DNA from: Sipunculus nudus
Taxonomy: Eukaryota; Annelida; Sipuncula; Golfingiida; Sipunculidae
Reading direction: 5' to 3'
Length of the DNA stretch: 64,000 nucleotides
Assembly (NCBI GenBank): GCA_026874595.1
Contig: CM049314.1
Coordinates: forward strand, 12,392,729 to 12,456,728
Below are positions 1 to 64,000 of this stretch, one piece after another. Both the position numbers and the translations under genes were made by a program. Position 1 is the first letter of the stretch, and each line of letters begins with the position of its first letter. The notes beneath the pieces are model-generated. The model did no database searches. It was not told where the DNA came from and worked only from the letters and a program-made list of their open reading frames with translations.

Positions 1-769
1 AGACATAGTGATAGCCTTTTTATTAGTTTTAATAAACCATAAAAAACCAGTTTACAAGGACACTGTTGCCAGGTGGAGTAAGACAGTAATGTCAAATGCT
101 GGAATAGATGTGAACATTTGTTAAGGCGCAAAGTACAAGGTCAGCATCAACCAATAAGGCTTTTGCTGCCAATGTACCCATCACTACAATAATGCGGACT
201 GCTGGTTGGACCAACAAGAATAGCTTCGCAAAATACTATCATAAACCATGGATTTATAGGAGTGGAGTCACAAGTCCATGCCCGGTCTGTGTCCTGTGTG
301 CCTGACGGGGCCATAAACCTAGTTAATCCGTGGCACAAAGAGACGCCGCTGATAGGACCCGCGGACCGTGAATGACCGCCCTTCGTTCGAACTCCATTTT
401 CCCAGAACGTACATTAAACATTTGGCTATTGAATTATGAGTATTGAATATTCAACTTAAGCATATAACAATTTCTTAAAAACAATGTGGATATCCCTGCA
501 CGAGACCTTTTCGTTGCCAAAGACGCCAGAACAATCACTTGGCGACGGAGCACACGGGCGATAATACGTGTCAAGCACCTGAAATGACACCGCCAGTGAC
601 AACCACTACTAATCACTTAAATTCACCGTCTTCCGCTCATGAGCGCTCGAAAATGTCAGCATCGGAGGATTTTTTTAAACCTCATGAATGAGAGACTCGT
701 ATAGTCCCAAATGACCAGATGAGATTTTAATTTTAAATAACAAGACATGCTGTCAACAAGAACATTGGC

Positions 770-1040
770 CTTCTGAATTACAGTCCCATCGAAATTCCAA
801 TATGACTGCCAGAGCACAATCGGTTATTTTCTTTCGCGCACTATATCTTAACAAGAACAATCTTTCCCGAATTCACAGGGATGATTGGCACTGCTGACAG
901 CTATAGACCTATTAAATTACAGACTTGTTTGAATTCCAATATGGCCGTCACTGCACAATCGGTGATTTACTTTCGTGCGCAATATCTCAACAAAAACAAG
1001 CTTGATCTTTATCATATTCACAGGGATGATTGGTAGTAAT
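770..1040. repeat. Diverged two-copy direct repeat upstream of the secreted-protein gene
   Basis: Two related stretches lie at about 793-890 and 930-1035. Both contain 'attccaatatg', 'gcacaatcgg', an 'aatatct/atatct caacaa' block and 'cacagggatgattgg'. No coding potential is seen. This is a non-coding repeat of unknown family. Confidence 0.65.
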
Positions 1041-1187
1041 TCTACTGGAGCTACGTTTATGTTTCTTTTTTTTTCATACGCTTAATGGGTGACATAGCAT
1101 ATTTTGAATTATGTGCACGCGTTTTGGGCAGTCATGTCAACGGTAACATTAATTTTTTTTCAAGTAAAAGAGCGTTCTCTCATAAGT

Positions 1188-1490
1188 GACAGATTAATAT
1201 TACTTGTGTTATGCATATGTCAATACAAACATGCATAGTTTCGACCAGAGTAGGGTTGTGAATTATATTTCATCATAAAAGTCAGGCGTACTATTAGAAT
1301 ATGGACAAGCTCCGTTCATTTGATTATGAATGTCATGAGGGACAGATTAATATTACTTGGGTTATGCATACATCCATACAAAGATGCATAGTTTCGACCA
1401 GAGTATTGTTGTGAATTATATTTTATCATAAAAGTCGGGCGTATTATTAGAATATGGACCAGCTCCATTCATTTGATTACGACTGTCCAC
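1188..1490. repeat. Two-copy tandem repeat, period about 153 bp
   Basis: The block beginning 'gacagattaatattactt' at 1188 recurs at 1341. Both copies share 'gcatagtttcgaccagagta', 'gtgaattatatt' and 'ttagaatatggac'. The copies differ by scattered substitutions. No reading frame is conserved. Confidence 0.8.
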
Positions 1491-2268
1491 TTAATCCATT
1501 TTGACATGGTTAGTTGATGTTTTGGAGCATTTACTGTCAGTGTTCACAGTAAATAATTGTCAGTTAAAAGATCAGCAGAGGGACGATGTCCGGTGTATCG
1601 TATGTCAGAGTCTGCGGGCGGCCAGCGTAGCTCACTAACGGACCATGTTACAGAGCTATGTTTACAGAAGGACTTGGCCGATGTTTATTAGCCGCTGTAG
1701 AGCCAAGTGAACAGACCAGGGGACAATTAATACGCTGATCGTTGTGTGTGGTACCGAATATTGTCGTTTGCTGTGACGTATTCGTGTACAGATATTGGAT
1801 TTATCGAAAGTTGATTACAGAGGGAAAGTGAGTGAGTGCCTAAGAGATAGAGACTGTGTTGAACCAGTGGCTTGTTTGACGGTGAGAGGCATCGTGTGTA
1901 CCATGTTAAACCACCAGAACTCGAGAAGAACATTCCTAAAGCCTTGGTCCAAACTGGACGCACGCATTTTGGGATCGTACGTCCCCTGCGATTTTTGATG
2001 CCATAGAGGCCGTGGAGGTCGTAGAGGCAGAGAACAGGTTTTGGTCACAATCGGCTTCCGTGGTCCTTCGGCCTGTTTGCGTCATGTCTGACAGACCACA
2101 TTAAAGACCATATTTATACCATCTGCCTATCAAGACCACCATTAAGCGAACCATTTATAAGACCACCAGTAATTTAAGAACCCATTTTGCTAGTCCAAGG
2201 GTGTTCTTATTACAAAGGTTTCACTGTATTTCTATTAGTACTGTTTTCTGTTTTCAGCAGTGTTAAGC

Positions 2269-2344
2269 ATGGCGGTCGTCACTGCATTGACTCTATTCAC
2301 CGTGATCAGTCTGGCCTCGGCGTGCAAGTTTTTATTCTGTTACA
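2269..2344 (+). CDS. Secreted two-module protein, exon 1 (signal peptide)
   Basis: It encodes residues 1-25 and the first base of codon 26. A hydrophobic stretch ends in ASA-C, a typical signal-peptidase site. The donor is 'ttaca|gtgtaa', which leaves one base and fits the phase of the next exon. The donor is not strong, so this junction is the least certain in the gene. Confidence 0.65.
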
Positions 2345-2913
2345 GTGTAAAAGTTTCTTAATAGAAAGCGTCTAAGCTTCTAAGAAATGTTCAAGCTAAA
2401 AACAAATTTCTGGATTATGATTAAAGTCTTTACAGAGAATCTTATTGAATAGACAGTGACATCAATCTTTCTTTTTCTTAAGTACATATGTTTACTTCTA
2501 TTCACAAATAAATCTTTAGTTATCAGCAACTAATGCTAACATCATGTCACATTAATCATAACAGCAGGTGTAAAAAAATTTACAAAATATAAGTGTACTT
2601 TAAACGTATAAATATACCAATATTTTTATGTTTTATTTCCTAAATATTTGTATATCGGTATATAGTGGGTTTGACTAGTTTTAAATGTTGGTTGTGTGCT
2701 TAATATATAGTGGTTTATTTTTATATTAATCTATACTTACAGGTTGTTGGGGCTCTACGGTCATACACGGTGATGATTCAGTAAACAGATGTTACATTGG
2801 AGCTGATACCAACGTTCTCTCTGTTATAAATAGTATTCAGGTTATCACAGTTGATGGTGACCTATATAAATGGGAATTTTACGCTGCACGCACTGGTATC
2901 GTTCATTTGCAGG

Positions 2914-2967
<54 letters not shown>

Positions 2968-5900
2968 AGAATATTGATCTTTTCTATTATACGCAAAGAT
3001 ATGTTGTGTTATTATCATTCGGCCACAACCAGATATCCTAAATACACATTTATACTATACCATTAAAAGAAATATTATGGTTTCTATATATTATCTATTT
3101 CTTGTAGTACATTAAAAAAATTTGACAATTCGTTTTAAATTTAAAAAAAAAACAATGAAAAAATAATCATTGAAGGTTTTTTTGGTATGAATACTTTTAC
3201 GTTTCCTCTGGATATCCATCAGATGTGTACTTTTGTATTTTGATGATCAGGCATTGTTTCTTCGATGCACCGAAATGAAACCTAATCTTTCCTGGGTCCT
3301 CGGGTTCAAAAAAATTAGAAACATTTTCAATAATGAGGTCGGGTCAACCCAATTTCAGAAAGTCATACATAATTCAAAAACTGGACACCTAAAGAGCACA
3401 GAGACTCTGATCTCCGACAAAAAGACTGATATTTCCTCATGCATCTTACAAATGAAGTTAGTTCATGAGTAGGAGATAACGAGAACCAACAATGTATTAG
3501 CTCTCGAAAATAACTCTGGTAAATGCTAAGTGTGCGTTAATTTTGTATAAGAAGATAATGGGGAAAATTTTGTGTACATTTATCGATAGATGTCTTTATC
3601 AGATTTTCAGATATATTGCCTCATCAGAATACAAACTAATCGGAGAAAGTATTTACAATGTTGAAAATACAGGAAGGACCGGAGGCTTGGTGAGCATACT
3701 TAATTATTTCACTTTCATTTTTTCCAGAAACATATGACGAAGTTCTAATATGAAATGTTCCATACATTTTATAATCCATGTTGATAAGGATGATAATAAA
3801 CATGCAAAGAAATTGAAAAATAAAAATGAAAATTCCTTTGCATTTATATATGCTGAGATGCACTTCCAAAAAAATGTTATTATAGAAAGCGGAATCACCC
3901 ACGGAACTTATATTTACGTTGTACCAGAGAGGATCAATTTATAAAGCATTGATATCAGTAATCTAAGATTGGTTATTACGTTTATTATCAAATAATGCTA
4001 CCTGTGTTTTTAGGGAACACGAATGAATTTGTTACTGATTTAAAGAGCTGATTTAAAGAAAACTGTTGACGTATTCTGGTGAATTCAAGCTTTCCCCGAA
4101 ATTTTCAATTAGGTTTGCCAACATGAAAACACGGAGGGGGGGGGGGTCATGACTCGCCATTGGCGGGCCTGCCGGACATAAACTAAAACGAGCAGCCTGT
4201 GTGCGTTTTCTATCATAAAAATATAAGACTAAAGAGATTATATTTAGCTAATAGATAAAAGTTGCGCATTTGCCTATACAGATGTTCATCAACAGGTTCC
4301 CTTAAAAGAAGGATATATCAAGGAAAGTTATTCCAAATGAAAATCAACACAATAAATCATGACATTGTATCTTTGATTTCAGGTAAACCCTCCACTGACG
4401 GTAAAGAAAGGTGATGTGATTGGGATTTATTCTCCAGGAGCAGAACTCATACCTTTTGATGAGAATGACTGCTCTTTCGGGAATTCACTGCGGGCTCTGT
4501 GCGTCAGCAAAGTAGTCGTTGGAGATAACGTTACGTTCATTCAAGAGGAAGGTCCGGTTCCCTGCAGACTATACTCCGTCATGGCTACCATCGAGATTGG
4601 TCAGGCGGGACAGTTTCTTCTTCGCGCTATACAACATAAGTTTGAAATTCAAAGATCATTTGTACATTATAAATAAATGTTTAATTACATAAGATAAAAC
4701 AATTAATATGACTTTTTTTTTATTTTGAATATGAAATGAACTTAAAAGATGAAAAGGTACAATGCTCATTCTGTTTATTGAATTATATGAGGTAAAGATG
4801 AATTTTTGGTGCAAAAAAACACAACGAATAAACCGGAAATTTTAACTAAACTTATATGGCAGATTCGAACGATTTTTCAAATATTCTGTGTAATATTATT
4901 CGCTCTGATCTTTTTTCGCCCGTTATAAGCCTCCCCGCAAGGATATTACCCAAATAACCGCAAATTGTTGGAACCGTGGCAAAACCGGATGTACATTTTA
5001 AACCCCAAGGAGTTCTTGAAGTTGGATGGTTATATAGTCTACTGGGAATTCTATGCTCGAAGAAGGGGAACAATTCATCTTCAGGTATTGTCTATCTGGC
5101 TTATGAATCATCTGTCATGTGGATAAGCCATAATTATATGAAGAGAAACATACCAGGCATTCTCGTGTATTTTCAAGAACTAATAGAGATATGTATTTTA
5201 CTCTTGCAAAATTGAATTTTCCATTCCTATTTTAGAAAATAGTTGATAACCGATTTCATTTCACTTGCAGGCGTATTACATATACCTTTATCGTTTCATT
5301 TTAAGATCTTTAGACAGGTTGCTGAGAAAACTTTCCGCATTATTGGAGAGACTGAATACACAGTCAATCGGACAGGATGGCAGCAAAAGCCGGTATGATG
5401 GCGTTAATGCAAGAGATATAAATGTCAGAGTAACGAACTATTTTTTTTTAATCTAAACTGATCATCCTGGTGATTAAATTTCCATTTGATTGTTGTTAGC
5501 TTATGCTGCAAGTGGAACTTGGTTCATTTTGATCCTAAAAATCATAAAACATGTTAATAATTTATCACCGATTAATTAGTGAAATAATTATTGCAATTTT
5601 CTATGACACATAATGGGTGCTACGAAAAATACCGCCAGCGATTTCCTTATATAGATATTGTGTGTAATTCTATCAGGATTTAACATATAATGTGGATATA
5701 TTCGCTAACGTTATGTTTACCATGGTATTATTGTCATTACCAGCTTTCTGAAGATTCTAAAATTGCTGTGAAAACTGGAGATGTGATCGGGTTCTATGTC
5801 CCTGGTCTTAACATCATCCCCTATGATGAAAAAAGCTGCTCAGAAGGAGTAACCCTGTACGTCAACAGTCCCCAGGGACGCAGAGTCGGGACGACCTTTT

Positions 5901-5977
5901 CTTTCAGTAATATCTCGAGTGATTTGCAGCCTTGCAGAAAATACTCCCTCGTCGCCTATGTTAAGGGTATATGTTAA
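2269..5977 (+). CDS. Predicted secreted protein with two tandem modules (seven exons, 337 aa), family not recognised
   Basis: Joined exons 2269-2344, 2743-2912, 3603-3689, 4383-4599, 4942-5084, 5306-5392 and 5744-5977 give 1014 nt without a stop until the last codon. The start ATG has A at -3 and G at +4. Residues 1-18 (MAVVTALTLFTVISLASA) form a signal peptide. Two copies of one module follow, residues about 27-184 and 184-337. Each has a WEFYA-R-G-(V/T)(I)HLQ segment, an IFR...(L/I)IGE...Y-V segment, a KxGDVIGxYxPG...IPxDE...C segment and a PCRxYS segment. Two cysteines per module (141/172 and 292/324) could form a disulfide. Each module is encoded by three exons with phases 1-0-0-1, and the middle exon is 87 bp in both. 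A poly(A) signal lies 11 nt after the stop. The role is unknown; an extracellular location is inferred from the signal peptide. Confidence 0.78.
2743..2912 (+). CDS. Secreted two-module protein, exon 2 (module A, part 1)
   Basis: The acceptor is 'ttacag' and the donor is 'ttgcag|gtatat'. It encodes residues 27-82, starting C-W-G and ending YKWEFYAARTGIVHLQ. This end matches YWEFYARRRGTIHLQ of exon 5. Confidence 0.8.
2913..2966. repeat. Compound microsatellite (TA)n(GA)n
   Basis: A run of 'ta' dinucleotides passes directly into a run of 'ga' dinucleotides, immediately after the donor of exon 2 of the secreted-protein gene. Confidence 0.95.
3603..3689 (+). CDS. Secreted two-module protein, exon 3 (module A, part 2)
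   Basis: The acceptor 'ctttatcag' precedes ATTTTCAG and the donor is 'ggcttg|gtgagc'. It is 87 bp, phase 0 on both sides. It encodes IFRYIASSEYKLIGESIYNV and nine more residues, aligning with exon 6, which has the same length. Confidence 0.78.
4383..4599 (+). CDS. Secreted two-module protein, exon 4 (module A, part 3)
   Basis: The acceptor is 'tgatttcag'. Residues 112-183 contain VKKGDVIGIYSPGAELIPFD and later VPCRLYS. It ends with one base before 'gtcagg', as the homologous exon 7 could at 5966. If the donor is not used, the frame runs to a TAA at 4674-4676. Confidence 0.8.
4672..4677 (+). promoter_or_regulatory. Candidate intronic poly(A) signal AATAAA
   Basis: AATAAA overlaps the TAA stop that ends the read-through frame of exon 4. 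Its use would give a one-module short form of the secreted protein. Confidence 0.4.
4942..5084 (+). CDS. Secreted two-module protein, exon 5 (module B, part 1)
   Basis: The acceptor is 'cccgcaag' and the donor is 'cttcag|gtattg'. A split glycine codon joins it to exon 4. The frame is open for 47 residues and ends LDGYIVYWEFYARRRGTIHL plus Q. The first half is poorly conserved with exon 2. Confidence 0.75.
5306..5392 (+). CDS. Secreted two-module protein, exon 6 (module B, part 2)
   Basis: The acceptor is 'cattttaag' and the donor is 'aagccg|gtatga'. It is 87 bp in phase 0, like exon 3. It encodes IFRQVAEKTFRIIGETEYTV and then NRTGWQQKP. Confidence 0.8.
5744..5977 (+). CDS. Secreted two-module protein, exon 7 (module B, part 3 and stop)
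   Basis: The acceptor is 'cattaccag'. It contains VKTGDVIGFYVPGLNIIPYD, two cysteines and QPCRKYSLVAYVKGIC, then TAA. A possible donor 'aagg|gtatat' at 5967 matches the module A exon, so a further module downstream is conceivable, but none was found. Confidence 0.78.
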   Translation, partial: LSEDSKIAVKTGDVIGFYVPGLNIIPYDEKSCSEGVTLYVNSPQGRRVGTTFSFSNISSDLQPCRKYSLVAYVKGIC

Positions 5978-5987
5978 GCATTCTCAA

Positions 5988-5993
5988 AATAAA
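5988..5993 (+). promoter_or_regulatory. Poly(A) signal of the secreted-protein gene
   Basis: AATAAA lies 11 nt after the TAA stop. This supports ending the gene here. Confidence 0.7.
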
Positions 5994-7399
5994 CATAACC
6001 TGTCTACTGAACCATTACCAGCTTATATATTATATGGAGTATGCAAAACCATAAACTTAACTGGCGTACATTAATTTTCGGTTGACGTAAACGTTTCATA
6101 TAGATTACATTAACCGCAAACGGTAATAAAAATTGCATATTATGTTCTCCCCTAAAGCGTACTCGATCTTTATTTAACGCACCATTTACAGGTGGATAAC
6201 ACGGTAGGACGATGGAGGTTCAGGTGGATAAACCGAATTCTTTTCAATAAAGAACAAATGTCTGATTTTGTTTTGTTTGCTTAAATTTTACGTTTACCGT
6301 TTGCTTTTTGCTGTTTCATCGTATATTATGTTAAACCAATGTGTTCAATCATCCAGTATCGTTCCATCGTCTTATTTAAAATGTTGCTTAGCAAACGTTT
6401 TGGTGAGTAAACATGATCAAACTGTTAACTGCATGTTGGCAATGCACGCAAATAACTCTCGTTGTTACAAACGATTTTAAGTAAACACCCATTCAATGTC
6501 GAGTGATCAGTAGAGATTTTGATCAGTGGCTGTATTTGGAATATTTTTTTTTCTGAAAATTTAAATAATCAATATGCGTCTTTCCTCAACGACATCAAAA
6601 CCGTAACCATAGAAACAAAAAAATCGGCAAATCATCTGGACAATCTGGACAATTCAGTAGTCAATGGTGGCATTTAAAGCTAAATTTATGATATGGAAGT
6701 TAAAGAGATTTGACCAATAAACATTCAGTTAACCATATTTTTCGGCTGAATAAATTATCTTAATTGATGGTTTCCAATAATACCCCCAGTGAATATAATA
6801 TATACAATAGGCAACATTTTAACCATCTTTATGTTATATGTTTTATACATACTTAAGCCCTTAACCTGTTGAGATCGTACATATATACATGTAAATAAAT
6901 CCTTTTCATATTTATGTATACTTATTATCCAAAATTGATTCATCAATGTTTTAATCAGTGTGTTCTGCGGAGGTAAATGCAGACCATGAATGGTCTAAAT
7001 AATGTCGAAATACCTAGGTATCTTTTCATTAACACCACTAGATGAAAATCAGCGCCTCCTGATTTACTAGAATTTCATGAGATGAGACATGCAAATTTAT
7101 TGTAGATTGATTAAAAAGAATGTGTCGTCCAAGTACATACATGGTTCTATCTCCAAACCATTTATGTTTATACCACTGACTTTCTCTGTTGACTTATTAG
7201 CAGTAATAATACTATGGCTAATAATGGCTAATGCGAACAGGCACGAGGTTATTGAATCCCTTGTAATGTACCTCTCTCCAATTTTCAATAACCACTGATG
7301 ATAACACAGTTATATGAGTCCTTGTGTAACATGTTAATTCATCTGACTGGTGCAGAAGTAATAGTCCATCAAATTAAAAAAAAATACTTCGTAACGATT

Positions 7400-7545
7400 C
7401 CATCTAATGGTTCTTGAGAAATATGCGCTCAAGATATATCTGAAATTGCTCTGTGACCTTATAAAGTAGACCAAGGTGACCCATCTTTAAAAATTGACCG
7501 AGATTTTGTTGATACAAATCTGTCCTTAGGAAATGAAGTACCTAA
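7400..7545. repeat. Fragment of the 57-kb interspersed repeat unit
   Basis: It shares 'ggttcttgagaaatat', 'gtgacc', 'gaccaaggtgacccatctt' and 'gaccgagattttgttgata' in the same order as the units at 56840-57390. Confidence 0.6.
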
Positions 7546-8142
7546 GTTTAATTATTTTTTTATATACTCCACTAACAAGATAACAGTTAACAGAACGACA
7601 ATGGACGGACGGTATGGGTGACGACATTGTTTGAACTATTTTCAGGCGACTGGGACTTAATAAATTACCAAACATGAAGCAAACTCTGCAGATACACCAA
7701 AGTCTTTGTAATGACAATGCTGAAGTAACGAGAAAATGAACATTGTCCAAGACTGAACTATTTATTTCTGTGACCAAATTCCATATATAATATCAACACA
7801 ATTTATGTGACCAAGTTGTACTTGGTTTTTCCATATACCCAGATGTGCCGGTAACAATGGTGCATTTGCACTGATAGATTCGGGACCAGATGTTTGTTCA
7901 GTATTGTAGTAATGTAGAAGTGTTATCGGGTGATGGCCGTTATTAAAACTCGGTATTACAGCTACGTGTTGACTGACGACCAGTATTGCCAATATAAATG
8001 CAAAATCTAAACTTGTGCACACATCCATGACTATTATTATGCAAATAAACATATGAATGATCCATCTACAAACATTTTGTGCATTAAACTTCCTTTCTGC
8101 GGTCGCTACAGAATTTGTTTAATTTACCTCGTTTTCCGAGGT

Positions 8143-8159
8143 CGGGGGGGGGGGGGGGG
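8143..8159. repeat. Poly-G tract
   Basis: An uninterrupted run of G follows 'gaggtc'. Similar tracts occur at about 4136, 21706, 33174 and (as C) 56010. Confidence 0.9.
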
Positions 8160-10094
8160 ACACATTGATATCTTCATCTGATCGGATCATTACTAATGTT
8201 CAAAGTATCTTTAATTTCTGATGGCAGTATATCGGAAGACTCTTTGTTGCAAGACTTCAAAAGAATTCACATACAAACGGGAAATCAAAATATTGTAAAA
8301 GATTTAATCATTCTGAAACAAACTTTAAATAATTCAAATCAATTAGACTAATTATGACTTTTATCATACAATATTTATTTCAGACAGCATATTACTTGTT
8401 ATCATTGAATACATCCGACATAGCCGCCCAAGGACATGAATTGTATTCTTTAAAAGGATAATACTTCAGACACCAAATATATCAATCTATATTATCATGA
8501 GCGTCATTTACTTGATCGGTTTATACTCTTTTGTTCAACGGTGGAATATGTTTAATATATATGTTTAATATATAGAAATATTAATAACAATACACGCTTA
8601 ATAACTACGGTGGTAGATGTTCAATATATTGGACACAAGAGATTCCATGCGCCTTGACATTTCAAAGCTATCACTGCTTATCTCCGTACACAATGTGTGA
8701 GCGCGCTGCTACAGGAACTCTATACATACAACCCCAATGCAGCAAATTATTTAAATACCTTTCAATTGTTCACGGACATCTTGTATGACACGTAAATTAA
8801 TTATTTGTCATAAAAAAACTACTTGGGGTTCAAAATTTTTCATGAGTAAAATCTTATTTTATTAGTAGTATTTTAAAAATAAAGAGGCATTACAATAGAG
8901 GGGGAAACACGACGTCCACTGTCACAGTTGTCGGACAAAATTGCCAATTAGCATTCCAACTGGCGCATAGCTAATGTTGATCCTAAATGGGTAATATGAT
9001 CGTATAATAGGTTTCGTGACGGACGCGAGGGGTATTTCATTGTAAATATGCCACAAACATCACAAATATAATTAAAATACGTGTTAATTTTAATAGTGTG
9101 GACCGTTATAAAAATAAGAGTACTTATTTTTCGTTGGTGAATATTATTTTAGTTAACATAAACACTAATATACTGCATGAAAATACCTCTTTAGGGTTAA
9201 TTTGCACGAACAGAGACACCATTCTACTTAAATCAATACACCTTCATTCAGTGACACTATCGGTATATTATTGCAAGTGATATATTATCATGCAACCTGT
9301 ATTTGTAAAATAAACAAAAAACAATCTGGTGATCTATCATTTCTTTTAATATTTGGTTTATATACAACACATATTTTATAGGTTGCAGTGCACCAAGTTG
9401 TACATATGGTCAGCAAGAGTAGATACACAATATCTGAAATGGCAACAGTTCTATATGATCAACAAAATAGTACTTATATGTGGACCAAAACCCGTAGAAC
9501 TATAACGTGTAATGCTACGGCACGGTTTCCAACAGCCAACCGTAAAAGAATTCACTGATTTTCCTATAATTTCGGTTCATTTTCTAGAATAAATAAACAT
9601 GTAAAACTCTGAAATCGGCCTTAATAACCTCATTTATGGTCATCCTGAATTAACCACAAATATGAATTTGATTGAAAATAACCAACGCTAAAATGCACAT
9701 AAGAAGATGAAAAGGACAATAAATATCAAATATGGCCCGACTGATTTCTGGCTCTTAACGCAAGGGCCAACCCTGAAGTCTTTTTCAGCTGGTGCCTCTA
9801 CAGCTGTCTTAAAAGTACCTTATTTTTCCACGACTTTCCCTATATTAATCAGAGTATCAAATTTGATGGATTTCTAAAACTTACAGAGTTACATGAAAAT
9901 TAAAAAGAACTGGAAATGTTATTTCCAAACATGTGTGATGATATTTGCCCTTTGATAAAATGTTCAGCTGCCACACATTTACTGGGAAATAAACTTGATA
10001 TGATTTTTCTATTCAAGAAGTCTTTAGAGCTACAGGTTGTATACAATTACACGTAAAACAAAAATCAATATGAAATTTTTTACATATGAAAATA

Positions 10095-10190
10095 TTTATT
10101 TCATCTATTATTAGTTAAAATGCAGGAGTTTCGTCTCTGCCCGCAAGACTGAGCTTTTTTTTGGAAACATATATACACGTCTTCTTTATT
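10095..10190 (-). promoter_or_regulatory. VWA8: Candidate poly(A) signals of VWA8
   Basis: On the minus strand AATAAA occurs at 10190-10185 and again at 10100-10095, about 166 and 256 nt after the stop codon. Either could end the transcript. Confidence 0.5.
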
Positions 10191-10355
10191 TAATAAGTTA
10201 TCACTCACTGCATAAATATAACATCTATAACATGACATATGCATATTTGAGTGGGAGTCCATCCAATAGTTATTACAAAAACGCAGAAAGTCCTCTGGAT
10301 ATTTAATATTTCACAGTCTAGATGATATCACCAGTCATGGTGATTGTACGGTTGA

Positions 10356-10464
10356 CTATCTTGTAGACAGCATTGTTGAGGTAAAGATTTGCTGCAGGAT
10401 TTGAGGCAGGTTCTTGGTGTCCATACACATGAAAGCCCTTCCTGATGGCATCTGCTTTACCAGC
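10356..10464 (-). CDS. VWA8: VWA8 exon e38 (last exon, stop TAG)
   Basis: Residues 1595-1629 are LVKQMPSGRAFMCMDTKNLP and QILQQIFTSTMLSTR, then TAG. The C-terminus matches the vertebrate protein closely. Confidence 0.98.
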
Positions 10465-11295
10465 CTGTTTAACCATAGCAACAAAAGCGGATATTAAGTA
10501 TATAGTATATATGATATTCAGACATATCTCATATTCATATTTATACTACTGATGTCACTTTGTTTTCCTTTATGAATGACTTAGTCTAACATAAGAAATA
10601 CTTAACAATAATGTTAATGATTTTTTGTCTTCCTATGAGTAAAATTTAATTCATATGATGCTTACTCTTGGTGATAAAAGAAAATTCCTATATAATCAAC
10701 AGAAAGTATTGCTACTACAGAAGACACAGCTAGATTACTGGACCTCAACTCATCCCTTACCTTTGACTATGCTAAATATAACCACAAACTTCTCACTACA
10801 GCCTCTTTTCCATGAAAACATTAGTGCAACATCCAATAGACGGCAAACTTCTACCTGTGCACATTAAATTTATCAAAGTTATATACTTGGTTATACATTG
10901 CTTTGTTTGTGACTTTCAACGTACCTGTGTGCCTGGTCACCAAGCGAACCAATGAAGATAACATAGGCATTGACCTCTTCATCAGAGGTCAAAATATCAC
11001 TGAATCTCTTTGGCCTGATTCCGTAGCGCTCAAGGTTTGCGTCACTGAGGACGATAACGAAATGTTCGTCAGCCTCCTCATCAGTGATCATTTTGATTGC
11101 ATTTTCCGTTGCTTCCAGAGTGTGGTCTCCGCTGATACAGAACTGAGCATGGGCATGCAGGGTCTGATGAGGAAAATAAAGTGAGATCATATCAAAATCA
11201 TGGTTCTGAAGTGGAAGCTATACAAGGGTACTATAAACTAACATTACTAGGTATAAATAATGAGCTAGAGAGAGAGACAGTGCGACTCTGACATT

Positions 11296-11341
<46 letters not shown>

Positions 11342-14300
11342 TTATTCAGAACTTAACCAAGGTTATACATATAATTATTTCATATACAATACACAGAATT
11401 GTAATGGCAATAATTATAACGGTCTATATAAAGGTTATACCATTGTTAATGTATTTATCCCTATATCATTTATCACTTTTTTTAGAAGAAAATGTCTGGT
11501 TAAATACAATTTGTTTTTGCCCATTATGTTACAGCCTTACCTGTATTAAATTGAATACCATTTTACATGTCCATTTGAAAAGAGCCTCTGTTTAAAATTT
11601 TACATAATGAAGTTTCAGATGTGCTAGAAGATGCTAATACCATACATAGCGTACTGGTCTGGCTCCATGCTGCTTAGCCTTAACAGCAGTTATTTTGAAG
11701 TGAGGTGGAAAGTGGTCTACCTTAATTACATCTAGTCTCTCCTTGTTGTTCTTGGGAGGTTTATTTCTGTTGACAATCTCAAAATGATATCCCTCTCCAG
11801 AGTGACCAATAATGTCATACTGAAAGCAGCAAAAATAACACAGGGTTTACCAGTTGCCTGCTTCCTAAAATCACAATATACAATATACAAAAACTCAATC
11901 TATTAACAAGAGTTCTGAGTTGTGACTAAACCTGCCATAAGTCACAAGAAAAATATATATCATGATGACATACATGGGCAGAAACAATTACCAGCATGAT
12001 TAAAGAAAATCCACATTTGCTTCCTTATCAAAAATGGATTTTTTTATTTTGCTTCAAGCCAATGTAATGTCATCCCTGAAAAATAATAACTCTTGTAAAA
12101 ATAATCACTTATGGTTTTAACTGGTTTTACATTCGTGTTATTGCAACTTATTTAATTCCTGACCTCCAACTGACCTTGATTTTATCTTCATATTTCTCCA
12201 GTGCCTCCATGACCATCACCATGGTTTCCATCTCTCGGTCGAGCCGGGAATCATGTCCATTAAACCTGTACATACTGCCAGACACATCAGCCAGTATCCG
12301 TAGGAGCTTTGGTTTCTGCTGAGGACTGCCGAGCTAACAGGTACAGAAGTTTTTATGCAATACAATATTGTTAAATATTATAAACAATAAACACAGGTAT
12401 ATAATATGTGGTTACGCTTGTGATACAAAACTAGGTATTAATTAATTTTATTTTCAAATATAATAAAAAATTTGTCATATTTATACATAGGATGTGCAAA
12501 AGATGGAGCATATTGTATTTTAACTTACAAACAAATTTGAAAATATCACCTTCACTTTAGAAATACAAGCTATTACTGTAGGTATAGACAAATAACTTAC
12601 AGTTTTCTTTATTTTTTTTAAGAGTAAATGTCTAAATGAATACAAATTTGAATTCATTCTGTTATAAGACTTCTGTTATATCTGTATAAGATTGGTTCAA
12701 TCTTTATTTTCACCTCTTATATATACTAGATGTGTCTGGGAATAAGAATCAAGTACATGTAGTGGTTAAAAAATTTAAATATAACTGATGTTAATAAATG
12801 AACAGGATAAAATTTATTTAATTTGAACATATTTAACCTCCTCCCATCTCCTGATTAAAACTGTTGTCTACCATATGATACATGAACATTACAACTTATA
12901 TTAGTATGGTATGTTTACCTCTGACTCTTTCTCTCCTCTCATCTCCTGATTAATATTGCTGTCTACCATATGATAACATGAACAGGACCATTAATATTAG
13001 TAAGGTATGTTTACCTCCGGTTCTTTCTCTCCTCTTCTTTTGTAGATAGATTTTTCTCCGGTGAGTCCTTCAATCAGCCGAGCTTCATCAAGATCTCCGT
13101 ATGCCTGGTTCTTCAGCCATTGTCTCTCTTTACCTTTAGCCTAAAAATAAATAAATACTCACAAGTCATAAAACTGATCTGAAGAACTAAGCCTTGACAG
13201 AATCGCTATTAGTAAATTTCCAAATATATGTGATCTCAATTTTTATTTTTATTTATATATGTGTAAAACATGCATGGCTCAACCCTCAAGGCTATAAGCC
13301 ATTGCCATGGAAAGCTACAACCTTTTGGTAACCCAGGAGGTTATCTAGCAAATAGTTGTAATTAGATGATCTATTACACCCATTGTACATTCTTGGTTGA
13401 AGCACTACCAATGAATACAAATGAAGTTAGGATATTACTCGTCACTAAATGAGAATCATTGAAATAGTAGATTTTCAAAATTCTGGTATCTAATTATTCA
13501 AGAAAAGTATGTCCTGCCGTAACAGCCTGCAGGACGGTCTGAGGTCACCAGTGAGACTGTTTTATGAAATACATTCACTTCAGTGGCTTGTATAAGAAAA
13601 TATAAAGAACTGCTTTTCACTTTTAGACCTACAGCTCTAACTCAACCTATTTTATACGGCCAGTTGTTGTTGAGATTTTGACACAGTAACTGCTCTACCT
13701 TAAACAGTAATGTTACTTTTTATTATCAAAGTAATGTACTTCTTAGGAAATCATGACAATCTAACTAATATATAAGGCATTTCTACATGTATATTTTCAA
13801 TATAACAGTGCATTTCCGTTGGAAAAATCTTGCTACAATAATGCTGAAACTGTATTAAGGGTGGGTCGATAACTTTTTAAGAAAAAAGAAATAAACACCA
13901 CTTCAGCATTTTAAAAGAACCTTAAAGCATACCTTTTTAGAGTAGTATTCTTTAAAGTTAACTTGTCCATTGCAGTCATATATTCTCATTAAGATTTAGC
14001 ATTGATTTCTCAACTTAGTTTTATAGTGCTAACTTGATATCTACATGTAATTTTGTATTTTAACTTTTGATATAACTGTGATATAATTGTTTTATTCTAT
14101 CATTATTTTTTTATGTACAACAGCATTGTAATGCAGTTTTGAGAAGGTGTACCTGGTATGAGTGCAATATGAATAAATTATTATTATTATTATTATTATT
14201 ATCAATATTAAACAAAGTTACCTGCAGACTGTCGATCACGACTTTGAGGGACTGCACCTGCCTTCTGACATTTTCAGCAAACTTCTCGTATAACTCAGCA

Positions 14301-17300
14301 TCATACTCACTCATCTTGATCTGCTGCAACCTGAAGAGCCAAACATCCCTTTTCAAAAATCATAAATACTGTGGCCCGTTTTATATTTGCAAGTTTAAAA
14401 TTCTACAAATTTCACATTGTCATCTTTTCACAAGGGTTCCTTTTTCACTATCTGCCCATAGTGTAAACTACACAGAGTATACCAAATAAAACAACATGAA
14501 TTAGGCCAAAAAAAATTAAGGTATGGTTCTCAGGCACTTTTTTTCAGAAATCAGTGCGGGTGGGCGGTATTTTATTTTTGACCTTTTTTTGAGTGTTTCG
14601 ATAAAAATGCCATATGATCAGGGAAAGCATGAAAATAACAAATATTTTTGCTAAACAGGTAGAAGCACTACATAAAATGTATTATTTATCTTCTTGAAAG
14701 ATAAAAAGCAAAATAAAAAGTTTTGATGCGGGGGGTTAAAATTGACGCGGGCGGTGCCTGAGAACCATACCTTTTATTTTTTTTGGCCTTAGTTAAATCA
14801 AAGATTTTGTATGCAAATCATCATCACTGGATGACTACTAAAGCCAACATCAAACAAGTGTAAATTCTTGTTCATTATCGGCAGATAATTTGAAACATTT
14901 GATATCATTTATTATAGCAGTCTTCGATTTATGGGTACCACACAAGATGTATTATTTATATATCAATATTGTACTTAACCACTTCCTTTGGATGATGGGG
15001 CCTCTTATTTATGAGGGATAAATTTTCATAATGGTTTCCCTTTTGCTGATGTCACAAATTTGAAACCCTCCTAAACAAAAAAGCAACCACAGTATATACA
15101 GTGGAACCCCACAATTACGACCACCCTGGGGACTGAGCAAAGTGGTCGTAATTTGGGGGTGGTCGTATTTGTGAAACTCTTACCGTGGTCGCATATAACA
15201 CGCTGATATTTAATGGGTATCAGAGTTTATCTATTGCATATCTTTAATGTGAATTATAACAAAATATTTTACTTAGTGGAGGACCCTTATTATGATTGTT
15301 TTTTTTTGTGTGTATCTGAACATATTTATTCATGATAAAAATTTATATACATGTACACATACGTAGGGACTGATAATTAACAAAAAAATAACACAAAGGA
15401 AATACGATTACAACCTACTGAATGCATATTGAACATAATACGTGGCTGTCATATATTTAGCCTTCTGCTTGAGTATATATTGCGTACACTTGAGTTTTCC
15501 TGACGCTAAACAGCTGAGCCATTTGGTGCTGACTGCGCGTGGTGTTGCCACTTTGATTAACGCCAGTTAATCCTTCAAGGGTAGCTCTTTTAGAGGCATG
15601 GTTGCCTAACAGCAAGCAATTTAAATGCAAACTTAACAGTAGAGAAATAAACTAACAACGATCTATCAGAAAAAGCAAGTTAATGTGAGGGACCCCCCCC
15701 CCATGCAAGCTTTATTTATACATTTTACTGACTGCTCAATACTCATTGTCAGTAAGATATGAACACATTTAGGATTAACTAGGTCGTTAACTTTACCAAT
15801 GAGGATCGAACAATCTGTGATTATATGAAATATTAAGCCCACAACCCCACACTTAGGGTAGCTGTAATACAGGTGATCACTGAGGGGCAATTAGCATCTC
15901 ACCCAAGGTCAGACCGGCTCATTAAGTAATCAGGCCGATGGTTACCCTCTTTGATCTATAACCTACACCTCAACGAGTCTCAGCGAAGACACCGAGTTGG
16001 GAAGATATGCGGAACCAGATTAACACTCGGGTTAAGAAACCTTGTTACCCGCTTTGATCTTTCGTTAAGGCGCCTGTGACAAGACGCAGCCATTGACTCG
16101 TGACAAATGTTGTTTCAGTACTTCTCGGCGGTGGTCGCATTAGCGGGGTCGCATCAGCGCTGGGGCCAGGAAATCTGGTCGTAATTCTGAATTCAGGGGT
16201 GGTCGTAATTTTGAGTCATTTTTAAACATAAATAAACTAAAAACAATTCGGGACCAAGCAAAATGGTCGTAATTGTGGGGTGGTCGCAATTGTGGGGTGG
16301 TCGCAAGGCGGGGTTCCACTGTATATATACACATACATTCCATATTATATCTATAGTCATATTCTTAAGGAAAACTGACATCTCCAAACAGTGTCAAGTA
16401 GTTTTTAAATGGAAAGGAGAGAAAATTGTAAAATTAAACAAAGGCCTAGGGGGTGGGATGGACAGACTGACAGGACAGACATTGACCGTTTCAGTATTCC
16501 TCCCCCTATGGTAGAGGGCAATGAAAACATACTATTTACTTTAAACTATGTATGTTGGAACCTGTCCCTGGAGATTACATAAAGGTTACTAAAATTCTCA
16601 ACTCAGGGACTTTCATTTTATATAGTCTGCTGATGATATATAGTCAAAAGCTTCTGCTACAGCAACCTTTATCCTAGGTACTTGTTTACCACAGTAAATG
16701 ACAGTTAGAGAAAAAAAACTGTCACAAAAGCACAAAATGACAGTTAGAGAACAAAACTGTCACAAAAGCACAAAATGACAGTTTGAGAACAAAATTGTCA
16801 CAAGAGCACAGAATATATTATATTTCTCATTGTGTTTCAGAGTGAGATAGAGGATCATCACAATGAATTAAAGTAGCTCTTGCACAGCTAATCTCCATAT
16901 AGACAGGGATATAATTGTCATGTATAAATTACCTTTCCAGGAATGCTTTCTTTCCCATTTCTCTGGCTGCCCTTCTTACCTGCGAAGATAGAAAAAGAAA
17001 GATAACAGTAAACAAGAGGATCTTCAGTGATTACAAAGCAATTGTAAAGATAAATAAATTATACAATGTATCTGAATGAGGACTGTTCAAAATTAGCTTA
17101 AAATTAGACAAGATCTTGGAGTCATACATTGCTGTGGCACTGGTTTACATGGCCCATGGGTTTACATTTGTTTTGATTGTACATGTCAGACTTTTAACCT
17201 TGCTGTAATTATAATCTTACTGACTGGAAGTATGCCAATTTTTGTTCAGGTTTTTGATTAATCTTATTTATCTTAATTATATCTTGCTATAGTTTATGGC

Positions 17301-20300
17301 TTCAGTGGCTCAGGGGTAGAGCACAGGACATCATGCTGGTAGGTTAGAAGTTCAAATCTCTGGCGAGGCTATAAGATTTTCACAGTCAGCCCCCAACCAG
17401 GGTGTGTGCTCTGCAGGCTTAATGGGAAGGCTGTACCCCACAGCCATGCACGACTCACAAAAGAGTGCGTCTTGGGGGGGGTGGGGGGGGAGCTTCCTTG
17501 GTTATGACACAGCAATGGGAATTACACACCCAGGACCAACATATGCAGTAGGGCTGGGACGGTTACCGTTATACGGTATTATCACGATATCTGACAGCTA
17601 CGGTTATCATACCGTCAACATTTTTTAATGCGATATCATGATATCAATATTTGTTCACGATTTTGGTTCACAAGCAAGAAGTTCAAAATAAATTTATTTA
17701 AAAGAATCACATTTATTTTTATAAACCACATGTATTTGAATACACGCCTGTGGGTGGAACTGTGTGCTTACAGACTTCGAGATAAGTCGGAAATGTCCGA
17801 AAGTAGAGGACAAAATCGTGAGAATTCCAGGAGAAAATAACATTATAATGAAAGAGCAATAAATACACGTTTATGCTTTTATTGCATGGAACGAAAATGT
17901 CAACATAAAAGTGTCACCACTGAATCGAACATTCCATACGAGTTGCATATTTTGCCATATACAAATGGGATGGTATATTTAGCCATGATTGGTATGACAC
18001 ACTCTCCAAAAATTCGCCGGGATTCTCCCGCTTTTATGTAGCTATAGGAAACTGATGGAAAGTTCTGACAAGCATGATTCGACAATTGGGGCAGGACTTC
18101 CCTCGCCTCAAGCTTGCACACCTGCAGGACCTTCATGCAACTTATATCACTTAATGAGTCATTCTGTGGTACTGGCCAATAGGTATAAATGATATTAATA
18201 CTTAACCCCTTTTATAAAGTGAAGACTTTAAAGGCGGTTGTTATAAATATCATTATTGATGGCTTATTAATGCCATTATATATAATTAAAAATATTGCGA
18301 TATCACGGTATATTGCGATAAAATTTGAATGATTATCATGATATCAAAAACCCATATCGTCCCAACACTAATATGCAGTAGACACTGGGCCTAGATGACA
18401 CCAGGATACAAAAATAATATGATAGGAAGCGAGTTTTACTGCCCTGTAGTCTACCACATAGTCTACAGATGTATATACTTAGTTTAAGCATAAGATAAAA
18501 GAGCATAAAATGGAGGCAGTTACCTTTTCCAAAATAATCTTTATAAAAAAGAGCCAGAAAAAATGAGGCCTGTGAACCATGCGGGCCCTAACAATACATT
18601 CAATTATAGATTCTTTACCTATGATTAAATTCTTGATTCGATTCCTACCAAAGGAGCCAATGTTATACTTTTTTATTAATATATAAGGAACAGGGGTACT
18701 TTGGTATACCCAGACAATTATTTAGTGGGGAGAAATAGAGTGTTCAGTCTGTTGGGGAAAGAAAATACAGAGGCCGCCATCTTGTGGCAACTTTCATAAC
18801 TAAATTATGTCATTTCTAGTGGTTGAATGGTGTAAACAAACAGAGCAGCTACTGTTCAGACAAGTATTAATGTTGTAGAACCTACATCTTCTGGTACATT
18901 GTCTTTCTCAAAGTCTGGTACTTGGTAGACATCATGTCCAGCATCCAGTCTGTAAGGCCCTCCCACACCTCCAAGTCCAGCAGTCCCAAAACCACCTGCA
19001 ATATGTAATGTTATGTCAAGAAGGTGTAATACTCCCTGCCTATTTTCTTGTTCTTGTAATCAAACAGTATATATTCATAATATTAATATATATTAATACT
19101 ATTATAAATACAAGTATGTGACAAAGCTCAGCATAGTTGTTTTGAGAACCAGTTTGTAATGTGCAGTTAAATATAAGGTCAATTCTGATTCACTGTAGCT
19201 TTGAATTGGGAAAAAAAGGTTCAGTAACTAAATCCTGGTAAATAGGAAAAGAATAAATTTATTTAATATGAAGGAACACGAACTAATGTACTTAGATACT
19301 GATGTCATTATTCTTTAAAAAAGTCCAGTTTTATATCAACTCATCATATAACATACAACAATACCAGGAGTGGAAAGTCAGGTGCAAAAATGTGACCAGG
19401 AAAACTTCAACTTTTGAAAAATTTAGGAAATCTAGCACAAACAGAAAATGGCAGAAAAAAAATTGAAACTGATGGTTTTCATTCAGGGGAGCCTAGGAAG
19501 GTTCACCCACAACCTTTTTTACCTATATATGGATATAGAAATCTATTCATTTACCCCTTTAAGGATCCCCATTCTATGGGAGGAGGCTTAAACATCTGTT
19601 GAATTTTACATATGAAAGCTTTACTAAGGAGCAACAAAAAACTACAGGTAGGTGCTGCATTTAATAATAATTGCTGTTTTCAATGATTTTCACATTACGA
19701 GTCAGAAGGGGTGAAACTATTTGTTATTTTTAGTATAAACCATAGGAGTCCCCTATCTGTGCCTTGGAGACTTACCAGTGCCTCCAGCCCATTGGTTACC
19801 GCCAACATGAGGGGCACCTGTTGGGTCCACCTTGCCGTGTTTGGGCATCCCTGATACCATCTGCTTGTTCAGCTCCTTCTCATACGTGATCTTAACACAA
19901 GAGTTAAAGAGTTAATAAGGTGGGAAGTAAAACATCTTAGTAAAAATTATGCATACTGTGATTGCCTTTTTGTTTGAGACGGTTACAAATTTGTGATGTT
20001 CATGAAAGGAATATAGTCACGTATATAAAACTTTCGTGGATTTAACACCTTATCTACTCATGTGAACGGTCATTTATAATATTACAGTCTCGTTAGCATT
20101 TTATGTATTTTAACCAAGTGACAACCCTTCAAATGGTTTGAAAGTAAAAAGGCAAATGATTTTATGTTAACTGTACATGCATATCAAAGAAAGACACTAT
20201 AAATATTAGAAGATCTTTCATATTATCCACCCATAAGGGAAAAGTATGTGTACTCTTTGTCATGGGTTCTTATTTAATTTATAAGATTGACCACTAATTA

Positions 20301-23300
20301 AATAACCAATGTCACATTGGATTAAACTGTGTAGGTTACTGCATTATAGGATCACGACAATGGACCCCTGTGAAAAAAACCATGAAAAAACTTAAAATCA
20401 TGGAATATTTACCTCACAAATAAAAAGACCACAGTTTAAAACATAAGCATGCAAGATGTGTTGCTTCAACAGAACAAACTTTTTTATTCCTCTTTCTTGC
20501 AATTATTTCAGTTTCAATACTACATTCATAATTTGTATATTATAGCAAGGCAACCATCATGTTTGAATTATACATGTATGTTCAAAATGTATTTACTATT
20601 ATATGGTATTTAAGGTAATCTCATAATTCAAATATCATGTACAAATTGACATTATCAATTTCTTTCAATAATCAAAATTCATGGTATTATAAAATCATTT
20701 TGTAGCTATCTTCCTTGGTCTTTCACCAAAAGCACACTATTCAAGGAAAAACATCATCCTACCTCATAAAAATTAAAACCAATAAACCATTTTTTTTTCA
20801 AATGCTTGATGACAATCCCTGAAAATACTTTTGTATTCATTGGCATTGGTATTAGACTTACAAAAGTACAGTCTCTTTAACATTAATGGCACATCATTTA
20901 TTGTGGCAATGATGTTACAAAAACACAGATGAAACCTTAGTTTTTTTATTACCTGGAGGGGTCTTTCACCTTCCCCAATCATGTTCCTCCACTTCTCCAC
21001 GGATTGTCCCACGCTGACCAGTGCTGTTTCCCACAGCCTGACACAGCCACCCTGATCGACTGTCACCACTCCATCATTGCTCAGCTCTGACATCACCAGC
21101 TTCACCCCGTGGTTAGGTAACATCCATGAACTGTACGGGGACGGGTCTACCACACTGTCAATAACACGGTTATAACCAGTTTAATATTATGAAGATTGCA
21201 TCGCCAGCTTCACACTGTGGTTAGATGGCCCCCACAAACTGTATGGAGACGGGTCTACCACACTGTCATTAACCAGTTTCAAATTGTGAAGATTGCCTTT
21301 AGATTGCCTTTAAGTAATCAACAGCAGTACCATCTCGTACCAGTCTGTTACTGCCACACTACTGGTATTCATGATCTAAAGTGCCAACTTATCCTTAGGT
21401 ACATCTAATTCCTGATTTCTAATAATGAAATAGTAGATTTTACAACAACGGTTTTAAGCTGGGCCTATTCACCTTCTACAAGAAAAATGTGCACAATTGA
21501 AAAAGAAGTATTTTTCATAAGGTATGTACAAACATTTTCCAAGAAATCATTTGCTAATTCTGATTTTACCGGGAAAATATTTTCTTTTTACTTTCACTAG
21601 ATGTTAAAGGGGCCTATATGATATCTGAAGTCTTTAATTGAAGATAACACTTGAACATTTTATACAAGTAGGCCAAAAAACACTGATCCCAATGCTGTTT
21701 GATGAGGGGGGGGGGGGGGGGCAAAATAATTGAGACATGCTGCATGGACATTTGGGGGCAAGTGAGATGAACCAGAGTTTCAAAGGGCATTTTGCAACAG
21801 TGACGTTTCAACAAATATGCACCAACAACCTTAGGTTACTTGTTTTTGTCTATTTGTAAACACTGGCTCATGTACCAAATTTACCAACAGCTTGTAGATA
21901 GACAAGCTCATATGTCCATCAGAGACTCATTATATGGACCTTTCTTAGCAATAAGTACCTACAGTTATTTAAAGAAGCATTATCTAGTTGTATAAAAATC
22001 AGCTGTGGCCATCACTTGTGTGTTTTGCATCTTATTCAGTTCATATCCTCTAGTTAACCTTGTGTCTGAAATATTAGTCGTGACAGTTCAACCTTAACGC
22101 TATTTTCATAACCTAGTGTGGCAACAGGATAAGTGGCTTCTGCACAATACCTTGTCATTTTCAACGGCTATTTCATTGTTTTCAAGTGCATTTTTATGAG
22201 CTATGATGCAGCTGATCCCGAGATGCTGCTGTGTAAACACAGATTAGTACTTGCATCTAACACACAGACATACCGCTCCTGTGCATTATTTGGCCAGTTG
22301 AGCACCTGGGGCCAAAAGAGGATGAGCAAAAGGAATATTTCTTAGATCTCAAGCATTTTGTAACAGCTTTGTATGTTAGTTGATCTTTACGCAACTCCAT
22401 TTAATTTCTTTAACTAATAATATATGTATGCAAAATAACCCAGAAATCATGTAAATTCTACAGAAAAGGTAGGTGTACAGCTGGCTCTAAAAATCAGTTT
22501 ATAAATCAACACATAACTTCTTGATTTAGTTCTATGTAAATATAAAAACTCTTGTTCATGCTGAACATGTAGACTTCACCGCCTTTACTGCTCAGAGCAC
22601 CACTCATGACCTTTTAGACTGACACCTGTAACTCTCTCATTTGGCTAAATTTTTACAGATAAATCCATTTGCAGACATTTTGCAAATGTATCTTTAGTTC
22701 TAAAGATTTCCACCAACACAGAGCCAACCCTCTCTATAGTTCCTCTTGAAACAACCAAAAAAAATGAGCAAAATATTACCTGTCATGTAAGTAGCAAAAA
22801 TGTCAGAATACTGTGGTGCTTCATATATTTCGTTATTTTCACTTTTTCATTGTTTCGCGAGGGATCCATTTTCACAATATTTCCTTGCAGTAACCTACAC
22901 ATAGTATATCCTCCATTGTTATTTAATATGCGTGTGCTTTGTCTTAACAATTTGGCGAGGATATTGTGAAAATGACTAGAAATACTTGTTCCCTATATGC
23001 AGATAATATGAAAGATCTGATATTATCTATGGCTGTTCTTGATTTACAGGTATCATAAAACATATGTTATTATTCATAATATCAAATTTTTGTTTTTAGG
23101 TTTTAAATCTACAGGCTTGGTCGGGCAGATATAATACACCCAATTCAATTGAGGTTACATTTAAAAATTGACCGTTCATCTGTGTAGATGAGGGATCTTT
23201 TCACAAAGGTTTCATTTTCACCATTATTTGCCTTTCTCTATTATCGCAAATTTGAAATCCTTCTGATAAAAACAAGCATGACCTGTGACATCATGGACTG

Positions 23301-26300
23301 AGATTCACAACTTCCAGTCAAATTTTGAAGAACCAATTTGCCAATTTGTTGAAAATTTTCTATGACAACAGAAATATATATCACCTATACCTGGTTAAAA
23401 CACAGTGAATTGATGGTCTGAGGAAAATGCATGATTGTTAAGCTATCAGGAACTATTCCAACAGCTTGCTTGAAACATGTCAGTCTCAAAAGGAACACCA
23501 CAAAGGGCAAATATAAGATCAAAATATATAGCAAAAATCAAGGAAATACATGCAAGAATTATTGAGAAACAGGTGCTTCTGTATGAATTTTTATTCAATA
23601 CAAGCCAACTGTACTGCACTTTTATAAATGATGGTAATATTTATTCAGAAATATTTGACCCAATCCTTTACAAGATTACATAAATATACATCCAACTGCA
23701 TTCACTTTAACTGTTCTTGAGATAATATGATCAAAAGGAATTAAAAGATGGTTGCCTGGTGGCCATATTGGACTTCTGACAAGTCTGAAATCAGACAACA
23801 AACATTCTCTAAATCGGACCAAACATTAAAGAAAAATTACTGAAACTGCCCTGAAGAAAGAATTTCTAAGGTGGCTAACTGGCAGACATAATGGATTTCT
23901 GACAAGTATGACATTTGATATCCCACATTCTCCAATAAGAGACCAAACTTGGGGCAAATTATCCAGTAATAAATGCCCAAAATAATTCAAAAGGCATGTC
24001 CAGGCCCTCATATAAGATTTATAGATATGCAATTGTAAAAAGTGTAAGTCCAATATTTTTATTATCACTCTGCTTTTCAATGGGGCCAGCAGGGTAGGTA
24101 AACTGCCAAACCTGAAAGAAAAGAAATGCAGAAAGCATGACTAAGAGTCTTGAAATAAAACAAAAAGCCATCCTAAATCAAGGTACACATCCACATATTA
24201 TGAGAACAAACACTTGCTTTTATATGTGGTGATATATATTAAAATATTCAGATATCTAGGAAACTAAGTTTATTGCTAGGATTCCATAAAATAAACTGCA
24301 AAATGTTCCCATCATCTTATAAATCAGTAGCTAAACCTTAGTACTATACCCTCATAGTCTTAATGCCTGGCTGAAGCATTCTGACAACAGTGTTTTTGTT
24401 ATGAGGTAACGAGGTACTTATCACTGAGCCTTATCACTTAATAGGCTGATACAAAAGGGAGTCATATGTCACCAGTGTCACTCACAATTACAGCAGGGAG
24501 ATGTAACAGCTGGAGTGGGATGGTTATATATACAAGAAAAATAGAGATGGTCTATAAAATAAGTAATTGTGAACATCCCTGACCTATGACCTTGGCCTTT
24601 TGCCCATATATCAACTGGATTCTTTCTAAATGATGGGTAACTACTGACCACTTAAATCTGGTGTAATTACTTGGCAACCAATGGGTGAATAACTCTGACC
24701 TGCAACCTTTAACCTGCTGACCAGCTGACCCCAAAATCAATAAGTTATTTATTCAAGCAAAAAGACCCATAAATATGAAGTTTGAGTCACACTGAGTGAT
24801 GCATAGATGTGGCATATGTGAAAGACTGAAGGTTTGGGTTGAACAGTTACACTTGAAATATGCTCACAAGCATTTAGAACAATTAAATATTGTGACCTTG
24901 ACCTTTGACTTTTTGACCTCAACATCAATAGGCTTCTTCCCTTATTGGTAGGTAAGCCATATATGACAGATTGAAGGTACAGATTGAAAAGTTTGCCTGA
25001 AAAAGACTCCACGCAAGAAGTGGGTGCTGTGAACTTGACCTTTGACCTCAAAATCAACAGGTCTTTTCCCCTGTTGGCAGAGAAGCAATATCAGTGCTGG
25101 AAGGTTTGGAATGAAAAGTCTAGCTTGAAATGTGTCCACAACCTTTTCAAAGTAGTGGATCCTGTGACCCTGACCTTTGACCTTGTGACCTCAAAATCTA
25201 TAGGATTCTCCTCCAACTTAGTAGGTGAGCTATATGTGAAAGATCAAAGAATTGGGATGAAAGGGTTGGCTTAAAATGTTTCCACAGGCTTTTCAAAGAA
25301 GAGGCCCCTGTGACCTTGACCTTTGACCTTTTGACCTCAAAAAAATTATGGTTCTTCCCCTGTTGGTAGATGAGCTGTATGTGAAAGATGGAAGGTTTGG
25401 GATGAAAATTTTGTCTCAAAGAGTTATTTCTGGGGGGTGCAAACACACCCCATAACTTCGAGAATATAGGTCGCAGTGACCTAATTTCAGGTTTGCAAGG
25501 AGATCTTTTTATAACCTCTAAGACTGCATAGGGTTCATGGCCCTAGCCCCTACGGTTACGATTTGTGCCCTGCTAACGGACGGACGGCCGGACGGACGGC
25601 CGGCGGCCGGCCGTCCGGACAGACGGAAGGACCCCGGACAAAGACCCATCGCTATAGCCCAGCATGACTGAAAGTCAGCTGAGCTAAAAACAACCACAGT
25701 ATGTGAAAAATCTGAAATTAGTTTGAACAGTAAATGTTCACTGATGAATAGACTACACATAGACCTACCCTGGGACTGGAATGTATCGTAACTTGTGGTT
25801 GGCTATATCTGCTACCTCCATGTAGGCAGCTAGATTGGAAGGCTTTTTTCCTGGAAGAAGGGAAACAAAGAAACATTATATTCTATGATGATGGATCTCA
25901 ACAGTGGTACATGGCCACTGTAACATGATGGTGTGACCACATATTGTGCAAAATCTGACACTTAAAAGAGTACGACTCTGTTGGTTTGGGTTTGTGGGCG
26001 CGATCAATTGGTGGCTCTATCTCGACCATCTCCTGGATAACTTAAATAAATTCTTATTTTGACGGACTTAACGATACAAATCAAACATCATTTTATAGCT
26101 ATAAAAATGTTCCATCTAAGGATATGCAGTTGGTGATAGGACTTGTAACACTTACTTTGATTTTTGAAAATAAAAAAAAAATTTTTTTACACAGAAGAGA
26201 TATTTATAAGATATGCGTACCCTCTGGGTAGACTTCATTTGGAGCTTGCCATGTGGGTATCGCCCTGACGACCTGTCCTGTCTCAGGGAGCAGTACTGTA

Positions 26301-29300
26301 GGCAGCGGATCCTGCTTGGTGGAGTCCCCAGATGTCTTTGACTTAAGGTAACTCAGTCTGTCTCTCAGGTAGTCAGGGATTTCCTCTTTCTGTGGCCTGC
26401 TCTGGTAACTCTGGTATAGGTCAACTGTAGACTGGAATTATAAGGTTAATCTGTGATAATTCTGGTAAATGTCAACTGTAGACTGGAATTATAGGGTTAA
26501 TCTGTGATAATTCTGGTATATGTCAACTGTAACTATACAGGGCTCTGTGATAATTATCATAACTCTTGATGATAGAGCAAACAGGTAGAAAAGCATACAT
26601 GATATAAAGACTACACAAATCAGAAGCCACAGTTCAAATTCTTTGAAAAAAATATGTTCACATTTAGAGAGAATCCAATATATGCTTTTACATATGTGAA
26701 TGAAGGAAGAACCCTTTAACATGCTAGACACCACATGTAAACATTATGTTGTTAATAATGTTAATCACAATGATCATAGTTTCTTACTTTAAGAATAATA
26801 TATTTAAATCCAACATGTATGCAAATATCATTTAAATATGGTTTTACCTTCGAGAAGCAACATAATGTACACTGTTTTCAGCTGACAAAGTTAAATGTTT
26901 GTTCCATTTACTGATATACATATAATCAATTTTCAGACAAACAAGCTACAAAAATATGATGATTTACTTGACTTAACACAGGCTGGCATATAGTAACTTT
27001 TAATTTGGTAATCTACTGACCAGCTCAGGTAGGCCCACAGCGATTGTTGCGATGCTGTCTTTTGTAGTGAGTACTCTGTTTGGGCTGCTGATCTTCTGGC
27101 CAAGTGCTCCGCTAAGTACTCCGTCATGAAGATTTTCTCTCCCATTACACTCAAGGTCTTCCAAAGGTGATGCTGCAATGTTTATAATAATAAGTACCAC
27201 AGCAAATAGGATTAAAAAAATTACATTTCAGCTTTACTTCACTGATGCCAAAATTATTTGTTTAAATCTTGTACATTATCCATCTATCTACATTTATCAT
27301 ATGAAATGCACTTCATTCAAGTAATTGTATTCTTAGAACTGATCTGCATCATTAGTGGATTCAAAGCAATAAACCATCTGATTCCATTTTATTATTGAAG
27401 CTTAAAACTAGCTTCAACAGATGTGATGTGAAGTGAGTAAACATCTTTCCAGATGTTCTTATGAGATAAAATATGTTAGACAAATTACACAATACTAACC
27501 TTATTTCTGGCATGTGCTTAATAAATATGTAGAGGAATAGTATTGCCAAATATGAACAAAACAACACTAGTGGATTTGAATGTGGGCAGTCTTGAACATG
27601 AAGTTTAACAACAGGTTAAATGACAGATTTACCTTAATATTTTGAAGGAATGAAGTCAGAGTGACTCAGTTTTTGGTTTGGTAGGAGAACATAAGTTCAT
27701 TTAACAGTAAGCAGGAATTTGGATTCATAGGTTTGGATTCATAGTTTCAAAACATGCCTTGTTAATGGACAGACAACAGTCAAAAGACCATTGCTATGGC
27801 TCAGCTGACTTATAGTAAGCTGAGCAAAAAATCCACTCCTTACTTTCTCCATTAGGGATCTCCTCAGCTGTTGGCTGCAGAACATATTCAAACCTGGTTC
27901 CCTCTGGCTGACTCAGTAGGAACTTCCTGCAATGAGAGGGTTTCCAGTAAAACATCCTTAACCAAAGATTTCTTATGTATGGAATGTGAAGTGTGCATGC
28001 AGAATGCGTGTTGAGAGATTTTGTATGTGCTGGCATGGCAACAAGCATATTATCTATGAGTAGCTTTTGGATACCATGCTGAACCTGCAAAAATTGTTAC
28101 ATGTAGATTTAGTTTGGCAGATATGCATTCGGCATGCCGGCTACACACATATGGAATCTCACTATATTTATTTAGTCAATACTGATTTTTACCAATATTC
28201 CACATCCTGGATCTGCATTCTGTGTATGAGGAATGTTAGATTTATCCTGCAATGATGCCTTTCATGACTCAAAGAGAGACAAAATACAGTGTAATACCAT
28301 ACAATACAAACATTGAGGATGAAAATATATATTTTGTTAAATGGATGAGGATTCAAGAAATAAAATAAAAGAAAATATTCACAAATATTTCAAGAAACAC
28401 TACCCTTCTACATGGCAGAAAACCTAAAATAAGCAGACCAGAAATGAAAACAGATCATCCCATCCACATTGTATGCCCCGAACCACATAACAAAGTTTAC
28501 TTCATCTTTATTTAACAGTCAGTGCCATATAGTGGCCATGGTCTGAACCTGATATTAATAACCCTTACTTATTGGTGTCTGCCTCTGTGAGCATCCAGTC
28601 AGTTGATGACAGCATATGGACGTCCTGTATTCGGACAGGGACTGACACCGTGTGACAGTGTCCCTCTAACATGTTCATCACGTCCAGGCTCTGGCTGTAA
28701 CAAACAGACAGGGTGCCTTCAATAGACTGCTGTCTCTTATACATTAGTAAAAATGTCAAGGGGAGTTACTCACAATAATATAGAGAAGTGTGAGTATAAT
28801 ACATTAATGCATGTATAAAGTGAACATTTGTACAGTATATCTCTACATAATTCATGCCTACCCCCACCCCCTTCACTTCCTCTGTTTCATATGTCAAGAA
28901 TCAATGGATGTAACCAATATGTTATAATAACGTTTGAAAGATAGACCAACAGCTATGTAAAGCAAACAGAATAAACACACTACAGAAGAGCAATACAATT
29001 GATACAACAACGAGGTCTGACCACTTACTGGTAAAATTGTAGTTTTGTTATCAGTATTTCCTGAATTAAATATAGTTGATATATAATGAAATTTGCTAAG
29101 TAGTTGTGTGCAATGGCTACATGCCATTTAGAGAAGTAGAAACCTCTTAAATATGATAAGATGACCTCATTAAACATGATGACAGTAAGGATAGTCAGAT
29201 AAACCGTCTGTCTCACCTTCCTTCCTTGTAAAACACCAGGAGTCCTTCTGGTGTGTGAGCAAACTGACTACACATACAGAACCTGCCCTGAAACCAAACA

Positions 29301-32300
29301 GGTAGGTGAATACATCAGGAGCATCCTTGTTTATTTATAATACAACAGAACTTAGTTTATCTGAAGAGCTCAGGGGACATGATTTTAGTTCGGGTAAATG
29401 ATTGTTCAGAAAAACAATTTAGCATGATTCATCACTTATGAATGACTGCCAACCTGCCACTGAGCAGTGGACTTTAAGAGACTGACAGACATGAATTCAT
29501 TAAGCCCGTCCAAAATAAATATTGGCAACATCATTTTTGTTAGGGTTTTCCATCAATTTAATCAATTTACCGTGTAAAATACATCAAATATTAGCCCTGG
29601 AAAATCAGAATTCAATGAGTTATTGAATTTTTTTCATTATTTGGATAAATGGTCACAAATTCAGTGATCAGTTTTCAGTTTTGAATCACCATTTTTTTCT
29701 GAAAAACAGTGTTAAGATAAATGACACTCTACAGTATATGTCACATATATACACCAGTTTTGTAGTTTTCTGTGTGATAAAATGATACTTATCATACAGC
29801 TGTCCACTGTTTATGTGGGAGTTTTTATGTTTTCATAATTGTATATATAAACCTTCTATATATGAATCCAACTAGTGGGCTAATAAGTAACTTTTTGTTT
29901 TTCAGACCAATCATGCTTTTTATATTTCCAGTTTGTTAGAGAGGACCTATTTAAACCCTTTTTAATTAAGAAATTAAGATTTTAATTATAAAAAATAACA
30001 ACATACAACTTGATCTCTGAAGTGACGTGTGACTTTCTCAGCAGCAGCCTCCAGCATGGTGGTAGTGGCGAGACGACTAACTTCCCCTGTCTCTGTGTTT
30101 ATGTTCAGCAGTGTGTTTGTCTGCAGGAATAGAGAGGATCGGCAAGGTGAAGTTCAGGAAGGTCAGCAAGTGATGAATTTTCATTAATCTACAGTATGTG
30201 TAAATTAACTAGAATGGAAAGACACTGGTATGAGTTATCAAGGATGTTGTCTCTGAGGGAGTGGCCATGTTTTCATCAATGACATATAAGAAAGGATGAA
30301 ATCAATATGCCCCTGGCTGATTGCTGTGTCTATATACTGTGCGATACTTGGAAACTCTTTTGGTGAACTCTTCTTGTATGATGCAAGACTTTCAATGCTG
30401 GAAATTACTTACAGATAACAAAAATATAATTTTAAAACTCTGGTATTTGACTCAGATGTGAATAACATCTATATACAAATGGGACTATAGACACTGAAGA
30501 AAAAAACAATATGAAATTTTAATTCTGACTCTTTATGCAAAAAGGCTAACCTTAAGATTTCCATCATATATATACTGACAACTGAGTGACACGGTGGGTC
30601 CATCAAAGAGGCAGGTTAAAAGACTCTTTAATGAGACCAACACTACTAATCCTACCACTTTTTTTGTCTAGACACGTGTAAAATTTGTGAAGTTTTTATT
30701 ATTTGCACTACTAGTATACTACATGGACATTTTTTGTTTTGACACAATTATCATGGAAAGCGAAGGATATTGGGCACAGTCCTGCCCTGGGTTATAACTG
30801 ACTGATGTGAAGATCTCTACTTGCAATTAATGAATAAATGCTGATTGTATTCCCTTAACCATACTTATACTGGTAATAAAATCCTTGCAATATAACTGAA
30901 CCAGCCTCACCACTCCTTCATGTAGCACCACATTGGTGTCAAGAGGGAAACCTAACACGGCAATCTGCACCCTGGGTCGGAAGTTGTATCGCATGTTTGG
31001 GAAGATGTCATAAAGGTCAAGGTAGGTCAAGTGTTGGCTCCCTGGGGTCATTGAGTACAGGCTGATGGGGTTTGCCGTTGCTACATGTATGACATCAGAG
31101 GTCTGTGAACCAGGCTGTCTGTTGGCAGCTGAAAAATATATTAAAAGATGCTGAAATACAACTGTATGAGTGTGGGTTCAAACATATACATAACAACAGT
31201 GTACAGGCCATGTTTCTACACACTCTTATTTCCTGCATTTTTACAGACATCACGACTGAATTTTTAGTAAAAGTAAATGTAAACATGGCCATAAAACTGT
31301 ATGTTTAATCTTGGGTGTCTGTCAAAGAGTAATATAACTAGGTCGGAAATGATCCTGTACCGAATATTGGTAAAAATCTGGTCACTGATTGACATTTGTT
31401 GTTATAATATTAATATTTGTACATCTAGAGTCCTGTAATTTGTTTAAATGATCAAATGGATTTTCCAGTAGATAAAACTCTGGCTATTAGAAGTCAATGA
31501 TGATGAATCTCATGACAATATCTCAAGTGTTTTTTTTTTTCCTCTATTATATCTCTATCTACCTTAAAACTGAAATTTTAAATTTGTATTCAATAAAAAA
31601 TTTAAAATTTAATTTTTCACCAAGAAGAAACACAATAAATGAAAAACAAACAGAAAACCTTTTGAGATATTTTCATGCTGTTTAATAATAGTCCACAAAA
31701 AAGTGGCTAACTGTTCTGGGTGCTTTAAAGAGAGTACCTTTAAATTTTTTTTAAATATTACAAAAACATGTTAAAATGAATGAAAAGATAAAAAAAATAG
31801 TTCTGCATCAGAAAGATCACTGTACCAGGTTTTATACTAATAATTCCTTTATGGTTCTAATATGAACTTAAAACAATTTTTGGACTGATTTTAGATGTAG
31901 TGCATGGTTTTTGTCAGTTCTGCTACTGAACACAACTCACCTTTGGCCACAGCCAGGTCCATGATGATACTGGTCTCATGTAGGGGGAGCGTCCAGAAGG
32001 CCTCCTGCTCCGTGAACATTAGTGACCGCGCCTCCGTCCTCTCAACAGGATGGGACTGAACACCCATCTTTATTGGTCCCTATGGTAACAGATCATCAAA
32101 TCTTGAATAAATTTGAAATAACTCAGGCGAGACCATTTTCATTATCTAGGTTATGATAAAGAATTTATCAAATGCAATCTTTGTGTGGCCTTGCTTAAGA
32201 TTTTTATTTCATTAAATAACTGTGAAATATTGGGAGAGTTATAAAGAAACTACTTACTAATTATATCATTGTATATTTCTCATGTTTGTTCTCTGTTATT

Positions 32301-35300
32301 AAAATATTTTGAATCAGAGCATAGTAACAAAATTTATCTCAGACAAACTTAAGAATACAAAAGCCCTTTTCATTTAGTTTATGTAAGAGAATGCATTTGT
32401 TCATAGCAAATGGATCAGCGTCAGCTTGAAATGAAGGACTGCATCTATAAGCCACAAGGTCAAAACAAGTTTTGGATATTGTAACTATAACAACATTTTT
32501 AGGGCCCAACCTGACAGTAAATAACTTATGTCCCTTATCAATTTAATATATGTCACCTATATTAATACTAATAGATATATCTTTTATACTTTTATATACA
32601 ACTTGTATACTTTCAGATATCACTTTGCCAACAAAAATAAACTCTTTGTCTTAAGTACAGTGGAATCCCACAATTACGACCACCTGTGGGACTGACCTAT
32701 ATGGTCGTAATTTAGGGGTGGTCTTACTTGTGAAAATCTAAGTTACATGAATCAAATATTCGGGACCAGGAAAGGTGGTCATAATTGTGGGGTGGTCGCA
32801 AGGTGGGGTTTCACTGTATAACTATGACCATGCTGACCTGTGTATGACCTGACTGACCTTGACCGTGACATTCTTGTGTTCTACTGAACAGCTCATCAGT
32901 TTCCTTTGACCTGACCTCTGGATATGTAGATGACCTCTGAACTCAAAAGGAGGCAGGTCCATCCTTGATGGAGAAAACATAGAGTGAAGTAACATTCTGA
33001 CACCAGGTTCATTCACTACTTACAGTTACATTGGCCTGTTCCGATATCTGATGTCTGTTAACTAAAGGTAATCCCCAGAACCCTTTATAAAACAGACAAG
33101 AATGCTTAAATCCCACCCCATACAGGCTGTACATTTTGTTTATATACACATGTTTATGATGTGGGGGAGCAGGGGGGGGGGGGGGGCCTGCCAAAGTAAT
33201 CCAAACACATTCAGCAACATTTGGTGACAAATCAGACAAACCAGACAAGTTTGCAAAGGGCATCTCGCAACTAGTGACCTTTCATTTTCTGCACATATGC
33301 AACCAACCATCTCATGTTACTTTTCTAATGTTTGTCAACATTGGCTGATGTAACATGTTTACTAACAGCTAATTGATAGACAAGCTCATACAACCTGCAC
33401 AAAGGTGATATAATACCTAAATGTTGTTTGAGCATTTATAGTTGATGTCTTGATATTATCAAATTCTTTTTGACAGACAGGTGATAGATTGCCAATTTAT
33501 GATCTTTAAATTCCAATAAAAATCTAACACAATTAACAAAACCAGTCTGCATTATATTTGATAAACTCTTCAATTTAAGAAAAAAACTCTTTAAAGCCAA
33601 GTGTTGCTGACACATAATTTCAACTAGGACTGAATTTTAAGCAAACTGATCTATTTGCAGTTTTCTTATTATTTTTTTTTAATTCAGCATTATTTGTGTG
33701 TATGCTTACAGTGGTGTGGCAGTATAATGAACCTTACATCTGGAATTTGAGATCATCCATGCTCAGGGTACTTCTAGGCAGCCAAAAGATATAAAGGTAA
33801 AACAGACAGTAATGGAACCAATGTTGCTTTCATTAAATCAGAAAGAACACACTGCTTCATGTTGTAAAGGAACTTGATATAATGCACTTCTGTATGCCAT
33901 AACTTTGTTACTAAAATGTTTAGAAAAATATATAAATGCAGTTTTAGTATTAGTAAATTTCCTTCCATTGAATTAATAATTATGTTTCAATTTTAACTCA
34001 CACAAAAAAAAGGAATAAGATGGCTTGGTAAGCTTTCTAATACTGAAGATTTCGCTGGGGCAACCTCCAGTGCCATGTTAAGCATCTTTTAATTTTGCAG
34101 CAGGAATATACTAAATTAGACTTATGTAGATACAGAATCATGTAGAGATCCCTCTATTGTTTCTATATCAAATGAAAATCCTTTCCAGCTCAGCCTCAGT
34201 CCAACCCAGACTATGTGATCATCAGTCAAATGCTTATTCAGTCTCTGCTTTACACATTTTCATGATTTATCTAGGTACACTTTGTATTTTATTTTTTCTT
34301 TATAATTGTCAGGTTTTTAGCTCAGCTGACTGTAAGTCATCTGAGCTATAGTGATCACTCTTTGTCCGTCGTCCGTCCAGCTATCCGTTTGTCTGTCTGT
34401 TAACAAGGCACAAATCGTAACTGCTTGACCTGGAATCTTCTTACTTTACATCCAGTGAGGTCCATAAAAAATCTCCTTGGAAACCTGGAATTAGGTCTCT
34501 GTTACCCATATCCTTCGAGCTATGGAGCCCCAAAGTACCCCGCAGAATAGTAAAAAATTTCATACAAAAACTTCAATATCTTATTAACTACATCACTGAT
34601 GGTAATGATTTTTGGCATACATATTGATCATGAGATGCTTCATCAGTTTCTGCAGACTGGTGGCGCCAACAGTATTTTTCGATTTTTTTACAAATTTTTT
34701 ACTCTTTTTTGAGACCTTTAAAAATGTGGACATCTGTTAACAGGGCACAAATCGTAAAGACTGGACCTAGAATCTTCATTCTTGACATTCTGAGAGAACT
34801 ATGAACAGTCTCCATGGATACCTGAAATTAGGTCTCTGTTACCCATTTCCTTTGAGCTATGGGGCCCTAAAGTACCCCCCAGAATAGTGAAAAATTTCAT
34901 ACAAAAACTTCAATATCTGATTAACTACATCACTGATGGTCATGATTTTTGGCATACATATTGATCATGAGATGTTTCATCAGTTTCTGCAGACTTGTGG
35001 CGCCACCTGTATTTTTCAAATTTTTAACAATTTTTTGTTATATTTTTTATACCTTTAAGGATGTAGTTATCTGTCAACAGGGTTCAAATTGTAACAACTG
35101 GACCTTGAATCTTCATTCTTGACACACAGGGAGACCTATGAAAAGTCTCCATGGAAACCTGAAATTAGGTCTCTGTTACCCATATCCTTCAAGCTATAGG
35201 ACTCCAAAATATCCCTCAGAATAATGGAAAAATTGACACAAAAGCTGAAGTATCTGAACAACTAATGCAGAGATCACCATAATTGTTTGTATGGATATTG

Positions 35301-38300
35301 ATCATGGAGTGTTTCATCAGTTTCTGCAGCCTGGTGGCACCACATGTCTTTGTTCGGGCTTTTTTTCAATTTTTTTCTCTATTTTTGAGACCTTCAAGGA
35401 TATGAACATCTGTTAACAGGGCACAAATCATAATAACTGGACCTTGAATCTTTATTCTTTACAGACAAGGAGACCCATGAAAAATCTCCATGGAAACCTG
35501 AAATTAGGTCTCTGTTACCCATATCCATTAAGCTGTATGGCTCCAAAATACCCCCCAGAATAATGAAAAATTTGATACAAAAACTCCAGTATCTCAATAA
35601 ATACAACACTGATGCTCATGTTTTTTGGCATACATATTGATCATGACGTGTTCCATCAGTTTCAGCAGACTGGGTGCGCCACCTCTATTTTTTTTATTTT
35701 TACAAATTATTTTCTCTATTTTTGAGACCTTTAAAGATGTGGTTATCTGTCAACAGGGTACAAAGTGTAACAACTGGACCTAGAATCTTCATTCCTGTCA
35801 TGCAAGGAGGCCCATGAAAAGTGTCTGTGGAAGCCTGAAATTAGGTCTCTGTTACCCATATCCTTCAAGCTATAAGACTCCAAAATATCCCTCAGAATAA
35901 TATTTGAAAATTTGATACAAAAGCTGAAGTATCTGAACAACTAATCCAGAAACCAACATGCTTCTTTGCATGGATATTGACCATTTAGTGTTTTTATTAG
36001 TTTCTGCAGACTGGTGGAGCCATCTGTATCATTTTTAAAGTTTACACATTTTTTCTCTATTTTTGAGATATATTAATACAGACACAATCTCAGCCTGTTG
36101 GTTAATCTGTTTGATGCTTCAGTTGAATGGTTTTATACTACCATTCAGATGATAAAATTTCCTTTTGCAAATCTCTTCCCAGTCAGCTGAGTGTCATGAC
36201 CCATGGGTCACTTGTTTTATATGTCAGGAATAAATTATGAAATAATTAAAGAGAGGAACAGCTCCTTCTGATGTGAAACAGGCTAACTGGAAAATATTAG
36301 AATATTTTGTTAAAGCAAGCATTTATCCAGTTTAACTAATATGTAGAAAATACTTTGTATTATCCATTCTACAGTTTCAAATTCATGTATTTTACTTCAT
36401 ATGTTTTAACTTTTCCTTATGTGATTTTATATACCTTAAATATGACTTATATCAGTCAATCTATTTTGCTTTGCTAAACAGTTCTTTTTCTTACTTTATC
36501 TTATTTATTATAACATAACAGCTTTCAAATACCTTCTATGTTATCTATCCTGTGTGGTGACAGAAGCAAAAATGTCCACTTGAATTATGAACTTCATAAT
36601 CTCTCCTTTTCTTCTGTTATAAATTCAGCAGTTCAAAAGGTCAGTTATCTTTAGGATGGTAAAGTACAATAAGAAAGAAGCAAGCCCCACCATCGTAAGG
36701 TTGATCTGAGGTCCTTGTCTTGCCACTTGATTACTAATAGGTAGGTAATGCTGATTTGTTCAGTAGGGCTGTATTATTAATTTGTTCCTTTTACCTTTCA
36801 ACAAATATTCTGATAAAGCTGAATATCTGGAGCATATTTGTAATAAATTATCTTTTCTGCTTCTGTCTTTTCTCTTACTCCTCTCTCACTCTTTCTCACA
36901 CAGCCACACATTAATCACCACAAAGCCATGGAAAGAATTTGCCACTGATATGCACAAAACAGCAATGAAAAATTTCCAGCTAATTATTAATGTTAATGCA
37001 AATCTGTTGAAAAATCAGTTTTAAAAAAAGTGCCAGATTCTTTCCAAAACTTTACAAAAATATAAACAAGAGAAAGCAAATTCTTTCCATGTCTTTTATT
37101 AAAAAGAAGAGTACACATTAAATATATATGAGTCCCTGAAAAAAAAACAAATAAATAAATAGGAGGTATTGTTGACACTTGTTTGTATTATGTATCTCCT
37201 TTGAATTATTTGCTGAAAACTCTTTAATCTCACATGTTTACTCTTTTCTTAATTTTCTTTTTATAAACACATTGCCACACAGATTTCACTGCACCATTTG
37301 AGGTACAATGGTAGATATCCCATAAATACCGTTTCATCAATGATATGTGGATAATTATCCAATAAAAAGTGTTTTCCCACAGGATCTATGCTAACATTAA
37401 CGTATCAGAGTGATTATGTAAAAACATCCCAAATTTAAATGAAAGACTCAAATATGATCTCTATGTGAATTTTCAAATATAAGTTGAACTTCATGGACGC
37501 GGCAATAAAAGAGGGATTTACAGTACTGCAATACTGCAGGACACTTATTCCCGTTTTCAATGGCCTGCTATGTAAATTACCTTTCACATATCTTATTAGT
37601 CTTGCCCTTCTGCTGTTATCCAGAAAACCATCCGACCAAGTGACTGCACCTTACTATGAAATTCACTTAATAACAATTTCAGAATGTATAAAATATGTCC
37701 TTGTATTAACCCATATATATCCTGGAGACATTCTGCACATAACAAAATGTAAACAACTGTACATCTGGATAAAAATTTCAAACGGGTAAACTGCACCATG
37801 ATAACTGATAATAATATTATCACAAACTGCAAAGTGGTGGCTGATTTTGTACACAGGAGCTTCAGTTAATGGTCCACAGGTTACAAGTAAGCCAGTGAGC
37901 TGATGAATATAAAATAATTCCTTGTATAATCCCCTGCATGCCATGACATGCTTATGATTAACCTCTGATTGCTTGATTTGAAGGTAAATTCTGTAGTAGT
38001 CCATGACTTGTTGTGATTTAATAAGAACAATTTCCTAAAAACTGTTGCACCTCCCTTCTCACTTTCTCTTTCTTTTTAACACTGAACATTATTTCTTACT
38101 CTTTGGCCAGTTTGACATTTCCTGGGTGGGCTCCTATCGGAATCCCGTGCTTGTGTAGCGTTTCTATGATTGTGTCTGTCAGTTCCTTGTTGTAAGTGTC
38201 AAAGTCAAACACGTTCTTCACAACACTTGACAGGCCTTCAGTTGGGAATTTCTGAAAATAAAGGTGGAAAAATTATTACAGCTGAGCAGAGAAATGGCCC

Positions 38301-41300
38301 CAAATAGTGTGATATTTTAACTGCTTAAATCTTAAATATTAGGAAAGTACTTATTCTACTCTAACATGGTTAAGTTTAGTTTTCACCGAGTTCAGCAATA
38401 AATGTTGATAATCTTATATACTACACAGGTCTTTCTTAGTAAATTTATGCAAGCCCATACAGGTTTATAAAGACTTCATGACCTCAGATTTTCTATGCAA
38501 GAGGCACCAAAAAGTTAAGCCCAACACAAGTCATGATATACAAGGCTATCTGAGAAGACATAACACAGTTCATTACACATGGAGAAGTTAAGCCCCACAC
38601 AAGTCATGATATACAAGGCTATTTGAGAAGACATAACACAGTTCATTACACATGGAAAAGTTAAGCCCCACACAAGTCATGATATACAAGGCTATCTGAG
38701 AAGACATAACACAGTTCATTACACATGGAGAAGTTAAGCCCCACACAAGTCATGATATACAAGGTTATCTGTGAAGACATAACACAGTTCATTACACATG
38801 GAGAAGTTAAGCCCCACACAAGTCATGATATACAAGGCTATCTGAGAAGACATAACACAGTTCATTACACATGGAGAAGTTAAGCCCCACACAAGTCATG
38901 ATATACAAGGCTATCTGAGAAGACATAACACAGTTCATTACACATGGAGAAGTTAAGCCCCACACAAGTCATGATATACAAGGCTATCTGAGAAGACATA
39001 ACACAGTTCATTACACATGGAGAAGTTAAGCCCCACACAAGTCATGATATACAAGGCTATCTGAGAAGACATAACACAGTTCATCACACACGGAGAAGTT
39101 AAGCCCTACACAAGTCATGATATACAAGGCTATCTGAGAAGACATAACACAGTTCCTAAAACAAGTGGGGATCTCGGGTTCAGGATTTTATTTTAAAGTT
39201 TGATTTGAATAAGGGAGCTTACTCAGCTGAGAAGTGCATTGTTTAAGCCATTTGGCTGCTTGATATCCCTGGATCTTCTTTTTCCGCTTACTATAATTAT
39301 CATCATAAAAATCATCATTTACACAGGTTAAGAAAATATTTTGATATATCCTACCTCTATATGCCTGACCATGTTGACAACCTCTCTGGTGGAGTATGGG
39401 TAGGAGATCTGGCCTTGGTCTGCCATGTCTCTCAGTTCACCAAATGCCAACACTAATTTCTTCAGGATATCTTCAGGCACGTTAGGTCCGTATTTCTGCA
39501 GCATAGCCATCTCTGATGCAGGGTCTGGGTTATCCACAGCGTGGGCACTGAATATATCACCTACAAAATAAGAACTAGATGCTATCGCAAACCGATCACC
39601 AGAAGCCTCCCCCAGAGGCCTGCAACTGAGCGATATGAGAAAACAGCAATTGAGTGTATAACCTCGGGAATAAGGTCAAGGTCACAAATAAATATTTGGT
39701 GCAAATCTGTGACCTAGAACTAATATTGAGCCAAAATTTAAGCTTTTGAAAATCCGCCATTTCGGATATCTATAACAACAAGAAAATGGTGCAAAAATAA
39801 AAAATAATTTAAAATTGATAGTTTTGCCCTTGGGGGGACCCAAGTAGGTTCATCCACAAAAAACTTTCCTGCAGGAGGAGGCTTTATTTTTTTTCATATC
39901 TGAGAGAATCTAAAGGAGAATATAGCAATACCCCACCTGACATAACCAGTTATACTGAACAGGGCTGAAAATTCATTATTTGTTACCGTAAAATCTCCAC
40001 TTAAAACCGCGGTTTAATTAAGAAATTCAAAATCTTGAAATCGGGTTGATTTCCTGAAAGCACTGTGCGGTTTATACTAGAAGGGTTTCCTGAATATCTT
40101 CCTGACAGACATCCTTTTTGGGCCGGCGAGTGGGCGATAATATCACAACTTTCGAAGGCCGTTCTTAGCAGCAGTCTCGCATGCATGGCAGCCGTGTGTA
40201 AATGTGTTATTTACGATTATTTGTTATTTATAGATTAAATATTGCTGATTTGTTTTCATGTGATATATAACTTGTTATAAAATCTTGGTAACTGTCAACA
40301 AATAATACGTTTACAACAACCCTGCTGTAACACACAGCGGCCCACTTCGTTGGGCATGGTCAAGCAAAATTGAAATAAAAGCCTACTTTAAACCCATTTG
40401 CGGCATTATTTAGCAATGATTATTTGTTTCAAACGTAAAATGAATAAAAGGCTGACATTGTAAAGAGTCACACAATGGCAGACGATCGTTTTAAAATCAA
40501 GTTTGAGTGCCGCCATGTGCTGAAACGCCCTGGTATTCTGCCAAGAATATTTTGAACGGCTGTACGCTGTGGGTGGTAAACAGAACAGCCACCTATTTCG
40601 TCCCATCGTGCCTTGCGCGAACAGTGCCTTGACAAAATGGCTCCCCACACGGAAACTTTCTTCAGGAAAAAACTTGCTTACCCGGACTGGCCACTTTAAT
40701 TTTACCTTAAAATCACTCGTTTTCAAGCGTCATGTTTCCTATACGTGCGTATCTCGACAAGGTAACTTCAGTTACTTTGATATTTAGTTAAGTAGACCAG
40801 CGATGTTTTCAAACGCACCAGCAAATTGTGACATGGAGCGATGTCAACGTACAATGTGACGATGATAATACCGAAGTAACCGGTATGAAAATGATTTGAA
40901 TCTTCCGAGTAATTCCAGAAAATGGAATTTTCATCAAAAATTAAGATTTCAAAATATTACTTTTAGAATTAAAATATACAGTGACTTGAAATGGATCAGC
41001 AGAATATTTTTTTTTCCAAAATATAATGACAAATCGGTAGTAAACAAGAATACGGCACGGAATATAAAATCTGTATAAACAGGCAGAGGTTCATCGGCCC
41101 TTACGTCTTCCCAAACTTCATGCTTGAGTGACCCTGCAAAAAAAAGTGTTATGATGTGTTTAAATAATATGCCCAAGGAATTTTAATGTGGACAGGAATG
41201 GCCGAGTCGCAACATACGCCTGTTCATTTCTAGATGATAGCTTGATTGTGTCTTTTGTCAAATCATTCCGTAGCAAAAGTTGGTGCGGTTTTAAAGGGGG

Positions 41301-44300
41301 GTTCTTAGTATTTGAGCCTCTCGCGGTGTCTCACCTGGAATTTCGGCGAAGTCTGGGTGCGGTTTTAATCGGAAGTGCGGTTTTAAGTGGAGATTTTACG
41401 GTACATGCTATTTATGTTTTCAGTTTATAGTTTGCCACATTTCCTTGAAGCAGTTGCTATTTAGATCTGTATGGTTAGCTCTGTATGGAATATAACTGTT
41501 ACATGAGAAATGCCTTGTAAACCTTTGTCTATAGGGTTTACTATGCCAGATATGCACATTTTCTGTTTCCTGCATCTACCCAAATTATAATAAAACTTTC
41601 TTTACTGTTTCACAATTTTTTTTAGTCATTCAGAAGCATAGAAGGCTACAGTTTATGTGGCCAGTCCTCCATTTCATCTCACTTACCCATAGCTCCAAAG
41701 AAATCATTGCCTAGGAAGGGGAAGCCAGGTCTGTTGGCCAACACAAACATACGGAAGTCTGGGTGAGCCACAATGACATCACTGGATGGCTGGAAACCAG
41801 AGTGTGCTGGTAGGAAGACAACAGAATTAGGAATAATGTCATGTGACATGAACAGAGACTCTCATTAAACTTCAACATATGTTTTGATATTTACAAGTTT
41901 TCGACTCTGTATCTCTAATACATTCTGGTTGCATCACCATTTTTGTGTGTCCTAAAAGTTTTATTAGCATAGCTTTAAGACTGAATAACAAACAGGATTA
42001 TTACATTAATTAATGAACACTTTATTTAAAAAATATGAATAATAAAAAAATACATTAATAGAGAATTATCAAACCAATTAATGCTTACTCCATATCACAT
42101 ATGTCATAAAAATAACCCCTCATCTTATATAATTTCTGATCTTCTCAAGCCTCCGGATGGTTCAAAGGAAACTAATGATGTGCCTGAATAACGCATGGTA
42201 CCAAAGGCTCAGATGGCGGAACCAAGACCTGGTTATAATGACAGGCTGACAGTGATGTTGGGTGTTTACCTGAGACGATTCTGCGGCCGTCAGCCAGGTG
42301 CATCTCACCAGACTCTACAAGTGTCTTCAGGATACAGGTGACGTTCGTTGGTGCCTTGTCTGCCTCGTCTACCACCAGAATGTGACCGTTCTTCACCGCT
42401 CTCACCTGGGTCAACAGGTACAGTCATCATCAGAGCATGTCACTCATATAATGAAGTATTATCATGAGTTAGGGATAGGATTTAAACTATTCAGGTCTGA
42501 TGATCTTCCTCCTCATATAATAAACATACATAACATACTTCAGCCAAAGCATGAGAATTTGTATGAAGGGCTTTCATACAGCCATTCCAGAGAATAGTTA
42601 AGATTTCTACATAATTCAACAGAATGTAATACTAGAAGTATGCAATCACCATGCAATCCTTGGAAGCCAACCAAACGAGACCCCTCCCCCCTCCCCAATG
42701 AGCCCACAACTGAGTGATAATGGGGAATCTGCTATGAAGTGAACAAACTTCAGAATAAGGTCAAAAATAAATATCAGGTGGAAATCTGTGATTTAGGACT
42801 AATATTGTGCCCAAATTTCAGCTTTTGAAAATCCGCCATATTGGAGATCTAGCGCAAACATAAAATGGCAGAAGAAAAAAATAAAATAATTTTTTTGCAT
42901 CATTGATAGAGAACCTATGAAGGTCATATTTACCCAAATATGAAAGAAGCTTAAACTCATCAACCACTTAACGGAGGGGGGAGGGTGCTAAAATATTAGA
43001 TTTCTGTGGCCAAACATTTGTGTTTCGGTGCAGATCTGATGCTATCTACTAAGGCTAAATCCTTTTCAAACAACAAACCAGTTTCTTTATTTGAGGGACT
43101 GAAACCAGACAGGAAGTGTAACATTAATCCTCACCAATGGTGAATCTTCATATATGATGACTCCATCTTGAACGGTGGGTTGTAAGGTCAGGGTCTGAAC
43201 TGTTGTGTCTCTGTAATAGAAAAATATAACTCTATAAAATGCTGTGTCTTGGAAAATGAATGATTATATGGTCCAATATAAAAGAAATGAGTTACTTTAA
43301 AGGAAATATATATATGCATGTGACACTGGTATTTATGATTTTTTACTATCATTGTTTTTACTTGTTACAAATCATATTAACAAAATAAATTTTACAATAA
43401 ATTAAATTCATGAAAAATAAGCATAAGGCTAGAACAGATTTTTTTTTGTGAATTGATCATTTAAATTTTGTAAACTTCAGTCACAGACTTAGCGAACAGT
43501 AAAGATTCACAGTGTAAGTCTTCATTTTTCAGATTTTTTTATGTTTTACATATTTTGAGTATATATGACTCAATGCTGAGTACATCTTTGCTTTTGCCAG
43601 GAGGGTATGCGTTCATTCCCGTTTGTGTGTGTGTGTGTGTTTGTGTGTAGAGGTGTGTGTGTGTGTTTGTTCACAAAATAACCCAAACAATCATGAAAAC
43701 AAACAGAACCTCATGAAATTTTCAGGGCATTTCAGGAAAGGGCCCAGGAAGAAACAATTAGATTTTGATGTGGATCCAGCATCTTCTCTGGATTTTGTAG
43801 TGTCATCAAGGAATATTCACAAATGTATTGTCACTTATGCACAGATGAATCTGGGAATATGGGCAAAAAATAATTGAATGCATAGAAGGTTCCACCTCAT
43901 GAGTGTGGCCTTGTCACCTGTTCAGGTCATGCCTGAGCACTCACCAATTCAGAGTGTGTCCGGTGTGTTCGCATAGCGTTTTTAAACTTGTGCTCCCTTA
44001 GCAGAGGCATACTGTGGTTGCCTTTTTATTAGCAAGGGTTTTAATTTTGCTATATTTGTGAATATGAAATAATTGTGAATATTAAACCCTCGGGAATACA
44101 AGGGACCCATGGGTCATGGCGCTCAGCTGATCATGATTGGACTATTAATGTTTCTCCACTGTGATACTATATCAAGTCGATAAAGCTTATGAATATCATT
44201 ACATGTTGGGCTATTATAAAGGAATGTAATGTAATATGTGAGTAAATGATAAATGAAATTACCTGACTGATGGATTAATAGAGTCAAATAAAGTGGTTAA

Positions 44301-47300
44301 TTTTTTTTATTTATTTAGGAGGGGTTGAAAATTGTGATATATTTGAGCAATTATGAATGCAATGACAGCAGGAATAAGCAGTAGTAGAATGATGATAAGG
44401 CTATTTGTTGAAGGATCTAAAGTGTATGGTAGTCTGCAAGCGTTCAATTTGACAGATATGATGTTATGATTAACTATGCTGATGAAGTGATTTATGAATA
44501 TGTGACTGTATGACACAATATCTCTTTAGTCTTGACAAGGTACATTATTGTGATGCCCACTATGTCTACATATTACACAATATTGACATAATTTCTGGCA
44601 TGTACATAGGTACCTATGGACGAATAGTTATACAAAATATTAAAGTATGAATATATCTGATTCATCTTGTTCTTGCTTACTGAGGCTAACTTTGGGATGG
44701 GGTTCGGAGAAGGGAAAAGTGAGGGCAGCACGAAGGTGGATGTAGAAATATTCTATTGTAATGTTTTTCATTTATATAAGAATATGAAAAGCTAAGAGGA
44801 AAGGGGCCCTCCTACTTGGTTATATTAAAGTTCTAAATATATGATTGCAAACTAATACAAGACTGTCATGAAGAAAAACAGTATAAGTTTTGAGATACTG
44901 TGTTGCATACGAAAATTTACAGATGGACAGGCAAGTGGACAGAATGGACTAATACCTTTATTTCACTTTCAAGAGAATAATGCATTTAAGTTTATTTATA
45001 ATCCTATTTTTTTAAGCAGATCCACTTTTTCCATTAAGAAGTTTTTATCTGAATCATTTTTTTATTTACAGGTTTATAAATTTTTAATTAAAAAAACCTG
45101 AAAATATAAGTTAAAATATTAGAATTGTTGCAAAAGTTGCAATCATTATATATACAGAGTAAAAAACATTGGGTCATATTATGCATACACATATATTTTA
45201 TTATTTTTAAATCATAAATGTTTAAACTGATTTTTAAAAGAAAATAATGCCACAACATGGCATCTACAAGAATATTACTTGAATCACTATTAAAAAGTTT
45301 TGCACATTGGAGTTTTCAGGACATGCTTAATTTTATTCACCAAAATAAAATAAAAGTAAATTTGATAAAATAAAACATCTTTTCAAATAAACTATACACA
45401 CTGTTGGTTGAATGAGGGACAAACAATATCATTGTGCTTATTACTATCCCACTTTTAATTAATTACTGGAATTAATAGTCAATTTCACACCTGGTGAAGT
45501 TTTTACTCTTCTGAAGTAAGGAATTACTTATCTCATGAACATCCACACTTTCACAGCAATACGCCACTTTGTGGACACAATTAAATGTACACTTTAATCA
45601 TTGTAACCCTGGTGGTTCAATGCAAAATCTAAAATGTAGCATGTCCAAGAATAAAATAAAATACAGAAAAATTATAACATTCATCTAGTTTATGAACCAG
45701 CTGGGGGGATGAGTGCAGGGCAGAGGGGAAGCCTGCTAGTAGTGGCCAAGCTGGGCCAAGGTAAGCTGCCTGGGGTGGATTACATAATGCAAGTGAAGGC
45801 TGTACTACTAGGTGGGCTAGATGTAAACAACACTTGACACGGTGTATGAAAACATGAATAAAAGCTATTCATTCCAATCAATTTCTTTTGAAAGTTCAGA
45901 TTTTAAAAGAATAAATCCTTATGCATATATGCTGGGAAAATTAAATCAACAGTGTCAAAGTTGGACAAAATTTAAGGTATTGATTTTTTATTTATGCTAA
46001 TAACTTGAAAAATTTGCAAAATTCAGATCTAATTTTGGGTAAACAATTGAATCTTGATTAAATAAAGTTATATTCCTGAAAAAAGTCTCTAGGTTCAGCA
46101 ATTCTCATGTTAGGTGAGTAAATATATTTCCTGATTTTTTAAAAAATTGCATTATGTTTTGGCCCATAACTTCAAAATAATACCCAATACTGACCTAATT
46201 TTTGGTATGTTCATAAAAAATGTATAAAAGAATGTGAATACTAAATACGATCAAAAACAGATCAGTGGTTTTGATATTAGGCAGCCTTGAAGTGTAACAA
46301 TGGCTTTTTTTTATGGAAAACAGAGTTTTTTTTCCGTAATATCTTGAAGGAACAAAGTCCTAATGACCCAATTTTCGGTATGGTAGGAGATTTTGGGGAC
46401 ATCTAAAATTATGTCAACAGCCTGGGGAGCATAGAGATGTGCACTGAATGACCTACAGTCATCAAAGTGGACTGCTTGACAATGTAAGGGAATACAACAA
46501 GAGCCTCCAAAAAATTCAATAACTAGCCTAATTTTGCAGCTTTTATTTTCTAATTTCAGATTTTAACAGATTAAATCCTTATGTATACATGGTGTGAAAA
46601 TTAAAATCCACAGTACTTACAGGAAAAAAAGTGCCATGGCCAAAGTTGGGCAAAATTTAAGGTACCAATTTTATATTTTTGCCAATATTTAAAAAAATTT
46701 AACAGATTTAGATCTAATTTTTGGTATACAATTAAATTTTGATTAATTAAAGTTGTATTACTTGAAAAAAGTCCCTACCTTTAACACTTTTGGTCTTAAG
46801 TGACCAAATATCTTCCTGATTTTTTTACAAAGTCCATTATGTGATAACTTTTTTAAATTATATAATACTGACTTCATATCTGGCATGTACATAGGAACTA
46901 TATAGAGGAATATTTATGGTAAAAATGAAGAAAACCAGATGAGTGGTTTTGATATTAGGCAGTCCTGAAGTGTGAAAATGGATTTCTAATAAAAAATTGA
47001 GGTTTTTCCTTAATATCTCAAAGGAACTAAGTCCTATTGACCCAATTTTTGGCATGGTAGGAGATTATGGGGACATCTAACTGTATGCCGAAATTCAGAT
47101 TCGTAGGTCCAATGGTGTCGAAACGTGCCAGTCTTACGGACGGACGGACAGACGGACGGACGGACGGACAGACAGACGGACGGACGACGGACAATTGACC
47201 ATGACTATAGCTCTGATGACTTATAGTCAGCTGAGCTAAAAATGCCTCATCAACTAAGATGAACAAGAGGGGATTAGTTATTCCACTTTGGAAACAACAT

Positions 47301-50300
47301 AATCAGAAAACTAATTGGTATTGAAATACGCTGTTATCACATGAAATATATCCGCTGTTACACAGGTCATAAGTGAATGACTGAACCAGAAATGAGTGAA
47401 ATATTGTGGGATTTACTCTTATTTTAAATTAAATACAAATACAATGTATATGTATACTGCTGTTCTTGGATGGTATATGTTCTGGTACAATCGCGAACAT
47501 TAAACCCTCCTGAAAGGCTCAAAATGAAGAAATTGCGAAATTTCAGCCTCGCGAATATAAAGCCAACCACAGTATGTATCTTTTGGGATGCACATTTCTA
47601 GTTGTCTATAAATTCCCTTACAGTATGATAAACCCCAGGTCATCATGATGAACATTACCATAAATGTATTCAAATGAATTTCAAATGCACACTCAACTAA
47701 TGGTCTACTACTATAAGACAAAAAAGATTATAAATTGCTTACCTGTGTAATTGGAGGTACTCTCTTGGACGGTTCAACAAGAACAAGAAGCGGTCAACGA
47801 TTTTGTTTTTCCCAACACCTTGGTTTCCCACTAGTAGCAGGTGCTCCCCCAGCATGTAATCTCGCAACATGTCCTCCATGATGCCCAGGTGCTGTGCATT
47901 CTCGTAGAAAAGGACATCTGGTACTTTCATACGATTTTCAGGGTTGAAGACCTCAACTTCTGTGTTCCCTATCCTTAACATGTTATCCTTGATCTCACCT
48001 GTAACATGAATAAAAATATTATTTTATAAATTTATCTTATCATAAAAATAAAAATATGAATTTATCTAATCTTTTATGTCAAGTGCAATTAGAATAAAAA
48101 AATACCTTAAAATTTATCTGATCATAAAAAATAAATAAAACTATAAATTTATCTTTTAACATAAGGAATATGAGACAGAGATCCCTTACTTTAGAAAAAT
48201 TAAAATTTAGTCTGTTTATATTTATTTTTAGCTATATTTGTGTTACTTCTTGTTAATCAATCCTGTGCTTGCAAGCAGCTTTCTGTCTTGAATTCAGTGC
48301 TCCTTCTCGTAACTGAAACCAAATCTGCATTACTTGCTACCACTTTGAAACCTCTCCTATGTTTCTTGAAATTCACCTTTTAAGCTATGTATTCCTCACC
48401 GATTACTTTATATAACTGATCTACCTATATTTATCCTGGTTATTAAGACTGATAATTAAGCCTGTCTAACAGACACATTCACATACATGTGACAGCCCTT
48501 TCTATGCCATCTACAGTGGCTGGCTGGTCATCTTTGCTGATTCCTGCGTGTTCAAGTTCCTCCTCCAAGGCAGTCCTGGCTAATCGTGGCAAAAATCTGA
48601 AAGCATAGAACAATGAATGCCATCAAAATACAGACAGGCGAGTCAATATTTCATTGTCACATGGGGCTCTGAGTTGAGGTAGTTATACTGTACATAATAA
48701 ATGATGGCATCAGTAAATTATTGTCATATTACTCTGTAGCCAAGCCACAGAAATGGCTGTTTCTGGTCCTGAAGTGTGATGTGTAAACTACGATGAAAAT
48801 ACTCTCAAATTTTTTCATTTTAAATTTCTTTTTAAAGGCAGATTTGGCAGATAGGTCTCAGACTTTGATTTTGATTCTACATGAATCAGACTCAAATAAG
48901 GTGGACTTGGACTCAAACCTCAAGGAATCTGACACAGACTCTGATACATCTCTGTAAATAATGCCAGTTTATCAAGCTATTCAACTCAACCCAAGCAACA
49001 CCTGTCCCGAAAAACCAGACTGAAACTAAGTGAACCTATCCCAATGCAAGACCAGGTAATATGCTATAGTCTGTTCCAGTACCTATGTCCCCTTTTTTCT
49101 CTTGGATATTTTTTTCTGACACATGAAGCAGTATAAACCTTTTTGGTCCAAAGGTTGCATGAGCTATTCCACGGACTGCCTGTGTAAAAATTAATGCCTT
49201 ACCTTGCTTTGATTTCTTATGATACAAATAATCCAAATTATGGCAAAACTGGTTGCAGCGTTTACAACTTTTTCATCGCCTGAGAACTGATCAAAAACAA
49301 GCAAGGCAAGCAGATGACATCAGTCAATTGAAGGTAATACTCGATTGACCATTGTGATGTCTTTGTGATGTCACAGTTATCTAACAAACACCACACACAT
49401 CGATAGACATGGAAAGTGTACAATGGAGGAATATATACTGCCCAGCTGAGCCGGGCCCATCCATGGTCCATCAGCATAAATATCATAAAAGAGTCACAAA
49501 GTAAATACTTTTTACAATATATTTCTACTTCAAACAAAATTGGCATAATATCTGCATTTCTACTTCAGGCAAAAGGGCATTTTTAAAGAATATTTTAAAA
49601 ATAATTATCTCTTTAAAATATGGACAAGGGTTTTTGGCCAATTATAGTATTCATTAACAGCTAAACTGCAAGCTGACTTACTGGAAATGTCTGTTATGCA
49701 TGTGTGCAAGGTATTTCAAAATCATTATTACCTTGCAAGTGTGGCTTTCTGCACAGCATTTGTGTGTTTTAAAATCATTATTACCTTGCAAGTGTTGCTT
49801 TCTGCACAGCATTTGTGTGTTTTAAAATCATTATTACCTTGCAAGTGTGGCTTTCTGCACAGCCTCATACAGACTTTCTTGGGGGTACTTGGCCATCCTG
49901 CGAGCAATACGTAACAACTGACGGGTTGAGAAGGAGGTGGCCACAGACTTGAGCTAAAACAGGAAGTTCATCAATAAGCTGTTGGCTCTGCTGATTTTGA
50001 CAAGAGGATTAAGCATACTACACCTTGTGCTTTATTGTTATGATGAGTCTCATATTCTTTCTTGAGATCAATATGATATGAGAGGACTTTTAAAATAAAC
50101 TTGGGCATGGATATTCTGTAGCTGTCTCTTGTACTGTGTCAATATATCATCTTTCATCTGCAATGCACTTTCACACTAAGGTAATCCTGTGTATGCATTT
50201 TTTTAATTGATCATTTAATACCAAAGCAAAAGAATAAAATAATTTTTTTAAAATAGCAAACAAAACAAAAATAACACACTTTTAAATTTTTTCTTAATAT

Positions 50301-53300
50301 CTGTCAACTGACAAAGGTGACATGGTGAATATGTCCTCTTCTTTTAAATTATTTTGGCATGGAAAATATATTGTCATTTTGCATTAAAACAATAATTACA
50401 AAACAAAATCAGCAAAACACCAGGGTGTCTTCTACTCACATTACTGTCACTGGCATCCCTAAGCTTATGAGCCAGGTTCATTATGGGCTGGATGTTCACC
50501 ATGTCAGGCACCTACAGTAAGAAAAACAAGTCATTCTAGTGAGTTCACATTTCATATCTGTAAATGACAGATCCATCTGCAGCAGTATGAACAATCTTTG
50601 ATCAAATATAGAAAATGTAACTCTCTGCTGACATTAATAAGAAGTGTCCCTAGCATTATGTCTAGTGATTTATAGTCATGGTCAGATTATGTGAAAAAGT
50701 AGAACAGAAAATAACTGAGAATAATAGATAACAGTCCCTTAGGAGGCACGGCTATCTTGAAAGAAACAAGGCCTTATTGAACGTACCAATTTTTGTAGGA
50801 CATCCAGCTCCTCCAAGCGTGAGAGGGACCTCATGTTGTGATACAAGAACATCGTCAGCAGCTCCGAGTTCAGCCACTGCTGAGTACTACTCCCTACAAC
50901 AGGGGGCTCTGACAGTGCCACAATGCGAAACGATGGGTGAATAGGGAAGACCCCTCTGAAAAGCCATAAAAGCATATCAATACTCAAACCTGATCAAATA
51001 TTCAAATCACTTGGCATTCCAGATATATTCAGAGTGACAGGTCTGTTTTGATCTAATATGGGTAACTTTTATTAATCTTATAAACGCTGTTTAACTTTAA
51101 GTAGGGCTGGCAGACTGTATAAATACTTCAATATATCAATGAATGATGATTAACTCTGGTGAGATCTGATACTATAAAATAGGCAACATTTTTATTCAGT
51201 AATACTATGGACAGCTTTTCAGTCTGTTTTTCATCTACAAGCAAACAAAAAAACGACAGAAAACACTGCAGTAAATACATTAAGAGCCTATCAAGATTTT
51301 TCTGGGTAAATTAAATGCAATGACACATTTAATCCATTCTAGTAACCTAATTGTTAATCTATGCCACATATTCCTTACAGGCTATGTCATAGATAATGTG
51401 ATATTTACACACCCAATATTTGTTACAAGAAATGATTTTAATCCACCTCTATTGTACACAAACATCTCCACACATTGCCTCCAATGTAACACCTGATTTG
51501 TTTAAAAAAAAACTACAGTGCATGGGGCATTAATTATTATAATTTTGCCGTTGGATATTATGTCTGAGTAAAAGTATTCAGTATTACTGATGGTTCCTGA
51601 TTGTTTATCAGTTTTATATTTCAGTTTTCAACATTTTTCTTTTCTATGAGTGTCATTCAACCTGAAAACCACATGAAAACTCAAGAAATATCTTTTGCAT
51701 ATCTTTTGCATACAAAACCAGAAAATGTTATACCCACAGCATTTTCAGAATACACCTGTACAGATTGTACAATTTTAAGATGTACAATAATCACAACACT
51801 TAGACATAACCATCCTGACCTGTCAGCCATGTCTTGATCTGTAAGTGACTCCTCCTCTTTAATAGCATTGTAACGATCCTGGCGTAGTAGTCTGGTGCCA
51901 TCAAACAACGTCAGATCACGATCATGTATCAATCTGCAAGCAAATGATATGAAAATATGATATAAAAACATTCAATAATCAGAATGCTGGCTTAGAATTT
52001 AAAATAAATGAAGTATATTTTTATTAAAAAATTTGTGACACTTAATCATTATAAGTCTTATGATATATGTTAGTAGATTAATATTTTTAACAACTAGATT
52101 TGACACGAATGCCCCCGAAATTAGAAACATTTGTTAAATTTTGTTCAGGAGGTGTCATATGGTCAAAAGTAGGTCAACAAGGGCAAAATGCAAACTCGAT
52201 CTATAACGGGTCATTATCAAGCAACACACCAAAAATCAGGCCAGTATCTGCAGGCATTGTGAAAGAAGTCCATACGTGCATTTTCATAAAAATTTCTGTC
52301 TTTCATGAAATTTTCTATGTTCAGGATCTGTCATATGGTCAAAAATAAGTCAACTGGGACGAAACGCAAACTTGATCTGTAAGTGGTCATTATGCGCCAA
52401 CAGACCAAACATTAGGCTAGTATCTGTAAGCATTGCATTGCAAAACTAGAATATTAGCAAAAGCTGATAATCAGTTATAAATTTAAATTGGAGAGGTATG
52501 TACCATGTTTCATAACAATCCACCAAATGCTTTCTGAGAATTAAGCTCCTAAGTTTTTTTCTATACTAAGCTCTGTGACCTTGAAAAGTAGGTCAAGATC
52601 ACCCGTCTTTGAACTTGACCAAAATTTTGTAAATACCATGCATTAGCACTGAAGAAATTCAGTTCCTGTGTTGAATACCTTTGGAGATATCCTGCACAAA
52701 AGGCCAAAATTGAAAAATCTGATAAAAATTCATAAACAAGGCCTACAGGCCTAATGCGAAGCTGTGCAAAGTTTAGGAGTATGAATGGAGTTTATTTTTA
52801 AAATTTAATATTGATCCTCCTAAGTCCTGCATATCTACCTTAGTCATTATGATTTCAGCAAAATGGACATTTCTGACCTGCAAGTTTCGGACTAGGACAT
52901 TTTAAAACCAGAAAATGGGTAGTCGACAAGCCGCTATGTGTATCCGCAGAAATCAGAGTGGGACGGGTGAAGTGAGGCATGGATTAAGTGGCAAGGGTTG
53001 TGTGTTGCATATTAGCATGGATGTCTGCAGCTTAAACGTGAATGTAGGTGGTGCCACCTGTCATAAAATCGAGAAAATTGTCCAGGATGTATTAAACTGC
53101 AAAATTTTGAGCGATTTTATCCCAAGGCAGATGAACAGATGGACGCTGTGCATAAGTGGTTGCAGATGGCGCCACCAGTTTTGCCTATGATGAAGAGCTA
53201 TGTGAGATCTATACACATGCAAACTTTTTGCCTAATCAGTCAAATGGTTCCCAAGATATGAGCTTGGATGTCTGCAGAGTAAACGTGAATGTAGGTGGCG

Positions 53301-56300
53301 CGCTCTGTCATAAATCGAGAAAGCTGTCCAGGATGTATAAACCTGCAAAATTTCAGGTGGATAAGTCAAACCCCTGCTGAGATATGAGTGATATTATCCA
53401 AAGGCAGATGAACAGATGGATGCTGTGCATAAGTGGTTGCAGGTGGCGCCACCAGTTTTGCCTATGATTAAGAGCTATGTAAGATCTATACAATACAAAA
53501 TTTTGGCATAATCGGTCAAACGGTTCCTTAGATATGAGCTTGGATGTCTGCAGAGTAAACGTGAATGTAGGTGGCGCCACCTGTCATAAAATCGAGAAAG
53601 CTGTTAAGGATGTAAAATACCTGCAAAATTTCAAGTGGAAAAGTCAAACCACTGCTGAGATATGAGTGATTTTAACCTAAGGCAGATCAACAGATGGATG
53701 CTGTGCATAAGTGGTTGCAGGTGGCGCCACCAGTTTTGCCTATGATGAAGAGCTATGTGAGATCTATACACATGCAAAATTTTGGACTAATCAGTCAAAT
53801 GGTTCCCAAGATATGAGCCTGGATGTCTGCAGAGTAAATGTGAATGTAGGTGGCGACCCCTGTCATAAAATCAAGAAACCTGTCCAGGATGTATTAAACT
53901 GCAAAATTTTAGGTGGATAATTCAAACCCCTGCTGAGATATGAGTGATATTATCCAAAGGCAGATGAACAGATGGATGCTGTGCATAAGTGGTTGCAGGT
54001 GGCCCCACCAGTTTTGCCTATGATTAAGAGCTATGTAAGATCTATACACATGCAAAATTTTGGCGTAATCGGTCAAACGGTTCCTGAGATATGAGCTTGG
54101 ATGTCTGCAGAGTAAACGTGAATGTAGGTGGCGCCACCTGTCATAAAATCGAGAAAGCTGTTAAGGATGTAAAATACCTGCAAAATTTCAAGTGGAAAAG
54201 TCAAACCACTGCTGAGATATGAGTGATTTTAACCTAAGGCAGATCAACAGATGGATGCTGTGCATTAGTGGTTGCAGGTGGCGCCACCAGTTTTGCCAAT
54301 GATGAAGAGCTATGTGAGATCTATACACATGCAAAATTTTGGCCCAATCGGTCAAACAGTTCCCAAGATATGAGCTTGGATGTCTGCAGAGTAAATGTGA
54401 ACATAGGTGGCGCCACCTGTCATAAAATCGAGAAACCTGTCCATGATGAATAAACCTGCAAAATTTCAGGTGGATAAGTCAAACCACTGCTGAGATATGA
54501 GCGATTTTATCCCAAAGGCAGATGAACAGATGGACGCTGTGCATAAGTGGTTGCAGATGGCGCCACCAGTTTTGCCTATGATGAAGAGCTATGTGAGATC
54601 TATACACATGCAAACTTTTTGCCCAATCAGTCAAATGGTTTCCAAGATATGAGCTTGGATGTCTGCAGAGTAAACGTGAATGTAGGTGGCGCGCTCTGTC
54701 ATAAATCGAGAAAGCTGTCCAGGATGTATAAACCTGCAAAATTTCAGGTGGATAAGTCAAACCCCTGCTGAGATATGAGTGATATTATCCAAAGGCAGAT
54801 GAACAGATGGATGCTGTGCATAAATGGTTGCAGGTGGCGCCACCAGTTTTGCCTATGATTAAGAGCTATGTACGATCTATACACTACAAAATTTTGGCAT
54901 AATCGGTCAAACGATTCCTGAGATATGAGCTTGGATGTCTGCAGGGTAAACATGAATGTAGGTGGCGCCACCTGTCATAAAATCGAGAAAGCTGTTAAGG
55001 ATATAAAATACCTGCAAAATTTCAAGTGGAAAAGTCAAACCACTGCTGAGATATGAGTGATTTTAACCTAAGGCAGATCAACAGATGGATGCTGTGCATA
55101 AGTGGTTGCAGGTGGCGCCACCAGTTTTGCCTATGATGAAGAGCTATGTGAGATCTATACACATGCAAAATTTTGGACTAATCAGTCAAATGGTTCCCAA
55201 GATATGAGCTTGGATGTCTGCAGAGTAAATGTGAATGTAGGTGGCGACCCCTGTCATAAAATCGAGAAACCTGTCCAGGATGTATTAAACTGCAAAATTT
55301 CAGGTGGATAATTCAAACCACTGCTGAGATATGAGTGATTTTATCGAAAGGCAGATGAACAGATGGACGCTGTGCATAAGTGGTTGCAGATGGCACCACC
55401 AGTTTTGCCTATGATAAAGAGCTATGTAAGATCTATACACATGCAAAATTTTGGCCCAATCAGTCAAATGGTTCCCGAATTATGAGCTTGGATGTCTACA
55501 GAGTAAATGTGAATGTAGGTGACCCCACCTAACATAAAATCGAGAGAGCTGTCCAGGATGTATAAACCTGCAAAATTTCAGGTGGATAAGTCAAACCACT
55601 GCTGAGATACCAGTAATATTATCCCAAGGCAGATGAACAGATGGACGCTGTGCAAAAATGGTTGCAGGTGGTGCCACCATTTTTAGTGTATGTTATAAAG
55701 CTATCAAAGGGCTACATTTGTGCACAATTTTTAGCCTGATCGGTCAAATGGTTCCCGAGATATGTGGGTTTATGTGTGGAAACAGATGCACAAATTGACA
55801 CTGGGCAGCAAGGAAAGGACAGAGGTCAACTAAAAATGAAGGCGCAGCAGTTCACATGTGACCTGATGATAAACCCGGTTCGCTTAAATGTAAACCAAGT
55901 TTTTTCAAACAGTTGAAAGATATAGTTCCAATAATCTGGGAATTCTGCATCTAAACATTGTGTCCAGACGTCTTGACGCTGTGTCTAGACGTCTAGACAC
56001 ATTGTCTAGACACCCCCCCCCCCCCCCGAGCCAGGTCAGTTGCCATGGTGATGTCTGGACCCCACCTGTTTGTACTGAGTGACCTCTTGACTTGGCTGCA
56101 TGAAGTCAAATCTGTTTTCAAATACAGAAAGCCTTTTTCAATTGGCTACAATGCTTTTTTAAAACTGTATTAACCCAATCTATTCTTATAAAACTGGCAG
56201 AACCCTACCACAGAATAATTCTTGTAAAGTTTAAACCAATCAGCTGAACTGTTTCATCATAAATCAGTGTATAAGCTAGAAGAGTTTAAAATTACATTTT

Positions 56301-59300
56301 CGCTTGTAAAAAACACATCAATGTAGGTGGCGCCACCAATAACTCAAAATCAGATATGACATATGTGACAAACATTGGTATAAAATTTGGTCATTATAGC
56401 TCCAGCCGTTTCTGAGATTTTAATTTTAGTGTGCTTTTTTGGACAGATGACTAAGTTCAACCTCCTGTAACTCGGCCAAAAATCTCCGAACTGGAACCAT
56501 TCGAACAAACTTGAGAGAGATTGTTCCAGGGATCATTTCTGTGAAATATTGGACAATTTGGCTGGACAGTTTCAGAGAAGAAGATTTTTAAAGGTTTTTA
56601 AGCTTTTTCTCTATAAAATCTAAATTAATGCAGATACCCAATAATAAGCTCCAGGTCACTAAGTTTCACATGTGACGAATTCTTACATGTAATTTGGAGC
56701 TGCTAGCACCAACAGTTTCTGACTTACAGCCATGGACGGCGGAAAGCAATCCCTGGACGGCGGACGGCTGACGGCGGATGGCTGACGACGGACGGACGAC
56801 GCTGCTCCATCGCATAAGCTCACAGGTTCGCTAAAAAATCAGAAATTGTAGGTGGTGCCACCAAAATTGTGCAACCATCATTCCAAATGATCATAGTAAG
56901 TTTTGTGAAAATCCACACAATGGTTCCTGAGATATAAGCTTCTGAGTGTTTTTGTATAATCAGCTCTAAAACAAAGAAAAATAGGTCAAGGTCACCCATC
57001 TTTGCACTTGACCAAGATTTTGTTGATATTCATCTTCACTGATGAAATAAAATTCCAACTGTGAATCCTGTTAGAGATATCCCGCTCACAAGGCCAAAAT
57101 TGAAAAATCCGATAAAAATTGATTACAAAATCAGAAATTGCAGGTGGCACCACTAAAATTGTGCAGCACGTACAGACCATCAGTCCCAATGATCATAGTA
57201 AGTTTTGTGAAAATCCACACAATGGTTCCCCAGATATAAGCTTCTGAATATTTTTCTATAATCAGCTCTAAAATGTAGAAAAATGGGTCAAGGTCACCCA
57301 TTTTGGAACTTGACTGAGATTTTATCGATATACATCTTCACTGATGAAATAAAATTCCAACCGTGAATCCTTTGAGAGAAATCCTGCTCACACAGTAAAA
57401 ATTAACAGACGCAGACGGACGGATGTCAGACTGACCGACAGACGGACGAAACGCGAACTCGATCTGTAACTGGTCATTATCTGCCAACACACCGAAAAAC
57501 AGGCCAAAATCTGCAGGCATTGTGAAAAAAAGTCCGTACATGTGTATTTGTCATGAAAATTTCTATTTTTCATGAAATTTTCAAAGTTTAGGAGCCGTAA
57601 AACAGTTAAAAGTAGGTCAACCGGGATGAAACATCAAAATCGATATGTAACTGGTCATTATCTGCCCACACACCAAAAATCAGGCCAAAATCTGCAGGCA
57701 TTGCAAAAAAATGTCTGTACATGTGTATTTGTCATGAAAATTTCTATTTTTCATGAAATTTTCTAAGTTTAGGAGCCGTAAAACAGTCAAAAGTAGGTCA
57801 ACCGGGACAAAACGCGAACTCAATCTGAAACTGGTCATTATCTGTCCACACACCAAAAATCAGGCCAATATCTGCAGGCATTGCGAAAAAAAGTCCGTAC
57901 AACTGTTTGATTTTGGAATGACGGAATGACGGAATGACGGACATGGGTAAAACTATATGCCCCGGCCACTTTGTGGCAGGGGCATAAAAATAGGAACAAA
58001 ATCCAATTTCTGAAGGTTGAAAATTCTCATATTCAACAGCCATACTCTGGCAGCTTGAATGAATACTGCAGTGAATTGTGGTATGATGAGGGTCATCCTA
58101 GGTTGTAATAAACTACAATTCCATTAGATTGTTTATGACTGCAGCAGTAAATCATTGCTTACTACAGTAAAGGAAACAAAATCTCCATGAGAGGCTGCTT
58201 TACAACTGACATGCTGAAAAATTAAACATAAAGATATGTTTCTGAATAATTGCATAAGGCTAGTGCAGTACAATTCATACTATGGATGTTCATTAGCACA
58301 GCCACTGAATTATCTGCAGTCACTATAGTGATCCCACAGTCAGATGAAGTACTCCAACATGAGTCAACAAAACTGGCCCTAGAAGTCAGTGGCTGTGTAA
58401 TAGTAATAGATAATGCACAGTAGGTAACAAAGTTATGTATGTGTTGGTTTCTGACCTGTGGAGGACAGCAAATGTACCAGCATTCACCCTGTGTACCCCA
58501 TCCAGCACAGCCAGACTACCCTCTGTGGCTGCTGTGGCCAGGGGAGAAGGTCGCCATGTTGTATCCCCATTTGGCAAGGTCATGCGCTGCTGCAGAAGGT
58601 CACGTGATGTCATATCCTGCAAAACAGACATAACAAATATGAAAATATTTTTCCCATTAATTATCTGTTCCAAAAAAGAACTTCTTTTCCTATTCTAAGA
58701 TTCAGTGCACTTTCCTTTTACTGTCAGGTGGATTAAACATTTTAATTCTGACTGCAATGGTCACCACTAACAAAATAAGATTAAAAAAACTTACTGTTTT
58801 CCCTCTTACATATGGTAAAAAAAATCACATACAATATCAGTAGAAGTGTGAGATACCTGATACAGAATGGCAATCTCTGTGTGCAATACTGCCTGACCTC
58901 TGACCTATGGTAGTACAAACCTGACAGATCATGCTATGGTACACTAGGTTAACTGACTCATGACCTCTGACCTGGGGTGTGACCTAACTAGAACATTGTA
59001 TGACCTCTGACCTGAGGTGTGACTTACCTGGTACAGCATGATAGGTTCTGTGTGGTATGACCTATGACCTCTGACCCAAGGTGTGACTTACCTGGTACAG
59101 CATGATGGGCTCAGTGTGGTATCCCAACAGGTCAGCAAACTGCTTTACCAGCACACTTTTACCACATCCCTGCAAGAACATAATAAAACATTAGTAGTGT
59201 AAAAGCATTGCAGGAATAAAGAGGATATGATTGTAATGCAAAGTATAACACTCCATGGACTCAAAGTACCTTGTCTGTAAAAATATCTAGGTTTGTCAAA

Positions 59301-62300
59301 ACATAAAAGCCTGTATTTTTTTTAGCAACTGGAATAACTTAATTTAAAACTCTTAGATTGAATGGCAAAACATGATGGTAATGCAGATTAAGGAATTCAA
59401 CATAGCTTATCTTATATAGAAATAAGAGCATAAATTGCAAATCCCACTAATAGGAACACCATCAAGAAAAAATTGTTTGTGTTTGTAACAATAAATACAA
59501 GTATAACAAATACCTCTGAGAACAAATACACAGCTTGGCTGGAGGTTTGGGCAGGTGTTTTCACTGAGGGTGTTACTACCAGGTAAGTGTGCTAACACCA
59601 TACATGTTTATACACACTCACCCTTGGTCCTATGACAGCGAAGTCTTTGACCATGTGAGACTGCATCATCTCTGCCAGCAGTTCTTCGTGGTAAGGATTC
59701 TGGATGTAAGCTTCTGAAGCTGGTGTGTCTCTCATTGTTCCTGTGGGAACCTGCATAAACATGAACGAAAAGTATGCTACCAGGGTTAACATTTTCTGAA
59801 TATGTGCTTTGTTATGCAGTATTTTTCTATCTGAGTATGAGGTAATAGCAATGTCCAGGGCTTCAATCACAAAGAAACTGAGAGAAAACCAAATTACCTT
59901 TTAAATTGTTATATATGTAGTAAATATAACATAATGCCTAATTCATCACAAAAAACAAGAACAACCAATTTCTGTTCTGCAACATTCTGAAACTGACATA
60001 AAAATCACCTTAATTTTGTCATTAAGTACTTATTATTCTCTACTTTTTTCATTAAACAATACATAGTTAGTTTTAATTGTCTTTTGAGAGTACAGCTGTA
60101 TGTAAAACTACAACAGAAGCAAATTTAACAATTAGATAAAAAAGCACATTCATGTTTTGGGGTGACTGTGTTCAGAGAGGGTTTACATGTTTCATAAATA
60201 ACATGAGAAATAAAGAATTTATCAATGATACTGTTATGGAAACATTTTTCTCAGGGGAATATATTGGGCCAATCTGGGATTCCAACCCATGTCAGTGGCT
60301 CACATGTCCAGCATTCCAACCGCTTTGCTAGAAAAGCAAGCTTCACTAACGAGACAGTTCAGTCCACTTTTTTGTGCACCCTGTAACACACCCCGTCTCA
60401 AGGGTGTTGTGTTTTCAGAACAACATTAAATAACCCAGGAGTCACTCTTTTGATGAACTAGGTAGCAGTAATGACTAAATTACTTCAAACCACCAATCCC
60501 TGAGCCCCAAAGTTGGGTGTCATTTTGGACGAACCCCATATGTTACAGAAATATTTTGATTAGGGGAAAATATTTAGCCAATCTGGAGTACGAACCCATC
60601 TTAGTGGTGCACACGTCCAGCAACCCAACCGCTTCACTAGAAATGCAAGCTTTACAAGTGAGACAGTTCGGTCTGCTTTTATGTGCACCCTGTAACACAA
60701 CCCTCTTAAGAGCGTCCTGGTATCAGAGCAAGTTTAATTGTCCCAGGAGTTATACTTTTTGGTGAACAAGGTGGCGGTAATAGCTCAATTACGTCAAACC
60801 AACATTCCCTGGAACCCAAAGTTGGGTGTCATCCAAGACAAGACAATTTTGGTCAGCTTTTAAGTACACCCCGTAAAAATACCAACAAAACAAACATGAT
60901 ATCATAGACAGTAATGTATATACCTGAATTCTGTGAACCCCTTGTCCTGTGTTGATCTCTATGTTAGCACCATCTAGGCTTCGATGAACTTCTGTTACCA
61001 TGGAAACAGGTCCTTTCTTTTCTTCCATTAGTTCAAAGTTCTGTAACAATGGCCTCATCAATTAAAGATATTTATATTATTGTTTATAGGTAACAACCAT
61101 AAGATAACAGGCTTTCATTCTAATAACAATAGCTTATCAAATATTCATTCTGCCTTTAAAACAATCCCTTTATTTAAAAAAAAATGGGTTTTGTAAGTTT
61201 ACATAATGTCTTTCAAAGTCAGAATGATCTACCAATTCTGAAGTTTCCTTTATTATCAGGTTAAATATAACTGTCTGCAGTTAAACAAGCATTTTAATTT
61301 TTGGTTTAATATTCTGATTCAATAAAAATAAGATGAGTCATAATGAAATGGTAGGAATAGAAGCATGCTGGCAACCAATGATAATTGGAATGAATATATC
61401 CTGGGAATGTGCAAATGTAAAATTAAATACACTACACCAGTGGGTGCTTCCCCCAGGTACCAATTTATAAGACTAATACTGTAAATGTTCCATATGTGCA
61501 TGTCAACATTAACTTTTATAAGTATTTGTCTAGAAGGGGGGAGTAAAATTTAGCTCATATTTACTTAATCTTAATAAATTTTTTGTCCTACAAAAATCAG
61601 TGATCACAGCCACAAACAGGAAAAGTGTTTTCCACTTGATTATTTTGCGACAATAAACATGTTCAAATGTTTGTCTGTTGATGACTTTCCTCTAGAGCAT
61701 TGGCATGGATAGACATTTAGGTAACTTAAGACAGAGTTATAACAATCTGATTTAATCTCTCCAAGAAAGAAAATGGTTAACTTAAGAATATTTAAGATCC
61801 AGGCCTTTGTAAAATGGTTTATTTTGGACACACTTACCCAATTGTTATTGGTTGCCCTACCATCATTTCCTGGAACTTTACTTGCTTCAAGCAAGTGGTT
61901 AACCTTTAATATCAAGCCCTGCATGTGGACCCGTGATCATATTATTTACTCACCTTAAAGGCATCTGTGACAGCTGTTCTTCCTTCCTTGGCCAGCATCA
62001 CATCGTAAGGATACAGCTTCAGAAGGAGTCTGTATGGGGAGGCACTTGGTACTGCATTCTGTATACATTAAATATAAGTAAGCTAAAATAATCGGCAATC
62101 AAGTACATCTATGAATTTAAATGAAAGGTTTGAATTCCTCTGTTTTTTTTTATGTTAATGCCAGCAAGGAAGCATGACTATATGTATATACAGTGAAACC
62201 TGTTTTATGGGACCACCCATGGGACAGGCCAAAAGTGTCATAAATCATAGGAGGTCTTATTAGACAAGTTATTTATAACAAATGTAAATGCTTCTAGTCA

Positions 62301-63277
62301 AAAACGGGTGGTCTTAATGAACAAGTGGTCTTTTAAGACAGGTTCTACTGTACTCTTATATGCTAAAATAAAAAGAGAACCAGAAGATTGTAGTTCAGAT
62401 ATTTATTGTGGCTTCATTCATTTAATCCTCTAGCATAATACATTTGATAAAACTAGTGATTCTGGCTATGTAATGCACCACCAGGGCTCCTGAAATCTAC
62501 CAATATATATCACCTTAATGACAATCAACTGTTATACCATGTTATATAATGACCTAATAAATTTTCAATCCACACCATGTGAATATGAGGTACCTACCAG
62601 GATCTGGATGACACTGCTGATGTTGTCCATGGGGAAGTCTGGCAGACCTAACGTGTTGGACTCATCAGTCTTAAAGGTCGAGGCAAATGACAAGATCTGG
62701 GTGATTCTAGAAAAGAAAAGAAGATATAGATACATAGATACATAAAGTCGAAGCATTATTTGATGTCTTAACTCTCATTACTGAAGCTACCTTCTAAATA
62801 TATATATATATATATATATTTATGCATTATATTTATATACATTTTTCTTCTTTTGCATCATAAGGCAATCATCACTTTTCAGGGTTGGACTTTTAGGTTT
62901 AAAGAATATGCAATGAAACTAGGAAAGCCGTAGTCATCTAAAAATGTACATTACAGGTTCATCTTTGATAAATGCACACTATAGAATCAGTATTTTCTCC
63001 CTGAATACATACCAATATGCACCTAGGGAAAACACAATCTCATCCACACAGACTCTTATGCCATCAACTGGCATTTTTTTCCAAGTTTTTCATACACAGC
63101 CCTAAATTTCTGGTTGTTCAAAGCAGTCTGGATTTCAGTGGCAAAATAGTGTTCAGTTAAAAAAAAAGATTATTCAGCTCATACTTGTGGCTGATATAGT
63201 GGCTGTCTATACCTTGAGTATACTTACTTTTCTGGTTTGAGGGTTGTGCCAAATAAGTTCAAAAACTCTAGCTGGTC
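10356..63277 (-). CDS. VWA8: VWA8: mitochondrial AAA+ ATPase with C-terminal VWA domain, 5' partial (38 exons, 1629 codons in window)
   Basis: Thirty-eight exons, listed one by one below as e1-e38, join into 4890 nt in one frame ending in TAG. Every junction has GT-AG signals and compatible phases. ATPase module 2 has Walker A GPRGCGKS (168-175, split by the e5/e6 intron) and a Walker B-like LAVLDG (231-236). Module 3 has Walker A GNQGVGKN (501-508) and Walker B VVDEAD (565-570). A poorly conserved central region (about 760-1260) precedes a glycine-rich linker, a charged helical stretch and the VWA domain. There the metal-binding set is complete: DVSGS 1444-1448, T1529 and D1555. The human protein has about 1900 residues, so roughly 270 N-terminal residues, with the targeting peptide and first Walker A, lie past 64000. 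The family is a matrix-facing mitochondrial ATPase of poorly defined substrate. Identity is secure from long colinear similarity recalled for vertebrate VWA8. Confidence 0.95.
10925..11163 (-). CDS. VWA8: VWA8 exon e37 (rest of MIDAS)
   Basis: Residues 1515-1593 contain TLHAHAQFCISGDHTLEATE, HFVIVLSDANLERYGI and VIFIGSLGDQAH. T1529 and D1555 complete the metal site. Confidence 0.98.
11301..11336. repeat. (TA)n microsatellite
   Basis: A run of about 17 'ta' units lies in the intron before e37. Confidence 0.95.
11721..11819 (-). CDS. VWA8: VWA8 exon e36
   Basis: Residues 1482-1514 begin YDIIGHSGEGYHFEIVNRNK and end RLDVIK. The donor is 'aag|gtagac'. Confidence 0.96.
12175..12333 (-). CDS. VWA8: VWA8 exon e35 (VWA domain, MIDAS DxSxS)
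   Basis: Residues 1429-1481 begin LGSPQQKPKLLRILADVSGS, then MYRFNGHD. DVSGS at 1444-1448 is the first metal-ion-dependent adhesion motif. Phase is 0 on both sides. Confidence 0.98.
12833..13014 (-). repeat. Tandem copies of the e34 donor, period about 96 bp
   Basis: The nearest copy at about 12911-12945 reads RGEKESE and is followed by 'gtaaacatacc', as in e34 (RGEKEPE). A third, more decayed copy at about 12833-12880 has 'gaggag|gttaaatatg'. The units share 'catctcctgatta' and 'gtctaccatatgat'. Confidence 0.88.
13015..13140 (-). CDS. VWA8: VWA8 exon e34
   Basis: Residues 1387-1428 contain AKGKERQWLKNQAYGDLDEA and GLTGEKSIYKRRGEKEPE. The donor region is duplicated (see the repeat at 12833-13014). 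Confidence 0.97.
14179..14203. repeat. (TTA)n microsatellite
   Basis: About eight 'tta' units lie just beyond the e33 donor. Confidence 0.9.
14222..14330 (-). CDS. VWA8: VWA8 exon e33
   Basis: Residues 1351-1386 contain LQQIKMSEYDAELYEKFAEN and RRQVQSLKVVIDSLQ, a charged helical stretch before the VWA domain. Confidence 0.96.
14504..14788. mobile_element. PIF/Harbinger-like MITE, 285 bp
   Basis: Inverted ends begin 'ggccaaaaaaaat' and share 'ggtatggttctcaggcac'. The insertion is flanked by TTA on both sides (14501-14503 and 14789-14791), a three-base duplication typical of PIF/Harbinger. No coding frame is present. Confidence 0.82.
14860..15080. repeat. Diverged interspersed repeat, related to 22975-23275
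   Basis: Both stretches share 'gcagataat.tgaaa', 'ttcttgattta/ttcgattta', 'gagggat' and 'caaatttgaaa.cc.tc'. Similarity is partial and the family is unknown. Confidence 0.4.
15099..16321. mobile_element. Non-autonomous pogo/Tigger-like element, 1223 bp
   Basis: Terminal inverted repeats start 'cagtggaaccccac' / 'cagtggaaccccgc' and are flanked by TA. 'tggtcgtaatt' motifs recur near both ends. No transposase frame is seen. CAGT-starting ends with TA target sites are typical of the pogo/Tigger branch of Tc1/mariner. A short relative lies at 32658-32816. Confidence 0.82.
16699..16812. repeat. Three tandem stem-loop units of 38-39 bp
   Basis: Each unit contains 'tgacagtt' and, about 10 bases later, 'aactgtca' (or 'aattgtca'), able to pair as an eight-base stem. 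Units start at 16699, 16738 and 16776. They lie in the intron upstream of e33, near e32. Confidence 0.85.
16933..16979 (-). CDS. VWA8: VWA8 exon e32 (47 bp)
   Basis: The shortest exon; residues 1335-1349 are VRRAAREMGKKAFLE. The frame requires it between e31 and e33. Confidence 0.95.
17296..17548 (+). mobile_element. tRNA-derived SINE, 5' part
   Basis: An A-box-like 'tggctcaggggtagagc' and a B-box-like 'agttcaaatct' are spaced as in a tRNA promoter. The body is interrupted by the hAT element at 17549-18370 and resumes at 18379. Confidence 0.65.
17549..18370. mobile_element. Non-autonomous hAT element, 822 bp
   Basis: It is flanked by the perfect 8-bp duplication 'atatgcag' (17541-17548 and 18371-18378). 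The ends are 'tagggctgggacg' and, inverted, 'tagtgttgggacg'. The subterminal region is rich in 'cgatatcatgatatc'-like motifs. No transposase frame is visible. Confidence 0.9.
18379..18410 (+). mobile_element. tRNA-derived SINE, continuation after the hAT element
   Basis: 'tagacactgggcctagatgac' continues the sequence broken at 17548. The far end of the SINE is not clear. Confidence 0.5.
18886..18995 (-). CDS. VWA8: VWA8 exon e31
   Basis: Residues 1299-1334 begin GFGTAGLGGVGGPYRLDAGH and end NVPED. The acceptor is 'attgcag'. Confidence 0.96.
19390..19595. repeat. Interspersed repeat fragment ('cttttgaaaa...tctagcacaaac' family)
   Basis: It is related to 39590-39935 and 42650-42990, sharing 'cttttgaaaa', 'agatctagc.caaac', 'aaaatggcag' and 'aggttcaccca'. 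It is non-coding. Confidence 0.65.
19776..19890 (-). CDS. VWA8: VWA8 exon e30
   Basis: Residues 1260-1297 contain MPKHGKVDPTGAPHVGGNQW and then AGGT. This glycine-rich linker is a strong VWA8 signature. Confidence 0.96.
20953..21154 (-). CDS. VWA8: VWA8 exon e29 (WD-like strand)
   Basis: Residues 1193-1259 begin VVDPSPYSSWMLPNHGVKL and contain VDQGGCVRLWETAL, which resembles the end of a WD repeat. The 5' third of the exon with its acceptor is duplicated upstream (see the repeat at 21094-21309). Confidence 0.95.
21094..21309 (-). repeat. 108-bp tandem duplication covering the e29 acceptor and exon start
   Basis: The copy at about 21202-21309 reads VVDPSPYSLWGPSNHSVKLA behind an intact 'aatgacag' acceptor and then meets TAA. 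It is a decayed partial duplicate exon. 108 bp is a multiple of three. Confidence 0.93.
21610..21960. repeat. Interspersed repeat with internal poly-G tract (copy 1)
   Basis: A run of G at about 21706-21721 is followed by 'caaagggcattttgcaacagtgac' (in part) and 'gatagacaagctcata'. The same order occurs at 33060-33410. Confidence 0.7.
24560..25692 (-). mobile_element. Repeat with tandem core, (ACGG)n tract and 'cagctgag' terminus
   Basis: Core units of roughly 130 bp share 'tgaccttgacctttgacc', 'cctcaaaatcaata' and 'gaaggtttgggatgaaaa'. They are followed by 'cgagaatataggtcgcagtgacc', an (ACGG)n/(CCGG) tract at 25577-25623 and the terminus 'gactgaaagtcagctgagc'. The far end seems missing. Confidence 0.75.
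25769..25850 (-). CDS. VWA8: VWA8 exon e28
   Basis: Residues 1166-1191 contain LAAYMEVADIANHKLRYIPV. The donor 'ccagg|gtaggt' joins to e29 as PVPGVVDPSPYSSW. Confidence 0.93.
26221..26431 (-). CDS. VWA8: VWA8 exon e27
   Basis: Residues 1095-1164 begin STVDLYQSYQSRPQKEE and contain TVLLPETGQVVRAIPTW. Its acceptor region is tandemly repeated (see the repeat at 26400-26545). Confidence 0.9.
26400..26545 (-). repeat. Tandem copies of the e27 acceptor, period 51 bp
   Basis: 'tcaactgta' recurs at 26421, 26472 and 26523. The first two copies keep 'aattccag|tctacagttgac', a full acceptor plus STVD codons. The third has lost the acceptor. The 51-bp unit is 17 codons but carries an in-frame TAA. Confidence 0.95.
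27021..27172 (-). CDS. VWA8: VWA8 exon e26
   Basis: Residues 1045-1094 contain KISSPNRVLTTKDSIATIAV and GLPEL. The acceptor is 'cattgcag'. Confidence 0.9.
27600..27832 (-). mobile_element. Truncated copy of the 'cagctgag' repeat family
   Basis: 'aatattttgaaggaatgaagtc', in part, and 'tggtaggagaacat' match the unit near 46.3 and 47.0 kb. It ends 'ggctcagctgacttatagtaa' with no microsatellite tract, next to the e25 donor. Confidence 0.65.
27844..27926 (-). CDS. VWA8: VWA8 exon e25
   Basis: Residues 1017-1043 begin KFLLSQPEGTRFEYVLQP. A repeat terminus 'gctgagcaaaaaa' lies 13 bp past its donor. Confidence 0.9.
28569..28694 (-). CDS. VWA8: VWA8 exon e24
   Basis: Residues 975-1015 contain SLDVMNMLEGHCHTVSVPV. 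The donor is 'aataa|gtaagg'. Confidence 0.9.
29217..29287 (-). CDS. VWA8: VWA8 exon e23
   Basis: Residues 951-973 are GRFCMCSQFAHTPEGLLVFY and KEG. The donor is 'ggaag|gtgaga'. Confidence 0.88.
30010..30120 (-). CDS. VWA8: VWA8 exon e22
   Basis: Residues 914-950 begin TNTLLNINTETGEVSRL. The donor is 'caa|gttgta'. Phase is 0 on both sides. Confidence 0.88.
30911..31128 (-). CDS. VWA8: VWA8 exon e21
   Basis: Residues 842-913 contain NPISLYSMTPGS, LDLYDIFPNMRYNFRPRV and NVVLHEGV. The region is strand-rich and weakly conserved. Confidence 0.92.
31941..32079 (-). CDS. VWA8: VWA8 exon e20
   Basis: Residues 795-840 begin GPIKMGVQSHPVERTEARSL and later have LPLHETSIIMDLAVAK. The acceptor is 'taccatag'. 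Confidence 0.93.
32658..32816. mobile_element. Short pogo-like MITE, 159 bp
   Basis: The ends match the 1223-bp element ('cagtggaatcccac' / 'cagtgaaaccccac') with TA flanks at 32656-32657 and 32817-32818. It is an internal-deletion derivative of the same family. Confidence 0.85.
32858..32963 (-). CDS. VWA8: VWA8 exon e19
   Basis: Residues 760-794 begin MDLPPFEFRGHLHI and end HKNVTVK. The acceptor with a pyrimidine tract, 'ttttctccatcaag', was chosen; it gives AKE-MDLP, matching the vertebrate pattern. An in-frame acceptor 33 nt upstream is also possible. Confidence 0.85.
33060..33480. repeat. Interspersed repeat with internal poly-G tract (copy 2)
   Basis: The G tract at about 33174-33186 is followed by 'gcaaagggcatctcgcaa' and 'tgatagacaagctcata', as at 21610-21960. 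Confidence 0.7.
34314..36216 (+). mobile_element. Complete-looking 'cagctgag' family element with about four 330-bp core repeats
   Basis: The left end is 'ttttagctcagctgactg', followed by a 'gtccgtcgtccgtcc' tract and 'aacaaggcacaaatcgtaa'. Core units repeat 'ctggacctagaatcttcatt', 'gaaattaggtctctgttacc' and 'gatcatgagatg.ttcatcag' about every 330 bp. The right end is 'cagtcagctgagtgtcatga' and the palindrome 'gacccatgggtc'. No long reading frame is present. The 44.1-47.2 kb element has the same ends in the opposite orientation. Confidence 0.8.
36217..38099. other. Intron e18-e19, proximal part without features
   Basis: AT-rich sequence. Overlapping open frames of about 100 codons at 37484-37789 (plus) and 37663-38004 (minus) show no motif or splice support and look like chance. 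Confidence 0.55.
38100..38251 (-). CDS. VWA8: VWA8 exon e18
   Basis: Residues 709-758 contain KFPTEGLSSVVKNVFDFDTY and end GNVKLAK. It closes the conserved ATPase half of the protein. Confidence 0.96.
38512..39155. repeat. 73-bp satellite array, about nine copies
   Basis: 'aagttaagcccca' recurs exactly every 73 bp from 38512 to 39096. Copies differ by a few bases only, so the array is young. It sits in the e17-e18 intron. Confidence 0.97.
39355..39560 (-). CDS. VWA8: VWA8 exon e17
   Basis: Residues 641-708 contain DIFSAHAVDNPDP, YGPNVPEDIL, LAFGELRDMADQG and YPYSTREVVNMVRHIE. This is the lid region of module 3. Confidence 0.97.
39590..39935. repeat. Interspersed repeat ('cttttgaaaatccgccat' family, copy 1)
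   Basis: It shares 'gcttttgaaaatccgccat', 'aataaggtcaa', 'aaatctgtga' and 'caactgagcgata' with 42650-42990. Confidence 0.75.
39986..41401. mobile_element. DNA transposon derivative with perfect 25-bp inverted ends, 1416 bp
   Basis: Both ends start 'ccgtaaaatctccactt' and are identical over 25 bp. TA flanks lie at 39984-39985 and 41402-41403. 'gcggttttaa' repeats lie just inside the right end. The longest internal frame (40406-40726, minus, 106 codons) has no transposase motif. It is probably a non-autonomous Tc1/mariner-superfamily member. Confidence 0.85.
41687..41806 (-). CDS. VWA8: VWA8 exon e16
   Basis: Residues 601-639 contain HPDFRMFVLANRPGFPFLG, the sensor-1 region of module 3. The acceptor 'ctaccag' at 41807 is required by phase. 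Confidence 0.96.
42270..42405 (-). CDS. VWA8: VWA8 exon e15 (Walker B, module 3)
   Basis: Residues 555-599 contain GHILVVDEADKAPTNVTCIL and end ADGRRIVS. A full DEAD-like acidic pair is present. Confidence 0.97.
42650..42990. repeat. Interspersed repeat ('cttttgaaaatccgccat' family, copy 2)
   Basis: It is colinear with 39590-39935 through 'cagcttttgaaaatccgcca', 'tctagcgcaaac' and 'aaaatggcag'. It lies between e14 and e15. Confidence 0.75.
43135..43210 (-). CDS. VWA8: VWA8 exon e14
   Basis: Residues 530-554 begin DTTVQTLTLQPTVQDG and end YEDSPL. The split arginine codon with e13 gives LQLHRDTTVQ, as in vertebrates. Confidence 0.95.
43623..43670. repeat. (GT)n microsatellite
   Basis: It is an interrupted run of 'gt' units. 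The cysteine-valine open frame across it is an artefact of the repeat. Confidence 0.95.
44098..47242 (-). mobile_element. Second complete-looking 'cagctgag' family element, 3.1 kb, inverted
   Basis: It begins with 'acaagggacccatgggtcat' and 'gctcagctga', the mirror of the right end at 36181-36216. It ends with an (ACGG)n tract (47136-47188), 'gacttatagtcagctgagct' and 'aaaaa'. Inside, two diverged units at about 45880-46450 and 46540-47090 share 'ttaaatccttatg.atac', 'tttgatattaggcag' and 'atggtaggaga'. Confidence 0.75.
47743..47998 (-). CDS. VWA8: VWA8 exon e13 (Walker A, module 3)
   Basis: The longest exon, residues 445-528. It holds VPDVLFYENAQHLGIMEDML, the P-loop LLLVGNQGVGKNKIVDRF and NRPREYLQLH. 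Confidence 0.97.
48487..48596 (-). CDS. VWA8: VWA8 exon e12
   Basis: Residues 408-443 begin FLPRLARTALEEELEHAG. The second half is a divergent linker. The donor is 'acat|gtatgt'. Confidence 0.88.
49717..49870 (-). repeat. Triplicated e11 donor, period 53 bp
   Basis: The segment 'cattattaccttgcaag' with flanks occurs with the exon-like end at 49838, 49785 and 49732. All three keep the donor 'caag|gtaata' and the preceding KATLA codons. The frame after the first donor meets TAA at once, so only the first is productive. Confidence 0.95.
49838..49953 (-). CDS. VWA8: VWA8 exon e11
   Basis: Residues 369-406 contain LKSVATSFSTRQLLRIARRM, the lid helices of module 2. Its donor region is present three times (see the repeat at 49717-49870). 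Confidence 0.95.
50440..50511 (-). CDS. VWA8: VWA8 exon e10
   Basis: Residues 345-368 begin VPDMVNIQPIMNLAHKLR. It is 72 bp, phase 0 on both sides. Confidence 0.9.
50787..50955 (-). CDS. VWA8: VWA8 exon e9
   Basis: Residues 289-344 contain HPSFRIVALSEPPVVGSS, the sensor-1-like strand of module 2. The donor is 'ttg|gtacgt'. Confidence 0.95.
51820..51933 (-). CDS. VWA8: VWA8 exon e8
   Basis: Residues 251-287 contain LIHDRDLTLFDGTRLLRQDR. The acceptor is 'gcttgcag' and the donor is 'acag|gtcagg'. Confidence 0.95.
52940..55720. repeat. 278-bp dimeric satellite with a 1391-bp higher-order period
   Basis: About ten units contain 'gccaccagttttgcctatga' at one half and 'ggtggcgccacctgtcataa' at the other. 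The palindrome 'ggtggcgccacc' occurs in both halves, spaced 128 and 150 bp. Diagnostic variants recur exactly 1391 bp apart (for example 53156 and 54547, 53711 and 55102), which is five units. Open frames of up to 93 codons within it are by-products of the repeat. Confidence 0.93.
56010..56026. repeat. Poly-C tract beside 'gtctagac' repeats
   Basis: A run of about 16 C follows several 'gtctagac' palindromes at 55970-56010. Confidence 0.9.
56840..57400. repeat. Two tandem units of about 280 bp
   Basis: Starting at about 56842 and 57122, both units carry 'aaatcagaaattg.aggtgg', 'ccaatgatcatagtaagttt', 'aaggtcacccat' and 'atcttcactgatgaaataaa'. Confidence 0.85.
58456..58616 (-). CDS. VWA8: VWA8 exon e7 (Walker B-like region, module 2)
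   Basis: Residues 197-249 include DMTSRDLLQQRMTLPNGDT and SLAVLDGVHRVNAGTFAVL. The second conserved acidic residue of a canonical Walker B is replaced by glycine, as in vertebrate VWA8. Confidence 0.95.
58846..59091 (-). repeat. Tandem array of decoy copies of the e6 donor, period about 64 bp
   Basis: The copy ending at 59028 encodes YHTEPIMLYQ, as e6 does, with only third-position changes, and is followed by 'gtaagt'. An older copy ends at 58857, reads HTEIAILYQ and is followed by 'gtatct'. Decayed copies lie near 58921 and 58985. Confidence 0.85.
59092..59169 (-). CDS. VWA8: VWA8 exon e6 (rest of Walker A, module 2)
   Basis: Residues 171-196 begin GCGKSVLVKQFADLLGY and end EPIMLYQ. Its donor and last 30 coding bases are duplicated in the intron (see the repeat at 58846-59091). 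Confidence 0.95.
59622..59750 (-). CDS. VWA8: VWA8 exon e5 (start of Walker A, module 2)
   Basis: Residues 128-170 contain MMQSHMVKDFAVIGPR. The P-loop begins here and continues in e6. The donor is 'agg|gtgagt'. Confidence 0.93.
60233..60885 (-). mobile_element. Tandem tRNA-derived SINE copies (two full, one partial)
   Basis: Units at about 60233-60531 and 60542-60840 are colinear and diverged. On the minus strand each has an A-box-like 'tagtgaagcggttgg' and a B-box-like 'ggttcgtactc' or 'ggttggaatcc', as in a tRNA promoter. A third fragment begins at about 60834. They lie between e4 and e5. Confidence 0.75.
60924..61040 (-). CDS. VWA8: VWA8 exon e4
   Basis: Residues 89-127 form the linker between ATPase modules 1 and 2 (NFELMEEKKGPVSMV at the start). 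Phase is 0 on both sides. Confidence 0.88.
61954..62058 (-). CDS. VWA8: VWA8 exon e3
   Basis: Residues 54-88 include SPYRLLLKLYPYD, typical of the end of the first ATPase module. Phase is 0 on both sides; the donor is 'aag|gtgagt'. Confidence 0.9.
62191..62350. mobile_element. pogo-like MITE, 160 bp, second family
   Basis: The ends are 'cagtgaaacctg' and, inverted, 'cagtagaacctg', with TA flanks. 'ggtctta' and 'gggaccacc' blocks lie inside each end. It differs internally from the 15099-16321 family. Confidence 0.82.
62598..62706 (-). CDS. VWA8: VWA8 exon e2
   Basis: Residues 18-53 begin ITQILSFASTF and end SSVIQIL. The acceptor is 'cttttctag' and the donor is 'ctg|gtaggt'. Confidence 0.88.
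62797..62822. repeat. (TA)n microsatellite
   Basis: About ten 'ta' units lie in the e1-e2 intron. Confidence 0.9.
63228..63277 (-). CDS. VWA8: VWA8 exon e1 (first in window)
   Basis: Residues 1-16 begin DQLEFLNLFGTTLKPE. The acceptor 'tccttgcag' shows that another exon precedes it upstream. The donor is 'gaaaa|gtaagt'. Confidence 0.85.
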
Positions 63278-64000
63278 CTGCAAGGATAAAGTATTCTTCA
63301 TTCACAGATAATACTCTATTTAGCATAGACATTGCAAGATACAGTCCTACTAAAACTGCAACATACTTCCCTTTGATGGGTAAAGGTAATCACAAAGGTC
63401 AGGTGCTTTGAAAGTTGCCTCTTATATGAAAATGATGTAACATTAACCAATAAAGGCTTAATATGATAACACATACACCATTTGGAAAACAAATATGAAA
63501 GAAGTTCAGAACCACATATAGTTTAATAAGTTACAGGCTACACTTCATATTACACTATATTCTGTTTGATTAGTCTCAAGTTTCAACTTGGATTTTTTTT
63601 TCTAATTTATGAGTGCTCTAATTGGTTGAAACAAATGCCAATTGCCATATATGGCTATATACAAACATTAATGCCAAGGTCACTGTCACTGTAATGTGAC
63701 ATCTGTATGTTTGACATCAGATATAAATTTATATCAAAATGGTCATCAGTATCAACTGTGCTATACATGATTGATGAACAAGGGCCACCATTAAAATATG
63801 CAACAGTAACAGATAGAAAATGAGGCTAAAGGTCAAGGTCATTTAAGGGTAAAGCAATCAAGTCAAAGTCATCGGCTAAGGTCACTTTGACAAAGTATGT
63901 TATATGTCAGAAATGAATTTATTTCAAAGGTAATGGTTACAGGTATAAACTATACCAGAGACAGTTAGCAAACAGGGGTCACTGAAAAAAGTATGCAGAA
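63278..64000. other. Intron upstream of VWA8 e1, to the window edge
   Basis: No exon is recognised. 'aaggtcaaggtcatttaagg'-type sequence at 63830-63900 belongs to the repeat classes seen elsewhere. The preceding VWA8 exons must lie beyond 64000. Confidence 0.6.

Follow-up and report, generated by a model that had tools for sequence, protein, structure and literature searches.

A candidate secreted-protein gene of Sipunculus nudus carries in duplicate a putative extracellular module that has no name and recurs across the genome

What kind of protein is encoded at positions 2269-5977 of the window, the 64-kb stretch of Sipunculus nudus DNA analysed here (C9:12392729-12456728, C9 being contig CM049314.1), and does it belong to any known family? 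Rebuilding the exons from the sequence gave a plus-strand model of seven exons and 1005 nt, corresponding to 334 codons and a stop, Table 1. These exons join into a single frame, as a preliminary description of the locus had proposed, although that description counted 337 codons, and its three exons per module, with identical phases and a middle exon of 87 bp in both modules, are borne out: the phases run 1-0, 0-0 and 0-1 in module 1 and 1-0, 0-0 and 0-stop in module 2. Directly before the stop of module 2, at 5966/5967, stands a G|GT at the donor position of relatives of the module described below. All introns are of the GT...AG type apart from the GC donor of exon 1, whose sequence T|GCAAGT is a good GC-donor consensus. 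The putative signal peptide was judged by inspection, and has Ala-Ser-Ala ahead of the cut. Dinucleotide repeats of AT and AG occupy 2917-2970, directly past the donor of exon 2, and the frame of exon 2 is open into them.

Table 1 Features of the gene model in window positions (held-out E, E-value with the profile that omits window sequence; copies B and C, tandem copies of the gene)
Feature	Position	Strand	Content	Phase and ends	Support
Exon 1	2269-2323	+	ATG and signal-peptide-like stretch MAVVTALTLFTVISLASA	Phase-1 end at GC donor T|GCAAGT	Same in copy B; copy C shares the GC donor
Exon 2	2743-2912	+	Module 1, first part, through WEFYAARTGIVHLQ	1 to 0	Held-out E 3.4e-6
Exon 3	3603-3689	+	Module 1, middle, 87 bp	0-0	Both tandem copies retain its splice sites
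Exon 4	4383-4599	+	Module 1, last part: GDVIGIYSPG, IPFDE, PCRLYS	Phase-1 end at weak donor TTG|GTCAGG	Held-out E 8.2e-16
Possible alternative end	4600-4677	+	Exon 4 frame open to stop at 4674-4676, overlapping AATAAA at 4672-4677		
Exon 5	4930-5084	+	Module 2, first part	1 to 0	Held-out E 5.4e-8
Exon 6	5306-5392	+	Module 2, middle, 87 bp	0-0	Held-out E only 0.1
Exon 7	5744-5977	+	Module 2, last part: GDVIGFYVPG, IPYDE, PCRKYS	Stop TAA at 5975-5977	Held-out E 9.3e-19
Possible poly(A) signal	5988-5993	+	AATAAA		Sequence; not retained as AATAAA in copy B

The two modules, of about 150 residues each, share 37% identity across 146 aligned residues (E 2e-32), and contain the motifs that had been listed for them (WEFYAAR/WEFYARR, IFR, IGE, GDVIGIYSPG/GDVIGFYVPG, IPFDE/IPYDE and PCRLYS/PCRKYS) together with the two cysteines, both of which are common to the two modules. 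This identity, the equal phases and the signal-like start support the two-module, secreted-looking protein of the preliminary description. The locus has the appearance of a genuine secreted-protein gene. We then searched the 2445 stop-to-stop frames of the window with a held-out profile, built from 41 copies elsewhere in the genome in which the module is unsplit by introns, and containing no window sequence. Exons 7, 4, 5 and 2 were matched with E-values of 9.3e-19 to 3.4e-6, exon 6 reached 0.1, and these matches run in order on the plus strand; exon 3 had no match at E 10. Nothing else in the window was significant, the six other matches having E 6 or worse, and the best E-values in the controls were 1.5 when the window was reversed and between 0.07 and 3.6 in five shuffles. 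Since the controls reach such values, the match to exon 6 carries no significance by itself. All six module exons are matched when the window modules are included in the profile, exon 3 then at E 0.023, and support for exons 3 and 6 comes mainly from the splice sites and frame retained in tandem copies. Elsewhere in the window, open frames lie at 39328-39675 (minus strand), 30827-31177 and 20773-21180; the first, which is reminiscent of the VWA8 protein, matched in Pfam only CbbQ_C, at E 0.021 and below the cut-off, while nothing telling was found in Pfam for the other two.

The tandem copies form an array at C9:12.325-12.398 Mb, whose final match is the window gene. In copy B (about 12.366 Mb) all exons are present with the same splice dinucleotides and the full frame is kept, with a dN of 0.025 and a dS of 0.059 relative to the window gene (dN/dS 0.42). 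Copy C (about 12.337 Mb) likewise has all exons, at equal lengths, and carries one in-frame stop in exon 2 and a poorer exon 4 donor than the window gene; leaving out the stop codon, dN is 0.061 and dS 0.192 (dN/dS 0.32). Two more copies are partial or broken, so that the array mixes intact and decayed members.

The module is far from confined to this array. In the 1.43-Gb genome, module 1 as a query returned at least 103 matches (E up to 10), an unsplit copy at least 78 at E 1e-3, and a module from a second locus on C9, at 55 Mb, at least 88. The matches to the unsplit copy resolve into at least 60 distinct unsplit places, each spanning both intron positions in one stretch, and distributed over C7 (41), C4 (9), C12 (4), C3 (3), C16, C8 and C9 (1 each), so that 59 lie outside C9; internal stops occur in 7 of these 60, and the remaining 18 of the at least 78 matches consist of lone exons, second pieces and partial matches. 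We fetched 52 short loci with matches, aligned the 41 that had at least 145 residues, and kept 40 after one near-copy was dropped. Among the nearly invariant columns of the resulting alignment are G, R, FxFxA, G, QxWR, GD, IP, G, F, C and YS. Ten close pairs gave dN/dS values of 0.21-0.61 in eight cases, and 0.96 and 1.28 in two where few changes were present. The window gene is one branch of a large family, and we have dropped its reading as an isolated gene. On the minus strand of C3, at 57861513-57878911, three unsplit copies with equal scores lie about 8.5 kb apart, which would reflect either a triplication of recent date or an artefact of the assembly, and a locus at C13:70.49-70.50 Mb (local positions 6350-7159 and 5146-5583, minus strand) holds two distant relatives of the module in which GDxIGVHY replaces GDVIGxY.

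The boundaries of the module are of a consistent kind. Using a simple score, the best-scoring donor was in phase 1 in 19 of 20 unsplit copies and the best-scoring acceptor in 18 of 20, and in the window both ends of module 1 and the start of module 2 are phase-1 boundaries. The module thus has phase 1 at both ends, as class 1-1 extracellular modules do, and phase-symmetrical modules can be shuffled or skipped with the frame left intact.

Exons of named extracellular domains lie beside many of the relatives. PAN_1 scored above its cut-off in the downstream exon of each of the four unsplit copies tested. In a proximity count comparing 57 of the at least 103 module matches with 44 of 87 PAN-like matches, 34 of the 57 copies had a PAN-like match on their own strand no more than 13 kb downstream, 26 of them within 0.9 kb, and for 23 none was found downstream within that distance; upstream matches were present for 8 copies, the nearest at least 3.4 kb away. 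The 64-kb window itself contains no PAN-like match. When 8-9 kb around each of six further copies was examined, one copy had SRCR exons on both sides, one was followed by a PAN_1 exon and one by two trypsin exons; among the other three, where the scan covered a single exon of one copy, no named partner emerged. These neighbours are adjacent on one strand, and it is from genomic order that we infer that they form one gene with the module. Between a module exon and the trypsin exons at C12:75.92-75.93 Mb stand two exons that contain Trp and Cys and resemble each other (local positions 6441-6857 and 5229-5621, minus strand); they have no Pfam match, and are perhaps another unnamed module.

The second locus on C9, at 55 Mb and 43 Mb away from the window, bears on the age of the two-module arrangement. 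Here ordered exon matches, one of them, to a middle exon, being weak (E 0.14), fit one gene in which a signal-peptide-like exon precedes the exons of four modules and a second gene with two; the modules are split into three exons like those of the window, and Thr/Pro-rich stretches lie ahead of the later ones. All eight split modules fall into one clade (95/92) in a tree of 49 modules, as do the nine split modules in a tree of 27 rows (95/94). The window modules are sisters in neither best tree, and a tree constrained to unite them is worse by 2.5 log units (p-AU 0.375). The preliminary description had explained the two modules by copying of an exon triplet within the gene: the best trees do not group them, although such a grouping is not rejected at that p-AU. 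Because two- and four-module genes of the same three-exon type exist at 55 Mb, the doubling may instead predate the window gene.

A named domain with these motifs had not been recognised in the preliminary description, and no significant match was found in Pfam-A, NCBIfam or PDB sequences, no family in the first two exceeding its curated cut-off and the best PDB chain sequence reaching E 0.66. With the 40 members, three Pfam families were matched by a single member each (E 0.0097 for Toxin_4, 0.032 and 0.083), which we take as chance. Seven members searched against PHROGs gave a best E of 0.031, for one member against a tail fibre family, and this was not taken as real. A pattern search of prokaryote and viral contigs gave matches of which none was confirmed, and tblastn with one module each against plasmids and phages gave best E-values of 1.0 and 0.7, the best plasmid match being dropped as it lies on the opposite strand to the annotated genes beneath it. 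In the literature searched, a module of this kind is mentioned in no title or abstract opening, and WEFYA, GDVIGFY, GDVIGWY and WRFYA are absent as text strings.

Two known families invite comparison. DUF4082 (PF13313), a bacterial domain of unknown function, is the family matched at E 0.032, in mid-domain by one of the 40 members, and its conserved stretches are similarly ordered; membership was rejected, the score being 14.6 bits against a cut-off of 28.4, and the DUF4082 model run across the genome gave one match at an unrelated place (E 1.69, 18.3 bits, below cut-off). PAN/apple domains (PF00024) resemble the module as small extracellular modules and, as noted, follow the four unsplit copies tested, but an identity with them was rejected: no PAN model matches the module, and the PAN exon is separate. 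A broader parallel is offered by EGF, SRCR and sushi domains, which are exon-shuffled phase 1-1 extracellular modules. Like these, the module has phase-1 flanks, and its exons lie singly, in tandem and next to exons of other extracellular domains; unlike them, the window branch has two phase-0 introns inside the module, and no sequence relation to a named one was found. We rate it as a putative mobile extracellular module without a name, whose relatives may exist under other names in animals beyond this genome.

As to the fold, the module consensus has short stretches of alternating hydrophobic residues, and both cysteine columns are Cys in 34 of 43 modules, with the second only in 7 and neither in 2. 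From these stretches and columns we infer a mainly beta, disulphide-bonded fold; a structure prediction that used two window exons, and so covered the module's last part, had a mean pLDDT of 36 and was discarded. In the reading that we prefer, the gene would encode a secreted protein in which an unnamed extracellular module, about 150 residues long and probably composed mainly of beta-strands, is present twice, a disulphide in each joining the Cys after IPxD to that of PCRxYS. The phase-1 introns bounding the module would permit its gain, loss and combination without a break in the frame. Judged by exon order, it occurs in this genome on its own ahead of a PAN exon, as groups of two to four, some with Thr/Pro-rich spacers, and beside SRCR, trypsin and PAN. 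Each copy would bind a ligand, a glycan or a protein, outside the cell, and tandem copies would raise avidity. Extracellular recognition is favoured because the window protein has a signal-like start and three N-glycosylation sites, and because PAN, SRCR and protease exons neighbour the module elsewhere. Points that weigh against the reading are the non-standard donors of exons 1 and 4, the stops in 7 of the 60 unsplit relatives, the 23 of 57 copies with no PAN-like match close by, the 7 of 43 modules with Cys in the second column only, and the low pLDDT. The module probably represents a new type of binding module, and for the complete reading, a secreted two-module protein with mainly beta-strand, disulphide-bonded recognition modules, we consider the chances about evenly balanced.

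The main rival is a structural part in a secreted matrix, such as mucus, egg coat, shell or cuticle, whose modules would associate with each other and bind no outside ligand. Tandem modules, the Thr/Pro-rich spacers at C9:55 Mb and the many copies are what such a part might look like, but the company of SRCR, PAN and trypsin fits recognition or proteolysis better than a matrix role, and we hold the matrix reading to be unlikely.

The exon structure itself leaves room for products with mainly one module, by reading exon 4 through to its own stop and AATAAA or by splicing exon 1 to exon 5, a junction that phase allows (both are phase 1). The exon 4 donor is weak, the frame is open over 4377-4676 with an AATAAA at its end (Table 1), and the read-on frame is open in the two best tandem copies as well (99 aa each). 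Yet that donor sits at the phase-1 donor position of the unsplit relatives, the genes at C9:55 Mb have two to four consecutive modules, and exons 5-7 have neither a start codon nor a signal stretch of their own, a stop directly upstream of exon 5 closing the frame. One-module products seem quite unlikely as the main output. That the window gene is a decaying, unexpressed copy, as the stop in copy C and the partial or broken state of two other array members might suggest, is highly improbable given the intact frames of the window gene and copy B, their dN/dS of about 0.42 and held-out E-values down to 9e-19.

Returning to the two-module recognition protein, one could tentatively speculate further that a new domain family, expanded in this lineage to more than 60 copies and combined with PAN, SRCR and protease domains, makes up a diverse set of secreted recognition proteins whose role would parallel that of the fibrinogen-related or C1q-like repertoires of molluscs; we regard this wider proposal as possible, at less than even chances. 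At least 60 copies without a match in Pfam (2025), NCBIfam or PDB sequences mean that part of the probable secretome of this animal is unannotated. The alignments suffice for a profile with which to ask which animals carry the module, and its PAN, SRCR and trypsin neighbours point toward where its function may be sought.
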